Shown piece after piece: positions 1 through 64,000 of a stretch of DNA of 64,000 nt. Under the pieces are notes generated by a model, which ran no database searches, was not told where the DNA came from, and saw only the letters and a list, made by a program, of their open reading frames with translations. The position numbers and the translations under genes were made by a program. This stretch comes from Pseudomonas fluorescens NCIMB 11764 (GTDB lineage Bacteria; Pseudomonadota; Gammaproteobacteria; Pseudomonadales; Pseudomonadaceae). Every line of letters begins with the position of its first letter. The first letter of the stretch is position 1. The DNA lies in contig NZ_CP010945.1 in the NCBI RefSeq assembly GCF_000293885.2, positions 5,042,001 to 5,106,000 of the forward strand. The letters run 5' to 3'.

Positions 1-15
1 GCTCAAGGATGTCAT
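1..15 (-). CDS. Start of a gene running off the left edge
   Basis: Only the first codons (reading M-T-S-L-S) lie inside the window. An ATG at position 15 has an AGAAGG Shine-Dalgarno-like stretch 7 nt upstream, and it follows the stop of the BNR-repeat protein by about 28 nt on the same strand, so the two are probably one operon. An alternative in-frame-independent ATG at position 31 has no better ribosome site. From family knowledge, such YCF48-like proteins in Pseudomonas commonly precede RND/MMPL-type transporter genes, but nothing here proves that identity. Confidence 0.3.
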
Positions 16-43
16 AGACCCGCCTTCTCATTATTTGCCCGGC

Positions 44-1117
44 TCATTTGGACGACCCGTTTTTTCCATTCTCGGCGCTGGCGCCGGTTGGCGAGGTGAC
101 GCGAACGCCGCCCTGTCCCGCCAGGATCAGATTGCCGTTGCCCGCTGCAGTCACCGCCGCGACGGATATGCGATCCGGGCGGTTGAACACGCTGAAGGTT
201 TCGCCGTTATCTTCGCTGCGGATCACGCTGCCACCATTGCCGACGATCACGATGGAGCCGTCATCGAGCAAGGTTGCGCCGGACAGGCCGAACTCCAGTG
301 CACCGCGGGCGGCTTTCAGCTCGACCGGTTCCCAGGTGCTGCCGAAGTCGGTGGAGCGGAACAGGTTGCCGCGCAGACCATAGGCCAGCAGCGTGTTGGC
401 CTGAGCGGTGCCGATCACGCCGAAGAGCGAGCCTTCGTATGGGCCTTCAAGCTTTTCCCAGGTCTGGCCCCAGTCGGCGGAGCGGAACATGCTGCCCTGC
501 TCACCGACGATGAACAGCCCGGCATCCTTGACTGCGGCAATGCCATTGAGGTGGTACTGGTCTTCGTTATCGAGGCGATCACTGGCGTCTTCCCAGTTCT
601 TGCCGCCGTCGGTGGTGGCCAGCAGCGCGCCGTAAGCGCCCACGGCGAAGCCGATGCTGGCGTCCTGGAACCAGACGTCGAGCAGCGGCGATTCGCGTTT
701 CATATCTTCAAACTGCTTGGTCCATGTGACGCCGCCGTCCTCGCTGGCGAGAATCTGTGCGTCATGGCCGACGGCCCAGCCGTGCTTGTCGTCGACAAAA
801 TAAACCGAAGTCAGCAGTTGCCGGGTCGGCACCTTGGCCTGGGTCCAGGTCGCGCCCTGGTCATCGGAATACAGGATGTGCCCGCGATCGCCGACCGCTA
901 CCAGGCGCTTGCCGGCGTGCACGACATCGAGCATCAGGCTTTTGCTGGCCTTGGCGGATTCAACGGAATAGACAACGTCAGATGCTGGCGCCGCGGCGGC
1001 CAGCACAGGTGCCGACAACATGGCACAGCCCAACAGCGAGAGCGCTGTAGCCAGCAACGCGAATTTGCGCAGTGCCGGCGGGCGGCAGGTACCCACACCC
1101 ATGACAGGCTCACTCAT
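44..1117 (-). CDS. Exported YCF48-family / BNR-repeat beta-propeller protein
   Basis: A 357-residue protein with a basic N-terminus and a hydrophobic stretch at about residues 17-42 ending in Ala-rich sequence, consistent with a signal peptide. The rest is a series of repeats of the type D-x-G-x-T-W (SDDQGATWT, SEDGGVTWT, TTDGGKNWE, SADWGQTWE, STDFGSTWE, SEDNGETF), the mark of the YCF48/photosystem II stability factor-like beta-propeller. The start is supported by a GGGGGAAGG ribosome site 3 nt before the ATG. In non-photosynthetic bacteria the function is unknown; it is probably a periplasmic partner of the transporter encoded next on the same strand. A later start at residue 6 is possible but less well placed. 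Confidence 0.8.
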   Translation of the reverse strand: MSEPVMGVGTCRPPALRKFALLATALSLLGCAMLSAPVLAAAAPASDVVYSVESAKASKSLMLDVVHAGKRLVAVGDRGHILYSDDQGATWTQAKVPTRQLLTSVYFVDDKHGWAVGHDAQILASEDGGVTWTKQFEDMKRESPLLDVWFQDASIGFAVGAYGALLATTDGGKNWEDASDRLDNEDQYHLNGIAAVKDAGLFIVGEQGSMFRSADWGQTWEKLEGPYEGSLFGVIGTAQANTLLAYGLRGNLFRSTDFGSTWEPVELKAARGALEFGLSGATLLDDGSIVIVGNGGSVIRSEDNGETFSVFNRPDRISVAAVTAAGNGNLILAGQGGVRVTSPTGASAENGKNGSSK

Positions 1118-1354
1118 AGACCTTCCCCCATTATTATTGTTAGGTCGCTCAACCTTTCAGGGCGCCGTTAGGGGTGCTCATCGGGATTGAATGGTTAGGA
1201 GCATAGTCCTGAAACCCGCAATCCAGAGCCCCTTCGGAAGCTGGCTTATCCTATCGGTGTTTGGAAAGGTCTGACAATCGACGCCACGTTATGTTTTGTT
1301 AACCTGGATGGGATGGGTTTGTTCTGAATGGTGGGGTATCAGGTTGGGTGATTG

Positions 1355-1382
1355 GGTTGGTGGTTGGTGGTTGGTGGTTGGT
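1355..1382 (+). repeat. 7-bp GT-rich tandem repeat (GGTTGGT)
   Basis: About four copies of a GGTTGGT unit run directly into the left end of the first long extragenic repeat copy. It is a simple repeat that may vary in copy number by slippage. No gene overlaps it. Confidence 0.7.
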
Positions 1383-1635
1383 GTACATATCCGTTGCTGC
1401 GGTAACGGCGGCTATTGGTTCCGCTCTTACAGCGGGTCACTTGGAGAAGCGCCAAGTAACCAAACGCTTTTGCCCCTTTCGTTCGGTGCCTCGCCAAGGC
1501 TCGGCATGCCCTCCTTCCGGTCCTGCTCCGTGGGCCCGCCGCCATCGGCCATCCATGGCCGGGGGCGGCTAACCCGGCATCCATGCCGGGTTGCCCACTG
1601 CGCAGAACCTCCACTCGGCCTAACGAGGGGGCGAC
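1380..1635 (+). repeat. Long extragenic repeat, copy A
   Basis: Begins GGTGTACATATCC and continues with CTGCGGTAACGGC, a CTTACAGCG/GTCACTT segment, a region rich in CTCGGC and CCGGC palindromes, and ends near ACCTCCACTCGGCCT. The same ordered landmarks occur on the opposite strand at 2147-1870. No supported coding gene lies here: the open frames crossing it lack ribosome sites and resemble nothing. It belongs to the large extragenic repeats common in fluorescens-group pseudomonads. Confidence 0.7.
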
Positions 1636-1697
1636 CACCGCCACAGCACCGCGAGGCGGCCTACCGGCCGGCCTGTCATTTGAAGCGTACGCATTTC

Positions 1698-1794
1698 CCT
1701 GTGGGAGCTGGCTTGCCAGCAATGGTCGTTAACGATGACGCGTGCGGTCTGAATGAACGTGGTGGGTTTACACAGCTAGCTCCCACAGGGGATC
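1698..1794. repeat. REPIN (inverted REP pair) between the long repeats
   Basis: The arms CCTGTGGGAGCTGGC and GCTAGCTCCCACAGG face each other across about 65 nt. This is a REP doublet of the TGTGGGAGC type, sitting in the spacer between the two inverted copies of the long extragenic repeat. Confidence 0.7.
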
Positions 1795-1869
1795 GCGGTA
1801 GCTTTTGCTTTTCACCACTCATCAGGCCGAGCGTTAGCTCGCCTGCAGCTCTTGATCTTGATCCACCCG

Positions 1870-2147
1870 CCCCTTCGGGAGGCTGAGTGGAGGTGTTCAT
1901 CCGGGGAGTGGCGCGCAGCGCCGTTCGACGCAGTCGAACACGCTGCATGTAGGTCGTCGCGAAGCAGACCGGAGGGCAGTGTCCCCGGATGAATACCGGA
2001 GCGAAGGAACGCCGAGCCTCAGCGAGGGGCCGGACGCTCGGGGCGAGCCTTTTTTTGCTTACTTTTTTTTGGCGTTTGAAAAAAAAGTGAGTCGCCGTAA
2101 GGGCGAAACCCTAAGCGGCCGTTACCGCAGGAATGGATATGTACACC
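1870..2147 (-). repeat. Long extragenic repeat, copy B (inverted, diverged)
   Basis: Read on the minus strand from 2147 it gives GGTGTACATATCC, CTGCGGTAACGGC, CCTTACGGCG-CTCACTT, GAGGCTCGGCG and finally ACCTCCACTCAGCCT, the same order of landmarks as copy A. The interior differs by poly-A/T runs and a different central segment, so the copies are related only in conserved blocks. No gene is supported here. Confidence 0.65.
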
Positions 2148-2195
2148 ATAAAAAAACTCGTCGCCTGATACCCCGTCATCGCAGTTCAAGCCAGC

Positions 2196-2227
2196 TCCCA
2201 CAAGGTCCAGGGTGAACCCTGTGGGAA
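2196..2227. terminator. Stem-loop after pepN, possible terminator or REP half
   Basis: GCTCCCACAAGGT and ACCCTGTGGGAAC can form an imperfect stem just past the pepN stop. It lacks a clean run of T on the pepN strand, so it may simply be a REP-derived hairpin that stabilises the transcript end. Confidence 0.35.
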
Positions 2228-2237
2228 CGAACCAGAC

Positions 2238-4895
2238 TCAAGCCAGGCTTTTGCTGACCACTTCAAACACATCGCTGGACAGCTGACCCGAAGCGCGAAT
2301 CCGCTCCAGCTCGCCTTTCATCAATGCCTGACGAGCGTCGTCGTATTTGCGCCAGCGCGTCAGCGGCGCCAGTTGGCGCGAAGCAATCTGCGGGTTGAAG
2401 CCGTTCAGTTCGATCACCAGATCCGCGAGGAAGCGATAACCCGACCCGTCCGCCGCATGAAAGTTGATCAGGTTCTGCCCCGCAAACGCACCAACCAAGG
2501 CTCGCACCTTGTTCGGGTTCTTGAGGTTGAACGCCGGATGCTCCATCAACGCCTTGACCCGCTCCAGCCCACCCGGCAAGGTGCTGCCCGCCTGAACGCT
2601 GAACCACTGGTCCATGACCAACGGGTTGTCCTTGAAGTGCTCGGCAAAACTCGCCAGCGCCCGCGCCTTGTCTTCTTCGAACGATGAGTTGACCAGCACG
2701 GCCAACGCTGTGAGGCGCTCGGTCATATTGTCGCTGGTCTCGAACTGCTCAAGCGTCGCCGCCAGGACTTCAGGCTTACCGCTCAACATCAGGTAAGACA
2801 GCGCAATATTCTGCAAGGCGCGACGAGCAAAGTGCTCGGCCTCGGCCACGTACGGGGTTTGTTTCGACAGATCACGGTTGGCCTGGTAACGCAGCCACAG
2901 CGCTTCGAACAAGCCGTCCGCCAATTGCTTGCGGGCAAACTCACGGGCGATGTGGATAGCATCGACGTCAGCCACTTCGCTGATCTCGGTCAGATACGCT
3001 TCACCCGGCAACGACAGCATTTCGGCAACCATCGCCTGATCCAGCGTTTCGTCCGACAGCACGGTGCGCAACGCACAAACCAGACGCTGATCCATGACCA
3101 GCGTCTCGCCCTTCTGTTGCTGAGCGATCAGTTCCTGCAGCACGTGAACCGAGAGTTGCTGACCGGCATCCCAGCGATTGAAGCCGTCGCTGTCATGCTG
3201 CATCAGGAACATCAGCTGATCACGGTTGTACGGGAAGCTCAGTTTCACCGGCGCCGAGAAGCCGCGCAGCAACGAAGGCAAAGGCTGTTCAGCGATGTCG
3301 AAGAACGTGAAGGTCTGCTCGGCTTCGGTCACCGATATAACCCGCGAAGTACCCTGTGCGCTGGCTTCGCCGGAAAGACGCAAGGCAATGGCCGCGCCTT
3401 TGGAGTCCAGCAGGCCCAACTCGACAGGAATCACGAACGGCAGTTTTTCAACCTTGTCCGGGGTTGGCGGGCAGCTCTGGCGGAAGGTCAGGCTGTAGGT
3501 CTTCGCGGCGGCGTCGTAGGACTCGCTCACTGCCAGACGCGGCGTGCCGGCCTGGCTGTACCAGCGTTTGAACTGGGTCAGGTCGACACCGTTGGCATCT
3601 TCCATGGCCTTGATGAAGTCGTCGCAGGTCACGGCCTGGCCGTCATGGCGCTCGAAGTACAGGTCGCTGCCTTTGCGGAACCCTTCGGCGCCGAGCAAGG
3701 TGTGGATCATGCCGACCACTTCCGAGCCCTTTTCATACACGGTCAGGGTGTAGAAGTTGGAGATCTCGATGAAGCTGTCCGGGCGAACGGCGTGAGCCAT
3801 GGGACCGGCGTCTTCGGCGAACTGGTGGGTGCGCAGGTAAGCCACGTCCTGAATGCGTTTCACGGTTGCCGAGTTCATGTCGGCGGAGAAACCCGAATCA
3901 CGGAACACCGTGAAGCCTTCCTTCAGCGACAACTGGAACCAGTCGCGGCAGGTCACGCGGTTGCCCGACCAGTTGTGGAAGTACTCGTGGGCCACGATCG
4001 CTTCCACGCGCTGGTGTGCGGCGTCGGTCGCCGTTTCGGCGCGAGCCAGCACGGCGCTGGAGTTGAAGATGTTGAGCCCCTTGTTCTCCATGGCGCCCAT
4101 GTTGAAGTCGTTGACGGCAACGATCATGAAGATGTCCAGGTCGTACTCGCGACCGTAGACCTCTTCGTCCCAGCGCATGGACTTCTTCAGGCTGTTCATC
4201 GCGTGCTGGCACTTGTCGATGTTTTCTGGCTCGACATAGATACGCAGCGCCACGGAGCGCTCGGTCATGGTGGTGAAGGTGTCTTCGACGCACCACAAAT
4301 CACCGGCCACCAGCGCAAACAGGTAGGCCGGTTTCATGAACGGGTCTTCCCACGTGGCCCAATGACGGCCGTCTTCGCCCGGACCGCTGGCAATCGGGTT
4401 GCCGTTGGACAGCAGCACCGGATAGCTGTGCTGCTCGGCGACCACCGTGGTGGTGAACTTGCTCATCACGTCCGGGCGGTCGAGGTAATAGGTGATCTTG
4501 CGAAAACCTTCGGCCTCGCACTGAGTGCAGAACATCGTGCCGGACTTGTACAGGCCTTCCAGCGCGGTGTTGGTTTCCGGGTGGATCCTGACGCTGGTGT
4601 CGACGGTGAACGTGGTGCTGGTCGGCTGCAGGGTCAGGTGATTCTCGGTCAGTTGGTAATCGGCATCACTCAACTCGCGATCGGCCAGGGTCACCGACAA
4701 CAACTCGAGTTGCTGACCATCGAGTACCAGGGGCGGTAGGCCCGGACCCCGCTCAGGATTGCGGCGCATCACCAGTTGCGCATGGACCAGGCTGTGGTCC
4801 TCGAACAACTCGAAGGTCAGGTGCGTTTCGTCGATCAGGTACTCGGGCGCCTGATAGTCTTTCAAATAGATCATCTTCGGTTGTTCGGTGCGCAT
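2238..4895 (-). CDS. pepN: Aminopeptidase N (M1 zinc metallopeptidase)
   Basis: An 885-residue cytosolic M1-family aminopeptidase that removes N-terminal residues from peptides. Visible signatures are the substrate-binding GAMEN motif at residues 267-271 and the zinc site HEYFHNW at 303-309, with the third zinc ligand Glu326 in SLKEGFTVFRD. Length matches gammaproteobacterial PepN (about 870-885). No signal peptide. It is the last gene of the nadK operon: its ATG lies 10 nt after the stop of the DUF2797 gene. An upstream-most Met is used; Met8 is an alternative start that would change only seven residues. Confidence 0.97.
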   Translation of the reverse strand: MRTEQPKMIYLKDYQAPEYLIDETHLTFELFEDHSLVHAQLVMRRNPERGPGLPPLVLDGQQLELLSVTLADRELSDADYQLTENHLTLQPTSTTFTVDTSVRIHPETNTALEGLYKSGTMFCTQCEAEGFRKITYYLDRPDVMSKFTTTVVAEQHSYPVLLSNGNPIASGPGEDGRHWATWEDPFMKPAYLFALVAGDLWCVEDTFTTMTERSVALRIYVEPENIDKCQHAMNSLKKSMRWDEEVYGREYDLDIFMIVAVNDFNMGAMENKGLNIFNSSAVLARAETATDAAHQRVEAIVAHEYFHNWSGNRVTCRDWFQLSLKEGFTVFRDSGFSADMNSATVKRIQDVAYLRTHQFAEDAGPMAHAVRPDSFIEISNFYTLTVYEKGSEVVGMIHTLLGAEGFRKGSDLYFERHDGQAVTCDDFIKAMEDANGVDLTQFKRWYSQAGTPRLAVSESYDAAAKTYSLTFRQSCPPTPDKVEKLPFVIPVELGLLDSKGAAIALRLSGEASAQGTSRVISVTEAEQTFTFFDIAEQPLPSLLRGFSAPVKLSFPYNRDQLMFLMQHDSDGFNRWDAGQQLSVHVLQELIAQQQKGETLVMDQRLVCALRTVLSDETLDQAMVAEMLSLPGEAYLTEISEVADVDAIHIAREFARKQLADGLFEALWLRYQANRDLSKQTPYVAEAEHFARRALQNIALSYLMLSGKPEVLAATLEQFETSDNMTERLTALAVLVNSSFEEDKARALASFAEHFKDNPLVMDQWFSVQAGSTLPGGLERVKALMEHPAFNLKNPNKVRALVGAFAGQNLINFHAADGSGYRFLADLVIELNGFNPQIASRQLAPLTRWRKYDDARQALMKGELERIRASGQLSSDVFEVVSKSLA

Positions 4896-4905
4896 GCTGG
4901 AGTCC

Positions 4906-5736
4906 TTACTGATGCACGGCGAGCTGATAAGCCGTGTACTTACGAATATTGATCACGCCGGTGTCGAAAATCAGGTACTGGCCCTTGATCCCCAGCAGCG
5001 TGCCTTCGGCAATCGGGTTTTTGTCCAGGTTGAAACTGACGATTTTGGCCGGGTATTGCTCAACCGGGTAGCGGATTTCGAGCGGCTCTATGTCGGCAAT
5101 AGTCTGGATTGCCTGTAGGCCGAATCGTTCCTGTAAACCTTGCAAACCTTCGGCGCAGCTATCAAACAGCTGATCGCGAACCTCGGCCAGATCCACCGAA
5201 ATCGCCTCGCCCTTGAGTAAAGCACGCCAGTTGGTCTTGTCCGCCACCTGACTGCGAAACAGGTCTTCGACAAAGCCCGACTGCTGGCGGGTCGAAACAC
5301 GCATGATCGGCAACGCCTGACGGGCGCCCTGATCGATCCAGCGGGTCGGCAGCTGGGTGGCTCGGGTAATCCCGACTTTGATCCCGGACGAGTTCGACAG
5401 ATACACGATGTGATCGGTCATGCAGAACTTCTCGCCCCACTCCGGTTCACGGCAGGTGCCGGCGTCGTAGTGGCAACGCTCCGGGCTCATGATGCAGAGG
5501 TCGCACTGCGCCAGTTTGGTCATGCACGGGTAGCAGTAACCCTGGCTGAAACTGGTTTTGGTCTTGCGCCCGCAATGGGAACAGAAGATCGCCCCCAGGT
5601 ATTCCAGGCGAACCGTGCTGCCGATCAACGGATTGACCGGCACCTCGACCTCGCCCAGACGAAACGCGTACTGCACGTCGGACCCGTCCAGGCGAGCCGA
5701 CATTTTACTGACTGCACCGCGGCCAATCTCGATCAA
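4906..5736 (-). CDS. DUF2797 zinc-finger-like protein, TTG start
   Basis: A 276-residue protein read from a TTG whose first two bases overlap the TGA stop of the DUF1315 gene, giving M-I-E-I-G-R-G. The next ATG would drop 11 residues. The centre carries cysteine pairs CSHC, CYPC, CDLC and single Cys/His residues between about 52 and 105, likely zinc-binding, followed by VYLSNSSGIKVGITR, which resembles the GIY-YIG fold entry motif. Family PF10977 (DUF2797) has no established function. The operon position between DUF1315 and pepN is tight. An open frame upstream to 5793 exists but has no good start. Confidence 0.8.
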   Translation of the reverse strand: MIEIGRGAVSKMSARLDGSDVQYAFRLGEVEVPVNPLIGSTVRLEYLGAIFCSHCGRKTKTSFSQGYCYPCMTKLAQCDLCIMSPERCHYDAGTCREPEWGEKFCMTDHIVYLSNSSGIKVGITRATQLPTRWIDQGARQALPIMRVSTRQQSGFVEDLFRSQVADKTNWRALLKGEAISVDLAEVRDQLFDSCAEGLQGLQERFGLQAIQTIADIEPLEIRYPVEQYPAKIVSFNLDKNPIAEGTLLGIKGQYLIFDTGVINIRKYTAYQLAVHQ

Positions 5737-5993
5737 TGGATGGCATCCGACTTGAACAGGATATTCGGTACGGTAATCGACTTGGAGCTGCACTCCTGCG
5801 GGCCCATGTAGCCAGTGCGCTCTTCTTCCGGCAGGTTCTGGATTTCCCAGGCGATCATCGCTTGCAGCGACAGTTCACGTTGCTCGGCGGTGAGTTTGCC
5901 ACCGTCCGACCATTTACCGATTTCCACCGCCAGTTTCAGGCTCTGGTAGATATCCGGGGTGATGTTTTTGATCATTTCGTTAAAAGAGGACAT
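5733..5993 (-). CDS. DUF1315 (YeaC-like) small protein
   Basis: An 86-residue soluble protein starting MSSFNEMIKNITPDIY, with the conserved-looking stretch WSDGGKLTAEQRELSLQAMIAWE and a C-terminal NLPEEERTGYM block typical of DUF1315/YeaC. Function unknown. The ATG at 5993 lies 22 nt after the rhomboid gene, and the stop codon overlaps the TTG start of the DUF2797 gene, so the two are likely translationally coupled. Longer open frames upstream of 5993 read through the intergenic space and are not needed. Confidence 0.85.
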   Translation of the reverse strand: MSSFNEMIKNITPDIYQSLKLAVEIGKWSDGGKLTAEQRELSLQAMIAWEIQNLPEEERTGYMGPQECSSKSITVPNILFKSDAIH

Positions 5994-6015
5994 CAAGGTC
6001 TCCGCGCTCTTTGAT

Positions 6016-6897
6016 TCACATACGATTCTGGACGGCCAGTTTACGGCGGTTGTACAAACCGCCCAACAAACCGGTAAGGCATCCGACGAGCAACCCGCCG
6101 ACGTGGGCGGCGTTGGCAATTTCACCGAAGCCGATCATCGAGACCAGCCCGGACAGGCACAGCAGCAGCCATATCAGCATCATGACCAGTACGCCGCGCG
6201 GCAGGCGATAAGCCCGGTTCGGCGACAGAATCTGGAAGATCCAGCAATGCCCGAGCAGGCCGTACAGCACACCGGACAACCCGCCAAACAAGGTGGGGCC
6301 GCTGAAAACGAACTGGGCGTAATTGGACACGAGGGCAAACAGCAAGGTCAGGCCGATCAGGTTGATGCCGCCCTGGCGCGACTCGATGCGCCGTCCCAGC
6401 TCCCAATACCACATGCCGTTCATGGCCAGGTGCAGGAAACCGAAGTGGATCAGCATCGGCGTCACCAGACGCCACCACTGCCCCGCCGCCAGGCTGTCAG
6501 CCAGTGGCACAAAATGGATGTACTCGCCGACCACCCGGAAATCGAGGAAGGTCAGCCAGCGCAGGGTGTCGAGGTTTTCGCCCAGCAGCGTCACCGCGCC
6601 GACGATCAGGCTCAGCAACAGCACCAGTGCAGTTGCTTTGGCGTGACGCAATTGCTCGGTGAAACCGGGGCGCTTTGTGGTTTTCGTCACCGGAATGTCG
6701 AGTTGGTGATCGGGATCACCCGCCGGGAAACGCTCGTACAACGCACGAACGTCTTCACTGATACTGGCGGGCACCCACAGCACCTGCTCGCCCTGCTCTT
6801 CGCTGACCCTATGCGGCACCTGCATGCGTTGCAGCAGTATGACGAACCCGCTCAGATCCACCGCCAGCGGCAGGCGCAATACCGGAACGGCGCTCAT
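6016..6897 (-). CDS. Rhomboid-family intramembrane serine protease
   Basis: A 293-residue membrane protein. A soluble N-terminal part (about 1-85) precedes several membrane segments. The rhomboid signature is present: His/Asn in HFGFLHLAMN (Asn160) for the oxyanion hole, the nucleophile Ser208 in GGLSG, and the catalytic His265 in ANAAHVGG. It therefore should be an active intramembrane protease like GlpG. Its ATG overlaps the stop of the upstream phosphatase gene by 4 bp, indicating coupled translation. Natural substrate unknown. Confidence 0.93.
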   Translation of the reverse strand: MSAVPVLRLPLAVDLSGFVILLQRMQVPHRVSEEQGEQVLWVPASISEDVRALYERFPAGDPDHQLDIPVTKTTKRPGFTEQLRHAKATALVLLLSLIVGAVTLLGENLDTLRWLTFLDFRVVGEYIHFVPLADSLAAGQWWRLVTPMLIHFGFLHLAMNGMWYWELGRRIESRQGGINLIGLTLLFALVSNYAQFVFSGPTLFGGLSGVLYGLLGHCWIFQILSPNRAYRLPRGVLVMMLIWLLLCLSGLVSMIGFGEIANAAHVGGLLVGCLTGLLGGLYNRRKLAVQNRM

Positions 6898-7865
6898 CGC
6901 AAGGCCTCGGGGCGTTCGACATCGACCCAGACAAACTTGTGCGGATCGAGCCGGGTTTCCCCGTCCAGACGATAGGCAACCAGTTTGCCGTAGAGCACCG
7001 CGCTGTAATCCAGGCAGGCCAGGTTCGGGCGGATCGGCGCCGGTTTACCGCTGCGCCAGTAGTGGCCGACGAACAACAGGGGCTCGTCAATGCCATAGCG
7101 CAACAAGGTGTCTTTTTCGGTGGAGGACAGCGGCGTTCGGGCCACGGGTTCCGGCAAGGCGTCCGGCTGGAACACGATGTCGCCGTAGGTTTGCGGGTCG
7201 TCTTCCCAGAACTTGGTGCGGAAGAACGAGCGCGTCAGGCCATCGCCGCTGGTCATGGTCAAACCGTGAGGCAGGCGCATGTCGGTGCCGCGCAGCAGGC
7301 GGTCGAACACGGTGCAGGCAAAGCTGCCCGGCACGGCCGACGCCTGGAGGAAATGTTCATCGACGCAACCATCGGCAAACAGCGCGCGCAACGGTTCGAT
7401 CAGGCCCGAATCCCAGCAGGCGTGTACCACGCGGAAGCGCCCGGCATCCAGAAACAGGGGTAATTCGTAGAACCATTGCTGGAAGTCATGCCAGTCGCCG
7501 GGGTGATCTTCAAACTGGGTCAGGGTTTCGCCCAGCAGGCGCGCATGACGCGGGGTGTGCTCACGAACGAACTGCTTGCCGCTGCCCGGAGGTGCCGGCG
7601 TGCTCCAGCCCAGTGCGTTGAATTCGTGGTTGCCCATGATGCACAACGCCTGCCCAGCCTCGACCATATCGTGGACGATGTGCAGCGCCTCGCGAATCCG
7701 CGGGCCACGGTCGATGATGTCACCAACGAACACCGCCATGCGCGACGCATGCCGCCAGACACCACCTTGTTTGTGATAACCGAGCCGGTCGAGCAAGTGC
7801 TCAAGGGTCAGAGCGCATCCGTGCACGTCACCGATCAGGTCGTAACTTCGTGCGGGATCGAGCAT
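6894..7865 (-). CDS. Calcineurin-like metallophosphatase (PrpE/ApaH-like)
   Basis: A 323-residue phosphoesterase. Metal-binding motifs appear in order: DLIGDVHGC (residues 9-17), VFVGDIIDRGP (about 45-55), IMGNHEFNALGW (about 74-85), and a later VVHACWD and FVGHYW supplying further histidines. This is the GDxHG/GDxxDRG/GNHE pattern of PPP-family phosphatases. Substrate cannot be told from sequence; protein phosphate or bis-nucleosyl tetraphosphate are typical of the group. Its ATG overlaps the nadK stop by one base (TGATG). Confidence 0.88.
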   Translation of the reverse strand: MLDPARSYDLIGDVHGCALTLEHLLDRLGYHKQGGVWRHASRMAVFVGDIIDRGPRIREALHIVHDMVEAGQALCIMGNHEFNALGWSTPAPPGSGKQFVREHTPRHARLLGETLTQFEDHPGDWHDFQQWFYELPLFLDAGRFRVVHACWDSGLIEPLRALFADGCVDEHFLQASAVPGSFACTVFDRLLRGTDMRLPHGLTMTSGDGLTRSFFRTKFWEDDPQTYGDIVFQPDALPEPVARTPLSSTEKDTLLRYGIDEPLLFVGHYWRSGKPAPIRPNLACLDYSAVLYGKLVAYRLDGETRLDPHKFVWVDVERPEALR

Positions 7866-8755
7866 CAGTCGCCTCCACCCCCCAACTTGCTGCCCCAGCC
7901 GAGCTTGGTCCGGCAGACTTCGTAGTAGTTGTGGTCGAGCGGGTGAATCAGCCGCAGCTTCTGCGCTTTCTTGCTGATGGTGATGGTGTCACCCGGCGCG
8001 CAGGTGAAGTGGTTCTGCCCGTCACAGGAGACTTGCGGGTAGATCTGCATATCCTTGGACACGACGATTTTCAGCTCACTGTTGCCATCGACCACAATTG
8101 GCCTGCCTGACAAGGTATGGGGGTACATCGGCACAATCACAATAGCGTCGAGCTTGGGATGCATGATCGGGCCACCCGCCGACAGTGCGTAAGCGGTCGA
8201 ACCGGTCGGCGTGGCGACGATCAGGCCGTCGGCCTTCTGGCTGCAGACGAACTGTCCATCAATGTACAGCTCGAACTCGATCATCCGCGTCGATTTGCCG
8301 GGGTGCAGCACCACATCGTTCAGTGCATCGCCCTGCCCGATGGCCTCGGCGTGACGCCGGACCTCAGCCTGCAGCAGGAAGCGGTTTTCCACCAGATAGT
8401 GGCCGTCGAGCACTTCGGCGACTTTGACTTCGAGTTCGTCCGGGCGGATATCGGTGAGGAAACCCAGGCTGCCCCGGTTGATGCCGAGCACCGGAATATT
8501 GTGCCGGGCCAGTGCGCGCGCAGCGCCGAGCAGGCTACCGTCACCACCGACCACAATCACCATGTCACAGACTTCACCGAGCATCTTGCGCGACGAGGTT
8601 TGCAGGCCATGACCCGGCAGCACTTCGGCGATAGTGTCTTCGAGGATCACGTGCAGGTGACGATCGAGCAGAAACCGTTTCAGTCGGCGGACGGTATCCA
8701 GCACCTGCGAACTGCCCAGGCGACCGATGATGCCGATATTACGAAATTGCTCCAT
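7865..8755 (-). CDS. nadK: NAD kinase
   Basis: A 296-residue ATP-NAD kinase that makes NADP from NAD. The nucleotide-binding GGDGS lies at residues 70-74, followed by the family motifs [37 protein letters not shown]-like sequence (here [16 protein letters not shown]) and the C-terminal CDGQ. The ATG at 8755 gives [12 protein letters not shown], the usual N-terminus; an open frame 34 codons longer has no family support. First gene of a six-gene minus-strand operon. Confidence 0.97.
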   Translation of the reverse strand: [296 protein letters not shown]

Positions 8756-8878
8756 GGGGCTCCTATTGGGACGCGGGGGCCTGCGACGGCGAAAAACACG
8801 ATTATGGGCGAAAGCGCGGGATAGACAAAATCCTTTCAGCCACAAGGGTGTACTCATGTTTAGGGCTATGCTCGCAAG

Positions 8879-9829
8879 ATGATCCTATTTCCCGATTTGC
8901 TGCAGTTACCCCACCAGTTGCGCCACCCGGAAGTGCGTGACCTGGCGTGGGTCATCCTTGCGCCGCCGATGCTGGAGGTTACGCCGTGGCCGCAACGCCA
9001 TCCGCTGGCCGGTAGTGACTGGGTGCAGGCGCCGGAGCGGCTGGAGCATTGGCTGCGGCAACTGGATCGCGACAGTTATGACTTGCTGCACTGGCTGGCC
9101 CAGGCCCGGACCCGGCGCCTGGGTCTGTACTATGAACGGCTGTGGCAATACGCCGTGCGGCATGCGCCGGGCATCGATCTGATTGCCGCCAATATGCCGA
9201 TCCGCCGCGAGGGGCATACGCTGGGCGAGCTGGACATGCTGCTGCGTGATCGCGACGGCGTGCATCACCTGGAACTGGCAATCAAGCTTTACCTGGGCCC
9301 GCAAGACGGCGACGGGCACGACACGGCACATTGGCTGGGCCCGGGTTGCCACGATCGGCTGGACCGTAAACTGGCTCACTTGAGTCAGCATCAGTTGCCC
9401 ATTTCCGCCCGGCCGGAGAGCCGTGAAGTGCTGGCGGCGCTGGACATTCAGCAGTTCAGTGCGCATTTGTGGCTGGGCGGGTATTTGTTGTATCCGTGGC
9501 CGGGGCAGTCCCAACCACCGGACGGCGCACATCCGCAACATTTACGCGGAAGCTGGCTGCATCAAAAGGACTGGAAGGATTTTGTCGCACAGCGTCCGCT
9601 CGGGCGCTGGCAACCCCTGCCCCGCCATGCCTGGCTGGCGCCGGCGCATTATCCGGTGGAGCAGACCTGGAACACGGAACAACTGGAGGCGTGGCTCAGC
9701 GAGCTGGAGCCGCTGGCGCCGGCGCAGTTGCTGGTGCGTTTGATCGAGAATGCCGAGGGCGATTGGGAAGAGGCAGAGCGGTTGTTTCTGGTGGCGGATC
9801 TTTGGCCGAATGTGCCGGGCAATGGTTGA
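8879..9829 (+). CDS. DUF1853 family protein
   Basis: A 316-residue soluble protein divergent from nadK, whose start it faces across 123 bp. Landmarks [11 protein letters not shown] near the N-terminus, [12 protein letters not shown] at about residue 80, and a D/E-x-K-like core [10 protein letters not shown] ... [11 protein letters not shown] at about 118-140 are typical of DUF1853. That core resembles the acidic-acidic-lysine pattern of PD-(D/E)xK nucleases, which is an inference only. No experimentally known role. Confidence 0.85.
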
Positions 9830-9848
9830 GATTCATGGTGAATGGACG

Positions 9849-9877
9849 GGCCTCATCGCGGGCAAGCCCGCGACAGG
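9849..9877. repeat. Single REP palindrome
   Basis: CATCGCGGGCAAGCCCGCGACAGG forms a compact hairpin between the ends of two convergent genes. It is a typical Pseudomonas REP unit and could attenuate transcription from either side. Confidence 0.75.
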
Positions 9878-9888
9878 GCCAACCCGGT

Positions 9889-11172
9889 TTAAACGGACAA
9901 CCGCACGGCCAGCGCCGCCAACGTCAGCAGCAACACCGGCACCGTCAACACAATCCCGACCCTGAAGTAATACCCCCATCCGATCCGGATACTCTTGCGC
10001 TCCAGCACATGCAGCCACAACAACGTCGCCAGGCTGCCGATCGGCGTAATCTTCGGCCCAAGGTCACTGCCGATGACGTTGGCGTAGATCATCGCTTCCT
10101 TCACCACACCTGTTGCCTGGCTGGCATCAATCGACAGCAAACCAATCAGCACCGTCGGCAGATTGTTCATCATCGACGACAGGAGCGCGGTCAGCACACC
10201 GGTGCCCATCGCTGCGCCCCAAACGCCATAATCGGCAAAACCGTTCAGCCAGCCCGCGAGATACCCGGTGAGTCCGGCGTTGCGCAGCCCGTAGACCACC
10301 AGATACATGCCCAGCGAGAAAATCACGATCTGCCACGGTGCTTCTTTCATCACCTTGCGCGTGGAAATCTTGTGACCCCGGGCCGCAATGGCCAGCAGCA
10401 ACGCCGCGCACACCGCCGAAATGGCACTGATGGGAATGCCCAGCGGTTCCAGCGCAAAACAGCCAAGCAACAGGATCACCAAGACCGCCCAACCCGCTAA
10501 AAAAGTCGCTTTGTCGTGGATGGCGCTGGCCGGATGCGCCAGTTGCTGCGGATCGTAATCCTTGGGAATGTCGCGTCGAAAGAACCACATCAGCACCGCC
10601 AGCGTCGCCGCGACGCTGACCAGATTGACCGGGATCATCACCGCCGCGTAGCGATTGAAACTGATGTGAAAAAAGTCGGCGGAAACGATGTTCACCAGGT
10701 TCGACACCACCAATGGCAAGCTTGCGGTGTCGGCGATGAACCCGGCGCCCATCACGAACGCCAGCGTCGATGCGGGTGAAAAACGCAACGCCAGTAACAT
10801 GGAAATCACGATGGGCGTGAGGATCAGCGCCGCACCGTCATTGGCAAACAGCGCTGACACCAGCGCGCCGAGCAGCACCATGTAGGCAAACAGCTTGCGC
10901 CCACTGCCATGACCCCAGCGCGCGACATGCAACGCCGCCCAGGCAAAGAACCCTGCCTCGTCCAGCAACAGGCTGATGATGATCAGCGCGACAAAGGTGC
11001 CGGTGGCGTTCCAGATGATCTGCCACACCAGCGGGATATCGCTCAGGTGCACCACCCCGAAAATCAGCGCCAGCACCGCACCGAGTACCGCACTCCAGCC
11101 GACGCCGAGGCCTTTGGGTTGCCAGATCACCAGGGTAATGGTCAGCAGGAAAATCAACGACGCTATAAGCAT
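9889..11172 (-). CDS. arsB: Arsenite efflux pump ArsB
   Basis: A 427-residue inner-membrane protein with about 11-12 hydrophobic segments and the ArsB-type sequences [20 protein letters not shown] near the N-terminus, [13 protein letters not shown] and NNLPTVLIG. ArsB extrudes arsenite and antimonite. It follows arsR by 28 bp on the same strand. No arsC arsenate reductase is present next to it, so this operon by itself would handle only the reduced oxyanions unless arsC lies elsewhere. Confidence 0.95.
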
Positions 11173-11200
11173 GTAAAGCAGCCTTCAAAAGAAATCGGGG

Positions 11201-11548
11201 TTAGCAGCAGCGCACCGGGCGATCAGCCATGGCCTGCAAACGGGCGACATCAGCAGCGAGCCATTCGCCGTGATCCGCCAATGCGCCTTGCAACAGTGTG
11301 ATAACCCACGGCGATAGTTGCGGGTGCAGGCGATAAAACACCCATTGCCCCTGACGACGATCCGACAGCAGCCCGTTGCTGCGCAATTGCGCCAGATGAC
11401 GCGAGATCTTCGGTTGGCTGAGGTCCAGCCCGGCAGTCAACTCACACACGCACAACTCGCCTTCGCAGGCAATCAGCATGGCGATACGACTGCGCGTGTC
11501 ATCGGCCAGAGCCTTGAAAACATCGACGGGACCACGGGAATAGGACAT
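11201..11548 (-). CDS. arsR: ArsR-type arsenic-responsive repressor
   Basis: A 115-residue winged-helix repressor of the ArsR/SmtB family. The metalloid site ELCVCEL carries Cys33 and Cys35 in the recognition helix region, followed by the HTH LSQPKISRHLAQLRSNGLL. The C-terminus ends in an extra Cys pair (114-115). It would release its operator when arsenite binds. It is the first gene of arsRB, with a palindromic operator candidate about 30 bp upstream. Confidence 0.94.
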   Translation of the reverse strand: MSYSRGPVDVFKALADDTRSRIAMLIACEGELCVCELTAGLDLSQPKISRHLAQLRSNGLLSDRRQGQWVFYRLHPQLSPWVITLLQGALADHGEWLAADVARLQAMADRPVRCC

Positions 11549-11579
11549 GTGGGAACACGCCTCCAGACAAACGAGGCGT

Positions 11580-11603
11580 GAATATATGGAATTTCGAATA
11601 TTC
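11580..11603. promoter_or_regulatory. Candidate ArsR operator
   Basis: GAATATATGGAATTTCGAATATTC is an AT-rich imperfect palindrome with GAATAT / AATATTC ends and an internal TTCGAA, lying upstream of arsR. Its position and symmetry suit ArsR binding; no start site can be read directly. Confidence 0.4.
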
Positions 11604-11684
11604 GGTAAAGCGACGTTTCCGGCTACCGCATGTGGCGAGGGCTAGCTGTGATCTCTCGCCACTGGCAGCAGGCGTTGCCAACAA

Positions 11685-11735
11685 CCCTGTAGGAGCGAGC
11701 GGTACGGCGACCCGACTTGTCTCGCTCCTACAGGG
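11685..11735. repeat. REP-type inverted repeat
   Basis: CCCTGTAGGAGCGAGC and CTCGCTCCTACAGGG are arms of a strong hairpin with a 19-nt spacer, between the FMN reductase and arsR. It may separate transcription of the two. Confidence 0.75.
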
Positions 11736-11749
11736 TTGCCGGGCATTTA

Positions 11750-12310
11750 TCAGACCTTCTTGTGCTGTTCGACCCACTTCCCATAGGCATCGATGAATTT
11801 TTGCAAGAACGGCTTGAGCGACTCGGACAACTTACCCGTCTCGTCGAACGCTGTGCCGGCACCGCCGATGTACGCTTCCGGTTGCTGCATGCACGGCACA
11901 TCGAGAAACACCATGGACTGGCGCAGGTGATGGTTGGCGCCAAACCCACCGACCGCCCCCGGTGAAACGCTGATCACCGCCCCAGGCTTGCCACCCCAGG
12001 CGCTCTTGCCATAGGGCCGCGAACCGACGTCGATCGCATTCTTCAAGGGCGCCGGCACCGAACGGTTGTATTCCGGCGTGACGAACAGCAACGCGTCGGA
12101 TGAACTCACTTGTTGCCGGAAAGTGCTGTAGGCTGCCGGCGGTGAAGCACCATCGATGTCTTCGTTGTACAGCGGCAGGTCGCCAATTTCGACGATGTTC
12201 AGTTTGAGATTTGCAGGAGCCAGATCGGCCAGGGCCAACGCGACCTTGCGATTGATCGATTCCTTTCTCAAGCTGCCGACCAGAACGGCGATCGTATAGA
12301 CGTTGCTCAT
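11750..12310 (-). CDS. NADPH-dependent FMN reductase (ChrR-like flavodoxin fold)
   Basis: A 186-residue flavoprotein of the NADPH_red/ChrR family. GSLRKESINRKVA at residues 12-24 is the FMN phosphate loop, and LFVTPEYNRSVPAPLKNAIDVGSR contains the conserved PEYN. Such enzymes reduce quinones, chromate or flavins. It is close to arsRB but separated by a REP and the arsR promoter, and is shorter than ArsH (about 230 residues), so an arsenic role is not supported. Confidence 0.88.
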   Translation of the reverse strand: MSNVYTIAVLVGSLRKESINRKVALALADLAPANLKLNIVEIGDLPLYNEDIDGASPPAAYSTFRQQVSSSDALLFVTPEYNRSVPAPLKNAIDVGSRPYGKSAWGGKPGAVISVSPGAVGGFGANHHLRQSMVFLDVPCMQQPEAYIGGAGTAFDETGKLSESLKPFLQKFIDAYGKWVEQHKKV

Positions 12311-12484
12311 GGAAGATTCTCGACTGTCCGATGGAAGAGCTTGTAGTTATAGATGACGATTCACTCAGCGGACGACTGAAAATGCCGTCCCTGACTATTT
12401 TTTTCCTGTAGGAAAACTTACCTCGCCCAACCACGGTCTACAGAACCGCAAATTGAGTGATTTATCTCCAGAGGTTCTAAGCAG

Positions 12485-12745
12485 ATGGCAGCAGTACTCG
12501 TCGGTCAGTTCCATGCAAGAGACGCAGAAGGCCGTGTCTATTCCGTGCATGAGTTCCAGGAATCCACCCCGTCGGCAGACGGTCTCGCCGGCTCCGTGCC
12601 TGTGACCACTTATAAGCTGGCCATTGGCGATCGCGTAAGAAAACTCGATGACAACCAGTTTTTGCTGGTGCAATCGGATGTCACCATCGTGCGTGAACCC
12701 GACACCTATGTCGACAAACTGCCGGAAACCAACGTAGCCTCATAA
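12485..12745 (+). CDS. Small conserved protein of unknown function
   Basis: An 86-residue soluble protein without recognised domain, preceded by an AGAGG-like ribosome site. It is polar, with a beta-rich look (VPVTTYKLAIGDRVRKLDDNQ) and an acidic end. It stands alone between the FMN reductase, which is divergent, and a LysR gene. I recognise comparable small proteins as frequent in Pseudomonas but cannot assign a role. Confidence 0.7.
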   Translation: MAAVLVGQFHARDAEGRVYSVHEFQESTPSADGLAGSVPVTTYKLAIGDRVRKLDDNQFLLVQSDVTIVREPDTYVDKLPETNVAS

Positions 12746-12833
12746 CCTCGCGTTATGAGCAGAAGTCTTGTGCGCGGACTTGGGTTAGGATTCAGCCACT
12801 GACTCCCTCACCTGCTGAACATGGACTTCACGC

Positions 12834-13727
12834 ATGCGTTTACGTCATATCGAAGTGATACAGGCGCTTCTGCAGACCGGTCACCTGGGCACCGCCGCCG
12901 AATGGTTGCAGTTGCCAGTGGCCGAGGTCGAAAGCATTCTGCGTGACGCTGAGAGTCAGCTGGGTTTCATGTTGTTTTCCAGCGTGCGTGGACGCTTGCA
13001 AGCCACGCGCGAGGCGCGGGAGTTACAGGTCGAAATCGCCCACGTCTACGAGGCGCTCGAACCGGTCCAGCGTCTGGCCAGCAGCCTCAAGCAGTATCAG
13101 GCCCCACCCCTTCGCATCATTTGCACGCCGCCTCTGGCTCAACAGTTGCTGCCCCAGAGCATCGCGGCCCTGCGCCGGCGTCTGCCCGACGTGCCTTGCA
13201 GCCTGTTGAGCCAACCCACCCGCGACATCGTCCGAAGCCTGCTGCTGCGCGAAAGCGATCTGGGCCTGAGCCTGCACGACCCCGATCACGCGGATATTCA
13301 TTGTCAGGTCATTGCCCAGGGCAAACTGCAGCTGTTGGCCCCCCACGGCTGGCTGCAACCGAAGCAGAAGTACATTTCGCTGCAGGATCTGGCGGGCCAG
13401 TCGATGGTCGGCCTGGAAGGTCATGATCCGCTGAGCCCGGTGCTCGACAACAAACTGCACGGGCTACGCCCTGCCCCCGTCGTCCACACCCGGGTTCAGA
13501 CACACCAGATGATGCGCAGCATGGTCGAGGCCGGTGAGGGTCTGGCGATTGTCGATCCGTTCACCGCACTCGGGGCGAAATCCGCGGGCCTGGACGCCTG
13601 CCCGCTGGCGCCCGCCGTACCGATCAGCGTCTACGCCCTGACCTTGAAGAACGGCGAGCCTTCACCGGCCGCTCAGGCCTTGCTGGATATCGTCACGGAA
13701 CAAGCCGTGGCGATGTTGGCGAGCTGA
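12834..13727 (+). CDS. LysR-family transcriptional regulator
   Basis: A 297-residue regulator. The N-terminal helix-turn-helix (RLRHIEVIQALLQTGHLGTAAEWL, continuing with LFSSVRGRLQATREA) is followed by a substrate-binding domain with the usual LLLRESDLGLSL and VEAGEGLAIVDPF landmarks. The HTH differs from textbook LysR by having QLPVAEVESIL in place of the common SQPAVS turn. The 3' end overlaps the convergent GNAT gene by 35 bp. Effector and targets are unknown. Confidence 0.85.
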   Translation: MRLRHIEVIQALLQTGHLGTAAEWLQLPVAEVESILRDAESQLGFMLFSSVRGRLQATREARELQVEIAHVYEALEPVQRLASSLKQYQAPPLRIICTPPLAQQLLPQSIAALRRRLPDVPCSLLSQPTRDIVRSLLLRESDLGLSLHDPDHADIHCQVIAQGKLQLLAPHGWLQPKQKYISLQDLAGQSMVGLEGHDPLSPVLDNKLHGLRPAPVVHTRVQTHQMMRSMVEAGEGLAIVDPFTALGAKSAGLDACPLAPAVPISVYALTLKNGEPSPAAQALLDIVTEQAVAMLAS

Positions 13728-14307
13728 TCGGGTTTTCCAGCGGATTATCGAACAATCGATACCAGAACAACGCGATCTCGGCGGTGTTGGGGTCGATGCC
13801 GCGATAGCGCAGATGATCGATACCACCAATCACATACCCGCAGCGTTCATAGAGCCGGCAAGCCCCCAGGTTGTTGTTCTGGGTTTCGAGCATGATGCCC
13901 GGCAGTTTCTTTTTGCGACTCCAGAACTGCGCCACATCCAGCAACGCCTTGGCCACGCCATGGCGCCGCGCCGGCGCATGCACCGCCAGCTCGTCGATGT
14001 GGGCAAAGCCGTTCCAGTTGGTGCTGACCACCAGGTGACCCACGGGCTCATCATCGAGATACGCCATGAAAATCGCACTGTCGGCGGCATCGCGGAAACT
14101 GCTGAATTCCTCGGGATCTATGCCATAGCACTTGCGGTAAGGGGTGATCGGTGTCACCGGCCACTGCTCCACCGGCTTGCCGATTTCGGCTGCGCCATAG
14201 GCCGCGACTTCAAAGCTGAAATCACTGCCCCAGATATAAGCGGCGAAACCATCGTCGGCAACGCGCACTGACAGCCCTGGGTATTTCGGATTCATGACCG
14301 GTTGCAT
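13693..14307 (-). CDS. GNAT-family N-acetyltransferase
   Basis: A 204-residue acetyltransferase if the ATG at 14307 is used (alternatives at 14295 and 14337). The acetyl-CoA site is HIDELAVHAPARRHGVAKALLD, with the R-x-x-G-x-A core, and the C-terminal LYERCGYVIGGIDH is typical of GNAT motif B. Related to streptothricin-acetyltransferase-like members. It follows the decarboxylase gene closely on the same strand and may be co-transcribed, which would fit modification of an amine product, but this is inference. Confidence 0.82.
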   Translation of the reverse strand: MQPVMNPKYPGLSVRVADDGFAAYIWGSDFSFEVAAYGAAEIGKPVEQWPVTPITPYRKCYGIDPEEFSSFRDAADSAIFMAYLDDEPVGHLVVSTNWNGFAHIDELAVHAPARRHGVAKALLDVAQFWSRKKKLPGIMLETQNNNLGACRLYERCGYVIGGIDHLRYRGIDPNTAEIALFWYRLFDNPLENPISSPTSPRLVP

Positions 14308-14321
14308 ACTGGGAAAGGTCC

Positions 14322-16577
14322 TCACTCCTTGATGCAATCGACGGTGTAATGCCGCCCATTGCCCTCGTCTTCGTGTTGCAAGCCGTGCACATCGGCGACA
14401 AACCCCGGGAAACTACTGTCGAACGTGCGGGCAAACGCCAGGTAATCGATGATCGAGCGGGTTGATTCGGTGAAACGTTCACCGGGCATGATCAACGGGA
14501 TCCCCGGCGGGTACGGCACCAGCATGACGGCGGCGATGCGGCCGTCCAGCGCATCGATCGACACGGCCTCCACCTCGCCTCGCACCAGTTGATCATAGGC
14601 GTCGGCCGGTTTCAGGGCGATTTCCGGTAGCACCGTGTACATGCGCTTGAGATGTTTGGCGGTGGCATTGCTGCGGTAGCAGGCGTGCAATTGATCGCAT
14701 AGATCGCGCAATCCCATGCCCTTATAGCGCGCACCGTCCTGCTGCGCCACGCACGGCAGGCAGGTCGAAAGGCTGACGTTGCCGTCATAGCTGCGCTTGA
14801 ACTCCAGCAACTCGGTCAACAGCGTGCTCCATTTGCCCTTGGTGATGCCCATGGAAAACAGCACCAGGAACGAATACAAACCGGTCTTCTCGACGACCAG
14901 CCCGCGCTCCCAGAGAAACTTGCTGACCACCGCCGCCGGAATCCCCCGCTCGCTTAACGCGCCGCCCGCCGTCAGGCCAGGCATCACCAGCGTGACTTTG
15001 ATCGGATCGAGCAGCACATAGTCGTCGGTCACGCCGCCAAATCCGTGCCAGTCGGCATCTGGTTGCAACAGCCAGTCTTCAGTGACCACACGTTCGATGC
15101 CTTCCACGGACGGCGGCTGCCAAATGGAAAACCACCAGTCATCGGCAGCAATGTGTTGCCGCAGGTTCGCCAGTGCCCGGCGAAAACTCAAGGCTTCGTC
15201 GAACATTTCCTGTAACAGGGAACGACCGGCCGGGCCTTCCATCATGGCCGATGCCACGTCCAGCGAAGCAATGATGCTGTACTGCGGCGACGTGGAGATG
15301 TGCATCATGAACGCTTCGTTGAAGCGGTCGCGGTCCAGTTGCCGGGCGCCGCCATCCTGAACATGAATCATCGACGCCTGACTGAACGCCGCCAACAGTT
15401 TGTGCGTGGAATGGGTGGTGAACACCAGCGGGCTGTCTTCGCTGCGGGAAGTGCCCATGCCGTAACGCCCGGCGAAGAACTCGTGAAACGCCGCGTAGGC
15501 ATACCAGGCCTCATCGAAATGCAGCACTTCGACGCTGTTGCCCAGGCTTTGCTTGATCAGTTCGGCGTTGTAACACAGGCCGTCGTAGGTGGAATTGGTC
15601 ACCACCGCCAGTTTGACTTTGGGTGCGCGGCCCTTGGTCAGCGGGCTGGCGTCGATCTTGGCCTGGATCGACTCGCGGCTGAATTCGCTCAGCGGAATCG
15701 GGCCGATGATCCCCAGTTCGTTGCGCTCCGGGCACAGGTACAGCGGAATCGCGCCGGTCATGATGATCGAGTGCAGCACCGACTTGTGGCAATTGCGGTC
15801 CACCAGCACCAGGTCATCGCGGGCAACCATGGAATGCCAGACGATCTTGTTGGCGGTCGAGGTGCCATTGATCACGAAAAAAGTGTGATCGGCGCCGAAG
15901 TTGCGCGCCGCTCGCGCTTCCGCCTCGGCGAGCGGGCCGGTGTGATCGAGCAGCGAACCCAGTTCGGGCACCGACACCGACAAATCCGAACGCAGGGTGT
16001 TTTCCCCGAAAAACTGGTGGAACGCCTGCCCCACCGGGCTCTTGTGATACGCCACGCCACCACCATGGCCGGGCGTATGCCAGGAATAATTGGAGTCGGC
16101 GGTGTGTTGCACCAACGCCTTGAAGAATGGTGGCAACAGGCCGTCCAGGTATTTGCGTGCGGCTCGCGCGACCTGCCGCGCCAGAAACGGCACGGTGTCT
16201 TCGAACAGATAAAGAATGCCGCGCAATTGATTGAGCTCGTCCATCGCATCGGCCGGGGCGTTTTCCAGCGTCACTTGCTCGCCCAGCGCGAAGATCGGCA
16301 AGTCCGGCGCACGCACCCGCGCCAGGCTGATCAGTTCGGCCATGTTCTGTAGCAGATGAGAGTTGGCGCTGGGATCTTCAGCGGCAATCAACATGCACGA
16401 GAGACCGTGATGGGTCGACGCGACCAGCCGCCCCTCGGCGTAATCCACCGCCGAGACAATGCTGAAGCCTTCCTGCTCCAGCTCCCGGGCGATGCCACGC
16501 ACGCGATCACCGGCGACGGTGTCGGACTTGATGTCGCGATGGACGATCAGGACCGGGAATTTCAGATCTTTGTACAT
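14322..16577 (-). CDS. ldcA: Orn/Lys/Arg decarboxylase (LdcA-like)
   Basis: A 751-residue PLP-dependent acid-induced-type decarboxylase. It has an N-terminal wing/response-regulator-like domain (about 1-130), the PLP domain with SWHTPGHGGG at 165-174, FVINGTSTANK at 234-244, Asp355 in HFDEAWYAY and the Schiff-base Lys393 in THSTHKLLAAFSQ, and a C-terminal domain. Length and neighbours (dnaQ upstream on the same strand) match the lysine decarboxylase PA1818 of P. aeruginosa as I recall it, so lysine to cadaverine is the likely reaction; arginine cannot be excluded by eye. Confidence 0.85.
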   Translation of the reverse strand: MYKDLKFPVLIVHRDIKSDTVAGDRVRGIARELEQEGFSIVSAVDYAEGRLVASTHHGLSCMLIAAEDPSANSHLLQNMAELISLARVRAPDLPIFALGEQVTLENAPADAMDELNQLRGILYLFEDTVPFLARQVARAARKYLDGLLPPFFKALVQHTADSNYSWHTPGHGGGVAYHKSPVGQAFHQFFGENTLRSDLSVSVPELGSLLDHTGPLAEAEARAARNFGADHTFFVINGTSTANKIVWHSMVARDDLVLVDRNCHKSVLHSIIMTGAIPLYLCPERNELGIIGPIPLSEFSRESIQAKIDASPLTKGRAPKVKLAVVTNSTYDGLCYNAELIKQSLGNSVEVLHFDEAWYAYAAFHEFFAGRYGMGTSRSEDSPLVFTTHSTHKLLAAFSQASMIHVQDGGARQLDRDRFNEAFMMHISTSPQYSIIASLDVASAMMEGPAGRSLLQEMFDEALSFRRALANLRQHIAADDWWFSIWQPPSVEGIERVVTEDWLLQPDADWHGFGGVTDDYVLLDPIKVTLVMPGLTAGGALSERGIPAAVVSKFLWERGLVVEKTGLYSFLVLFSMGITKGKWSTLLTELLEFKRSYDGNVSLSTCLPCVAQQDGARYKGMGLRDLCDQLHACYRSNATAKHLKRMYTVLPEIALKPADAYDQLVRGEVEAVSIDALDGRIAAVMLVPYPPGIPLIMPGERFTESTRSIIDYLAFARTFDSSFPGFVADVHGLQHEDEGNGRHYTVDCIKE

Positions 16578-16715
16578 GGGGCTCAGTGTCCTGAGGCGGC
16601 AGGCCCTGGCCTGCCAATACCCTCAGGGTAGAGGGTCGAGGCGGATGTGGCGAGTGCAATGCCCCGAAATGGGTCATCGTGGGCGGCAGGCTTTATCAAG
16701 ATCTATTGGAAGGGC

Positions 16716-17480
16716 CTACGCCTGAGCTTCAGCTTCAGCCTCAGCCAGTTGCACCCACAGCGCCGGAGCGCCGGCAGATTTGGCAATGGCTTCCATCCGC
16801 GCCACGTGCCGGGCCAGGTCGTCTTCGCTGGCGCGAATGATCCGGGTCCGCTGACGGTCAGCCGGCAAGCGGCGGATTTCGGTGGCGGAGTTGTCCGCGC
16901 CTTCGCCGGAACCATTGCCATCGGACGCGTTGCCGGCCAGCGACAGGCTGGTCTGACCGCCGGTCATGGTCAGGTAGACGTCGGCGAGAATCTCGGAGTC
17001 GAGCAAGGCGCCGTGAAGTTCACGGCCGGAGTTGTCGACGCCATAACGTTTGCACAAGGCGTCGAGGCTGTTGCGCTGCCCCGGGTGACGTTCCCGGGCC
17101 ATCATCAGGGTGTCGAGGATCGAGCAGTGTTGCGTGATGTCAGCACGATCGTGCTGACCCATGAGGGCGAATTCGTTGTTGATGAAACCAACGTCGAACG
17201 CGGCGTTATGGATGATCAGCTGCGCACCCTTGATGAATTCGAAAAACTCATCGGCCACTTCAGTGAAGCGTGGCTTGCCCACCAGGAATTCGTTGGTAAT
17301 GCCGTGGACGCCAATGGCGCCTTCGTCACTTTCGCGGTCCGGTTGCAGGTAAACGTGGAAATGCCGGCCCGTCAGGCGCCGACCGATCAACTCGACACAA
17401 CCGATTTCGATAATCCGGTGGCCGTCGGTCACCGGCATGCCGGTGGTTTCGGTATCGAGTACAACGGATCTGGTGGCCAT
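16716..17480 (-). CDS. dnaQ: DNA polymerase III epsilon subunit (3'-5' proofreading)
   Basis: A 254-residue exonuclease of the DnaQ/DEDD group: ExoI DTETTG at residues 9-14, ExoII in IIHNAAFDVGFI at about 92-103 and ExoIII in HGALLDSEILADVY at about 160-173. The C-terminus beyond about 195 is the variable alpha-binding tail, rich in Ala/Glu at its very end. It proofreads replication within the core polymerase. It is followed upstream by rnhA on the same strand, the classic rnhA-dnaQ neighbourhood. Confidence 0.96.
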   Translation of the reverse strand: MATRSVVLDTETTGMPVTDGHRIIEIGCVELIGRRLTGRHFHVYLQPDRESDEGAIGVHGITNEFLVGKPRFTEVADEFFEFIKGAQLIIHNAAFDVGFINNEFALMGQHDRADITQHCSILDTLMMARERHPGQRNSLDALCKRYGVDNSGRELHGALLDSEILADVYLTMTGGQTSLSLAGNASDGNGSGEGADNSATEIRRLPADRQRTRIIRASEDDLARHVARMEAIAKSAGAPALWVQLAEAEAEAQA

Positions 17481-17551
17481 CAGTGCTCAGCTCTCAACGG
17501 GTCAATCGTGCAAAAGCGGCGATGTTAACACGCTCGCCGGTTGAGCTCGAA

Positions 17552-18004
17552 TCAAGCCTGCTTGTACCCACGCACTTCATCCACGCCACGATTGGCGAGT
17601 TGGTCGGCCCGTTCGTTGCCGTGATGCCCGATGTGCCCGCGCACCCATTTCCAGGTGACGTTGTGACGGTTGACCTGCTCATCCAGCAGCTTCCACAGGT
17701 CAGCGTTTTTCACCGGTTCTTTCGCCGCCGTTTTCCAGCCGCGTTTCTTCCAGTTGGCCATCCACTCGTTGATGCCTTTCATTACGTACTGGGAGTCGGT
17801 CACCAGCAGCACATCGCAGGAACGCTTGAGTTCCTCCAGCCCGCGGATCGCGCCCATCAGTTCCATGCGGTTGTTGGTGGTATTGGCTTCGCCGCCCCAG
17901 AGTTCTTTTTCAACGCCCTTGCACACCAGCAATGCGCCCCAGCCGCCAGGGCCAGGGTTGCCTTTGCAGGCGCCGTCGGTGAAGAGTTCTACGCTATCGC
18001 TCAT
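17552..18004 (-). CDS. rnhA: Ribonuclease HI
   Basis: A 150-residue RNase H1 that degrades RNA in RNA-DNA hybrids. Catalytic residues are visible as Asp10 in [17 protein letters not shown], Glu in [16 protein letters not shown] (about 48), Asp70 in [12 protein letters not shown] and a later Asp in [10 protein letters not shown]. Ends in the typical short tail. Lies 71 bp upstream of dnaQ. Confidence 0.97.
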
Positions 18005-18095
18005 GCCAATCTATCCAGAAAATGCGGTGGCTCGCCGATCAGCGATCGACGATGCCCGAGGCCGGGGCAAACCCGGCCGGGAATAAAAACTGGGG

Positions 18096-18854
18096 TTACG
18101 GTTCGATATTGCGTCGGTTGACCTTGGCCATCGGCAGGGGGATCAGCTTGCCCATCGGTTCGCGACGTTCCTGACGAAGCGGCCGTAGGCCCACCACAAT
18201 CTTGCGCGCCACCAATAAATAGAAGCCGCCGCCAGACAATTGCCAATCACCGGCCTTGCGCTCCCAGCCGGCCAGACGGGCTTGCCAGGCGGGGGACGCC
18301 AGCGGCGGACGATAGCACCCGAAGCGGCGTTTCTCCAGCGCGAAGCCCAGCAGGTTCAACCAGTCGCCGACCCGTGACGGTGAAATGCAACGGGCCTTGC
18401 GCAAGGCGTCATGGGCGAACACGTGACGCAACCCCCACGTGCTCCAGGGGTTGATCCCGACAATCAGCAAATGCCCGCCCGGGCGAACGCTGCTCGCCGC
18501 TTCACGCAGCAAACCGTGGGGTGAGAGGCAAAAATCCAGGCCATGCTGCAGCACCACCACATCGGCGGCATGCTCGCTCAACGGCCAGGCTTGTTCTTCA
18601 CAGACGATTTCAACACCCGGCAACGGCGCGCCCAGCCGCACATTGCGCTGGACCTGCGGGGCGGACGGCGGTGTTTCGGCCGAAGGACCATAATGCACCA
18701 GATAGCCACCAAAGAAGCGCCCCAGCTCGTCTTCAAGCATGCGGCGTTCTTCGTCCAGCAGAAATTGTCCGAGGGGGCCGGACAGCCATTCACGGGCCGC
18801 GCTGATCAAGGCCAGCCAGTCAGGATCAGCCTGAGCGAACGCTTTATCGGTCAT
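18096..18854 (-). CDS. SAM-dependent methyltransferase
   Basis: A 252-residue class I methyltransferase-like protein, using the ATG at 18854, which has GGAG 6 nt upstream. The core [41 protein letters not shown] region contains the post-II motif RPGGHLL; the glycine-rich SAM motif I is weak. Comparable genes lie between rnhA and gloB in other pseudomonads (PA1814 by position). Substrate unknown; it is divergent from gloB with 65 bp between starts. Confidence 0.8.
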
Positions 18855-18919
18855 TGCATTCTCCAACGCGCCAGGAAGTTCTAAGATGCGCCATTGTTTT
18901 CCGCTTGGCGAATCCGACG

Positions 18920-19687
18920 ATGATACAGATCACAGCCCTGCCCGCCTTCACCGATAACTACATCTGGTTGTTACAAGATACCGACACCCGGCGCTGCGCC
19001 GTGGTCGATCCGGGCGATGCCGCGCCCGTGCTGGACTGGCTTGCGGCCAATCCGGGCTGGGTGCTGAGTGACATTCTGATCACTCACCATCATCACGACC
19101 ATGTCGGCGGCGTCGAGCAGCTGAAAAAAGCGACAGACGCGAAGGTCTACGGCCCGGCCAGCGAAACCATCCCGGCGCGGGACGTCGCGCTCAAGGACAA
19201 CGATCGTATCAACGTGCTGGGTTGGGACTTCGATGTGATCACCGTTCCCGGTCATACCCTGGGGCACATCGCCTTCTACCATGAGGGAACACTGTTTTGC
19301 GGTGACACCCTGTTCGCCGCCGGTTGCGGGCGCCTGTTCGAAGGCACGCCCGAGCAGATGCATGCGTCGCTGACGCGCCTCGCTTCGTTCCCAGAGGATA
19401 CGCGGGTCTATTGCACCCATGAATACACCTTGAGCAATCTGCGCTTTGCCGCAGCGGTCGAGCCTGGCAACCCGCACACCGCCGAACGCCTGGCCAACGT
19501 CACCGCACAACGGGAAGCCGGAATCATCACACTGCCCTCTACGCTGGGCCTTGAAAAGCTGACAAACCCGTTTTTGCGCACTGGCGAAACATCCGTTAAA
19601 GAAAAAGTGGACGAACGGAACGGCGCTCATAACCGGGCTCCCAGTGCGGTTTTTGCGGCTCTGCGCGCTTGGAAAGATACGTTCTAA
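18920..19687 (+). CDS. gloB: Hydroxyacylglutathione hydrolase (glyoxalase II)
   Basis: A 255-residue metallo-beta-lactamase-fold thioesterase that hydrolyses S-lactoylglutathione in methylglyoxal detoxification. The metal motif [10 protein letters not shown] lies at residues 55-64, followed by [26 protein letters not shown] and the second-site histidine in CTHEYTLSN. The start at [10 protein letters not shown] matches the family; a longer frame to 18854 has no support. Confidence 0.96.
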
Positions 19688-19786
19688 ACAGCGTTGCCGT
19701 TGGTAGCAAAAATCTGAATGGTTGACCGCAGGGGGTGCGCTTTCTAGAATCCCCCGACATTTTTGCCCGGAACTTACTTCCAGCCA

Positions 19787-21229
19787 ATGTCGTCATCTAT
19801 TCGTAAAGCCATCAATTCAGACGCATTGACCCGCTTGGCTCAAGCCATAGCGGTGGCTGTGTCCGCCACATTGGCGGGCTGTTCCAGCCATGTGCCACAG
19901 ACCGACGCGACCCACACCCCGAATATCGCCGCTCGAGCCAAACAGAAGCCCATCTGGCTCAGCGAAAAGCCGACCCCGCAAATCCCACAGGACGTCTGGG
20001 AGCGCATGCGCCAGGGCTTCCAGTTGCAGGAAGGCCTGGGCGTCAACCCGCGCATCGAGCAACAGCGCCTGTGGTTCGCCAGCAACCCCTCTTTCCTCGA
20101 AAACGCCGGCGAACGCGGCAGCCTCTACATTCACTACATCGTCGAACGGCTTGAAGAACGCAACATGCCGCTGGAACTGGCGCTGCTGCCAGTGATTGAA
20201 AGCGCCTACAACCCGATGGCCTATTCCCGGGCCAATGCAGTTGGCTTGTGGCAATTCATTCCTTCCACCGGACGTTATTTCAACCTGCGTCAAACCCGTT
20301 TCTATGATGGCCGTCGCGACATCACCGCTTCGACCACCGCCGCCATGGATTACCTGACCCGCCTGCACGACATGTTCAACGGCGACTGGCTGCTGGCCCT
20401 GGCAGCCTACAACGCCGGTGAAGGCACGGTCAGCCGGGCCATCGAGCGTAACGAAAAGCTCGGCCTGCCGACCGATTACTGGAACCTGCCGCTGCCGGCC
20501 GAAACCCAGGCCTATGTGCCGAAGCTGCTGGCCTTGTCGCAAGTGGTGCTGGCCCCGGAAGCCTACGGCGTGAACCTGAACCCGATCGCCAATGAACCGT
20601 ACTTCCAGGTCGTCGAAATCAACCAGCGCATGGACCTGTCCAAGGTCGCCGCGGTGGCCAATATCGATGAAGACGAACTGTTCCAGCTCAACCCGGCCTT
20701 CAAGCAACGCACCACCATCGACGGTCCTCAGCATTTGCTGGTGCCGACGTCCAAGGCGCAGCTGCTGACCGCCAGCCTGTCGACCATGCGTCCCGAAGAA
20801 TTGATCAGCAAGACGCCGCTCAAGCCGGTATTTGAAGGCGCAGACGACACCCAGCTCGCCAGCCTCAAACGCGCCTACCGGGTTAAACGGGGCGACAACC
20901 TTGGCACCATCGCCAAGGCCAACAAGGTCGAGGTCAAGGACCTGCAACGCTGGAACAAGCTGACCGGCAAGGACCTCAAGGTCGGCCAGACGCTGGTGAT
21001 GCAGGACAAAACCAAGCGCAGCAACGGGCGCATCAACACCGTCGTGGCCGCCAATGCCAAGACGAAGACCAAGAAGCCGCAAACCCAATACAAGGTCCAG
21101 CAGGGTGATTCGCTCTACATGGTGGCCAAGCGTTTCAACGTTGAAATGCAACACCTCAAGCGCTGGAATCCGCGTGTCGGCCAAGCGCTGAAGCCGGGGC
21201 AGATGCTGACAGTTGCTTCGCCACACTAA
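19787..21229 (+). CDS. mltD: Membrane-bound lytic murein transglycosylase D
   Basis: A 480-residue lipoprotein: signal with lipobox L-A-G-C (Cys32), an SLT domain with catalytic Glu138 in LLPVIESAYNP and the AVGLWQFIPSTG motif, and two LysM peptidoglycan-binding domains at about 372-415 (YRVKRGDNLG) and 436-478 (YKVQQGDSLYMV). It cleaves the glycan strand to anhydro-muropeptides at the outer membrane. ATG at 19787 is chosen because it gives the lipoprotein signal; an upstream TTG adds eight residues. A strong terminator follows. Confidence 0.95.
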   Translation: MSSSIRKAINSDALTRLAQAIAVAVSATLAGCSSHVPQTDATHTPNIAARAKQKPIWLSEKPTPQIPQDVWERMRQGFQLQEGLGVNPRIEQQRLWFASNPSFLENAGERGSLYIHYIVERLEERNMPLELALLPVIESAYNPMAYSRANAVGLWQFIPSTGRYFNLRQTRFYDGRRDITASTTAAMDYLTRLHDMFNGDWLLALAAYNAGEGTVSRAIERNEKLGLPTDYWNLPLPAETQAYVPKLLALSQVVLAPEAYGVNLNPIANEPYFQVVEINQRMDLSKVAAVANIDEDELFQLNPAFKQRTTIDGPQHLLVPTSKAQLLTASLSTMRPEELISKTPLKPVFEGADDTQLASLKRAYRVKRGDNLGTIAKANKVEVKDLQRWNKLTGKDLKVGQTLVMQDKTKRSNGRINTVVAANAKTKTKKPQTQYKVQQGDSLYMVAKRFNVEMQHLKRWNPRVGQALKPGQMLTVASPH

Positions 21230-21232
21230 AAA

Positions 21233-21259
21233 AGAGCCCCTGACTTCAGGGGCTTTTTT
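21233..21259 (+). terminator. Rho-independent terminator of mltD
   Basis: AGCCCCTGA and TCAGGGGCT form a 9-bp GC-rich stem directly after the stop, followed by TTTTTT. Confidence 0.92.
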
Positions 21260-21279
21260 GTAGCCACTTGCGGGACTTT

Positions 21280-21409
21280 GTGGCGAGGGAGCTTGCTACC
21301 GCTCGGCTGCGAAGCAGTCGTAAACCGAAATACGCGGAGTGCCAGAAATCACCGGGCTCCAGTTTTTGGGGTTGCTTCGCAACCCAACGGGAGCAAGCTC
21401 CCTCGCCAC
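21280..21409. repeat. REPIN, GTGGCGAGGGAGCTTGCT type (copy 1)
   Basis: Left arm GTGGCGAGGGAGCTTGCTAC and right arm GGGAGCAAGCTCCCTCGCCAC are inverted around about 85 nt that include the second palindrome CGGCTGCGAAGCAGTCG. Three more copies of the same family occur in this window. Confidence 0.9.
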
Positions 21410-21537
21410 AGGTTCTGCGATCGGTCAGACCTTCACCTCACAATTAACCACCCATTAAATCCCCGTCTTTTTCCTGTCCATACAAGCTGTTACTGTACGG
21501 CCCACAAAGCCCAAGCCGCCTGGATCGGATCTCTGAC

Positions 21538-23370
21538 TTGAAGCGTCCCCTCCTCCTTCTCCTGATCAGCCTGGCCTTGAGCTCTTCCGCAAGCGCGACG
21601 ATCAGCGAAAGCCATGGTTATGCGCAGTTCGGCACGCTCAAGTACCCGGCCAGATTTACCCACTTCGACTGGGTCAACCCGCAAGCGCCCAAGGGCGGTA
21701 CGTTGCGGGTGATGGCGTTTGGCACCTTCGATACGCTCAACCCCTACACATTCAAGGGCACGAGCCCGGTCTCCACTGCAAATTTCCTGCAATACGGCAT
21801 CAACGAGCTGAATGAACCCCTGATGGTCGGCACTGGCCAATACGCACCGTCCGGCGACGAGCCGACGTCCAGTTATGGCCTGATCGCCCAATCGGTGGAA
21901 TACAGCGAAGACCGCAGTTGGGTGGTGTTCAACCTGCGCCCCGAAGCACGGTTTCACGATGGCACGCCGATCACCGCGTACGACGTCGCGTTCTCCTATC
22001 GGCTGCTGCTCAAAGAAGGCCATCCGCAATACCGCACCAATCTTCAGGAAGTGTTGCGGGTCGACGTGCTCAACCCGCAGCGCATTCGTTTTGTTTTCAA
22101 GCGTGCCGGGAATCCGCTGTTGATCCTGCGCCTGGGCGAGTTGCCGGTGCTGCCGCAGCATTACTGGAAAGGTCGCGACTTCAAGGCCACCACCTTCGAG
22201 CCGCCGCTGGGCAGCGGTCCTTATCGCATCACCTCGGTCACGCCCGGACGCCAGATTGTGTTTGAACGGGTCAAGGATTACTGGGGCAAAGACCTGCCGG
22301 TCAATCGCGGCAAGTACAACGTCGACCGCATGGAAGTCGAGTTCTACCGCGACAGCGACGTCGCGTTCGAAGCCTTCAAGGCCGGCGAGTTCGATATCTA
22401 TATCGAGCATCAGGCGAAGAACTGGGAAAACGGTTACAACTTCCCGGCCGTGCGACGGGGCGATGTCATCAAGGCGCAGATCCCCCATCAGATCCCGACC
22501 CAGAGCCAGGGCCTGTTCATGAACAGCCGGCGACCGGCGTTTTCCGACGCCAGGGTCCGTGAAGCGCTGGGGCTGATGTTCGACTTCGAGTGGACCAACC
22601 GCACGCTGTTCAGCGGGGCCTACAAGCGCGCCATGAGTTATTACCCCAACAGCGAGTTCTCGGCCACCGGACTTCCGGTCGGTCATGAATGGTTGATGCT
22701 CAAACCGTACCGCGAGCAATTGCCCGCCAAGCTGCTCACCGAGCCGTTCAGCCTGCCGCAGACCCAAGGGCGCGGCATTCCACGGGAAACCATGCGCAAG
22801 GCCCTGAGCCTGCTCGCCGAAGCCGGCTGGAAGCTGGACGGCCAACACCTGCAGAACGCGGCCAAACAACCACTGCGCCTGGAAATCCTGCTGGTCAACC
22901 CGAACCTGGAACGCATCCTCCAGCCTTATGTCGAGAACCTCGCCAGCATCGGCATCGACGCCCGTCTGCGCACGGTAGACCGCGCCCAGTACAAGCAGCG
23001 CCTCGATCAGTTCGATTTCGACATGATCCTGATGACCCTCAACCAGACCCTCAGCCCTGGACTTGAGCAATGGCAGTATTTCCATTCCAGCCAGGTCGGG
23101 GTCAAGGGCAGCAAAAACTACGCGGGCATCGCCAATCCGGTGGTCGATCATTTACTTGAACAATTGCTCGCCGCCCAGACCCGCGATGAACAGGTTGCCG
23201 CCGGCAAAGCCCTGGACCGCGTGCTGTTGTGGCAGCACTACATCATTCCCAACTGGTACCTCAATTATCACCGCCTGGCCTACCGCAACCGGTTCGCCTT
23301 TGTCACCACGCCGCCCTACACCCTGGGCCTGAGCGCGTGGTGGCTGAAGTCTTCGGAGAAAGATCGATGA
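21538..23370 (+). CDS. Periplasmic peptide-binding protein 1 (YejA/SBP family 5)
   Basis: A 610-residue extracellular solute-binding protein read from a TTG start, with signal peptide residues 1-19 (RPLLLLLISLALSSSASA). The family-5 landmarks are WVNPQAPKGGTLRVMAFGTFDTLNP near the N-terminus, RPEARFHDGTPITAYDV at about 137 and the repeated FERVKDYWGKDLPVNRG. It delivers oligopeptide-like substrates to the YejBEF-type transporter. Its stop overlaps the ATG of a second paralogous binding protein. The TTG start has a weak ribosome site, so the exact start is less certain. Confidence 0.9.
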   Translation: MKRPLLLLLISLALSSSASATISESHGYAQFGTLKYPARFTHFDWVNPQAPKGGTLRVMAFGTFDTLNPYTFKGTSPVSTANFLQYGINELNEPLMVGTGQYAPSGDEPTSSYGLIAQSVEYSEDRSWVVFNLRPEARFHDGTPITAYDVAFSYRLLLKEGHPQYRTNLQEVLRVDVLNPQRIRFVFKRAGNPLLILRLGELPVLPQHYWKGRDFKATTFEPPLGSGPYRITSVTPGRQIVFERVKDYWGKDLPVNRGKYNVDRMEVEFYRDSDVAFEAFKAGEFDIYIEHQAKNWENGYNFPAVRRGDVIKAQIPHQIPTQSQGLFMNSRRPAFSDARVREALGLMFDFEWTNRTLFSGAYKRAMSYYPNSEFSATGLPVGHEWLMLKPYREQLPAKLLTEPFSLPQTQGRGIPRETMRKALSLLAEAGWKLDGQHLQNAAKQPLRLEILLVNPNLERILQPYVENLASIGIDARLRTVDRAQYKQRLDQFDFDMILMTLNQTLSPGLEQWQYFHSSQVGVKGSKNYAGIANPVVDHLLEQLLAAQTRDEQVAAGKALDRVLLWQHYIIPNWYLNYHRLAYRNRFAFVTTPPYTLGLSAWWLKSSEKDR

Positions 23371-25208
23371 ACCCCATACGTGCCCTGCTCTTGCAGGCCA
23401 GCGGCCTGTTGTTCGCCGGGCTGGCCTGTGCCGCCCCGCAACACGCCCTGACCCTGTACAACGAGCCGCCGAAATACCCGGCCGACTTCAAACATTTCGA
23501 CTACGTGAACCCGGATGCGCCCAAGGGCGGAATTTTTCGTCAGGCCGGATTCGGTGGCTTCGACAGCCTTAACCCGTTTATCAGCAAAGGCGTGCCGGCC
23601 GACGATATCAGCCTCATCTACGACACCCTCGCCAAACAAGGCCTGGACGAGCCATTCACCGAATACGGACTGGTCGCCGGCAAGATCGAAAAGGCCCCGG
23701 ACAACAGCTGGGTGCGTTTTTACCTGCGCCCCGAAGCGCGCTTCCACGATGGTCATCCGATCCGTGCCGACGATGTGGTGTTCAGCTTCCAGACCCTGAT
23801 CAAGGATGGCGCGCCGCTGTACCGCGGTTACTACAGCGATGTCGAAGAAGCCGTCGCCGAAGACCCGCTCACCGTCCTGTTCAAGTTCAAGCACAACAAC
23901 AACCGCGAACTGCCGCTGATCCTCGGCCAGTTGCCGGTGTTGCCGAAACACTGGTGGGCGACCCGGGACTTCAACAAGGGCAACCTGGAAATGCCATTGG
24001 GCAGCGGTCCGTACAAGGTCAGCGAAGTGAAGGCCGGGCGTTCGATTCGCTACGAGCGGGTCAAGGATTACTGGGGCAAGGACCTGCCGGCCAACCGTGG
24101 TTTCTACAACTTCGACGTGATGACCACCGATTACTACCGCGACAACACCGTGGCCCTGGAAGCACTCAAGGCCGGTCAGTTCGATTTCTGGCTGGAAATG
24201 AGCGCAAAGAACTGGGCCAACGCCTACAACATCCCGGCGGTCGCCGAAGGTCGGCTGAACAAGGAACAGATCCCCAACGGCAACCCGACCGGCATGCAGG
24301 GTTTTGTGTTCAACCTTCGCCGCCCGGTGTTCCAGGACGTGCGCGTGCGCCAGGCGCTGACGTTGCTGCTGGACTTCGAATGGACCAACAAGCAGCTGTT
24401 CAACGGTGCCTATGTGCGCACCCGCAGTTACTTCGAAAACTCGGAAATGGCAGCCACGGGCTTACCGGATGCCGATCAGTTGGCCATTCTCGACCCGTTC
24501 CGCGGCAAGATCCCCGAGCAAGTGTTCACCGAGGCGTTCCAGAACCCGGTGACCGATGCCAGCGGCATGATCCGCACACAGCAACGCAAGGCTTACCAGT
24601 TGCTGCAAGAAGCAGGCTGGCGGATCGTCGACGACAAAATGGTCGACGCCAATGGCAAGCCGGTGACCATCGAATTCCTGCTGGCGCAGACCGAGTTCGA
24701 GCGAGTGCTGCTGCCGTTCAAGCGCAACCTCAGCGATCTGGGTATCGACCTGGTGATCCGCCGGGTCGACGTCTCGCAGTACATCAACCGCGTGCGCTCA
24801 CGGGACTTCGACATGATCGTCGGCAGCTTCCCGCAGTCCAATTCGCCGGGTAACGAACAGCGTGAATTCTGGATGTCCGCCGCCGCCGACAAACCCGGCA
24901 GCCGTAACTCCATGGGTTTGAAAGACCCGGTGGTGGACCAACTGGTGGAGCAACTGATCAACGCCGATTCGCGCAAAAGCCTGGTGGCCCACGCCCGCGC
25001 ACTGGACCGCGTGCTGCAATGGGGCTATTACGTGATCCCCAACTGGCACATCAAGACCTGGCGTGTAGCTTACTGGAACCACATCGGTCATCCGAAAATC
25101 TCACCCAAGTATGACATCGGCACGGCCACCTGGTGGATCAAGCCCAACGTGGCACCGGCGATAGAAGTCGAAACCAAACTGCAAGCCGACCCTGCGGGCA
25201 CGGAGTAA
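23367..25208 (+). CDS. Periplasmic peptide-binding protein 2 (YejA/SBP family 5)
   Basis: A 613-residue paralogue of the preceding gene, with signal peptide (about 1-22, ending A-C-A-A) and the same landmarks: YVNPDAPKGGIFRQAGFGGFDSLNPF, RPEARFHDGHPIRADDV, YERVKDYWGKDLPANRG. ATG overlaps the previous stop as ATGA, giving coupled translation. Two binding proteins for a single membrane core suggest two ligand ranges. Ends 3 nt before the permease gene. Confidence 0.93.
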   Translation: MNPIRALLLQASGLLFAGLACAAPQHALTLYNEPPKYPADFKHFDYVNPDAPKGGIFRQAGFGGFDSLNPFISKGVPADDISLIYDTLAKQGLDEPFTEYGLVAGKIEKAPDNSWVRFYLRPEARFHDGHPIRADDVVFSFQTLIKDGAPLYRGYYSDVEEAVAEDPLTVLFKFKHNNNRELPLILGQLPVLPKHWWATRDFNKGNLEMPLGSGPYKVSEVKAGRSIRYERVKDYWGKDLPANRGFYNFDVMTTDYYRDNTVALEALKAGQFDFWLEMSAKNWANAYNIPAVAEGRLNKEQIPNGNPTGMQGFVFNLRRPVFQDVRVRQALTLLLDFEWTNKQLFNGAYVRTRSYFENSEMAATGLPDADQLAILDPFRGKIPEQVFTEAFQNPVTDASGMIRTQQRKAYQLLQEAGWRIVDDKMVDANGKPVTIEFLLAQTEFERVLLPFKRNLSDLGIDLVIRRVDVSQYINRVRSRDFDMIVGSFPQSNSPGNEQREFWMSAAADKPGSRNSMGLKDPVVDQLVEQLINADSRKSLVAHARALDRVLQWGYYVIPNWHIKTWRVAYWNHIGHPKISPKYDIGTATWWIKPNVAPAIEVETKLQADPAGTE

Positions 25209-25211
25209 TAG

Positions 25212-26285
25212 ATGCTGGCGTATATTTTTCGGCGACTGCTGCTGATCATCCCGACCTTGTTCGGCATCCTGCTGATCAACTTCGTGATCATCCAGGCCGC
25301 CCCCGGTGGGCCGGTGGAACAGATGATAGCCAAGCTCGAAGGCTTCGAAGGCGCCACCAGCCGCATTGCCGGCGGCGGTGCCGAAGTGTCGGTGGCCGGC
25401 TCGGCCTATCGTGGCGCGCAAGGCCTGGACCCCGCACTGGTGAAAGAAATCGAGCACATGTACGGCTTCGACAAATCGGCGCCGGAACGTTTGTGGATCA
25501 TGGTCAAGAACTACGCCACCCTGGATTTCGGCGACAGTTTCTTCCGCGACGCCAAGGTCATCGACCTGATCAAGGAAAAAATGCCCGTATCGATTTCCCT
25601 CGGGCTGTGGAGCACGCTGATCATGTACCTGGTGTCGATCCCGCTGGGGATCGCCAAGGCGACGCGACATGGCAGCCACTTCGATGTCTGGACCAGTTCG
25701 GCGATCATCGTCGGCTACGCGATCCCGGCGTTCCTGTTTGCCATCCTGTTGATCGTTGTGTTCGCCGGCGGCAGCTATTTCGACTGGTTCCCGTTACGGG
25801 GACTGACCTCGAACAACTTCGATGAACTGAGCATGGGCGGCAAGGTGCTCGATTACTTCTGGCACCTGGCGTTGCCGGTCACCGCGCTGGTGATCGGCAA
25901 CTTCGCGACCATGACCCTGTTGACCAAAAACAGCTTCCTCGACGAAATCAACAAGCAGTATGTGGTGACGGCAAAAGCCAAGGGCCTGACCAATCACCGC
26001 GTGCTCTACGGCCATGTTTTCCGTAACGCCATGCTGCTGGTGATCGCCGGTTTCCCGTCGGCCTTCATCGGGATCTTCTTCACCGGCTCCTTGCTGGTCG
26101 AGGTGATTTTCTCCCTCGACGGGCTGGGGCTGATGAGTTTCGAAGCCGCGATCAACCGCGATTACCCGGTGGTCTTCGGCACGCTGTTCATCTTCACGCT
26201 GCTCGGGCTGGTGGTGAAGCTGATCGGTGACCTGACCTACACCTTTGTCGATCCGCGCATCGATTTCGAAAGCCGGGAGCATTGA
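25212..26285 (+). CDS. yejB: Peptide ABC transporter permease, YejB type
   Basis: A 357-residue inner-membrane permease of the binding-protein-dependent transport family. It starts [19 protein letters not shown], typical for DppB/YejB, has an inserted periplasmic region at about 45-100 as in YejB, and the cytoplasmic EAA-like loop [21 protein letters not shown] at about 257. Partner of the YejE-type permease and the fused ATPase downstream. Confidence 0.93.
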
Positions 26286-26286
26286 G

Positions 26287-27306
26287 ATGAACCTGTCCCC
26301 TCTCAATCGTCGGCGTTTCGAACTGTTCAAGGCCAACAAGCGTGGCTGGTGGTCGCTGTGGCTGTTTCTCGTGCTGTTCGGCCTGAGCCTCGGTGCCGAG
26401 CTGATCGCCAACGACAAACCGCTGGTGGTGCATTACGACAACAGCTGGTATTTCCCGGCGATCAAGCGTTACCCGGAAACCGCGTTTGGCGGCGAGTTCC
26501 CGCTGGAAGCCAACTACAAAAGCCCCTACATCCGCGAATTGCTCAAGGCCAAGGACGCCTGGGTCCTGTGGGCACCGATTCCCTACAGTTACCAAAGCAT
26601 CAATTACGACCTGAAAGTCCCGGCCCCGGCGCCGCCGTCGGCCGACAACCTGCTGGGCACGGACGACCAGGGGCGCGATGTGTTGGCGCGAGTGATTTAC
26701 GGGTTCCGGATTTCGGTGCTGTTTGCCCTGACGCTGACCATTCTCAGCTCGATCATCGGCGTGATCGCAGGTGCCTTGCAGGGTTTCTATGGCGGTTGGG
26801 TGGATTTGGCCGGGCAACGTTTCCTAGAGATCTGGTCCGGGTTGCCGGTGCTGTATCTGCTGATCATTCTCGCCAGTTTCGTCCAGCCGAATTTCTGGTG
26901 GCTACTGGGGATCATGCTGCTGTTCTCGTGGATGAGCCTGGTGGACGTGGTGCGTGCCGAGTTCCTGCGCGGGCGTAACCTTGAGTACGTGCGCGCCGCC
27001 CGGGCGCTGGGCATGCAGAATGGTGCGATCATGTTCCGCCACATCTTGCCTAACGCGATGGTTTCGACCATGACCTTCATGCCGTTCATCCTCACCGGCG
27101 CCATTGGTACCCTGACCGCCCTCGACTTTTTGGGCTTCGGCTTGCCGCCGGGCGCGCCGTCCCTGGGTGAACTGGTGGCACAGGGCAAATCCAACCTGCA
27201 AGCGCCGTGGCTCGGCATGAGCGCGTTTGCGGTGCTGGCGTTGATGTTGAGTCTGCTGGTGTTCATCGGCGAGTCCGCTCGCGATGCCTTCGACCCGAGG
27301 AAGTGA
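26287..27306 (+). CDS. yejE: Peptide ABC transporter permease, YejE type
   Basis: A 339-residue permease beginning MNLSPLNRRRFELFKANKRGWWSLW, with an N-terminal cytoplasmic stretch, a long periplasmic segment (about 35-130) and the EAA loop RAARALGMQNGAIMFRHILPNA at about 236. The ATG follows the yejB stop by 1 nt (TGAGATG). Forms the membrane channel with YejB. Confidence 0.93.
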   Translation: MNLSPLNRRRFELFKANKRGWWSLWLFLVLFGLSLGAELIANDKPLVVHYDNSWYFPAIKRYPETAFGGEFPLEANYKSPYIRELLKAKDAWVLWAPIPYSYQSINYDLKVPAPAPPSADNLLGTDDQGRDVLARVIYGFRISVLFALTLTILSSIIGVIAGALQGFYGGWVDLAGQRFLEIWSGLPVLYLLIILASFVQPNFWWLLGIMLLFSWMSLVDVVRAEFLRGRNLEYVRAARALGMQNGAIMFRHILPNAMVSTMTFMPFILTGAIGTLTALDFLGFGLPPGAPSLGELVAQGKSNLQAPWLGMSAFAVLALMLSLLVFIGESARDAFDPRK

Positions 27307-27307
27307 A

Positions 27308-28918
27308 ATGAATCAGGACAATCTGATCGAAGTGCGCGACCTGTCCGTCGAATTCGTCGTCGGCGATCGCTGTCAGCGTGTGGTCGAAGGCGTCAGTTTC
27401 GACATCAAGCGCGGCGAAACCCTGGCGCTGGTGGGTGAAAGCGGTTCCGGCAAATCGGTGACCGCGCACTCGATCCTGCGCTTGCTGCCCTACCCGCTCG
27501 CCCGGCATCCGTCCGGCACCATCGAGTATTCGGGGCAAGACCTGCTGAGCCTGAAAGAGAAAACCATCCGCCATATCCGTGGCAACCGGATTGCGATGAT
27601 CTTTCAGGAGCCGATGACTTCGCTCAATCCATTGCACTCGATCGAAAAGCAGATCAACGAAGTCCTGGGCATCCACAAGGGTCTGATCGGCAAAGTCGCG
27701 ACCAAACGCACGCTGGAGTTGCTGGAGATGGTCGGCATTCCGGAACCCGAGAAGCGCCTGAAAGCCCTGCCCCACGAATTGTCCGGTGGCCAGCGTCAGC
27801 GGGTAATGATCGCCATGGCCCTGGCCAACGAGCCGGAACTGCTGATCGCGGATGAACCGACCACCGCGCTGGACGTGACCGTTCAGCTGAAAATCCTCGA
27901 ATTGCTCAAGGAATTGCAGGCCCGCCTGGGCATGGCGTTGCTACTGATCAGTCACGATTTGAACCTTGTGCGAAGAATTGCGCATCGCGTATGTGTCATG
28001 CAGCGCGGTTGCATCGTCGAACAGGCATCGTGCGAAGAGTTGTTCCGCGCGCCGCAGCATCCGTACACTCGGGAACTGCTGGCAGCGGAGCCCAGCGGGA
28101 CGCCGGCGACCAATGTCATCGGGCCGCCCTTGCTGCAGGTCGAGGACCTGAAGGTCTGGTTCCCGATCAAGAAAGGCTTGCTGAAAAAGACCGTCGACCA
28201 CATCAAAGCGGTGGACGGGATCAATTTCAGCCTGCCTCAGGGCCAGACCCTGGGGATTGTGGGAGAAAGTGGTTCGGGCAAGTCGACCCTCGGGTTGGCG
28301 ATTTTGCGGCTGATCGGCAGCAAAGGTGCGATCCGGTTTGAAGGCAAGCAGCTAGACTGCCTGACGCAGCAACAGGTTCGACCGCTGCGGCGGGAGATGC
28401 AGGTGGTGTTCCAGGACCCGTTCGGCAGCCTGAGCCCGCGGATGTGCGTGAGCCAGATCGTCGGCGAAGGCCTGCGGATTCACAAGATGGGCACCGAGGC
28501 GGAACAGGAACAAGCGATCATTGCGGCACTCAAGGAGGTAGGTCTGGATCCGGAAACCCGGCACCGCTACCCCCACGAATTTTCCGGCGGGCAGCGGCAG
28601 AGAATCGCCATTGCCCGGGCATTAGTGCTAAAACCGGCGCTGATATTGCTGGACGAACCGACATCGGCCCTCGACCGGACAGTGCAGCGCCAAGTGGTGG
28701 AGCTTTTGCGTTCACTGCAAACCAAGTACAACCTGACGTATCTGTTTATCAGCCATGACCTGGCTGTCGTCAAAGCGCTGAGCCACCAGCTGATGGTGGT
28801 CAAGCATGGCCAAGTGGTCGAACAGGGAGACGCGCAAAGTATCTTTGCCGCCCCCCAACATCCGTATACACAGCAGTTGCTGGAAGCCGCTTTCCTGGCA
28901 CCAGCCACTGCGCAATAA
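27308..28918 (+). CDS. yejF: Peptide ABC transporter double ATPase, YejF type
   Basis: A 536-residue protein with two complete ABC domains. Domain 1: Walker A GESGSGKS at 43-50, signature SGGQRQR at about 158, Walker B LLIADEPT. Domain 2: Walker A GESGSGKST near 318-327, signature FSGGQRQRIA near 424 and LILLDEPTSALD. It powers uptake through YejBE. In enterobacteria YejABEF imports microcin C and small peptides; that specificity is not proven here. The fabI gene follows after 21 bp. Confidence 0.95.
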   Translation: MNQDNLIEVRDLSVEFVVGDRCQRVVEGVSFDIKRGETLALVGESGSGKSVTAHSILRLLPYPLARHPSGTIEYSGQDLLSLKEKTIRHIRGNRIAMIFQEPMTSLNPLHSIEKQINEVLGIHKGLIGKVATKRTLELLEMVGIPEPEKRLKALPHELSGGQRQRVMIAMALANEPELLIADEPTTALDVTVQLKILELLKELQARLGMALLLISHDLNLVRRIAHRVCVMQRGCIVEQASCEELFRAPQHPYTRELLAAEPSGTPATNVIGPPLLQVEDLKVWFPIKKGLLKKTVDHIKAVDGINFSLPQGQTLGIVGESGSGKSTLGLAILRLIGSKGAIRFEGKQLDCLTQQQVRPLRREMQVVFQDPFGSLSPRMCVSQIVGEGLRIHKMGTEAEQEQAIIAALKEVGLDPETRHRYPHEFSGGQRQRIAIARALVLKPALILLDEPTSALDRTVQRQVVELLRSLQTKYNLTYLFISHDLAVVKALSHQLMVVKHGQVVEQGDAQSIFAAPQHPYTQQLLEAAFLAPATAQ

Positions 28919-28939
28919 CCTGAAAGAGAGGAGCAACAC

Positions 28940-29734
28940 ATGGGTTTTCTCGCCGGTAAGCGCGTACTGATCGTCGGTGTCGCCAGCAAGCTGTCCATCG
29001 CATCCGGCATCGCTGCCGCCATGCATCGCGAGGGCGCTGAGCTTGCCTTCACTTATCAGAACGACAAACTCAAGGGTCGTGTCGAAGAGTTCGCACAAAG
29101 CTGGGGTTCCAACCCTGACCTGTGCTTCCCGTGCGACGTGGCCAGCGATGAAGAAATCGCCAAGGTCTTCGAAGCACTGAGCAAGAAGTGGGACGGCCTG
29201 GACTGCATCGTGCACTCCGTCGGCTTCGCCCCGGGCGATCAACTGGACGGCGACTTCACCGAAGCCACCACCCGTGAAGGTTTCCGCATCGCTCACGACA
29301 TCAGCGCCTACAGCTTCGTGGCCCTGGCCAAAGCGGGTCGCGAAATGATGAAAGGCCGCAATGGCAGCCTGCTGACCCTGTCGTACCTGGGCGCCGAGCG
29401 CACCATGCCGAACTACAACGTGATGGGCATGGCCAAGGCTTCGCTGGAAGCTGGCGTGCGTTACCTGGCCGGCTCCCTGGGCCCGGACGGCACCCGCGTC
29501 AACTGCGTATCGGCCGGCCCGATCCGCACCCTCGCCGCTTCCGGCATCAAGAACTTCCGCAAGATGCTGGCCGCCAACGAAGCGCAAACCCCGCTGCGTC
29601 GCAACGTCACCATCGACGAAGTCGGCAACGCCGGCGCCTTCCTCTGCTCGGACCTGGCGTCCGGCATCAGCGGCGAAATCATGTACGTGGACGGTGGTTT
29701 CAACACCACGGCCATGGGCAGCATCGAAGAGTAA
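28940..29734 (+). CDS. fabI: Enoyl-[acyl-carrier-protein] reductase (NADH)
   Basis: A 264-residue short-chain-dehydrogenase-like enoyl-ACP reductase, the last step of each fatty-acid elongation round. [13 protein letters not shown] at 13-25 is the FabI-type NAD loop; Tyr149 and Tyr159 with Lys166 give the Y-x6-K active site ([13 protein letters not shown]). Good AGAGGAG ribosome site. A clear terminator follows. This is the classic triclosan-target form. Confidence 0.97.
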
Positions 29735-29753
29735 TCTTCAGCTCGGCCATTAA

Positions 29754-29782
29754 AAAACCCGCCTCCCGAGGCGGGTTTTTTT
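29754..29782 (+). terminator. Rho-independent terminator of fabI
   Basis: AACCCGCCT and AGGCGGGTT around a CCCG loop, with A-run before and T-run after, so it can work in both directions, ending the convergent LysR transcript as well. Confidence 0.92.
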
Positions 29783-29801
29783 GTGCCTGCGATTTCAGGG
29801 T

Positions 29802-30689
29802 TCATGCAAGCCCGCTTGTATGTTCAGACTTGAAGGGGTCCAGACACTTCGCGAACAGCTGCTGGATCGGTTGCATGCGCTGGCTGTAACGCTGCAACAG
29901 GACGATCTCGCGGTAGAAGGTCAGCTCGCCCAACCGGATAATCCTGACCTTCGCGCCATACTCCAGCCACAACCCGGCTTCGGGAAGCAGGGACACGCCC
30001 AATCCGCATTCAACCATTTTGACGATGGCTTCCAGTTCATCCAGTTCCAGGGCCACTTGCACGTCCATCTGCTGCTCACGCAGAAACCGCGTCACCAGGC
30101 GGCCACCGAATGAATTGCGGTCGTAACGCACATGGGGATGGCTCGCGAGGATCTGCAACGGGTCGTCACCCTCAAGCGCCGGCGGCACGATCAGCACAAA
30201 CGGTTCCGTGCGGAGAACCTGGGCCGACAACTCCTTGGGTAAGTCAAACGGCGGTTTGATCAGAATGGCCAGATCCACTTCGCCGGTGTCGACCTGGCTC
30301 AACAGGTTCAGAGACACGCCGGGTACCAGTTTCGGCTCAAGCAACGGTGCTTGCTGGCGCAGGCGCAACAACGCCTGGGGCAGCAACCCGGTCTGGGCCG
30401 TGGCCACGGCGCCGATCTTCAACTCGCCGCGATACTCGCTGACATCGTCGCTGACCGCCATCCGGCTGAAGGTTTCCAGCATTTCCCTGGCCATCGGCAA
30501 TGCCCGTTGCCCCGCCGCATTGAGAATCGCCTGCCGCCCGGTGCGGTCAAACAACCGAATGCCCAGCGCCTGCTCAAGGTTGCGCATCTGTGCGCTGACG
30601 GCCGACTGCGTCAGGCCGATGTGCATGCCGGCCGCAGCAAACGTTCCATAACGCGTCACGGCGATAAAGGTCTTCAGTTCACGCAGCAT
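29802..30689 (-). CDS. LysR-family regulator with an IS/REP-derived C-terminal tail
   Basis: A 295-residue LysR-type regulator: HTH at 2-60 (FAAAGMHIGLTQSAVSAQMRNLEQALGIRLFDRTGR) and an effector domain. The final residues (from about D-P-F-K through S-E-H-T-S-G-L-A) are encoded by 29805-29839, which matches the left end of the IS110 element of this window at 22 of 23 positions (29817-29839) and continues into a REP-like half (CAAGCCCGCT). The original gene end was therefore probably replaced. The core fold appears complete. Divergent from a VOC protein, which it may regulate. Confidence 0.88.
   Translation of the reverse strand: MLRELKTFIAVTRYGTFAAAGMHIGLTQSAVSAQMRNLEQALGIRLFDRTGRQAILNAAGQRALPMAREMLETFSRMAVSDDVSEYRGELKIGAVATAQTGLLPQALLRLRQQAPLLEPKLVPGVSLNLLSQVDTGEVDLAILIKPPFDLPKELSAQVLRTEPFVLIVPPALEGDDPLQILASHPHVRYDRNSFGGRLVTRFLREQQMDVQVALELDELEAIVKMVECGLGVSLLPEAGLWLEYGAKVRIIRLGELTFYREIVLLQRYSQRMQPIQQLFAKCLDPFKSEHTSGLA
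29817..29839 (+). mobile_element. Remnant of an IS110-type left end
   Basis: TGTATGTTCAGACTTGAAGG and the following GGT match the left end of the IS110 copy at 61402-61424 with a single C/T difference, and both are preceded by a REP-like sequence ending GCT. This suggests an older insertion at a REP here, of which only the end remains, inside the LysR coding sequence. Confidence 0.6.
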
Positions 30690-30803
30690 GGCAGTCTCGA
30701 TTGATCGAAATTATTTGAGCTCGACGCAAAAACTATCGTCTTTCAATCGAAAAGCACAGCGCTAAACTGCCCTTCAACCACCGCCAATCTACGAGGCACC
30801 GCG

Positions 30804-31229
30804 ATGCAACTCTCCCCTTTTCACCTGGCCATCCCCGTCTATGACCTTGCGGCCGCCCGGACTTTTTACCGTGACGTCTTCGGCCTGGAGGAAGGCCGCT
30901 CCAGCGACCATTGGGTCGACTTCAACTTCTTCGGCCACCAGCTGGTGATTCACCTGGCGCCGAAAAACGCCTCTCAGGAAGCGGCGCACACCAACGCTGT
31001 GGACGGGCACGATGTGCCGGTGCCGCATTTTGGCGTGGTGTTGGGGATGGACGAATGGGAGGGTCTTGCCGAACGGTTGAAAGCGCGTGAAACCCGATTT
31101 TTGATTGAACCGGGGATTCGGTTTCAGGGGCTGGTGGGCGAGCAGGCGACAATGTTTCTGTTTGATCCCTGTGGCAATGCGCTGGAGTTCAAGGCGTTCA
31201 AGGATATCGGGCAATTGTTTGCCAAGTGA
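30804..31229 (+). CDS. VOC-superfamily protein (glyoxalase/dioxygenase fold)
   Basis: A 141-residue protein with two beta-alpha-beta-beta-beta halves: [27 protein letters not shown] at the N-terminus and [19 protein letters not shown] in the middle, ending with [15 protein letters not shown]. Metal-binding candidates are His8, His72-like residues and Glu near the C-terminal EFK. Typical vicinal-oxygen-chelate protein; substrate not predictable. Divergent from the LysR gene. Confidence 0.85.
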
Positions 31230-31270
31230 AACAAGGGTGATTTTGAGGGCCTCATCGCTGAATTGCCGGC

Positions 31271-31852
31271 CTACCGGTGCAACACCCTCTCAGCCTCAAC
31301 CAGCATTTCATCAATCGAGGGGTGAAGACAGGCGTCATATTCAACCTGCCCAATGCTGAAACGAATGTCATAGCCGCGACGCATCGTGGCATTGCGTTCG
31401 TCGAGGATTTCTTCGAGCCGCGCCTTGATCGCGGTCAGCTCCACAGCGCTGGAACCCGTCAGCAACGCAACAAACTCATCATCGCCCAGCCGACCGATCA
31501 CGTCGCTTTCGCGAAAGGCGATACGCAGTACGTCAGCGAAGGTTTTCAGCGCATCGTCACCCTCGGCACGACCGTACAGATAGTTGATGCGTTTGAAGTT
31601 ATCGAGGTCGAAAAACAGCAAGGTGGCCGGAATCTCAAGGCGCTGACAGGTTTCCAGCCCCAATTGGGCCAGTGAAGTGAAGCCATGGCGATTAGAGAGC
31701 AGCGTCAGCTCATCCATGCTCGCCATGGTCACGCCTATCACTTCCTGCTCGGCCTGACGTGCCCTGTGACGCAGTACTTCGCGTGCCTGTTGCGGCGAAA
31801 GCGAAGGATCAGCGCTAGCGCCATGTTTGACCGGTTTGCCTGGGATCAGCAT
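31271..31852 (-). CDS. Short GGDEF-domain protein (GDDEF variant)
   Basis: A 193-residue protein that is almost only a diguanylate cyclase domain, with a short helical N-terminus (about 20-45) and no sensor. The active-site loop reads G-D-D-E-F at 123-127 instead of GGDEF, and an RESD inhibitory site (114-117) sits exactly five residues before it. FFDLDNFKRINYLYGRAEGDDAL supplies the metal and guanine contacts. GGAG 6 nt before the ATG supports this start, so it is not a cut-down remnant of a longer gene. Whether it makes cyclic di-GMP is uncertain. Confidence 0.85.
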   Translation of the reverse strand: MLIPGKPVKHGASADPSLSPQQAREVLRHRARQAEQEVIGVTMASMDELTLLSNRHGFTSLAQLGLETCQRLEIPATLLFFDLDNFKRINYLYGRAEGDDALKTFADVLRIAFRESDVIGRLGDDEFVALLTGSSAVELTAIKARLEEILDERNATMRRGYDIRFSIGQVEYDACLHPSIDEMLVEAERVLHR

Positions 31853-31926
31853 GACTTGCTCCAGTGGCGGATATGTACTTTAGAGTCGTCCCAACCCGCT
31901 TTGACTCCCGGGTACCAGACCGCCGG

Positions 31927-32505
31927 TCAACCATCGACCACCGGACAAGGCCCGCCAGCCTCGGCCCAGCGCTTGAATTGAGTCACGAAAATGTCGTGCG
32001 GCACCGGCACCGGCGCCCTTCCCTCACCCGGATTCCAGCCCCACAACACCAGTTTGTCGTCGCTGACATGCTTGATCAGTGCCGCGAAATCCCGATCACC
32101 GTTGCTGCCGCGATCCTTGATCATCGCGCACAACTTGTCGGCCGGCAGCCCGATCCAGGCCATTTTGTGCGCCGCGGGCGGCAGGCTCCAGTGCGGCGCA
32201 CCCGGCGGTGCGTTCGGGCCGTAACTGGCGGGCGGGTTGCTGTCGGCGTGGCAGGTGGCGCAGGGCAAACCCGCCGCGCCCTTGCCGTCCATGCCCCGGA
32301 CCACGTTCATCGCATGGGGAATGCCGGCGTCGAACTGCAACGGCGAATCACCGGGGATATGGCAGTTCTGGCAACGCGGGCTCTGGAAGACTTTTTGCAC
32401 CGTATCGAAAGCCTTCACGGCTTCCTTGTCGTCAGCAAACAGGTCCGAGGCATAGACCGCAAGGCCCACCAGTACCACCGCGCCAAGCACAAGATGTCGT
32501 TTCAT
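31927..32505 (-). CDS. Periplasmic cytochrome c of a molybdenum hydroxylase
   Basis: A 192-residue exported protein with signal peptide at 1-24 and two haem-binding motifs, CQNCH at 45-49 and CATCH at 82-86. Its ATG follows the stop of the large molybdenum subunit by one base. In related isoquinoline/nicotinate/aldehyde-type hydroxylases a cytochrome takes electrons from the iron-sulphur subunit; here it is encoded separately and would play that role. Haem number inferred from motifs only. Confidence 0.88.
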   Translation of the reverse strand: MKRHLVLGAVVLVGLAVYASDLFADDKEAVKAFDTVQKVFQSPRCQNCHIPGDSPLQFDAGIPHAMNVVRGMDGKGAAGLPCATCHADSNPPASYGPNAPPGAPHWSLPPAAHKMAWIGLPADKLCAMIKDRGSNGDRDFAALIKHVSDDKLVLWGWNPGEGRAPVPVPHDIFVTQFKRWAEAGGPCPVVDG

Positions 32506-32506
32506 T

Positions 32507-34675
32507 TCACACCCCCGACAGTTGCAAGGGCAATTCGCGCAACCGTTGCCCGGTCAGGGCGAACACGGCGTTGGCCACCGCCGGCGCCGTCGGCGGTACA
32601 CCCGCCTCGCCGATGCCACCGGGTTTGTCGGTGCTGGGCACGATGTGCACTTCAACCACTGGCATTTCATTGAGCCGCAACACCTGATAGTCGTGATAAT
32701 TGGACTGTTGCACCTCGCCGTTCTTGAAGGTCAGCTTGCTGTGCAAGGTAAATCCCAGGCCGAAGGTGATGGCCGATTCCATTTGCGCCGCGATGCTCAG
32801 CGGGTTGACCGCAATCCCGCAGTCCACCGCACACACCACCCGGTGCACGCGGATCGCCAGATTGTCCTGGGACACCTCGGCGACCTGTGCGACGTAGCTG
32901 CCGAAAGACTCATGCACCGCAACACCCAATGCATGACCGTCCGGCAGAGGCGCTGTCCAGTTGGCTTTCTCGACCGCCAGATTCAATACCCCCAGATGCC
33001 GCGGATGCGCCTTGAGCAAGGTTCGTCGGTACTCCACCGGATCCTTGCCAGCCGCCTCGGCCAGCTCGTCGATCAGCGACTCCATCACGAAACCGGTGTG
33101 GGTGTGCCCGACCGAACGCAGCCACAACACGGTGATGCCGGTTTTCGGCGAATGCAGGTCTACCTGGTGATTGGCCATCCCGGCAAGGTAAGGACTGTCG
33201 GCAACGCCTTCGACCGACGTCTTGTCGATGCCGTCCTTGACCATGGTCGCCTCCAGCATGGTCCCGGCCATGATCGACTGCCCGACCATCACGTGCTTCC
33301 ACGCCATCGGCATGCCGCCGGCATCCAGCCCGATGCGTGCCTGGTGCAGGAATGCCGAGCGGTAGTAGCCGCCGCGAATGTCGTCTTCGCGGGACCACAC
33401 GGTTTTCACCGGTCCGCCGGCTGCCTTCGCGACCTCCACGGCCTCCGCGACAAAGTCTGACGTCGGGTTGGCCCGACGGCCGAAACCGCCGCCCAGAAAC
33501 TCGGTATGAATCTCGACCTGTTCCGGTTTGAGCCCGGTGATTTTGCCGGCGATCATCTGATCCAGCGTCTGAAACTGCGTGCCGGTCCAGATCTCGCACT
33601 TGTCCTGGGTGATTTTGACCGTGCAGTTGAGCGGCTCCATCGGCGCATGAGCCAGGTACGGCACGCTGTACTCGACGTCGATGGCTTTTGCCGCTTTGGA
33701 TAACGCGCCCTCGGCATCCCCCGCCTTGCTCGCCGGAGCCCCCGGCGTGGCCGCCAGTTTGCGGAAGCTCTCCAGCAGGTTCTGACTGTCGAGCCCGGCG
33801 TTCGGCCCCAAGTCCCAATCGACCTTGAGTGCATCACGCCCCAGCTTCGCCGCCCAATAATGGTCGGCAATCACCGCGACGCCACTCGGCACTTGCACCA
33901 CTTTATGCACGCCCGGTATCGCCAGCGCTTCGGCGCCCTCAAAGGATTTGACGTGGCCACCCAATACCGGCGGACGCGCGACCATGGCGGTCATCAGACC
34001 ATCGAACTGCACGTCCATGCCGAATTTGGTACGGCCGGTGATTTTCTCGGGTGTGTCGAGACGCTTGGTGGGTTTGCCGATGACCTTCCAGTCCTTGGCC
34101 TCCTTGAAGGCTATCGACGCGGGGGCCGGCACCGGCAACTGGCCCGCGTCATCGGCCAGTTCGCCGTACGTGGCGCGCTGGTCGCCCGCAATGACCACGC
34201 CCGACTCGGTACGAATGCTCGACGGCGCGACATTGAAGCGCTTGGCCGCGGCCTCGACCAGCATCAACCGCGCCGCCGCGCCGGCCTGACGATAGCGGTC
34301 GAACTCCATCCAGGTCGAAGTTGAACCGCCGGTGATCTGCATCCCGCCAAACCCGGCCAGGCCATAATCGGCGGCCGATGCGGGAGAGTGCTCGACGCGG
34401 ATTTTCGACCAGTCGGCGTCGAGTTCTTCGGCGATCAGCATGGTCAGGCCGGTCCAGATGCCCTGGCCCATTTCCGAGTGGCCGAGCAGCACCGTGACGC
34501 TGTTGTCGTTACCGATGCGTAAAAATGCATTGGGCGCGAAGACGTTGCCCTGATTCTCGGCGCCCATGGCAAAACGGTGCGCGCCAGGGATGACGAACGC
34601 GACCACCAGTCCACCGCCCAACAACGCGCTGCCCTTGAGGAAGCCCCGACGCGATAACGGATTGATGCTGTTCAT
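32507..34675 (-). CDS. Molybdopterin-binding large subunit, isoquinoline 1-oxidoreductase type
   Basis: A 722-residue subunit of the xanthine-dehydrogenase family. A twin-arginine signal (SRRGFLKGSALLGGG) precedes the mature part, so the folded enzyme is exported. Motifs visible include LGHSEMGQGIWTGL at about 63 and the C-terminal GGIGEAGVPPTAPAVANA with the catalytic glutamate typical of the family. Forms a periplasmic complex with the [2Fe-2S] subunit (10 bp upstream) and the cytochrome c downstream. The substrate, an aldehyde or N-heterocycle, is not deducible. Frames upstream of 34675 run into the small subunit gene and are not real. Confidence 0.92.
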   Translation of the reverse strand: MNSINPLSRRGFLKGSALLGGGLVVAFVIPGAHRFAMGAENQGNVFAPNAFLRIGNDNSVTVLLGHSEMGQGIWTGLTMLIAEELDADWSKIRVEHSPASAADYGLAGFGGMQITGGSTSTWMEFDRYRQAGAAARLMLVEAAAKRFNVAPSSIRTESGVVIAGDQRATYGELADDAGQLPVPAPASIAFKEAKDWKVIGKPTKRLDTPEKITGRTKFGMDVQFDGLMTAMVARPPVLGGHVKSFEGAEALAIPGVHKVVQVPSGVAVIADHYWAAKLGRDALKVDWDLGPNAGLDSQNLLESFRKLAATPGAPASKAGDAEGALSKAAKAIDVEYSVPYLAHAPMEPLNCTVKITQDKCEIWTGTQFQTLDQMIAGKITGLKPEQVEIHTEFLGGGFGRRANPTSDFVAEAVEVAKAAGGPVKTVWSREDDIRGGYYRSAFLHQARIGLDAGGMPMAWKHVMVGQSIMAGTMLEATMVKDGIDKTSVEGVADSPYLAGMANHQVDLHSPKTGITVLWLRSVGHTHTGFVMESLIDELAEAAGKDPVEYRRTLLKAHPRHLGVLNLAVEKANWTAPLPDGHALGVAVHESFGSYVAQVAEVSQDNLAIRVHRVVCAVDCGIAVNPLSIAAQMESAITFGLGFTLHSKLTFKNGEVQQSNYHDYQVLRLNEMPVVEVHIVPSTDKPGGIGEAGVPPTAPAVANAVFALTGQRLRELPLQLSGV

Positions 34676-34685
34676 GGCTAGTCCC

Positions 34686-35141
34686 TCAACCGATCTCGGC
34701 GGCGCGTTTGACCGCGGCACGAATCCTTGGGTAAGTGCCGCAACGGCAGATGTTGCCGGAGAGCGCCTGGTCGATATCGCTGTCGGTGGGTTTGGGGATC
34801 TTCGCCAGCAACGCCGCCGCCGACATGATCTGCCCGGACTGGCAATAACCGCACTGGACCACGTCGAGTTCGGCCCAGGCTTGTTGCACCGGGTGCGAAC
34901 CATCAGTGGAAAGGCCTTCGATGGTGAGTATTTTTTGCCCGTGGGCCACGGCCGTGGCGGGCGTGATGCAGGAACGCAGTGGCGCGCCGTCGACGTGCAC
35001 GGTACAGGCGCCGCACTGGGCCATGCCGCAACCGAATTTGGTGCCGGTCAGGTGCGCGACGTCACGCAGGACCCAGAGCAACGGCATGTCCGCGGGGACG
35101 TCCAGCTCCTGATCCTTGCCATTGATGTTCAAGGTCAGCAT
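34686..35141 (-). CDS. [2Fe-2S] small subunit of molybdenum hydroxylase
   Basis: A 151-residue iron-sulphur subunit. The plant-ferredoxin-like cluster uses Cys38, Cys43, Cys46 and Cys58 ([17 protein letters not shown]), and the helical second cluster uses the cysteines of CGYCQSGQ and ICRCGTY. It has no signal peptide, so it must be exported bound to the Tat-signal-carrying large subunit. First gene of the three-gene operon. Confidence 0.93.
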
Positions 35142-35289
35142 GGTGATTTCCTCAGACTCACGGTGACGCCATTATTGTGATCGGTCGGCGTGATCCTTTC
35201 ATCTAAGCGCAAAATGCCGGGCGAGACCGGTTCATCGACCACCGGTCACACAAAAGCCGCCTGAAATCGGCGGCCCTTGTACCAACCCT

Positions 35290-35409
35290 GTGGCGAGGGA
35301 GCTTGCTCCCGCTCGGCGGCGAAGCCGTCGCAAAACCTGCATGTCGGGTAGGCCTGGAGGAACACTCGGGGTCGCTTCGCAACCCAGCGGGAGCAAGCTC
35401 CCTCGCCAC
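35290..35409. repeat. REPIN, GTGGCGAGGGAGCTTGCT type (copy 2)
   Basis: Arms GTGGCGAGGGAGCTTGCTCC and GGGAGCAAGCTCCCTCGCCAC with inner palindrome CGGCGGCGAAGCCGTCG, between two minus-strand genes. Confidence 0.9.
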
Positions 35410-35438
35410 AAAAAGCGCCTCAGCTACCAAAGTGCTGA

Positions 35439-36284
35439 TCAGTAATCGGTAGACACCGACACCTCACGCCAAACCTGCAACTCATCGGCAACAAAGCTGT
35501 TTTTCGCTTCAATCGCTGCGACGCAGTCACTGCCCAGCGGCAAGCGCAGCGGCGCATGTTGCGCTTCCACCAGGGTGATCATGACCTGGGCGAGTTTGTC
35601 CGGATCACCTGGCTGGTTCAGGGTCACGGCCTTGGCGATCTTGCGCACTTCGCCTGCGGTGCTGTCGTAGTCGGCAATCGAGGACGGCGACTCGACCAGC
35701 GAATTGCCTTCGAGGAATTCGGTGCGGAAGTACCCGGGCTCGACAACGGTCACCTTGACGCCCAGCGGTGCCAGCTCAGCGTGCAAGGCCTCGCTCAAGC
35801 CTTCGACGGCAAACTTGGTCGAGCAGTAGACGCCAAAGCCCGGCCCCGATCTGTAGCCACCCACCGACGACAGGTTGATCACGTGCCCGCTGCGAGCGGC
35901 GCGCATGTGTGGCAGGACGGCGCGGGTCACGTTCAGCAGACCGAAAACGTTGGTTTCGTACACACGCCGTACTTCATCGGCGCTGGCTTCTTCCACCGCG
36001 CCGAGCAAACCGAAACCGGCGTTGTTGACCAGCACGTCGATGCGCCCGAAGTGGTCAATGGCCGCCTGGGCGACCGCAACGCCTTGTGCTTCGTCGGTCA
36101 CATCCAGGCTGGCGGCGAGCAAACCGGGTTGTTCGCCAAAGCGCTGCGTGATGCTGCTGGCGTCACGTGCGGTGGCAACCACGGCGTCACCGTTGGCCAG
36201 CGCGGCGGCAGCGATTTTTGCGCCGATGCCACGGGAAGCGCCAGTGATGAGCCAGATACGTTTGAAGGAGTGGGAAGTGGTCAT
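35439..36284 (-). CDS. Short-chain dehydrogenase/reductase
   Basis: A 281-residue SDR oxidoreductase: cofactor loop TGASRGIG at about 12-19, NNAGFG at about 88, and the active-site YCSTKFAVEG (Tyr-x3-Lys). The ATG at 36284 is the start that fits the fold; the longer frame runs back across the divergent LysR gene. Acts probably on a small carbonyl compound. It is divergent from the LysR gene at 36370, the usual arrangement of a regulator with its target. Confidence 0.9.
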   Translation of the reverse strand: MTTSHSFKRIWLITGASRGIGAKIAAAALANGDAVVATARDASSITQRFGEQPGLLAASLDVTDEAQGVAVAQAAIDHFGRIDVLVNNAGFGLLGAVEEASADEVRRVYETNVFGLLNVTRAVLPHMRAARSGHVINLSSVGGYRSGPGFGVYCSTKFAVEGLSEALHAELAPLGVKVTVVEPGYFRTEFLEGNSLVESPSSIADYDSTAGEVRKIAKAVTLNQPGDPDKLAQVMITLVEAQHAPLRLPLGSDCVAAIEAKNSFVADELQVWREVSVSTDY

Positions 36285-36369
36285 GAGCGTGTTTCCTTGT
36301 GTGCAGTGGGGGTAGGCACAAGGTACGCAGGAAGATTGCTCGGAAAAATGCCCTCGTGTTACAAGCACT

Positions 36370-37323
36370 ATGAAACGCTCTTTCATAATGGCACCCACAA
36401 TGAACCACGATCCGTTCGATGGCTTGACCGAGTTTCTGGCGGTGGCCGAGCACAAGAGCTTCACCCTGGCCGCCACCCGCCTGGCGGTAACACCCACGGC
36501 TGTCAGCCATGCGATCAAATTGCTCGAGCGCCGCACCGGCGTGTTGCTGTTCCAACGCACCACGCGCCGGGTGGCGTTGACCGAGGCTGGCGCCAGTCTG
36601 TTTGCCCGCTTGCGCCCTGCGGCCAGCGAGATCGACGAAGCGCTGGCAGTGCTCAGCGGGTTTCGTGATCAGCCGATGGGCACGCTGCGTATCACGGCTC
36701 CACGGTTGTCCGGGGCGTTGTTGATGGAGCCGTTGATCCCGCTGTTTCGCGAGGCGTATCCGCAAGTGACCCTCGACATTTCCCTCGACGACGCCACGGT
36801 GGACCTTATGGCCGGCGGCTTCGATGCCGGGATTCGGCTGGGTGAGTCCATCGAAAAAGACATGATCGCGGTGCGCCTCACCCCCGATCTGCAATGGTCG
36901 GTGGTAGGCGCTCCGGACTATTTCGCCAAGGCGGGTACACCGGCGAGTCCTGAAGACCTGACCCGCCATCAATGCATCGGTTTTCGCTTCTCGACCTCGG
37001 GCAGTGCGCACCGCTGGGAGTTTCGCCGCGAGGGGCGCGACTTTACGGTGGGCGTCGAGGGTGGCGTAATCGTCAATGACCGACGGCTGCTGGTGGCGGC
37101 GGCTCGCAGCGGTTCGGGCCTGGCCTACGCCTGCGATCTGGAGATCGCCGACGAGTTGGCGGACGGTCGACTGGAACGGGTGCTGGAGCCGTTCGTGCCG
37201 CTCAGTTCGGCGCTATACCTGTACTTTCCCAGCCGCACCCAGACTCAGCCGAAGCTGCGCGCCTTTATCGATCTGGCAACACGCTGGATCGCCGAACAGG
37301 GAGGGCTTGAACCCTCGGCTTAG
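36370..37323 (+). CDS. LysR-family regulator of the divergent SDR
   Basis: A 317-residue regulator (or 311/307 residues from the ATGs at 36388/36400). HTH TLAATRLAVTPTAVSHAIKLLERRTGVLLFQRTTR, then an effector domain with GFDAGIRLGESIEKDM, characteristic of the AaeR/CrgA-like group. Probably controls the SDR gene 86 bp away on the other strand. Confidence 0.9.
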   Translation: MKRSFIMAPTMNHDPFDGLTEFLAVAEHKSFTLAATRLAVTPTAVSHAIKLLERRTGVLLFQRTTRRVALTEAGASLFARLRPAASEIDEALAVLSGFRDQPMGTLRITAPRLSGALLMEPLIPLFREAYPQVTLDISLDDATVDLMAGGFDAGIRLGESIEKDMIAVRLTPDLQWSVVGAPDYFAKAGTPASPEDLTRHQCIGFRFSTSGSAHRWEFRREGRDFTVGVEGGVIVNDRRLLVAAARSGSGLAYACDLEIADELADGRLERVLEPFVPLSSALYLYFPSRTQTQPKLRAFIDLATRWIAEQGGLEPSA

Positions 37324-37425
37324 GCGGCCACCAGGTCGCGACCCAGCCCTCATGCCAGCAATGGCATTTGCAGCGCAATCAAGGAAAGCCAAGGTTGAAA
37401 ACCGGTGCAGCGGCGAGCTGGCGCA

Positions 37426-37674
37426 TCAAGCCACCACCCTGACCTGACGAGTGCCCAACCGATGCTGGGCCAACAGGCGCATGACGTAGCCGATCTTGAT
37501 CAGGGTCGGGCCGATGATGGTCATGGCATGCATCGAAACCAGTAGCGCAATCGGCAAATGCCCGGCGTAAAGATAGGCGCCGTAGATCCCCGCCAGCAGC
37601 AGCGCCAGGCCCGCGCCCAGGACTTTGCTCGACAGATGCAGGACGTTCCGAGGATTGCTGAAGTAAGCGAACAT
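37426..37674 (-). CDS. Small inner-membrane protein of unknown function
   Basis: An 82-residue protein with two hydrophobic segments (about 17-35, LGAGLALLLAGIYGAYLYAG, and 40-65, PIALLVSMHAMTIIGPTLIKIGYVMRLL) and a basic C-terminus. An AGGAG site precedes the ATG. No family recognised. It lies upstream of, and divergent from, the ECF sigma gene, so a link with iron uptake is possible by position only. Confidence 0.7.
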   Translation of the reverse strand: MFAYFSNPRNVLHLSSKVLGAGLALLLAGIYGAYLYAGHLPIALLVSMHAMTIIGPTLIKIGYVMRLLAQHRLGTRQVRVVA

Positions 37675-37954
37675 TTTCGTACTCCTGAATCAAACCAGTT
37701 GTACGTTTGTTGTTTCAGGTTTCGTGCCAGGTTTTTTATGTTTAAAAATCAATGATATAAGACCTTTGAAGTCAAATTGACCCAATCAGAAAATAGTCAA
37801 TGTGACTCCAGTTGATGTCATAGTGACTGCATGCAGACTGCCCCACCACAAAAGCGAACCAATATCATTTGCGCGCAACCCGTCCTTTTGCTTTAATCGC
37901 GACCAATTCTTATTCGCACCGAAGGCGCCCGTCGCCCATGGACACGTGCTCACG

Positions 37955-38479
37955 ATGATGGTCGCCGACTCTTCCAGCATTCAGAACCTCTACGTCACTC
38001 ATCACCGCTGGTTGCATGAGTTGCTGCGCCGTCGCTTGAGCAACGCGTTCGATGCCGCCGACCTGGCCCATGACACCTTCATCCGGGTGCTCAAGCGCCC
38101 GCAGGTGTTCGACTGCGAAACCCGCGAACGTTCCTACCTGGCCACCATCGCCCGGGGCTTGTGCATCGATCACTGGCGCCGTCGGCAACTCGAACAGGCG
38201 TGGCTGGAGACGCTGGCCTCGCGCCCACAAGCCGTTCAACCGTCGCCGGAGCAACGGGCGATCATCGTCGAAACCCTGTACGAAGTGGACGCCATGCTGA
38301 TGCGCCTGCCCACGCGGGTGCGCGACGCGTTCATCCTCGCCCAGTTGCACGGCCTGCCCTACCGCGCCATCGCCGAAGAAATCGGCGTGTGCGAGCGCAT
38401 GGTGAAAAAGTACCTGGCGCAAGCGCTGATGCATTGCGCGATGCTCGAAGCCGAGCTTGACGGCCTGTTGATCGAGTAA
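37955..38479 (+). CDS. ECF sigma factor, FecI type
   Basis: A 174-residue sigma-70 family iron-starvation factor. Region 2: DAADLAHDTFIRVLKRPQVFD and RSYLATIARGLCIDHWRR; region 4: LPTRVRDAFILAQLHGLPYRAIAEEIGVCERMVKKYLAQALMHC. The ATG at 37955 (or the adjacent one at 37958) fits the family; codons further upstream in the frame are non-conserved. With the FecR anti-sigma and TonB receptor next to it, this is a complete cell-surface signalling set that switches on receptor genes when the siderophore is bound. Confidence 0.92.
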   Translation: MMVADSSSIQNLYVTHHRWLHELLRRRLSNAFDAADLAHDTFIRVLKRPQVFDCETRERSYLATIARGLCIDHWRRRQLEQAWLETLASRPQAVQPSPEQRAIIVETLYEVDAMLMRLPTRVRDAFILAQLHGLPYRAIAEEIGVCERMVKKYLAQALMHCAMLEAELDGLLIE

Positions 38480-38483
38480 GCGC

Positions 38484-39467
38484 ATGCCCTCTGCCGCCTC
38501 CAACTCCATCAGCCATGCCAGCCTCGAACAGGCGGCGCAATGGTATGTGCAACTCAACGACCAGCAGGTCGGCGAACACGAGCGTCAGCGCTGGCAAGCC
38601 TGGCTGGCGCAAAGTGGCGACCATCAGGCGGCCTGGCGATATGTCGAGCGTGTCGGCCAGCGCTTCGCCGCGTTGCAGGACGATCAGCCGCAGGCTGCCG
38701 GCCTGGTGCTGCGCAACACCGCGCGCTCGCCGATCACGCGTCGGCAAACGGTCAAGAGCCTGCTCATCCTCGCCTCGGGCGGGCTGTTGGGCTGGAACGC
38801 CTGGCGCGACACTTCGCTGCCGGATGCCTTGGGACGCTGGACGGCCGACCTTTCAACCGGCACCGGCGAAACCCGCGAAAGCCTGCTCAGCGACGGCAGC
38901 CGGGTCTGGCTCAACGCCTTGAGCGCCTTGAATGTGCGTTTCGACACCACGCAACGCCTGCTGCTGTTGAGTGCCGGGGAAGTGTTGATCGACACCGCCA
39001 AGGACAGCCGCCGACCGTTTCTGGTGCAAACCGCCCAGGGCCGGATGCGCGCACTCGGCACGCGTTTCAGTGTGCGTCAGGAAGAACAACAGACATTGCT
39101 CAACGTCTACGAAGGCGCGGTCGAAGTCCGAACCACTCAGGGCCAGGTGCACGTGGTTGAGGCCGGACGCCAATTGGCGTTCACGCAAAGCCACCTCCCG
39201 CCCTCCTCCGAGGCTGCGGCCGGGCGCGAAGCCTGGCGTCGCGGCGTGTTGCTGGCGGATAACCTGCCGCTGGGCCAGTTGATCGAAGAGTTGAGCCGCT
39301 ACCGTCATGGGCATCTGGCCTGCGACCCTGCCATCGCCGGGTTGCCGGTCATGGGTTCGTTCCCGCTCAAGGACACCGATCAGGCCCTGCACCTGCTGGA
39401 AGCAGCCTTACCGATACGCGTGGAGAAAACCCTGGCGTGGTGGGTCAGCGTCGGTCCGAAGGTGTGA
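38484..39467 (+). CDS. FecR-type anti-sigma regulator
   Basis: A 327-residue transmembrane sensor. The N-terminal cytoplasmic domain (DUF4880, ASLEQAAQWYVQLND and the W-Q-A-W-L block) holds the sigma factor, a hydrophobic segment at about 92-103 (SLLILASGGLLGW) crosses the membrane, and the periplasmic FecR domain contains VWLNALSALNVRF, GEVLIDTAKD and the RALGTRFSVRQEE block. It starts 4 bp after the sigma gene. Signals from the receptor STN domain to the sigma factor. Confidence 0.93.
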   Translation: MPSAASNSISHASLEQAAQWYVQLNDQQVGEHERQRWQAWLAQSGDHQAAWRYVERVGQRFAALQDDQPQAAGLVLRNTARSPITRRQTVKSLLILASGGLLGWNAWRDTSLPDALGRWTADLSTGTGETRESLLSDGSRVWLNALSALNVRFDTTQRLLLLSAGEVLIDTAKDSRRPFLVQTAQGRMRALGTRFSVRQEEQQTLLNVYEGAVEVRTTQGQVHVVEAGRQLAFTQSHLPPSSEAAAGREAWRRGVLLADNLPLGQLIEELSRYRHGHLACDPAIAGLPVMGSFPLKDTDQALHLLEAALPIRVEKTLAWWVSVGPKV

Positions 39468-39486
39468 GCCAGAAACTTTTGGCGCC

Positions 39487-39540
39487 GCAGTTCCCTTTTG
39501 CGTTTCTCGTTCGGTTAACCCTGTGAAGCCTTTCAATTGC
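39487..39540 (+). promoter_or_regulatory. Leader shared with the second TonB receptor
   Basis: GCAGTTCCCTTTTGCGTTTC, then TCGTTCGGTTAACCCT and GAAGCCTTTCA, matches 57939-57992 upstream of the second receptor without gaps and with about six differences in 52 nt. It probably contains the ECF-dependent promoter and mRNA start; the exact -35 and -10 boxes cannot be assigned. Confidence 0.6.
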
Positions 39541-39569
39541 CGTTCGATTTGATTCCAGGGAACACCCCT

Positions 39570-42050
39570 TTGCGCGACGCCTTCATTCGCACTCGCTTAG
39601 CCTTGCGACCGTTGGCCCTGGCCCTTCCGGTCGCGTTGCTCAGCCTTGTTTCGACGCACACTCAGGCCGAAACATCCGCCGCCAGTGAACAGTCAGGCAG
39701 CCACAAGCGTTACTACACAATCGCTGCCGGTTCGCTGGTGAGCGTACTGAACAGCTTCGCTGAACAAGCGGGGATTTTCCTCGCCGGTCATAACGATCTG
39801 GCCAGTGACAAGCGCAGTCCGGGCCTTGATGGCGAGTTCACCGAGCAGCAGGGTTTGCAGCAATTGCTACAGGGCAGCGGCTTGCAGGCTCAGCCTCAGG
39901 GCGACCGCGGTTATGTGCTCAAAGCAGCCCCAGAGGGTTCGCTGGAACTGGACGCCACCAACATTTCCGGCCAGGCACTGGGCGCCATTACCGAAGACAC
40001 CCATTCCTACACCACCGGATCGGCCTCTTCGGCCACCGGCCTGCCACTGTCCTTGCGGGAAACGCCGCAGTCGGTGACGGTCATTACCCGTCAGCAACTG
40101 GACGATCAGGGCTCCACCAGCATCGCCGATGCCTTGCGTCGCGTGCCCGGCATCAGCGTGCAGAACTACGACAGCGAACGCTGGGAGTTTTCCAGCCGTG
40201 GCCTGCCGATCACCAACTTCCAGTACGACGGCGTCAACACCGACTACGACGGCGTCTACGATTACGGCACCACCAGCACCGACATGGCGACCTTCGACCG
40301 CGTCGAAATCATCAAGGGTGCCACCGGCCTGATGACCGGCTCGGGCGATCCCTCGGCCACCGTCAACCTGATCCGCAAGCGTCCCACCCAAGCGTTCAAG
40401 GCCTCGATCACCGGCGCCGTCGGTTCCTGGGACAACATTCGCAGTACCGGTGACATTGCTGGCCCGCTGACCGAGAGCGGCAACGTGCGCGGGCGATTCG
40501 TCGGTGTGTATCAAGATCGCAGCGCCTACCTGGACAACTACCGCAACACCCGCGATATCACCTACGGCATCCTCGAGGCAGACTTGACGCCGAGCACCCT
40601 CGTGACCTTCGGTATCGACCAGCAGAACACCCGCTCCCGTGGCGCCAGCTGGACCGGTTTCCCGATGTACAACAGCGACGGTTCGCGCACGCGTTTTTCC
40701 CGCTCGTTCAACCCCGCCACCGACTGGAGTCGTCGCGACTTCACCAACCAGACGATCTTCGCCTCGGTGGAGCAGCAACTGGCCAACGACTGGACGCTCA
40801 AAGTCAGCTACGACCGCAAGCACCGCCAGCACGACACCTTCCTCGCCTCGGCCAGCGGCGGCCATCCGGACCCGGTCAGCGGCAACGGCATGTTCATGTA
40901 CATGGGCCAGTTCAAGGGCGATCAGGTACAGGACAACCTCGACGTCAACTTCACCGGCCCGTTCCGCCTGTTCGGTCGCGAGCAAGAGCTGATCGCCGGC
41001 TTCATGTCGATGAACACCCGCCAGGACATCCCGGTACACGGCTCGATCTACCCGCCCGTCGACGGCAGCATCTACGACTGGCGCGGCGAGTTCCCGAAAC
41101 CGGACATTGCCAAGGTGGGCGACAACGACATTGTCCAGCGCCAGACCGGCGCTTACCTCGCCACGCGACTCAAGCCCAGCGACGATCTGGCGGTCATCCT
41201 CGGCACCCGCGTAAGCCAGTTCAAGGCCAACGATGACCTGGACTACAGCGACCCGAACTCCCCGGGCCTGCACGACCGTTACCACCAGACCGGCGTGGTC
41301 ACACCGTACGCCGGACTGGTCTACGACCTCGATGACACGTACTCGGTGTACACCAGCTATACCAGCATCTATCAGCCGCAGATGAGCAAGGATGCCCAGC
41401 GCAAAATACTCGACCCGGTGCAAGGCGACAGCTACGAAGCGGGGATCAAGGCCGAATACGTTGGCGGCCGCTTGAACGCCAGTTTTGCCGTGTTCCGTAT
41501 CGAGCAGGACAACCTGGCCGAGTACGTCAGTGGCGTCGATAGCGAGTCGGTGTACCGTGCAGTGCAAGGGGCGACCACCAAAGGCTTTGAGGTCGAACTG
41601 GCGGGCGAAGTGATGGATGGCTGGAACCTGTCAGCCGGCTACAGCTACAACCACACCCGCGATGCCAAGGGCGATTACGTCTACGGCTCGATCCTGCAAA
41701 CCACCGCGCCGCAGCAGGTCGTTCGGGTGTTCAACACGTATCGCCTGTCGGGCGCACTGGAAAAACTCACCGTCGGGGGCGGTGTGAACTGGCAGAGCGA
41801 ATTCTTCGGCAATGTGTTCCAGCCCAACCCCGACGACACGGTCAACTTCGGCCAGTCCTCGACGCTCACCCAGCACAGCTACGCCCTGGTGGACGTCATG
41901 GCGCGCTACCGCTTCAACGATCACTTGAGCACGACGCTGAATGTGAAGAACCTGTTCGACAAGACCTACTACACCGGGCTCGGCAACTTCGGCACCGGGT
42001 TCTATGGCGAACCGCGCAGCCTGCAACTGACCACCCGCTGGGATTTCTGA
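39570..42050 (+). CDS. TonB-dependent siderophore receptor with signalling domain
   Basis: An 826-residue outer-membrane receptor from a TTG start with AGGGA 8 nt upstream; this start aligns the signal peptide (LALRPLALALPVALLSL) with that of the second receptor. After cleavage near Ala33 comes an STN signalling domain (about 46-103), then the plug with SLRETPQSVTVITRQQLDD and a 22-strand barrel ending in the terminal aromatic W-D-F. Similar to the FhuE/FpvA-like TIGR01783 group, so the ligand is a ferric siderophore, probably a xenosiderophore or hydroxamate type. Works with the sigma/FecR pair just upstream. Confidence 0.93.
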   Translation: MRDAFIRTRLALRPLALALPVALLSLVSTHTQAETSAASEQSGSHKRYYTIAAGSLVSVLNSFAEQAGIFLAGHNDLASDKRSPGLDGEFTEQQGLQQLLQGSGLQAQPQGDRGYVLKAAPEGSLELDATNISGQALGAITEDTHSYTTGSASSATGLPLSLRETPQSVTVITRQQLDDQGSTSIADALRRVPGISVQNYDSERWEFSSRGLPITNFQYDGVNTDYDGVYDYGTTSTDMATFDRVEIIKGATGLMTGSGDPSATVNLIRKRPTQAFKASITGAVGSWDNIRSTGDIAGPLTESGNVRGRFVGVYQDRSAYLDNYRNTRDITYGILEADLTPSTLVTFGIDQQNTRSRGASWTGFPMYNSDGSRTRFSRSFNPATDWSRRDFTNQTIFASVEQQLANDWTLKVSYDRKHRQHDTFLASASGGHPDPVSGNGMFMYMGQFKGDQVQDNLDVNFTGPFRLFGREQELIAGFMSMNTRQDIPVHGSIYPPVDGSIYDWRGEFPKPDIAKVGDNDIVQRQTGAYLATRLKPSDDLAVILGTRVSQFKANDDLDYSDPNSPGLHDRYHQTGVVTPYAGLVYDLDDTYSVYTSYTSIYQPQMSKDAQRKILDPVQGDSYEAGIKAEYVGGRLNASFAVFRIEQDNLAEYVSGVDSESVYRAVQGATTKGFEVELAGEVMDGWNLSAGYSYNHTRDAKGDYVYGSILQTTAPQQVVRVFNTYRLSGALEKLTVGGGVNWQSEFFGNVFQPNPDDTVNFGQSSTLTQHSYALVDVMARYRFNDHLSTTLNVKNLFDKTYYTGLGNFGTGFYGEPRSLQLTTRWDF

Positions 42051-42069
42051 CCGGGCCGCGAGGGTGCAG

Positions 42070-42123
42070 ATGAAAAAACTCGACATCACGGCGCTGCAAC
42101 GAGCCTTTGACGGCAAGAGCTAA
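42070..42123 (+). CDS. Possible 17-residue peptide after the receptor
   Basis: ATG at 42070 has GAGGG 5 nt upstream and encodes M-K-K-L-D-I-T-A-L-Q-R-A-F-D-G-K-S before TAA, 19 nt after the receptor stop. No family known. It may be a translated short peptide or an accidental frame; the good ribosome site is the only argument. Confidence 0.3.
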   Translation: MKKLDITALQRAFDGKS

Positions 42124-42158
42124 TACACTCAGACGCTGACCTGCCAAGGACACTGACG

Positions 42159-42992
42159 ATGAAGCCCACCGCTGCCAAAGACGCTGACAAGGCCCCGCGC
42201 TTCTGGCGCGACGACGCCCTGCCCTTCATCGAAGCCCGCTCCATCGCCGACGGCCGTGAGGTCTGCTACACCCGGCATGCTCACGAGCACTTTTCCATCG
42301 GTGCGATTACCGCCGGGCGCAGCACCTATGTCCATGAACAATCGGAGTGTGAGGTCAGCGCCGGCACGGTGGTGCTGATGAATCCCGGCGATGTCCACGC
42401 CTGCAACCCGATCGACGACCAGCCGTGGTCGTATCTGATGTTGTATGTCGATACGCCTTGGCTTACCGACTTGCAGCATCAGCTGGGGTTCAGCAGCGAC
42501 CTGGCGTTTCGGCGGTTTTCCACCACCCATACGGGTGACGCCAGCCTGTTTACCGGCCTGAAGGCGTTGTATGAGGTGTTGGTCGACACGGAGCAAGATG
42601 TGCTGAGCAAACACAGCGCCGCGGTCGAGTTTTTTACCGACGTGCAGCAACAGCTCAACCCCGGCGATCAACCGCTGCGCGAACCCAATTTTAAACTGGA
42701 GCGGGCGGCGGATTACATCCGCGACCACTGCACGCAACTGCTCAAGCTCGAAGACATTTGCGAAGCCGCGCAACTGTCGCCGTCGTACCTGATCCGCGCC
42801 TTCAAACAGCATTACGGCATGACGCCCCACGCTTTTCTCGTCAACCGGCGCATTCAGTTCGCCCAGGACCGACTGCGCAGCGGCCATCTGGTCGCCGACG
42901 TCGCGCTGGAAGCGGGGTTCGCCGATCAGGCGCATTTTCAGCGGGCGTTCAAACAGCACCTGGCGGCGACGCCGGGGCAGTATCGCGGCTGA
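42159..42992 (+). CDS. AraC-family transcriptional regulator
   Basis: A 277-residue regulator with an N-terminal cupin (HAHEHFSIGAITAGRS and MNPGDVHACNP, metal/ligand-binding barrel at about 38-90) and two C-terminal HTH units (LEDICEAAQLSPSYLIRAFKQHYGMTPHAFL and LVADVALEAGFADQAHFQRAFKQHLAATPGQYR). This domain pair is usual for regulators of adjacent LysE-type exporters, and a LysE gene indeed lies convergent just beyond a REPIN. Confidence 0.92.
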   Translation: MKPTAAKDADKAPRFWRDDALPFIEARSIADGREVCYTRHAHEHFSIGAITAGRSTYVHEQSECEVSAGTVVLMNPGDVHACNPIDDQPWSYLMLYVDTPWLTDLQHQLGFSSDLAFRRFSTTHTGDASLFTGLKALYEVLVDTEQDVLSKHSAAVEFFTDVQQQLNPGDQPLREPNFKLERAADYIRDHCTQLLKLEDICEAAQLSPSYLIRAFKQHYGMTPHAFLVNRRIQFAQDRLRSGHLVADVALEAGFADQAHFQRAFKQHLAATPGQYRG

Positions 42993-43016
42993 CCGTGCGA
43001 AAACTCGCGTGCCTCT

Positions 43017-43138
43017 GTGGCGAGGGAGCTTGCTCCCGCTCGGCGGCGAAGCCGTCGTAATATCGGCCTGCAAGGTCGTTCAGCAATAATGGGAATGGGG
43101 CTGCTTCGCAGCCCAGCGGGAGCAAGCTCCCTCGCCAC
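43017..43138. repeat. REPIN, GTGGCGAGGGAGCTTGCT type (copy 3)
   Basis: Arms GTGGCGAGGGAGCTTGCTCC and GGGAGCAAGCTCCCTCGCCAC between the convergent araC-type and lysE-type genes; may serve as bidirectional transcript end. Confidence 0.9.
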
Positions 43139-43158
43139 AAGAGCTGGTTAGCGCGCCC

Positions 43159-43746
43159 TTAAGGCCACAACAGATAAACCGCACTCATCGCCAGCAACGC
43201 CGCCATGCTCCGATTGAACAACCGCATCCCCGCCGGGTTATTCAAGTAACCGCGCAAAAAAGTCCCGGCGTACGCCCAGCAGCCGACCGACAAGTAGCAG
43301 ATCACCAGATACACCGCCGCAAACTGCCAGACCAATCGTGCCTCGCCGTCGGCAACAAACGCCCCCATGCCCGCAACGCAGGCCAGCCACGCTTTCGGGT
43401 TGAGCCATTGCATCACCGCGCCGTACAGCATCGACGGCGCCCGCGCCGAATCCTTGGCATCGAGTTGACCGTTATCCGCCGCCAGTTTCCATGCCATGAA
43501 TAACAGAAACGCCACCCCGGCCAGCTGCACCACCCGCGTCAGCGCCGGCCACAGCTGCAACACCTCATGCAACCCCAGCCCCATCAGCACCAGCAGCAAC
43601 ACAAAACCCAGCGTCGCCCCCGCCACGTGCCGCTGGCTGGCGCGAAAACCGAACTGCGCGCCGGAACTCAACGCCACAATGTTCACCGGCCCCGGCGTGA
43701 TCGACGCCACCAGCGCAAACGCCGCCATCGAAATAATCAGACTCAT
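43159..43746 (-). CDS. LysE/RhtB-family exporter
   Basis: A 195-residue inner-membrane protein with about six hydrophobic segments; it begins ISMAAFALVASITPGPVNIVALSSGAQFGF, the typical LysE entry with the P-G-P motif, and contains QWLNPKAWLACVAGMGAF. Exports amino acids or related small molecules. Convergent with the AraC-type regulator, its likely controller. Confidence 0.92.
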   Translation of the reverse strand: MSLIISMAAFALVASITPGPVNIVALSSGAQFGFRASQRHVAGATLGFVLLLVLMGLGLHEVLQLWPALTRVVQLAGVAFLLFMAWKLAADNGQLDAKDSARAPSMLYGAVMQWLNPKAWLACVAGMGAFVADGEARLVWQFAAVYLVICYLSVGCWAYAGTFLRGYLNNPAGMRLFNRSMAALLAMSAVYLLWP

Positions 43747-43831
43747 TGCGTACCTTCTTCAATTCAGTTGAACCAGGCCTCAAGGTAAAGAGCAGCCCGG
43801 CGCCCGTATTGAAGAAAACTGCCCACCCGCG

Positions 43832-45163
43832 TCACGCATACGCGCCGACCACCCGCTTCACTTTGATCAACGCCTGTCGCAGCGAATCCATGTCCACCGA
43901 CCCCAGCGCCAGCCGGATCGCATGCGGCACATGGACCGAGGTCGCAAACGGCTCGGCGGTGGAGACGGCGACTTGCTCGTGCATCAATTCCACCGCGATC
44001 TGGTCCGCTCTGGCGTCCTCCGCCAACGGTAGCCACAGAAAGTACGAAAATGGATGAGTCATGCAGCGCAGCCCTTTGAGCAGCTCGGCGGCCATGGCTT
44101 GCCGGGCCTGGGCGTCCGCGCGCTTTTGCGCTTCCAGTTGGCTCACGGTCCCATCGTCAATCCAGGCGCAGGCAATCGCGGTCATCACGCCGGGGGTGTT
44201 CCAGGTCGTGGCCCGGATTGCACGCTCCAGAGCAGGCACCTTCTCGACCGGCGCAGCGATGAAGCCGACGCGCAGCCCCGTGGCGACATTCTTGGAGAAC
44301 CCGGAAACGTAGACGGTCCGTTCCGGCGCCAAGTCGGCTAACGGTGCCGGGGCGTCTTCGACCAGAAAGGCGTAGGCGGCGTCTTCGATGATCAACAGGT
44401 CATGCTGACGCGCAATCGACACGAACTGCGTGCGCCATTGCATATCCATCACCCAGCCCAGCGGATTGTGCAGAGTCGGCATGGTGTAGACAGCCCGCAC
44501 CGAGCGGCGCCGGCAAAGCGCTTGCAACGCCTCCAGATCAGGCCCGGTTTCCGTGGCCGGAATGGGCACGATTTCCAGGTGCAGCGATTCGGCCAGCACC
44601 TTGAAACCGGTGTAGGTCAACGCATCCGCGGCGATCACATCACCGGGTTTGAGCAACGCCATCATCGTCACCGCCAATCCGTGTTGAGCACCGCTGACGA
44701 TCAACACCTGTTCCGCCTGGACGCTCAATCCACGTGAGCCCAGATGGTTCGCAATCGATGCCCGCTCATGCAGGCGCCCGGCATGGGGCTGATAGCGCAG
44801 ATGGGATTCGAGGTCGCCGGATAACGCGAGCTGGCGCAGGGCCGTGCGCAACAGATCCGCCTGACCGGGCAATGACGGGTAGTTGAAGTTGAGGTCGGCC
44901 ATGCCCACGGCCACCACGTGCTGGCTGACACCCTGACCGGGCGGGAGCGACGTCTCCCTGACGAACGTGCCTCGTCCCGTTTCGCCGCTGACCAGGCCCA
45001 TCGCCTCAAGCTCCGCGTACACGCGGCTGGCCGTGACGAGCGCCAATCCATGCTCAGCGGCGAGATGCCGATGGGTGGGCAGGCGCGTACCGGGCGGCAA
45101 ATGTCCTGAACGGATGTCCGCGGCAAAGGTGTCGACCAACGACTTGTAGCGCAAGCGAGGCAT
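43832..45163 (-). CDS. MocR/PdxR-type regulator (GntR HTH plus aminotransferase domain)
   Basis: A 443-residue fusion: GntR winged helix at 1-70 (PPGTRLPTHRHLAAEHGLALVTASRVYAELEAMGLV) followed by a class I aminotransferase-like domain. The PLP lysine is in YVSGFSKNVATGLRVGF. Regulators of this type sense PLP-linked metabolites. The start at 45163 is the family start; the open frame upstream crosses into the divergent EamA gene. It lies 103 bp from that transporter and probably controls it. Confidence 0.92.
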   Translation of the reverse strand: MPRLRYKSLVDTFAADIRSGHLPPGTRLPTHRHLAAEHGLALVTASRVYAELEAMGLVSGETGRGTFVRETSLPPGQGVSQHVVAVGMADLNFNYPSLPGQADLLRTALRQLALSGDLESHLRYQPHAGRLHERASIANHLGSRGLSVQAEQVLIVSGAQHGLAVTMMALLKPGDVIAADALTYTGFKVLAESLHLEIVPIPATETGPDLEALQALCRRRSVRAVYTMPTLHNPLGWVMDMQWRTQFVSIARQHDLLIIEDAAYAFLVEDAPAPLADLAPERTVYVSGFSKNVATGLRVGFIAAPVEKVPALERAIRATTWNTPGVMTAIACAWIDDGTVSQLEAQKRADAQARQAMAAELLKGLRCMTHPFSYFLWLPLAEDARADQIAVELMHEQVAVSTAEPFATSVHVPHAIRLALGSVDMDSLRQALIKVKRVVGAYA

Positions 45164-45266
45164 AGTGGGGATGTATCCATGACAATTTTTTGATTGTCTC
45201 AATAGTCGACCATACGATGGGTTCAAGGCAACCCGCCGCATTAACCCTCTGTCGAGTGTGACCTCA

Positions 45267-46163
45267 ATGGAACGCGTATCGAATCTGAACACCCAGCCTC
45301 GGGAAAACTTCACCAGTGGCTGGCTCAACGGGCTGATCGGCGTGGTGATCTTCAGCGGCTCGCTGCCCGCCACGCGGGTCGCGGTGCTGGAGTTCGATCC
45401 GGTGTTCCTGACTGTTGCCCGGGCCACCATCGCCGGCGTGCTTGCGCTGTGCCTGCTGTGGCTGTTCAAGGAAAAACGTCCGGCGCGCAGCCAGTTGCTG
45501 CCGCTGGTCATCGTGGCCATGGGCGTGGTGGTCGGGTTTCCACTGCTGACGGCGCTGGCCCTGCAATACGTGACCTCGGCGCACTCGATCGTCTTCGTGG
45601 GGTTGCTGCCGCTCGCGACCGCCGTGTTTGGCGTGGTGCGCGGTGGCGAGCGGCCTCGCCCGGTGTTCTGGTTTTTCTCGGTGCTGGGCAGTGTGCTGGT
45701 GGTGGGATTTGCCGTGTCCCAAGGCCTGACCGCCTCGCCGGAAGGCGACCTTCTGATGCTGGCGGCGATCCTGGCCTGCGGCCTCGGTTATGCCGAAGGG
45801 GCGAAGCTGTCCCGGACACTCGGTGGCTGGCAGGTGATTTCCTGGGCGCTGGTGTTGTCACTGCCGGTGATGGCGTTGTTGACCTTGTGGCTCAAGCCCG
45901 TTTCGTTCTCGGGGATCAGTGCGCCGGCGTGGTTCAGCCTGGGTTATGTGTCGCTGTTCAGCATGTTGATCGGTTTTGTGTTCTGGTATCGCGGGCTGGC
46001 GCAGGGCGGGATTGCGGCCGTGGGGCAACTGCAACTGCTGCAGCCATTTTTTGGCTTGGCGCTGGCGGCGACGTTGCTGCACGAGCACGTCAGCATTGGC
46101 ATGCTGGCGGTCACGGTGGCGGTGATTCTCTGTGTGGCAGGCGCGAAGAAGTTTGCGAAGTAA
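45267..46163 (+). CDS. EamA/DMT-superfamily transporter
   Basis: A 298-residue inner-membrane protein with about ten hydrophobic segments in two EamA repeats; landmarks LIGVVIFSGSLPATRVAVLEFDPVFLTVARA and, in the second half, GLAQGGIAAVGQLQLLQPFFGLALAATLLHEHV. Likely exports a small metabolite. ATG at 45267 chosen over a GTG three codons earlier. Divergent from the MocR-type regulator. Confidence 0.92.
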   Translation: MERVSNLNTQPRENFTSGWLNGLIGVVIFSGSLPATRVAVLEFDPVFLTVARATIAGVLALCLLWLFKEKRPARSQLLPLVIVAMGVVVGFPLLTALALQYVTSAHSIVFVGLLPLATAVFGVVRGGERPRPVFWFFSVLGSVLVVGFAVSQGLTASPEGDLLMLAAILACGLGYAEGAKLSRTLGGWQVISWALVLSLPVMALLTLWLKPVSFSGISAPAWFSLGYVSLFSMLIGFVFWYRGLAQGGIAAVGQLQLLQPFFGLALAATLLHEHVSIGMLAVTVAVILCVAGAKKFAK

Positions 46164-46320
46164 CCGGTCTGTTTTCGTTCGAATCTGGCTGTTTAACCGG
46201 CTTGTTTAAGTGCGATCAGATTTACTTCCTGAAAGCTACATGACCTTGCGCCGTTGCCTACGGGTACGCCAGAATCCGCCGGCTTGTGCACCTTGGACCT
46301 GGGATTTATCGTTTTCCGGT

Positions 46321-46545
46321 CGCTGAAAAGAACAGCGATCGGGTTTGGTAGCCCGGGTTATACAAGGTGTATTGCATCACCATTCGGGGCGTTTTTTGTC
46401 TCGACTTTATGGTGGTCATGCACAGGGCGCCTTCGGGCGCGCCGGTTTCCTTGTGCCCGGTCTACCAACCTGCGTATGGCCACCACCTTCGTTTGGTAGC
46501 GAAGGTGATGGCTCCTGGTTTGTTGCTGCACAAGGAGTTGTACCT
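46321..46545 (+). ncRNA. Structured leader of the DUF6124 gene, candidate RNA switch
   Basis: Seen by hand folding on the plus strand: hairpin CGCTG/CAGCG (46321-46337); hairpin CGGG/CCCG (46340-46355) with loop TTTGGTAG; long-range helix GGTGGTCAT (46411-46419) with ATGGCCACC (46476-46484) enclosing GCACA/TGTGC and a GCGCC-TTCG-GGCGC tetraloop hairpin (46427-46440); free CTACCAA (46462-46468); hairpin CCTTCG/CGAAGG (46486-46505) again with loop TTTGGTAG; then CTCCT (46512-46516) pairing with the Shine-Dalgarno AGGAG (46533-46537). CTACCAA can pair with either loop. No terminator, so control would be translational. No gene is supported in 46164-46545. Confidence 0.65.
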
Positions 46546-46905
46546 ATGTTCAAAGTAACGCCCAACCCGCCAGACACCGATCCGGTTTCCCCGTACGAAC
46601 CCGATTCAAAAAAACTCAACGACGCCGCCGAACGAGCCCTCGACTTTCATTTCCCGTCGGCTGCCGACCTCAAAGGCACCCCGCGCACCATCACAAAGAT
46701 GTTCACCGTCAACCCTGAACTCGATACCGAAACCCTGCTGGCCCATGCGTGTGAGTCGCTGGCCTCGGCCAACGTCATGACCATGGACCTGGCGGACCAC
46801 ATGGACGGGCCGAGTCGCAACACCCTGTTGGGCATTGCACAAGTCATCATGCTCGGCGAGCTGGCGGTCAACCGGGCGCTGGATCAACTCGACCCGATCG
46901 AATAG
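46546..46905 (+). CDS. DUF6124 family small protein
   Basis: A 119-residue soluble protein of a family confined largely to Pseudomonas (DUF6124). It starts MFKVTPNPPDTDP, has a disordered proline-rich N-terminus, then helices with the pattern DTETLLAHACESLASANVMTMDLADHMDGPSRNTLLGIAQVIMLGELAVNRALDQ. The AGGAG site lies 8 nt before the ATG but can be sequestered by the leader. The function is unknown. A strong stem-loop follows. Confidence 0.88.
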   Translation: MFKVTPNPPDTDPVSPYEPDSKKLNDAAERALDFHFPSAADLKGTPRTITKMFTVNPELDTETLLAHACESLASANVMTMDLADHMDGPSRNTLLGIAQVIMLGELAVNRALDQLDPIE

Positions 46906-46927
46906 CCACGGCCTCCCATGAATGTAC

Positions 46928-46956
46928 GGTGCCTGCGGCTCAAGCCGCACGGCACC
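46928..46956 (+). terminator. Strong stem-loop after the DUF6124 gene
   Basis: GGTGCCTGCGGC pairs with GCCGCA-c-GGCACC (12 bp with one bulge, 4-nt loop). There is no T-run, so it is more likely a transcript-stabilising or Rho-assisted end than a classic terminator. Confidence 0.45.
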
Positions 46957-47139
46957 TGTGGCAAAGCATCAAACACCCGACCAGCCACATCGACTCGATG
47001 TTGCGCAGGGTCTTTCGCTCAAGAAAAACGCTCACCATTAATTACTTAATGTAATAAGTGAAATTCAATTCAGGGGCTCTATCCCTTTCAGCTCTAGTAA
47101 TAAGATGGCCCCATCAAACCATCCCTACTGGAGAATCGC

Positions 47140-47970
47140 GTGAAAAAAACCATCATTGCCGCCCTGTTAGCCACTGCCGCTAACTATGCCAACGCCGGCA
47201 CGGTATTGGTTGTACTGTCGGATCAGGCTCAACTGGACCTGAAAGACGGCAAAGTCATGCAAACAGGTTTTTTCCTGAACGAATTGATGCAGCCGGTGCA
47301 GACCTTCATCGAGGCGGGTCAAACCGTCGTATTTGCCACCCCTAGCGGCAAGGCGCCCACCGCGGACCAGAAATCCAATGATGTGAGCTTCTGGGGCGGC
47401 GATGAAAAGGCCCGCCAGGAAAGTCTCGCGCTGCTGGCCACGCTGAAGCTGACCTCCAAGAGCGACTCGCCGGCAATCAGCTTCGCGCAGGTTCAGAAAA
47501 TCGGCTACGACAAGTTCGATGCCGTATTCGTGCCTGGCGGCCATATCCCGATGCAGGACCTGCTGAAAGACAAGCAACTGGGCCAACTGCTGACCAACTT
47601 CCATGAAAAAGGCAAGATCACCGGCTTCACCTGCCATGGCACCATCGCCATGTTGTCGGCGATCCCGGACGCGCACGGTTTTGTCTCCGCGCTGGAATCG
47701 GGCAAACAGCCGGCAGCGCCAGCCAATTGGATTTACAAGGGCTACAAAGTCACCGCCTTCACCGACGCGGAAGAGGAACAGGCCAAAGGTTTCCTCGGCG
47801 GCGGCCATATGAAACTGTTCCCGCAGGATGGCCTGACAGCAGCCGGCGCTAACTTCTCCGAAGCCAAGCCATGGAGCGAGAACGTGATCGAAGACCGCGA
47901 AGTCATTTCCGGCCAGAACCCACAGTCGGCCAAGGCAGTCGCCGTGGCCATGCTGGCGAAACTGAAGTAA
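47140..47970 (+). CDS. Exported DJ-1/PfpI-family protein
   Basis: A 276-residue protein from a GTG start with GGAG 7 nt upstream. Signal peptide at 1-19 (ends A-N-A). The domain is class I glutamine-amidotransferase-like: FVPGGHIPMQDLLKD at about 130 and the nucleophile elbow TCHGTIAML with a cysteine at about 165. Most similar in architecture to Hsp31-type chaperone/glyoxalase proteins, but with a periplasmic export signal, which is less usual. Exact activity unknown. Confidence 0.88.
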   Translation: MKKTIIAALLATAANYANAGTVLVVLSDQAQLDLKDGKVMQTGFFLNELMQPVQTFIEAGQTVVFATPSGKAPTADQKSNDVSFWGGDEKARQESLALLATLKLTSKSDSPAISFAQVQKIGYDKFDAVFVPGGHIPMQDLLKDKQLGQLLTNFHEKGKITGFTCHGTIAMLSAIPDAHGFVSALESGKQPAAPANWIYKGYKVTAFTDAEEEQAKGFLGGGHMKLFPQDGLTAAGANFSEAKPWSENVIEDREVISGQNPQSAKAVAVAMLAKLK

Positions 47971-48123
47971 TCCCAAGCGGCTGTTCCGGGCAAGCCGGGC
48001 CGTAGGTGCTGGGGGCCGATCTGCTTTGGCTCCAGCACCACCGTCTATCCCGACACGCTGCAAGCTTATGTGTCGGGAGACGACGCCCGCCAACTTCGCG
48101 AGCGGAATCGACCCGGTGTTGAA

Positions 48124-48648
48124 TCAAGGTTGCTTGCGAAAGAACAAGGTGATCTGGCCCACCTCCACCCCGAACTTGGTCATGAACGAGCGATTGATCA
48201 TCGTGTTCTTGTCCATAAGGTACATCCAGTCGTCTAACTGAACCTGATACACCTTGCCATCCACCGGTAGGCTCAGCACATATTTCCAGCGCAGTGTATT
48301 GCCTGCCACCTCACCAAGCGCCTCGCCCACCACGTCGCCAGCGGTTCCGCGCCATTGACTGGAGCCAACCGGGGTTAACGTCCACACTCGTTTTTGCTTG
48401 GTACCGTCGCTGTACGTAAATGATTCGTCGAGTATCAGCCTGTCACCTTCTGAGTGGCCGATGATCTCCACGTGGAAACGCTTGGCGACTACGCCGGAAC
48501 GCTTTTGAAACATACCCCAGGCTTCAACCCGACCCTCGAAAAATTCTCGCAACTCAAGCGTGGGCGTCTCCTGGCTGTAGGTTTGCACATCCACCCGGCT
48601 GCAACTTGCAAGGCCAATGCAAAGCAGCAGTAACCCTATCTTCAACAT
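48124..48648 (-). CDS. DUF3833 lipoprotein
   Basis: A 174-residue lipoprotein, lipobox L-A-S-C at about Cys17. The ATG at 48648 has GAGGAA six nt upstream; a second ATG two codons earlier would be too close to it. Contains LELREFFEGRVEAWGMFQKRSG and the C-terminal DWMYLMDKNTMINRSFMTKFGVEVG typical of DUF3833. It follows the chalcone-isomerase-like gene by 19 bp. In other bacteria both genes sit in a lipid-modification cluster with a cyclopropane synthase, absent here. Confidence 0.85.
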   Translation of the reverse strand: MLKIGLLLLCIGLASCSRVDVQTYSQETPTLELREFFEGRVEAWGMFQKRSGVVAKRFHVEIIGHSEGDRLILDESFTYSDGTKQKRVWTLTPVGSSQWRGTAGDVVGEALGEVAGNTLRWKYVLSLPVDGKVYQVQLDDWMYLMDKNTMINRSFMTKFGVEVGQITLFFRKQP

Positions 48649-48667
48649 GTGCATTTCCTCAACGGTC

Positions 48668-49219
48668 TCAGGGTTTAGCGGCACCCAGCAATTGGGCGCG
48701 CAGCTCCGGGTTGCGGGTTCGGGGGTCAAGCCATATCGCAAAAAAGGCTTTGGCGAACGCAACATCTCTCACGACATGCCGAAGGTTCTCACCGACGTAA
48801 AAACGTGCGCCCTCTCCGGGCATATAAACGCCGGTGATGCGGTCACCGGCACGCACATCGACAAACGCCTGAAACATCTCCGACTCCCAACGAGCCATCA
48901 GCTCTGAATTCTGAGTGTTGGGCGACAGCCGACGGATTTCCTTGATGCTGGCCTCAACCAGATCATCGCGACTAATAGCGCGACTGTAGGTCAGCTCCAG
49001 CGCAAAAGGCACATCCGCAGCCGGCGTTTCACCGGCAATGAGGCGTGAACTCCAGAACTGCGCGCTGTAAATGGAAAACCCGAATACGCGCATCTCCCCG
49101 TAACCCAGCCGACGAGCATTGGGAATAGCCTCGCGCCAATCAGCCAATAGCTCAGCGCTCTGGAGCATCAGAACAAAACAGATAGCGTGGCGGATTAAGC
49201 GAACCGTCTGACTAGCCAT
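48668..49219 (-). CDS. Chalcone-isomerase-like periplasmic protein
   Basis: A 183-residue protein with an N-terminal signal peptide (about 1-26, IRHAICFVLMLQSAELLA) and the bacterial chalcone isomerase-like region (GYGEMRVFGFSIYSAQFWS, LELTYSRAISRDDLVEAS, PGEGARFYVGENL). Such proteins are fatty-acid-binding folds; no flavonoid chemistry is implied. Pairs with the DUF3833 lipoprotein as an operon. Confidence 0.85.
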   Translation of the reverse strand: MASQTVRLIRHAICFVLMLQSAELLADWREAIPNARRLGYGEMRVFGFSIYSAQFWSSRLIAGETPAADVPFALELTYSRAISRDDLVEASIKEIRRLSPNTQNSELMARWESEMFQAFVDVRAGDRITGVYMPGEGARFYVGENLRHVVRDVAFAKAFFAIWLDPRTRNPELRAQLLGAAKP

Positions 49220-49598
49220 GCAAAGCCCTCGATATGACTCAATAGGCGCCTTTAAAAGTTATACCAAATACTGATTTTGTACAGCTAATGTCTCAAACTC
49301 GACTGTGCCGACAAAAAACGGACACCACAGCCCCGGTCAAATGATTCGATTTCCACGCATTCGAACGCCATCTGCGCCGAAAAAATGAGGCGAGTGCGAG
49401 GCACACTTTGACGAAAAGATTTCACCAATGTGTGGTGCCAAGGGTTGGCTTCGGCACGCGTTGATGTGCCGGCAGCGTCGTCTGGTGATCTGGAGGTCAG
49501 CAATATGTGCTGAAGTTGCCATCGTCAGTTGGCTTTTCAGGCCTATTTTGCACAAAACATATACAAACTTATCCGACTCGTACAATAAAAAGCAGTGG

Positions 49599-49716
49599 CC
49601 ACTCACGCTTTACTTTGACGGTGAATGTCCGCTCTGAGCTCAAGAAATAAACTTCCTACGGCGGCATGCCATAGACGCCCGGCGGTGATTTGTTGACCTC
49701 TGCAATGGGCCGTTTT
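49599..49716 (+). pseudogene. Remnant of a DCC-family (DUF393) thiol-disulphide oxidoreductase
   Basis: The frame reads W-P-L-T-L-Y-F-D-G-E-C-P-L then TGA, then A-Q-E-I-N-F-L-R-R-H-A-I-D-A-R-R, a second TGA, then F-V-D. DGECPLC at the N-terminus followed by an F-V-D strand is the mark of the DCC family; the first TGA replaces the second cysteine codon. There is no nearby start codon and the remainder is gone. About 49220-49784 otherwise shows no gene; it is more AT-rich than its surroundings. Confidence 0.6.
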
Positions 49717-49784
49717 TGGCCATTGGCAATCGGCTGAAATCGACCCGATAGCAGCCTGTCACTCGGACCGGAACAAATTTCGGG

Positions 49785-50339
49785 TCAAGTTTCAGCGCGC
49801 GCGCCGAGCCACTCGCTACGTGTGATCTCCCAGACTTCGACCTGCATGGGCCCCGAGACAAAATGCCCGTTCCGCGTCCCGATCATCCGCATGCCTTCAT
49901 GTTGGGATACCTTGCGCGAAGCGTGGTTGGCGACAGCCTTGGGCACCTGCATGACCGGACGTAATAATGTCGCGAACCAGTACGCGTTGACGACCTCGCA
50001 AGCTTCGCGCATATAGCCGTTGCCTTGCCACAGAGGCGCGAGCCAGAACCCCCTATGGTTACCTGGCTGGTCATACAGGCTGATGCTCCCGATGCTGCGC
50101 TCAGGTTGCGCGCGCGTGCGAATCATCCAGTGCCACTCTTGCCCTCTAGCCATGGCGGGAAGAGCGACATCGCGAACGTAAACCAGCGCACCATCCTGCG
50201 GGTACGGCCATGGCACACGGCTGTCAAGGTAGCGGACCACTTCCCATTGGGGAAACAGCTCTTGTATCGCGGCTGCATCAGTCATTTGCAGTGGCGTGAG
50301 GATAAGACGGCTGGTGTATAGCTTTGGGGGGCAATCCAT
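49785..50339 (-). CDS. GNAT acetyltransferase, RimJ/RimL type
   Basis: A 184-residue acetyltransferase with AAGGAC 7 nt before the ATG. Contains the RimJ/L entry L-Y-T-S-R-L-I-L-T-P-L, RSIGSISLYDQPGNHRGFWLAPLWQGNGYMREACEVV (acetyl-CoA pocket Q/R-x-x-G-x-G/M) and the end VANHASRKVSQHEGMRMIG. Modifies amino groups of proteins or small molecules. Confidence 0.88.
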   Translation of the reverse strand: MDCPPKLYTSRLILTPLQMTDAAAIQELFPQWEVVRYLDSRVPWPYPQDGALVYVRDVALPAMARGQEWHWMIRTRAQPERSIGSISLYDQPGNHRGFWLAPLWQGNGYMREACEVVNAYWFATLLRPVMQVPKAVANHASRKVSQHEGMRMIGTRNGHFVSGPMQVEVWEITRSEWLGARAET

Positions 50340-50422
50340 AGCATAAGTCCTTGGTAAGAGTCGTCGCAGGTTTTGCCAATACTTTCCTAAAGCAATCGCG
50401 CCTTTGTCGAGTGTCTACACTT

Positions 50423-50607
50423 GGCCGATTCTGTTGAAAAAGTCGGTTCTTCCAGACTGCCCGCGTACTGACTGCTGAAAATCCCTTTTTTGCGCGCAGC
50501 TACGCGAAATCTGAGCCCGGAATCCTCTGCTCAAGGTAAAGATTTCAATCTCAAGCGCGTAATTCTCTGCCTTGGAAACCAGGGCCGACTTTTTCAACAA
50601 ATCGGCC
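50423..50607. mobile_element. MITE copy 1 (185 bp)
   Basis: Bounded by inverted ends GGCCGATTCTGTTGAAAAAG and CTTTTTCAACAAATCGGCC-type sequence (the right end lacks one base). The interior contains TTTTTTGCGCGC-AGCTACGCGAAATC and GATTTCAATCTCAAGCGCGTA, shared with two further copies. It encodes no transposase; only a short open frame reads through on the minus strand. About 50340-50938 holds this copy, a 30-bp spacer and copy 2, with no gene. Confidence 0.8.
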
Positions 50608-50637
50608 GAATTCTGCCCGTCGCGAGAGGCAGAAAAC

Positions 50638-50823
50638 GACCGATTCTGTTGAAAAAGTCGGTTCTTCCAAGCGGCCTGGATACTGACCGCTGAAAACACC
50701 TTTTTTGCGCGCTGCTACGCGAAATCTGAACCCGGAATCCACTGCTCAATGTAAAGATTTCAATCTCAAGCGCGTACTTTTCTACCGTGGAAACCATGGC
50801 CGACTTTTTCAACAGAATCGACC
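50638..50823. mobile_element. MITE copy 2 (186 bp)
   Basis: Same orientation as copy 1, 30 bp away, and closer in sequence to copy 3 (CAAGCGGCCTGGATACTGACCGCTGAAAACACC interior). Ends GACCGATTCTGTTGAAAAAG / CTTTTTCAACAGAATCGACC, in which the outer base pair differs on both sides in a matching way. Confidence 0.8.
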
Positions 50824-50938
50824 CAAAGCTGCCGGTCAGATCCCGTGGATGTCGGACAAATAGCCCAAACGCCTACGCATTCCCAGGCTGATACTTGAGA
50901 GGGTAAACTGAGCACCTTTCCATCTGTGTGGTACCGAT

Positions 50939-51424
50939 ATGGACATCAATCTACTGACCGAATCCATGCTTGGCCACTGGCGTGCTCCCTCGGGTGTCTG
51001 GCAATGCGAATTCCAGTTCGGCAGCCGATTGATTTACGTCCAGCACCACAATGACGAGCCACCTTACGCCAGGCTCGCCGCTGCGCAACGCGCGGTCAAG
51101 GCTACGTGGGATGATTTGCCCCAGGCACTGACGTTTGCCGAACAGCACTGTAAAACACAGATGCCCGAACTGATGCGGTTGTACGAAACCCACATGCCGT
51201 GGGAATCTCCGTTGTTCGTGTACTCGATCCACTTCGATCTCGACAAACCTTACCCTAGCTATACCATTTCCAAGAACCCTGACTTCGATTGGGATCGCAT
51301 CCTTATCGACGAAGATGAACTGTGCCAGGAACACAGTGTTTGCATGGAGCAATATGAGCCAAAGGATAACTTTTGGGTTTACGTCAGGCGCGTGGGGTTT
51401 CAGCAATTCGAGCTTGGGGATTAG
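50939..51424 (+). CDS. Unknown protein between MITE copies
   Basis: A 161-residue acidic soluble protein, no signal or membrane segment. It has WRAPSGVWQCEFQFGSRLIYVQHH near the N-terminus and an aromatic/acidic C-terminal half (PLFVYSIHFDLDKPYPSYTISKNPDFDWDRILIDEDEL). No domain recognised. The compact, acidic, aromatic-rich make-up recalls immunity proteins of polymorphic toxins, but no toxin gene is adjacent. Flanked by MITE copies 2 and 3 about 115 and 80 bp away; ribosome site weak. Confidence 0.65.
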   Translation: MDINLLTESMLGHWRAPSGVWQCEFQFGSRLIYVQHHNDEPPYARLAAAQRAVKATWDDLPQALTFAEQHCKTQMPELMRLYETHMPWESPLFVYSIHFDLDKPYPSYTISKNPDFDWDRILIDEDELCQEHSVCMEQYEPKDNFWVYVRRVGFQQFELGD

Positions 51425-51502
51425 CTTGGCAATCAACTATGTATACCCCCCCAGCCCCTGAATCACCGCTGATTAAGTAGACACTGGAGAGCGTCCGCTT
51501 CT

Positions 51503-51688
51503 GGCCGATTCTGTTGAAAAAGTCGGTTCTTCCAAGCGGCCTGGATACTGACCGCTGAAAACACCTTTTTTGCGCGCTGCTACGCGAAATCTGAACCCGG
51601 AATCCTCTGCTCAAAGTAAAGAATTCAATCTCAAGCGCGTACTTTTCTGCCGTGGAAACCATGGCCGACTTTTTCAACAGAATCGGCC
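51503..51688. mobile_element. MITE copy 3 (186 bp)
   Basis: Perfect inverted ends GGCCGATTCTGTTGAAAAAG and CTTTTTCAACAGAATCGGCC. Same orientation as the others. The left flank (GAGCGTCCGCTTCT) resembles that of copy 1 (GAGTGTCTACACTT), and CTGCC follows each copy on the right, so a slightly longer unit may be repeated. The rest of 51689-51922 shows no supported gene. Confidence 0.85.
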
Positions 51689-51922
51689 GATTGCTGCCCT
51701 TCGTAACAAGTCGTCATCGACCGAACGTAAGGAGGAAGGAACCTATCAGCCCCACCCTCCCACAACTCAGCAGCCACCTGCGAGCATCGTTACGTCCAGC
51801 AGTCGGTCTGATCAATGCCAGCCGCTCAACCGAAGTCGCCATTCAACCCCAAGCAATCTTGTCATTTGCCAAGGCTTAGGGCAGGGTCGATATCACTGAG
51901 ATCTCTGCCAAGGAGTCACCCC

Positions 51923-53056
51923 ATGTCAAAGCTCTATCCCAGTATCGATCCCGAAGGGCTGGTCGAGTACTCGGTGGTCTACACCGACCGCTCGCTCAAC
52001 CACATGTCGCAGTCATTTCAAGGCGTGATGAAGAACATTTCCAAGACCCTGAAACAGGTCTACAACGCCCAGGCGGTTGCGGTGGTCCCGGGCAGCGGCA
52101 CATTCGGCATGGAAGCGGTGGCGCGACAGTTTGCCACCGACCAGCAATGCCTGGTGATACGCAACGGCTGGTTCAGTTATCGCTGGAGCCAGATCCTTGA
52201 GATGGGCCACATCCCGGCGGCCACCACGGTGCTGAAAGCCCGACCGGTCGACACGGGTCGCCAGGCAGCCTACGCCCCACCCCCTCTGGACGAAGTGCTG
52301 GCAGCCATTCAGGCGCAGAAGCCGCAGATTGTCTTCGCCCCCCACGTTGAAACCTCATCAGGCATTATCCTGCCCGACGAGTACCTGCGGGCCGTCGGCG
52401 ACGCCGTGCATGCGGTGGGTGGCCTGTTCGTGCTGGACTGCATCGCCTCAGGCACGCTTTGGGTTGATATGCACAATTGCGCAGTCGACCTGCTGATCAG
52501 CGCACCGCAGAAAGGCTGGAGCGCCTCCCCTTGCTGCGCCCTGGTGATGTTCAGTTCCCTGGCCCTCGAGCGCATCGAACAGACGCAGAGCAGCAGCTTC
52601 GCCTGCGACCTGAAAAAGTGGCTGCAGATCATGCAGGCCTACGAACAGGGCGGACATGCCTACCATGCGACCATGCCCAGCGATGCCCTGGCGCGATTTA
52701 ACGAAGTGATGAAAGAGACGCAAGCCTACGGTTTCGACAAGGTCCGCGGCGAACAACAGGCTCTGGGTGATCGGGTGCGCGCAATGTTGACCGGCAAAGG
52801 CATCAAGAGCGTGGCGGCAGCCGGCTTTCAGGCCCCTGGCGTAGTGGTGAGCTACACCGATGATGCCGACATCAAGAGCGGTAAGAAATTTGCCAATCAC
52901 GGCCTGCAGATCGCCGCCGGAGTGCCGTTGCAATGCGACGAGCCGGCCGACTTCCAGACCTTCCGCATCGGTCTGTTCGGACTCGAAAAGCTGCACAATA
53001 TCGAGCGCACGGTCAGTACCCTCGAGCAGGCGCTGGACGAGGTGATGGCTAACTAA
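51923..53056 (+). CDS. Class V aminotransferase, alanine-glyoxylate type
   Basis: A 377-residue PLP enzyme with AAGGAG upstream of ATG 51923. Motifs: VVPGSGTFGMEAVARQF at about 55-71 (PLP phosphate), FVLDCIASGTLWVDMH with the PLP-contacting Asp, and the likely Schiff-base lysine in ISAPQKGWSASP. Similar in plan to serine/alanine-glyoxylate and 2-aminoethylphosphonate transaminases; substrate not assignable. Stands alone between a MITE region and a REPIN. Confidence 0.88.
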   Translation: MSKLYPSIDPEGLVEYSVVYTDRSLNHMSQSFQGVMKNISKTLKQVYNAQAVAVVPGSGTFGMEAVARQFATDQQCLVIRNGWFSYRWSQILEMGHIPAATTVLKARPVDTGRQAAYAPPPLDEVLAAIQAQKPQIVFAPHVETSSGIILPDEYLRAVGDAVHAVGGLFVLDCIASGTLWVDMHNCAVDLLISAPQKGWSASPCCALVMFSSLALERIEQTQSSSFACDLKKWLQIMQAYEQGGHAYHATMPSDALARFNEVMKETQAYGFDKVRGEQQALGDRVRAMLTGKGIKSVAAAGFQAPGVVVSYTDDADIKSGKKFANHGLQIAAGVPLQCDEPADFQTFRIGLFGLEKLHNIERTVSTLEQALDEVMAN

Positions 53057-53112
53057 GCCCTCCTTTTGCCCGCAGCACATGCCGAACGTGTGAATGCCAG
53101 GAAGGTATCCTG

Positions 53113-53213
53113 CCTGGGAGCGAGCTTGCTCGCGATGAATTCAGGAGCGCCGCGTGTAGCCAGAAAACACGCATTATCCTTAAGACCATCGCGAGCAAGC
53201 TCGCTCCTGCAGG
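53113..53213. repeat. REPIN, GGAGCGAGCTTGCTCGCGATG type
   Basis: Arms GGGAGCGAGCTTGCTCGCGA and TCGCGAGCAAGCTCGCTCCT are inverted around about 55 nt. A different REP subtype from the four GTGGCGAGGG copies, closer to the one carrying the IS110 element. Confidence 0.88.
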
Positions 53214-53298
53214 GGGGTTAACCTGTGATGACAAGCATCAAAAATTTCCTGTCGATTTTCCGGTGGAGGCCTGAGGCCTCGCGCCCTATGCTCACCCC

Positions 53299-54381
53299 AT
53301 GAACCTACAAAACGCGATGCTTCCGCCCCACGCCGAGATGGTTCGCGCCATGCTCGAACGAGACACCACCTACGAGGGGGTGTTTTTTACTGCGGTCAAA
53401 ACCACCGGCATCTTCTGCCGCCCCAGCTGCACGGCGCGCAAACCGAAACCGGAGAACGTCGAGTTCTTCGCCCATGCCGATGACTGCCTGTCCGCCGGCT
53501 ATCGCGCCTGCCTGCGTTGCAAACCGCTGGACGCGGCCGCCATTGCTCCGGACTGGGTGCAGAAGCTGCTCCAGTCGGTGGACGCCGATCCCGAGCTGCG
53601 CTGGAGCGATGCCCAGTTGCAGGCCGAGGGCATCGAGCCGCTGAAGCTGCGGCGCTGGTTCAAACAACATTTCGGCATGACCTTTCACGCCTGGCTGCGC
53701 ACCCGCCGCCTGGGCATGGCGCTGGGCGGGATCAGGCAGGGCGATTCCATCGACAGCGCGGCGTTCGATTCCGGTTACGAATCCCTGAGCGGCTTTCGCG
53801 ACGCCTTTCAAAAATCCTTCCACATCCCCCCCGGTCGTGCGGCCAATAGCGAGCCTTTGCTGTTCACGCGCCTGACCACGCCGCTGGGGCCGATGATCGC
53901 CATGGCCGAACGGCGCGGGCTGGTGTTGCTGGAGTTTCTCGACCGACCGGCGCTGACCCGGGAAGTCGAAGCCCTGCAGAACCGTCATGGTTATGCCGTG
54001 GCGCCGGGACACAATGCACACTTGCAGCAGATCGAAACAGAGCTGGCCCAGTATTTCGCCGGCAAACTGACCGAATTCAAGGTGCCGCTGCACTTGCCTG
54101 GCTCCGAGTTCTCCCGGCAGGTCTGGGCCGAACTGGCGAAAATCCCCTACGGCCAGACCAGCACCTACGGCACCATCGCTGCGCTGTTGGGCAAGCCCGG
54201 TGCCAGCCGCGCCGTGGGTTTGGCCAACGGGCACAACCGGATTTCGATTGTCTTGCCCTGCCACCGGGTGATCGGTGCGGACGGCTCATTGACGGGCTAT
54301 GGTGGAGGACAACCGCGCAAGGCGTTTCTGCTCAGGCTGGAAAACGCGGCGGTGCAGGTCACACGACAACTTGCGTTCTGA
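53299..54381 (+). CDS. ada: Ada: methylation-responsive activator and O6-alkylguanine-DNA alkyltransferase
   Basis: A 360-residue bifunctional protein. N-terminal zinc/methyl-phosphotriester acceptor domain with Cys40, Cys44, Cys71 and Cys74 (FCRPSC, CLRCKP); AraC-type HTH (LKLRRWFKQHFGMTFHAWLRTRRLGMAL and IDSAAFDSGYESLSGFRDAFQKSF); C-terminal methyltransferase with PCHRV, acceptor Cys321. Methylation of the first domain turns it into an activator of the adaptive response. The glycosylase gene directly downstream is a likely target. Confidence 0.96.
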   Translation: MNLQNAMLPPHAEMVRAMLERDTTYEGVFFTAVKTTGIFCRPSCTARKPKPENVEFFAHADDCLSAGYRACLRCKPLDAAAIAPDWVQKLLQSVDADPELRWSDAQLQAEGIEPLKLRRWFKQHFGMTFHAWLRTRRLGMALGGIRQGDSIDSAAFDSGYESLSGFRDAFQKSFHIPPGRAANSEPLLFTRLTTPLGPMIAMAERRGLVLLEFLDRPALTREVEALQNRHGYAVAPGHNAHLQQIETELAQYFAGKLTEFKVPLHLPGSEFSRQVWAELAKIPYGQTSTYGTIAALLGKPGASRAVGLANGHNRISIVLPCHRVIGADGSLTGYGGGQPRKAFLLRLENAAVQVTRQLAF

Positions 54382-54414
54382 CGCTTCGGTGTTTTTCATG
54401 AAGAAGGACATTCG

Positions 54415-54450
54415 ATGAACACGCTCGAACAGCCATTCCGCAGTGCTTAA
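54415..54450 (+). CDS. Possible 11-residue ORF between ada and the glycosylase gene
   Basis: ATG at 54415 after an AGAAGGACATTCG sequence encodes M-N-T-L-E-Q-P-F-R-S-A. The AAGGA is suitably spaced. It may only bring ribosomes to the TTG start of the next gene 16 nt on, or be chance. Confidence 0.25.
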   Translation: MNTLEQPFRSA

Positions 54451-54465
54451 ACCTGGGGTGAACGC

Positions 54466-55083
54466 TTGACCGATCCTTACTTGCCAGCGACGGCGTTTCT
54501 CAGGGCCATTGATGATGACTGGGCGCGTCACATCGCGGCCATCGGACCCTGTCTGCACCAGCCGCATGCGGCGCGCGATCCGTATGAGTCGCTGGTGCGG
54601 GCGATTGCCTATCAACAACTGCACGCCAAAGCCGGGGATGCGATTGTCGGTCGGTTGCTGGCGCTGTTTCCTTCGACGGCGTTTCCGCGCCCTGATCAGA
54701 TTCTGGCGACCGGTTTTGATCAGCTGCGCGGGTGCGGCTTTTCGGCGAGCAAGATTGCGACGATTCAGGGCATCGCTCAAGCGGCGCTGGACGGTGTGGT
54801 ACCCGATTATGCAACGGCGTTGGCGATGGATGATGAGGCGTTGATCGAGCGGTTGATCACGTTGCGCGGGGTTGGCCGCTGGACGGTTGAGATGCTGCTG
54901 ATCTACAGCCTGGAGCGGCCGGATATTTTGCCGGCCGATGACTTCGGGGTGCGTGAGGGGTATCGGCGGTTGAAAGGTCTGGAAGTGCAGCCGACGCGTA
55001 AACAGATGGTAGAGATCGGGTTGGGGTGGAGTCCTTATCGGACGGTGGCGGCGTGGTATTTGTGGCGGGTGACCAACAAGTAG
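54466..55083 (+). CDS. AlkA-like DNA-3-methyladenine glycosylase
   Basis: A 205-residue HhH-GPD glycosylase from a TTG start with GGGGTGA upstream. The hairpin LRGVGRWTVEMLLIYSL at about 133-149 and the catalytic Asp at 158 or 159 (LPADDFGV) are visible. It lacks the N-terminal beta domain of E. coli AlkA and resembles the compact form. Removes alkylated purines; it lies behind ada, as an adaptive-response partner. Confidence 0.92.
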   Translation: MTDPYLPATAFLRAIDDDWARHIAAIGPCLHQPHAARDPYESLVRAIAYQQLHAKAGDAIVGRLLALFPSTAFPRPDQILATGFDQLRGCGFSASKIATIQGIAQAALDGVVPDYATALAMDDEALIERLITLRGVGRWTVEMLLIYSLERPDILPADDFGVREGYRRLKGLEVQPTRKQMVEIGLGWSPYRTVAAWYLWRVTNK

Positions 55084-55121
55084 ACCGCGTTATCGTTCAT
55101 CGCTAGCAGGCTAGCGATCGC
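55083..55121. repeat. Single REP-like palindrome
   Basis: ATCGCTAGCAGGCTAGCGAT is a perfect-looking hairpin, in the context GACCGCGTTATCGTTC that recurs at 56773. Confidence 0.7.
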
Positions 55122-55171
55122 GTCAGCCCATTCACCACACATTAACAGCCACCGGCACTGCGCTTGGGGCA

Positions 55172-55476
55172 ATGGCCGAAGGATTTGAATCAGCCATCCA
55201 GGGCCTCACTGCCGTTCCACCGCAACTCAAGCTGGAGGCACTGGCTCAGTTCGACACTGATGTGTTTTCCTCGGTCGACCTGACCACACGGTTCAAGCTC
55301 GACGATGACAGTACCCAGAGCCTTGAACTGCATGCCGACGCAAACCAGCGCCAGGTACGCATGAGCGGCGCGGCGCGGCGGACGATTTCGACGTGTCCGT
55401 GGACCTGAAAAACGCCGCCATCCTCGGCGACAGCCATCAGAAATTGGTTGGCAGCCCGATGGAGATCAAGGGCTGA
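55172..55476 (+). pseudogene. Frameshifted remnant of an unknown protein
   Basis: The first frame encodes MAEGFESAIQGLTAVPPQL... to about residue 68 (MSGAA); then the homologous-looking continuation D-D-F-D-V-S-V-D-L-K-N-A-A-I-L-G-D-S-H-Q lies in another frame and ends at 55476, while the first frame stops at 55408. The break is near 55372-55382, in the GGCGCGGCGCGGCGG run. No start or ribosome site is convincing. Amphipathic beta character suggests an outer-membrane or surface protein fragment; family not recognised. Confidence 0.5.
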
Positions 55477-55641
55477 CCCGAAAACCGATGCCGGCTGGGG
55501 AATTCGCTGCGTCAGTTTGTCGCAAGTTATGAATAATCCTTTGACGCGTATAATCGCTCCCCTCCGCTAAACCGGCATGCATCAAAGACGCCCTGTCCGA
55601 GGTTGATTATCCGTTCGGGCGCATCTAAAGGTCTGTAGAAC

Positions 55642-56247
55642 ATGAGCGTTTCGTTGACCCGCCGCCAGGTGGTTGCAGGTATGGGCTTGTTCAGCCTTGG
55701 CCTCCTCGCTGGCTGTGACAATAGCGTCAGCCTGTCGTACAAGTACGGCAAGGACCTGAGCGACAAGATCCTCGGACGGACATTCAAGCTGAAAGACTCA
55801 GAAGGCAACCTCACGACGCTCTCGAGCTTTCGTGGTTTGATGCCGATGATTTTCTTCGGCTTCACCCAGTGCCCGGCGGTATGCCCCACCGCCCTGGCTC
55901 GCGCAGTGCAGATCAAGAAGCTGATGGGAAAAGACGGGGATATTCTCCAGGTCGTCTTCATCACGCTGGACCCGGAGCGGGATACGCCAGCGGTGTTGGA
56001 TGCCTACGTCAAAACGTTTGATCCCTCCTTTGTCGCGCTCCACGGGACACTCGAGGAAACGGCGGAAACGGCCAAGGAGTTCGGGGTGTTCTATGAGAAA
56101 ATCCCGAGCGGCTCCACCTATACGCTCTCCCATACAGCGACCAGCTATGTGTATGACACAAGGGGCAGGTTGCGCGTCGGGCTTTCCCCTTCCCTTTCTG
56201 CACAAGAGTGTACGGAAGACTTGCTAACCGTTATGGAAGTCTGCTGA
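55642..56247 (+). CDS. SCO1/SenC-family copper chaperone lipoprotein
   Basis: A 201-residue membrane-anchored protein: lipobox L-A-G-C (Cys25), thioredoxin-like fold with the copper-binding pair Cys77 and Cys81 in QCPAVCP, and a histidine in TLSHTATSYVYD. Such proteins deliver copper to the CuA site of cytochrome oxidase. The stop overlaps the start of the PCuAC gene by one base (TGATG), so the two act together. Confidence 0.93.
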   Translation: MSVSLTRRQVVAGMGLFSLGLLAGCDNSVSLSYKYGKDLSDKILGRTFKLKDSEGNLTTLSSFRGLMPMIFFGFTQCPAVCPTALARAVQIKKLMGKDGDILQVVFITLDPERDTPAVLDAYVKTFDPSFVALHGTLEETAETAKEFGVFYEKIPSGSTYTLSHTATSYVYDTRGRLRVGLSPSLSAQECTEDLLTVMEVC

Positions 56248-56735
56248 TGAATTCGAATGCTATTAAAACCGCCATCAATGTGCGCGTTAAAACGGCTGTC
56301 CTGGGGCTTTTTCTGCTGGGAACGGCGCTTCAGGTTTCAGCCCAGACTCAAGTGGAAGACGCCTGGGTACGTGCCACCGTTGCCGGGCAACAAGCAACCG
56401 GCGCGTTCATGACGGTCACCGCGAGCAGCGACAGCAAACTGCTAAGCGTGCAAACACCGGTCGCTAAAGTTGTGCAGATTCACGAGTCGACGATGAAAAA
56501 CGACGTGATGAGCATGCACCCCGTGGAGTTCGTTGCCTTGCCCGCAGGGACAGCGGTCACCCTGAATCCTCATGGCTATCACGTGATGCTGATCGACCTG
56601 GTCGGCCAGGTCAAAGAAGGCGACACAGTGCCGCTGACCTTGACTGTCGAAAACGCCAATGGCGAGAAGGAGTCGATCAAGGTTGAGGCTCAAGCGCGAG
56701 CGCTGAATATGCCGGACCACAGCAAAATGCATTGA
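56247..56735 (+). CDS. PCu(A)C periplasmic copper chaperone
   Basis: A 162-residue exported protein with signal peptide (about 11-32, VLGLFLLGTALQVSA). The copper motif H-x10-M-x21-H-x-M is perfect: His79, Met90, His112, Met114. It hands Cu(I) to SCO and CuA centres. Overlapping start with the SCO gene confirms the pair. It ends N-M-P-D-H-S-K-M-H, an extra potential copper ligand tail. Confidence 0.95.
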   Translation: MNSNAIKTAINVRVKTAVLGLFLLGTALQVSAQTQVEDAWVRATVAGQQATGAFMTVTASSDSKLLSVQTPVAKVVQIHESTMKNDVMSMHPVEFVALPAGTAVTLNPHGYHVMLIDLVGQVKEGDTVPLTLTVENANGEKESIKVEAQARALNMPDHSKMH

Positions 56736-56778
56736 TCGCTGGAAGTCACCGGACATCGGTGGCGTTCAGTGGGACCGC

Positions 56779-56866
56779 GTTATCGTTCTTCGCTAGCAGG
56801 CTAGCCCCCACAGCTGTCTCATGAACACTGGAGATCCACTGTGGGAGCTAGCCTGCTAGCGATGAG
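56779..56866. repeat. REPIN, CGCTAGCAGGCTAGC type
   Basis: CGCTAGCAGGCTAGCCCCCACA and TGTGGGAGCTAGCCTGCTAGCG are inverted around about 30 nt. The left context repeats the one at 55083. Confidence 0.85.
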
Positions 56867-56971
56867 GCCTGAATATTCACCATAAATCCACCGGCCCATC
56901 ACCCTCCTTTATCCACCATGACATCCCCCAAAACCCGGCGCATGTTGATGCCTCAACCGGAGGGATTCGCC

Positions 56972-57373
56972 ATGCTTGATGCACTCAAAAAGATCAATTC
57001 AACGTCCGCCTTCAACCGCTGGGCCGGTTTCGACGTCACTCGCGCCGAGCCCGGCGAGGTGGAACTGACCATGGCTTTTCGCGAGACTGACATGGCGCAA
57101 TACGCTGGCTTCCTGCATGCCGGCCTGATCGGCGCGCTGCTCGATACCGCCTGTGGGTTTGCGGCCGGAACGGTCGCTGGCAATGTCCTGGCGGCGCATT
57201 TTTCGGTGAATTGCCTGGCGCCCGCCATCGGTGAAGTGTTCATTGCGCGCGGCCAGGTGGTGAAGGCCGGGAAGAAACAGGTGTTTGCCCGCGCCGAACT
57301 GTTCGCACAAACCGGAGATCAGTTGAAGCTGGTGGCAACCGGCGATGCGATCCTGGTGCCGATCCAGCAGTGA
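56972..57373 (+). CDS. PaaI-family hotdog thioesterase
   Basis: A 133-residue protein with GGAGGG 7 nt before ATG 56972. Hotdog fold with FRETDMAQYAGFLHAGLIGALLDTACGFAAGT, where G-F-L-H-A-G is the family signature and the Asp is catalytic. Cleaves acyl- or aryl-acyl-CoA thioesters. A longer frame to 56918 exists but lacks a ribosome site. Confidence 0.9.
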   Translation: MLDALKKINSTSAFNRWAGFDVTRAEPGEVELTMAFRETDMAQYAGFLHAGLIGALLDTACGFAAGTVAGNVLAAHFSVNCLAPAIGEVFIARGQVVKAGKKQVFARAELFAQTGDQLKLVATGDAILVPIQQ

Positions 57374-57430
57374 ACCACCGGTTTTCGGGACGGTCAGGGA
57401 AGTAACAGCCAATCTTTTGGAGGTTATTCC

Positions 57431-57919
57431 ATGCAACTCGAAGGCTCGTGCCATTGCGGCGCCGTGTCGTTCAGTCTGAACAGCGCCCACCCCTACCCTT
57501 ATCAACGTTGCTACTGCTCGATCTGCCGCAAGACCCAGGGCGGCGGCGGTTACTCGGTCAACATCGCCGGTGATGCCGCCAGCCTCAAGGTGCGCGGTCG
57601 CAAATCCATTGCGATCTATCACGCGCGACTCAAGGACGAAGGCGACAAACGCGCCCACCGCAGCACGGCAGAGCGGCATTTCTGCTCGGTGTGTGGCTCG
57701 GGATTGTGGCTGTTCAGCCCTGAATGGCCGGAGCTGATCCACCCGTTCGCCTCGGCCATCGACACCGCGCTACCCGTGCCACCCGAATACACGCACGTGA
57801 TGCTTGGCTCGAAAGCGCCGTGGGTGGAGGTTGCGCCGCATCACGGTGATCGGCAGTGCGAAACCTGGCCCGAGGAATCCATCGCGCAGTGGCATGAGCG
57901 CCTGGATGTGGTCCGCTAG
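57431..57919 (+). CDS. GFA-family (Mss4-like fold) zinc protein
   Basis: A 162-residue protein starting MQLEGSCHCGAVSF with zinc-binding CHC, CYCSICRK and FCSVCGSG. The fold is that of glutathione-dependent formaldehyde-activating enzyme, although most members have no proven activity. TGGAGG ribosome site upstream. The second TonB receptor leader begins immediately after. Confidence 0.9.
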   Translation: MQLEGSCHCGAVSFSLNSAHPYPYQRCYCSICRKTQGGGGYSVNIAGDAASLKVRGRKSIAIYHARLKDEGDKRAHRSTAERHFCSVCGSGLWLFSPEWPELIHPFASAIDTALPVPPEYTHVMLGSKAPWVEVAPHHGDRQCETWPEESIAQWHERLDVVR

Positions 57920-57938
57920 CTCATTTTTTTTGCACACG

Positions 57939-57992
57939 GCAGTTCCCCTTTGCGTTTTTCGTTCGGTTAACCCTCAGAAGCCTTTCACTTAC
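57939..57992 (+). promoter_or_regulatory. Leader shared with the first TonB receptor
   Basis: GCAGTTCCCCTTTGCGTTTT, TCGTTCGGTTAACCCT and GAAGCCTTTCACTTACCG match 39487-39540 without gaps. The conserved block likely carries the promoter recognised by the same ECF sigma factor. Confidence 0.6.
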
Positions 57993-58019
57993 CGAACGAT
58001 TCGATACAAAGGGATTTCC

Positions 58020-60269
58020 ATGTCGCACCCACTTGCCGCCCGTTTTCGTTTTGCCCTGTGCCCCCTGGCACTGGCCCTGCCAGCCGCTCTGCTGAGCCTT
58101 TCCTGCAACGCCCGCGCCGCCGAAACGGTGGAAAGCAAACCGGCGCCCAAAGACGACGGCGCGCTGCAACTGGGTGCGACGAGTATTTCTGCCGTAGGCT
58201 TGGGCGCGACCACCGAGGACACCCATTCCTACACCACGGGCTCAACGTCCTCGGCCACCGGCCTGGCCTTGTCGCCCCGTGAAACGCCGCAATCGGTCAC
58301 CGTGGTCACCCGTCAGCAAATGGACGATCGCGGCGTGCAGAGTGTCAGCGACGCGTTGCGCAATGCCCCCGGCGTGTCGACGCAAAAATACGACAGTGAC
58401 CGTACCGAGTTTTCCGCCCGCGGTTTTGCCATCACCAACTTCCAGTACGACGGGGTCAACCAGCCGTACGACGGTGTCTACGGTGAGAACCCGAACAACA
58501 GCGATGACGCGGCCAGCCTCGACCGCATCGAAATCGTCAAGGGTTCGACCGGCCTGATGACCGGTTCGGGCGACCCGTCCGCCACCGTCAACCTGATTCG
58601 CAAGAAGCCGACCAAGGAATTCAAGGCCTCGATCAGCGGCACCGTCGGTTCGTGGGACAGCTACCGCACCACCGGCGATATTTCCGGTCCGCTGAACGAT
58701 ACCGGCAGTGTGCGCGGCCGCTTCGTCGGTTCGTACCAGGACAAGCATTCCTACATCGATCACTACAGCCAGAAGAAAGACCTGTTTTACGGCATCCTCG
58801 AAGCGGACCTGTCGGACGACACCCTGCTGACCTTCGGCATCGACAAGTCCAGCGCCACCCCACGCGGCACCTCCTGGACCGGTAATACGGTGTACTTCGC
58901 CGACGGCGGCCGCACCGACTTCTCGCGCAGCTTCAACCCGGGCGCCGACTGGAGCCGTCGTGATTTCGACACGGTCACCTACTTCACGTCGCTGGAGCAG
59001 GCCCTGGCCAATGACTGGAAACTCAAGGTCAATCTCAACCAGAAAACCACCGATCACGATACGCGCCTGGCCTCGGCCAGCGGCGGCGCACCGGACCGCG
59101 CCACCGGTGAAGGCATGTTCCTTTACTGGGGCCGCTGGGAAGGTCATCGCGTGCAAAACACGGCGGACGTGAACGTGTCCGGGCCCTTCACCCTGGGCGG
59201 TCGCGAGCACGAACTGGTGGCCGGTTTCATGACGTCCCATGCCCGCCAGACCGGCGCGACGTTCGACAGCGTTATCCCCGGTGCCGGAAATGTCCCTGGC
59301 AGCATTTATGACTGGAACGGCGACCTGCCGGAACAGGATTTCCCGAAAAACGGCAAGTACGAGCGCACCACCAGTCAGAACGGTGCTTACCTGGCCACGC
59401 GCCTGCGCCCGACCGACGATCTGTCGATCATCCTCGGCAGCCGCGTGAGCACCTTCAAGTACAACGAGGATTACAGCTACTACCCGGGCGCCGGCCAGAC
59501 CGACACCCAGACCAGCTACAAGGAACACGGCGTCGTCACCCCTTACGCCGGTGTGATCTATGACCTGGATGACACGTATTCGGTCTACGCCAGCTACACC
59601 AACATCTATCAGCCGCAGACCTACAAGGACGTCGCCGGTTCGACCCTGAAGCCGGTTGAAGGCAACAGCTACGAGACCGGTCTGAAAGCGGCGTACCTCG
59701 AAGGCAAACTGAACGCCAGCCTGGCCTTCTTCCGCATCGAGCAGGAGAACGTCGCCCAATACGTCACCACTGACACCACCGGGCAGGACGTTTACGAAGC
59801 CATCCCCGGCGCCACCACCAAAGGCGTGGAGCTGGAACTGGCGGGCGAACTGTCCGATGGCTGGAACCTGTCGGCCGGCTATACCTATGCCCGTACCCGC
59901 GACAAGGACGAGCAACGGATCTACGGTTTCCCGCTGGCCACCACCAAACCGGAACACGTCGTGCGTACGTTCACCACCTACCGCTTGCCTGGCGCACTGG
60001 ACAAGGTCACCGTCGGTGGCGGCGTCAGCTGGCAGAGCGCGTTCTACGGCCAGAGCTTCAGCCCGACCGAGGGCAGCACCTCGCTCAAACAAGGCGGCTA
60101 TACCCTCGTCGACCTGATGACCCGTTATCAGTACAACGAGCACCTGAGCTTCACCGCCAACGCCAACAACGTCTTCGACAAGAAGTACCTGACGGGCCTG
60201 GGCAACTTCGGTACGACGTTCTACGGCGAGCCGCGCAACCTGATGCTGACCACCAAGTGGGATTTCTAA
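58020..60269 (+). CDS. TonB-dependent siderophore receptor without signalling domain
   Basis: A 749-residue outer-membrane receptor with AAAGGGA before the ATG. Signal peptide LCPLALALPAALLSLSCNARA, then directly the plug (SPRETPQSVTVVTRQQMDD) and barrel, ending in W-D-F. It is clearly paralogous to the receptor at 39570-42050 over plug and barrel, including TGLMTGSGDPSATVNLIRKK and DLDDTYSVYASYTNIYQPQ, but lacks the STN domain, so it transports without signalling. No sigma/FecR pair is adjacent. Confidence 0.93.
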   Translation: MSHPLAARFRFALCPLALALPAALLSLSCNARAAETVESKPAPKDDGALQLGATSISAVGLGATTEDTHSYTTGSTSSATGLALSPRETPQSVTVVTRQQMDDRGVQSVSDALRNAPGVSTQKYDSDRTEFSARGFAITNFQYDGVNQPYDGVYGENPNNSDDAASLDRIEIVKGSTGLMTGSGDPSATVNLIRKKPTKEFKASISGTVGSWDSYRTTGDISGPLNDTGSVRGRFVGSYQDKHSYIDHYSQKKDLFYGILEADLSDDTLLTFGIDKSSATPRGTSWTGNTVYFADGGRTDFSRSFNPGADWSRRDFDTVTYFTSLEQALANDWKLKVNLNQKTTDHDTRLASASGGAPDRATGEGMFLYWGRWEGHRVQNTADVNVSGPFTLGGREHELVAGFMTSHARQTGATFDSVIPGAGNVPGSIYDWNGDLPEQDFPKNGKYERTTSQNGAYLATRLRPTDDLSIILGSRVSTFKYNEDYSYYPGAGQTDTQTSYKEHGVVTPYAGVIYDLDDTYSVYASYTNIYQPQTYKDVAGSTLKPVEGNSYETGLKAAYLEGKLNASLAFFRIEQENVAQYVTTDTTGQDVYEAIPGATTKGVELELAGELSDGWNLSAGYTYARTRDKDEQRIYGFPLATTKPEHVVRTFTTYRLPGALDKVTVGGGVSWQSAFYGQSFSPTEGSTSLKQGGYTLVDLMTRYQYNEHLSFTANANNVFDKKYLTGLGNFGTTFYGEPRNLMLTTKWDF

Positions 60270-60339
60270 GCTGAGGTCACTCTGAACTGTGGTGCGACAC
60301 TGAGGCCAGGCACCGCCCCTGCGGCTAAACACTGACCCT

Positions 60340-60430
60340 GTGGCGAGGGAGCTTGCTCCCGCTGGACTGCGCAGCAGGCCCATTTTTTGGCGCCGCTCCG
60401 CGCCCCAACGAGAGCAAGCTCCCTCGCCAC
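60340..60430. repeat. REPIN, GTGGCGAGGGAGCTTGCT type (copy 4)
   Basis: Shorter version (91 bp) with arms GTGGCGAGGGAGCTTGCTCC and GAGAGCAAGCTCCCTCGCCAC, followed by a partial extra arm AACAAGCTCCCTGGCCACAG. Confidence 0.88.
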
Positions 60431-60571
60431 AACAAGCTCCCTGGCCACAGGTTTCTCGCTGTACGGTCAACTCCGTTCACAGTCTTTGACAGTTTCCCGA
60501 CAAAGCTGTCAAAGATTGCCCGCCGGCACCCGCCTAGCATGGGCGCATCCAATCTCCCCTCGGGTGCTCCC

Positions 60572-61360
60572 ATGTTTCGTTCGCTGTCGCTGTCGCTCAC
60601 TTCATTCTGTCTGCTCCTGCTCTCCCATTCCGTGCATGCCGAAGACTGGCGCTACAGCCTGCGGGCCGGCGCTGCCAGTGTGCCGCGTTACAGCGGCAGC
60701 GATGAACGCGTCGTGGCGCCGCTGCTGGGTGGAAAAATCGTCAGCCCTTACGGTGTCTTTCTCGACACTCAAAAGGGTCTGGGCTGGGCCTTTGACGAGG
60801 ATGACTACGGCCTCAGCGTGTACGTCGGCGCCAGCGATGTGCGCAAGGATCGCAAGACCGGGTTCAAAGGTTCGGACGAGCTGGACGGCATGGGCTCGAT
60901 CAAGTCCCGCCCGGTGTTGGGGCTCGACGGCACGTATCAGATGGGGCCGATCATTCTCGGCGCGAGTTTTGAACATGCGCTGGAAAAGGACGATGACGAT
61001 GAGGACACGGGTTCAGCCTGGAATCGCTTGAAACTCAGCATCAGCGCGCCGTTTTACGAAGGTGAGCATGGCAAGGTCGTCGGCAGCCTCAACAGTCAGT
61101 TTGGCGACGGCGATTACATGCGCACCTGGTACGGCGTCAGCGCGGGTCAGGCGTCGCGCAGTCAGTTTCGGGCGTATGACGCTCATGGCGGGCTGGTGAG
61201 TCGCGGGGCGGATTTGACCTGGTCGTTGCCGGTCAATGATCAATGGAATGTGTCGACGGTGCTGGCGGTGCAGTATCTGGCCAAAGAGGCCGCGGACAGC
61301 CCGATTGTCGAGCGGCGGATGCAGACATCCTTGGCTGGGCAGGTGGTGTACAGCTTTTGA
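60572..61360 (+). CDS. MipA/OmpV-family outer membrane protein
   Basis: A 262-residue protein starting MFRSLSLSLTSFCLLLLSHSVHA, a signal peptide, followed by an amphipathic beta barrel typical of MipA/OmpV (RAGAASVPRYSGSDERVVAPLLGG, GASFEHALEKDDDD, GVSAGQASRS) and ending in Y-S-F. Members act as scaffolds or porins. Start chosen for the signal peptide; the longer frame crosses a REPIN. Confidence 0.9.
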   Translation: MFRSLSLSLTSFCLLLLSHSVHAEDWRYSLRAGAASVPRYSGSDERVVAPLLGGKIVSPYGVFLDTQKGLGWAFDEDDYGLSVYVGASDVRKDRKTGFKGSDELDGMGSIKSRPVLGLDGTYQMGPIILGASFEHALEKDDDDEDTGSAWNRLKLSISAPFYEGEHGKVVGSLNSQFGDGDYMRTWYGVSAGQASRSQFRAYDAHGGLVSRGADLTWSLPVNDQWNVSTVLAVQYLAKEAADSPIVERRMQTSLAGQVVYSF

Positions 61361-61374
61361 TTTGAGGTGATGCG

Positions 61375-61401
61375 GATGACGCCATCGCGAGCAGGCTCGC
61401 T
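61375..61401. repeat. Left arm of a REPIN interrupted by IS110
   Basis: GATGACGCCATCGCGAGCAG-GCTCGCT stops at the IS border. Joined directly to 62569, it gives GGCTCGCTCCCACATTGG, restoring a normal REPIN with the right arm at 62617-62636. Confidence 0.8.
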
Positions 61402-61600
61402 TGTATGTTTAGACTTGAAGGGGTGGGTGGGACTAAAGCTCGTCATCTGACTCTGACCAGTACAGACCGTGGGAGACTTCGTCCCACCCCTTCACCTAAT
61501 GCGCCGATAAGGAATGCATCGGCTCGGACCGACGATAGAAACAAGCCAGCGCAACGGTGAACCCCGTCAAGTATCTAAACCCTAGCTCGGAGGGTGTGCC
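61402..61600 (+). ncRNA. IS110 non-coding left end, candidate bridge RNA
   Basis: 199 nt between the IS border and the transposase start, without coding content. Helices seen by eye: TGAAGGGGTGGG (61415-61426) with CCCACCCCTTCA, GTGGGA/TCCCAC around GACTTCG (61469-61487), and GCCGAT/ATCGGC (61503-61523). IS110-group elements encode here a bridge RNA that pairs with target and donor DNA. GGCTCG (61521-61526) and GTGGGAG (61469-61475) are words also found at the left and right of the REPIN target core. This role is inferred. Confidence 0.5.
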
Positions 61601-62563
61601 ATGACAATCCTGGATTCGCAGGTGGTCGTCGGTGTGGATGTGGCGAAGGACGAGATCGTTATCTATCGATCCGACCTGGAAAAGACCCTAAATATCGCGA
61701 ACAAGCGATCAACCTTGAAGCAATGGCTCAAGACGCTGCCAGCGCACAGCGCTATCGCGCTAGAAGCGACCAATATCTATCACCTTGATACAACGGAAAT
61801 GGCCCATGAAATGGGCCATGACGTTTACGTCATCGATGGCAGTCGCCTCAACAAATACCGCGATGGAATAGGCATGAGGGCGAAAACAGATACGTTGGAT
61901 GCCGAGCTGCTGGCCCGTTACTTGAGCCGCGAATCCGACAGATTGAGGATCTGGAATCCGCCACCGAAGGCTTACACACAAATGAAAAGCCTGCTTCGCC
62001 GTCGGGCTCAGTTGGTCCGGGCCTGTGTTGCACTCAAGCAGAGCTGGAAAAACGAATCCTTGCTGAAAGAGCACTTCAACCAGCTTCTGGCCGCCATTGC
62101 CCAGTTCGAAAAGATGATTCAGAAAACGCTCAAGGAAATTGCTGAGGAAGGTGGGATTGATGATCAGGTGAAGCGTTGCCAGGCCATCGAGGGCGTAGGG
62201 CTCCTGACGGCCACCGCAGCGGCCACTGCTTTTATGCGTGGGGAATTTGCCAACAGCGACGAGTACGTCGCCTTCCTCGGCATGGATCCGCGTGTGAGGC
62301 AGTCAGGACAAAAGGATCAAAAGCGCCGACTCTCTAAACGAGGGGACTCGGAGTTCCGGCGCTTGTTTCACAATAGCGCTATGGCTGCCAGCCGTTCGCC
62401 GACCTGGAAGCCGTACTACGAACGCTATCTGGCCAGAGGTCTAAAAGGCACTCAGGCCTTGGTTATCCTGGCACGCAAGCTGGCCAGAGTGATGTTTGCC
62501 CTGATGAAAAACCAAACCGAATACAAGCCAAATTCTATGTTTGGGTGTTCCCCCCAAACATAG
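61601..62563 (+). CDS. IS110-family DEDD transposase
   Basis: A 320-residue recombinase. The RuvC-like DEDD tetrad is visible as Asp13 (GVDVAKDE), Glu55 (ALEATNIY), Asp97 and Asp100 (KTDTLDAELLARY), and the C-terminal Tnp_20 domain contains AIEGVGLLTATAAA and the catalytic-type Ser235 in RVRQSGQ. GGAGGG lies 7 nt before the ATG. Full length and apparently intact. The last residues (N-S-M-F-G-C-S-P-Q-T) are encoded by the right-end palindrome. Confidence 0.95.
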   Translation: MTILDSQVVVGVDVAKDEIVIYRSDLEKTLNIANKRSTLKQWLKTLPAHSAIALEATNIYHLDTTEMAHEMGHDVYVIDGSRLNKYRDGIGMRAKTDTLDAELLARYLSRESDRLRIWNPPPKAYTQMKSLLRRRAQLVRACVALKQSWKNESLLKEHFNQLLAAIAQFEKMIQKTLKEIAEEGGIDDQVKRCQAIEGVGLLTATAAATAFMRGEFANSDEYVAFLGMDPRVRQSGQKDQKRRLSKRGDSEFRRLFHNSAMAASRSPTWKPYYERYLARGLKGTQALVILARKLARVMFALMKNQTEYKPNSMFGCSPQT

Positions 62564-62566
62564 AAT

Positions 62567-62636
62567 CTCCCACATTGGATTTGTAAACGACATAGATCCA
62601 TTGTGGGAGCGAGCCTGCTCGCGATGGCGTACGCAA
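62567..62636. repeat. Right part of the interrupted REPIN
   Basis: CTCCCACATTGGATTTG, a short loop region, then TCCATTGTGGGAGCGAGCC and TGCTCGCGATGGCGT. It complements the left arm at 61375-61401. Confidence 0.8.
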
Positions 62637-62647
62637 GAACGCCACAA

Positions 62648-63934
62648 TTAATCCTGATGCGCCCACGTCATACGAAACGAAGCCCCACCCCACGGCGAAT
62701 CCGCCACTTCCACCTGCCCGCCATGGGACTGCGACACCCGCCGGACCAGCGCCAGGCCCAAACCGAAACCACCCGTGCGGCGATCACGGCTGGCGTCCAG
62801 GCGCGAAAACGGCTCGAAGATTTTCTCCCGTCCGGCCATCGGCACGCCTGGCCCATCGTCATTGACCTGAACTTCGTAATGATCGCCGGTGCGCACCAAC
62901 GACACTTCCACCCGCGCCTCGGCATAGCGAATGGCATTGCGCAGCAGGTTGATCACCGCCCGCGCCATGAAGCGTGGCTCGATGCGCACCTCATCGACCC
63001 GACACTCGACAATCAGCAGCTGCACCCCGGCCGCCTCGGCCTCCAGCGCTACGCTGCCGACCACGCTGTCGAGCCAACTGTTGGCCTGGATATTTTCTCG
63101 CGTGATCACCGTGGCACCGCGCTCGAGGCTGGCGTAGGTCAGCAGTTCCGACACCATCTCCTCCAGCTCGCCGAGGTCGGCGTACATGTCGGCAATCAGC
63201 TCGCGGTTCCGGGTCGGGTCGGGTTGTTGCTTGAGCTGGTCAAGCTCGAACGACAGTCGCGCAATGGGCGTGCGCAACTCATGGGACACCGCGTTGGTCA
63301 GCTCGCGCTGATTGGCGATCAGGCCTTCGATACGCGCGGCCATCAGGTTGAAGTGTTCGGACAGGTCGCGGATGTTCGAGCGCTTTGACAGCTGGATACG
63401 CGACGACAAGTCGTTATCGCCGAAACGCTCGGCGGCCAGGCGCAGTTTTTCCAGATCTCGCCAGTGTGGACGCACCCAGAAAATCAACACCAGACCGATC
63501 ATCACCGCAATCATCAGATAGGCCGTGGCAATGTAGAACGGCATCAGGCTCGGCTCGGCCGGCAGCTTGATGCTGAGCAGTTGGGCGCCGTCGTCAATGC
63601 GCGAGATGAACTGCGTGTACTTGTCGCGAAGTACCAGCTGGCCTTGGGCCAACTCGGCTTTCTCCTGATCGGTCAGGGCCAGTTGAGCGCTTTCGACCAG
63701 GCTCAGGCCCAAACCATAGTGAGGGCGCACGGCTTCCAGTTGGCGTTCCCGGGCCTCATTGTCGAGGCCGCGCAATTGCTCCACCAGCGACCAGGCCTGA
63801 CCACGCACCGCCTCTCGGTTGTAACTTTGCATCTGACCGTCGAGCAGCGCATCGAACGTGCGCTCGACGGTTTGCAGCCCCAGGACCAGGCCAACCGTCA
63901 TCACCAGAAACAGCCCGAGAAATAACCGCAGCAT
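62648..63934 (-). CDS. Sensor histidine kinase, RstB-like
   Basis: A 428-residue membrane kinase: membrane segment at about 3-22, periplasmic domain to about 130, second segment at 133-154, HAMP (VRPHWRDLEKLRLAAERFGD), H-box AVSHELRTPIARL with phosphorylatable His218, and the ATPase N, G1 and G2 boxes (LLRNAIRYA, DDGPGVP, GGFGLGLALV). Resembles E. coli RstB strongly around the HAMP/H-box. Its ATG directly follows the stop of the response regulator gene. By length and type it could correspond to P. aeruginosa ParS, but this is not established. Confidence 0.93.
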   Translation of the reverse strand: MLRLFLGLFLVMTVGLVLGLQTVERTFDALLDGQMQSYNREAVRGQAWSLVEQLRGLDNEARERQLEAVRPHYGLGLSLVESAQLALTDQEKAELAQGQLVLRDKYTQFISRIDDGAQLLSIKLPAEPSLMPFYIATAYLMIAVMIGLVLIFWVRPHWRDLEKLRLAAERFGDNDLSSRIQLSKRSNIRDLSEHFNLMAARIEGLIANQRELTNAVSHELRTPIARLSFELDQLKQQPDPTRNRELIADMYADLGELEEMVSELLTYASLERGATVITRENIQANSWLDSVVGSVALEAEAAGVQLLIVECRVDEVRIEPRFMARAVINLLRNAIRYAEARVEVSLVRTGDHYEVQVNDDGPGVPMAGREKIFEPFSRLDASRDRRTGGFGLGLALVRRVSQSHGGQVEVADSPWGGASFRMTWAHQD

Positions 63935-64000
63935 TTACAGCTCCCACGCGAACGGATTGAACAGGTAACCCTTGCCCCAGATGGTCTTGATGCACACCGG
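63935..64000 (-). CDS. C-terminal end of an OmpR-type response regulator (partial)
   Basis: Only the last 21 codons lie inside the window, reading ...V-H-I-K-T-I-W-G-K-G-Y-L-F-N-P-F-A-W-E-L and TAA. The R/K-T-I/V-x-G-x-G-Y-L-F pattern is the last strand of the winged-helix DNA-binding domain of OmpR/RstA-type regulators. The TAA is immediately followed by the kinase ATG, so the two are one two-component operon. Confidence 0.85.
   Translation of the reverse strand, partial: PVCIKTIWGKGYLFNPFAWEL

Follow-up and report, generated by a model that had tools for sequence, protein, structure and literature searches.

The leader of the DUF6124 gene in the window (the whole stretch of 64,000 nucleotides of Pseudomonas fluorescens NCIMB 11764 DNA analysed here) is a C4 antisense RNA cassette of the phage type, a known kind of element. 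Two Rfam families are found in it above their gathering cut-offs: the C4 antisense RNA (RF01695), with 83.5 bits against a cut-off of 45, and c4-a1b1 (RF03163, positions 46306–46359), with 48.6 bits against 46.7. Below its gathering score of 50 is isrK (RF01394, 46319–46396), with 36.4 bits; these three are the sole Rfam families at E ≤ 1 within 46150–46950, and no riboswitch family is matched there. An earlier note on this DNA had proposed a translational RNA switch of no described class. A new class is ruled out by the matches to C4 and c4-a1b1; translation as the likely point of control stands, and the metabolite-switch reading gives way to an antisense RNA acting on the sites a2 and b2, owing to these families and to the layout of the P1 operon. 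Given the family, the layout, the covariation and the locus-specific complementarity observed here, and with processing, action in trans and repression taken by analogy with P1, the leader very probably constitutes a full C4 antisense system like that of phages P1 and P7.

Flanking the antisense RNA are two pairs of target sites, and behind them lies the cargo gene (Table 1). The two hairpins that the earlier note had pointed out, with the identical loop TTTGGTAG on differing stems, are present, as are CTACCAA, the TTCG hairpin and the pairing of CTCCT with AGGAG; CTACCAA (a′) is complementary to both loops and has two competing partners. The second code, formed by b′, b1 and b2, and the identity of the family were absent from that note.

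Table 1. Elements of the C4–DUF6124 cassette, in positions of the window.
Element	Position	Strand	Basis or remark
Conserved upstream block, probably promoter and upstream site	46222–46299	+	Left edge of the unit common to different genomic contexts (blastn)
−35-like TTGTGC	46284–46289	+	Putative, by reading
−10-like TATCGT	46307–46312	+	Putative, by reading
5′ hairpin (GGTCGCTG...CAGCGAT)	46318–46339	+	c4-a1b1 Rfam alignment
a1 hairpin, CGGG-TTTGGTAG-CCCG; loop 46344–46351 is a1, upstream target of a′	46340–46355	+	RF03163; pairing with a′ in all 36 leaders
b1, ACAAGG, upstream target of b′	46362–46367	+	6-nt complement of b′; order as P1 b1
C4 antisense RNA	46405–46490	+	RF01695; predicted processed form 46411–46487, 77 nt
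b′ loop of C4 hairpin 2, TTTCCTTGTGC	46446–46456	+	TCCTTGTGC (46448–46456) complementary to b2
a′, CTACCAA, single-stranded in the C4 fold	46462–46468	+	C4 consensus structure; covaries with a1 and a2
a2 hairpin, CCTTCG-TTTGGTAG-CGAAGG; loop 46492–46499 is a2, downstream target of a′	46486–46505	+	Position as P1 a2
b2, GCACAAGGA, target of b′, overlapping the Shine-Dalgarno AAGGAG	46528–46536	+	9-nt exact complement of b′; position as P1 b2
DUF6124 protein, 119 amino acids, cassette cargo	46546–46905	+	PF19619, 97.6 bits

That the leader is a structured regulatory RNA, as had been suggested, is borne out by the Rfam matches and by its fold. The minimum free energy of the 231-nt leader is −107.2 kcal/mol, against −79.25 ± 5.32 kcal/mol in 200 dinucleotide shuffles, none of which is as low (z = −5.25). 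The three-stem C4 fold is found in it, with the long closing stem, the tetraloop hairpin, the b′ hairpin and a single-stranded a′. Upstream, the block at 46222–46305 has five matches in the window's own genome, every one of them 5′ of a DUF6124 C4 cassette; a consensus scan found no promoter, and one at this block is putative. Between b1 and C4 is a run of six T (46392–46397), which sits in a hairpin loop. Elsewhere in the window, on the reverse strand at 1532–1596, is a TwoAYGGAY RNA (51.9 bits against 43; a partial match to model positions 45–113).

The closest likeness is to phage P1: its sequence record annotates a1, b1, C4 (77 nt), a2 and b2 one after another, followed by icd, an arrangement like that of the window. 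From the end of C4 to the start codon are 51 nt in P1 and 55 nt in the window (measured there from the Rfam end), and P1 scores 68.8 bits with C4, 51.0 with c4-a1b1 and 35.1 with isrK. The P1 c4–icd sequence has self-complementarity like that of the window, so that the order of parts from a1 to the small reading frame, the spacing, the fold, the a′/b′ complementarity and the predicted 77-nt product are all shared with the P1/P7 system. The P1 C4 RNA was reportedly studied by Citron, Schuster, Hartmann and Heinrich. The window differs from P1/P7 in its chromosomal locus, in the many copies per genome, and in its cargo, which is DUF6124 and not icd–ant, with no antirepressor gene after it; the next gene downstream is DJ-1/PfpI-like, and control of an icd–ant operon as in P1 is not found here (icd–ant is not part of the Rfam model). 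P1 Icd has no match among the cargo profiles (best E-value 0.033) and was rejected as a relative of the cargo.

The loop–receptor pairing is far above chance. We aligned 36 leaders, those of the window and of 35 of the 79 DUF6124 homologues with C4, chosen among distinct codes; the MAFFT alignment was built without structure, and the columns were fixed from the window alone. Full pairing of a1 with a′ is present in 36 of 36 leaders and of a′ with a2 in 33 of 36. For a1–a′, standard pairs fill all 252 cells (100%), compared with 85.4% on average in shuffles and 40.9% or less in slid controls. Both-side changes occur at six of seven pairs, and the covariation score is 0.437, where shuffles give 0.136 and slid controls no more than 0.103. 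For a′–a2 the values are 98.8% of cells (shuffles 84.3%, slid controls at most 48.1%), again six of seven pairs with both-side changes, and a score of 0.436 (shuffles 0.136, slid controls at most 0.114). The shuffles ignore the relatedness of the leaders and the slid controls preserve it. A measure of further pair types is not distinctive, being reached by 115 (a1–a′) and 108 (a′–a2) of 500 shuffles.

The hairpins and C4 stems together are paired in 96.1% of cells, with both-side changes at 16 of 42 pairs. Within them, the 5′ hairpin (helix 1) is paired in 99.1% of cells (both-side changes at two of six pairs) and C4 helices 3–5 in 96.7, 100 and 98.3% (nine of 27 pairs); weakest of the stems is that of a2, at 81.8%. 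Covariation, whose absence the earlier note had named as refuting, is present in the stems and in the pairing of the loops with CTACCAA, and the note's claim of selection on a loop–receptor contact holds. Conservation through an overlapping protein frame, the other way in which that claim could have failed, is rejected: the frame of the gene is open through C4 in only 31 of 97 DUF6124 cassettes, the window among them.

A generic hairpin search placed a1 and a2 in 173 of 190 cassettes, with a1 complementary in 148 and a2 in 92 of the 173; it misplaced many loops, and equal-window self/non-self tests and the structure-free alignment were used instead. In the window's genome, a′ is complementary to its own targets in 21 of 21 cassettes, and across four data sets complementarity is higher with own targets than with those of other cassettes. 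Of the four contacts b1–b′ is the weakest, with a run of at least 6 nt in 41 of 76 distinct DUF6124 cassettes.

C4 family RNAs are described as cut out of a transcript and acting in trans (excerpts of PMC5320573). On the model of P1, a single transcript would carry a1–b1, the C4 RNA, a2–b2 and the DUF6124 reading frame, and RNase P, cutting at 46410/46411 as predicted from the P1 cut site, would yield the 77-nt RNA of 46411–46487; ATGG, the pattern of the predicted cut site, stands at the C4 5′ end in 137 of 150 cassettes. In trans, its exposed a′ would pair with the loop of a2 and its exposed b′ (TCCTTGTGC) with b2 at the Shine-Dalgarno site, and binding to messages of its own kind would stop DUF6124 translation, by analogy with P1 and its relatives. 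It is probable, on that analogy, that RNase P frees a 77-nt C4 RNA that blocks DUF6124 translation in trans. The second copy of the targets, a1/b1, could pair in cis with a′/b′ in the uncut transcript and act as a decoy or timing element.

In the window, the uncut leader reaches −107.2 kcal/mol when a′ pairs with a1 and −102.4 kcal/mol when a′ is kept unpaired. From the 5′ hairpin onward, a′–a1 pairing in cis is part of the minimum-free-energy fold in 84 of 146 leaders, the window included, with a median gain of 1.25 kcal/mol; with the DNA upstream of the likely start included, the count is 48 of 146. As this pairing competes with the C4 fold in the uncut leader, a decoy role for a1/b1 is plausible. 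The same folds, and the complementarity of a′ to both loops of one transcript, would also suit a translational switch in cis, in which a′ would pair with either a1 or a2 of its own transcript, and the loop it takes would decide how accessible the ribosome site is. A cis a′–a2 fold is, however, of minimum energy in 0 of 146 leaders in both runs (by a program that cannot predict pseudoknots), the C4 stems covary as a self-contained unit, and the RNA fully matches a family whose members, according to parts of PMC5320573, are excised and act in trans; we regard such a switch as very unlikely. The points against the C4 reading itself are this preferred cis fold, a cargo that is not icd or ant, a b′–b2 run of at least 6 nt in only 117 of 150 cassettes, and the DUF6124 and DUF3077 matches of the window's genome that lack C4, counted below.

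Another arrangement of the same elements is that of Gifsy-1 IsrK/STnc1160 and of the P4 CI RNA with seqA and seqC, which, according to excerpts of PMC4825925, likewise have an internal RNA with complementary stretches on both sides in a phage-operon leader. IsrK differs in that it activates, and its model scores below the gathering score in the window. Here a short 5′ RNA (a1–b1) ending before C4 would activate, in trans, translation of the read-through message, a mechanism reported for IsrK in Salmonella in those excerpts. The sub-threshold isrK match is in keeping with it, and so is the frequency of T runs: 45 of 187 cassettes have at least five T in a row between a1 and C4, compared with 7 of 187 further upstream and 0 of 187 within the reading frame. 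P1 itself, however, reaches a similar score with isrK, three in four cassettes have no such run, and that of the window is in a hairpin loop, which leaves this arrangement very unlikely. The T-run count and the position of the window's run also speak against an intrinsic terminator before C4 as a general attenuator, which was rejected.

The C4 RNA that we favour, acting in trans, is tied to small genes. Among 150 cassettes of five genomes, 148 have cargo in five small-gene groups defined by iterated local profiles: DUF6124 (97), DUF3077 (21), a third, unnamed group (21), a BRO-like group (6) and a short group (3); two fit no group. An alignment by eye had hinted at a common superfamily of DUF6124, DUF3077 and the third group, which was rejected at profile-comparison probabilities below 2%. 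The AlphaFold2 model of the DUF6124 protein has a helical hairpin (residues 61–84 and 88–114; mean pLDDT 77.5, pTM 0.49). Among open-licence PMC papers none was found on DUF6124, and DUF3077 appears there in a resequencing study, as far as its available text goes. The two BRO-like proteins of the window's genome match Bro-N, and one of them (L020) matches phage anti-repressor PHROGs. This protein begins MIKVTPNPP, a start shared with DUF6124 proteins (an 11-column profile match, probability 79%), as if leader and first codons had been exchanged as one module. In three other loci of that genome (L008, L009 and L015), the first reading frame after b2 is short and overlaps the start of DUF3077, like icd and ant.

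Of the 80 DUF6124 homologues retained from genome contigs (461 confirmed), 78 have C4 no more than 70 nt upstream and one more has it at 134 nt; in viral contigs the distance is likewise within 70 nt in 46 of 55, and in eight more C4 is 527–548 nt upstream. As the usual spacing is about 50 nt, a second gene may stand between C4 and DUF6124 in these eight viral loci (L154, L155, L157–L161 and L198). Without C4 are one of the 80 (L146, with other DNA upstream) and one of the 55 (L195, which starts at a contig edge). In the window's genome, five of 16 matches to DUF6124 or DUF3077 have no C4 within 1.5-kb flanks (four of 15 places, one being matched by both models). Two of its loci, L023 (DUF6124, at about 892 kb) and L035 (DUF3077, at about 2282 kb), retain by eye the 5′ and a1-type hairpins without C4, and the L035 copy looks broken, matching model positions 49–77 only. 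L023 as a trans target of another C4 was considered on a 6-nt a-type match to L020 seen by eye, with no b match seen, and is not claimed.

As to purpose, the cassette could be a type I toxin–antitoxin module, compatible with the C4 mechanism, in which a toxic DUF6124 protein is held down by C4 as RNA antitoxin and the cassette persists by addiction. The small size of the cargo, its antisense control, the low crosstalk among numerous copies and the sporadic presence of the cassettes would all fit, and the P1 record describes Icd as inhibiting cell division. However, neither PADLOC nor NCBIfam has a match for any of the three main cargo groups, and PHROGs offers only a function-unknown family for DUF3077; C4 and message lie on one transcript, so that loss of the cassette would not by itself favour the toxin; and at L023, where C4 is absent, the DUF6124 gene and an a1-type hairpin are still present. 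We consider addiction unlikely as the purpose.

C4 antisense cassettes are much repeated in Pseudomonas. A C4 match is present in 110 of 119 Pseudomonas genomes, in 109 of them above the cut-off, with a median of 13 per genome over the 119, at least 20 in 46 genomes and at least 33 in 16. The genome of the window has 21 above the cut-off, each with its own a′/b′ pair, and four single-contig genomes chosen among those with at least 33 have 42, 36, 43 and 55. In a class-wide draw, C4 is found in 18 of 274 genomes, with 1–6 copies in the 17 besides the window's own. In the consulted part of Weinberg et al. 2010 (PMC2864571), Proteobacteria and phages are listed as carrying C4, and gamma-Proteobacteria and phages as carrying c4-a1b1. 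Predictions in Pseudomonadales were already noted in excerpts of PMC5320573, which also describe 21 similar C4-like Group 1 sRNAs with variable a′ in Acinetobacter baumannii AB5075, with RNA-seq coverage consistent with processing at GG. Multiplication of C4 is strong in Pseudomonas and, judging from those excerpts, not unique to it. Both cases have many similar C4-like RNAs in one genome; the targets in AB5075 are left open in the same excerpts, whereas in the Pseudomonas cassettes each C4 comes with a cargo gene and target sites of its own, and the codes covary with the targets.

Each cassette matches its own targets and few others. From the 197 C4 matches of five genomes we took 150 (G000, the window's own, 21 of 21; G005, 34 of 42; G010, 12 of 36; G097, 38 of 43; G049, 45 of 55), leaving out low-scoring matches and most of G010 and dropping one duplicate, and scored runs of at least 6 complementary nt in an upstream region of 170 nt, an a2 region of 40 nt and a b2 region of 90 nt. 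Such runs with the own target are found for a′ upstream in 150 of 150, for a′ in the a2 region in 146 and for b′ in the b2 region in 117, against 13.5, 11.0 and 15.5% of non-self pairs within a genome. Both a2 and b2 are matched in 114 of 150 self pairs, against 64 of 5060 ordered pairs within genomes (1.3%) and 315 of 17290 between genomes (1.8%). Within their genomes, 149 of the 150 (a′, b′) pairs are distinct (21/21, 33/34, 12/12, 38/38 and 45/45, in the order above). The code pair of the window recurs once among the 150 (L255, in G049); a collection of 190 cassettes that includes the window has no second instance of it.

Codes differ even on closely related cargo. For DUF6124 cargo of at least 90% identity, cross-compatible pairs number one of 42 within genomes and 12 of 46 between them. 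The corresponding counts are 2/77 within and 0/70 between at 75–90% identity, 3/79 and 2/93 at 65–75%, 4/186 and 19/395 at 55–65%, and 13/685 and 77/2467 below 55%; the difference is clear only at 90% or more, slight below 65% and reversed at 65–75% and 75–90%. The 42 close pairs within genomes have median identities of 86.6% in the coding region and 54.9% in the RNA module, none reaching 85% in the module; for the 46 between genomes the medians are 87.4 and 61.8%, with seven at 85% or more in the module. Four pairs followed in full have near-identical coding regions and unlike RNA modules, two of them (L279/L297 and L317/L331) with a near-identical upstream block as well. Neighbouring cassettes, about 1.4 kb apart in G005 (L317/L331) and 4 kb apart in G097 (L257/L339), are 92.8 and 97.5% identical in coding region and 55.6 and 56.4% in module. 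These sequence comparisons suggest selection for unlike codes within a genome, and are suggestive only, because the pairs are non-independent, those between genomes include likely orthologues and five genomes are compared; alternatively, the coding regions may have been homogenised by gene conversion.

The cassettes probably descend from phage immunity operons, since C4 in Pseudomonas phages precedes operons with antirepressor-type genes. The C4 of L001 is matched by 32 phage records, of which five were examined, and the window's leader matches one record. In these five (PAJU2, vB_Pae_CF3a, phiAH14b, Phipami28 and vB_Pae_U10) the C4 codes match their own flanks by eye, as in the cassettes; the genes that follow differ. 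In PAJU2, C4 is directly 5′ of Bro-N; in vB_Pae_CF3a it is 5′ of a small reading frame overlapping a Rha gene; and in phiAH14b, Phipami28 and vB_Pae_U10 small reading frames without a Pfam match come next, with a helix–turn–helix gene further on in U10. Overlapping a Rha/KilAC-type gene (ATGA) is DUF3077 without C4, in five of five loci: L377 and four viral contigs. DUF3077 there holds the place of icd before ant in P1. The L377 gene matches the Rha and KilAC domains, and its counterparts in the four viral contigs are 66–83% identical; in L377 (6864–8204, in a prophage-like region of the window's genome), Arc-like, DUF3077 and Rha/KilAC-type genes stand in a row. Upstream, L377, L379 and L380 have an Arc-like gene, and L382 and L381 show a short match to it (in L381 also on the other strand).

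The cassette behaves as a unit of about 46200/46222 to 46896/46913, the extent shared across other contexts by blastn, and no integrase or transposase is seen within it. The window's EamA and DJ-1 neighbours are absent from the flanks of all 135 DUF6124 homologue loci (a positive control was run). Among the 30 loci with the best EamA matches, the window's included, a cassette lies within 1.5 kb in three, two of them in opposite orientation, and 27 are without one (one of the 30, L242, covers only about 870 nt downstream). In L216, sequence around the end of EamA (CCGGCCGGTCTTGCGGCCAACAAAAACCC) recurs beyond the cassette, as if by insertion or duplication there. C4–DUF6124 is carried on two of five plasmids found (L389 and L390, the two examined, both from Pseudomonas), in one of them near an IS3 transposase. 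In one viral contig (L173), the cassette is about 1.9 kb upstream of a reading frame taken by eye as the tape-measure gene.

No paper describing multiplied C4 cassettes with private codes in Pseudomonas was found among open-licence PMC papers. A tentative possibility is that the repertoire of up to about 20–55 self-silencing cassettes in a Pseudomonas cell amounts to a set of incompatibility or immunity groups. Each cassette would respond to its own C4 alone; an incoming cassette whose code is unused would be expressed until its own C4 accumulates, and one with a code already present would be silenced at once. Selection would then favour novel codes even where the cargo genes are almost the same, and the cell would have an RNA memory of the cassettes, perhaps phages, already present.

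C4 is a classic phage immunity RNA, with few studied examples, and here it is a much-repeated chromosomal module in one genus, in which each examined cassette pairs C4 with its own target sites, mostly alongside small genes of unknown function. With dozens of natural antisense pairs per cell and little predicted crosstalk, these cassettes would offer a ready test of how RNA–RNA specificity evolves. They also give a first functional setting for DUF6124 and DUF3077, the latter also heading phage antirepressor operons, in the position of icd.
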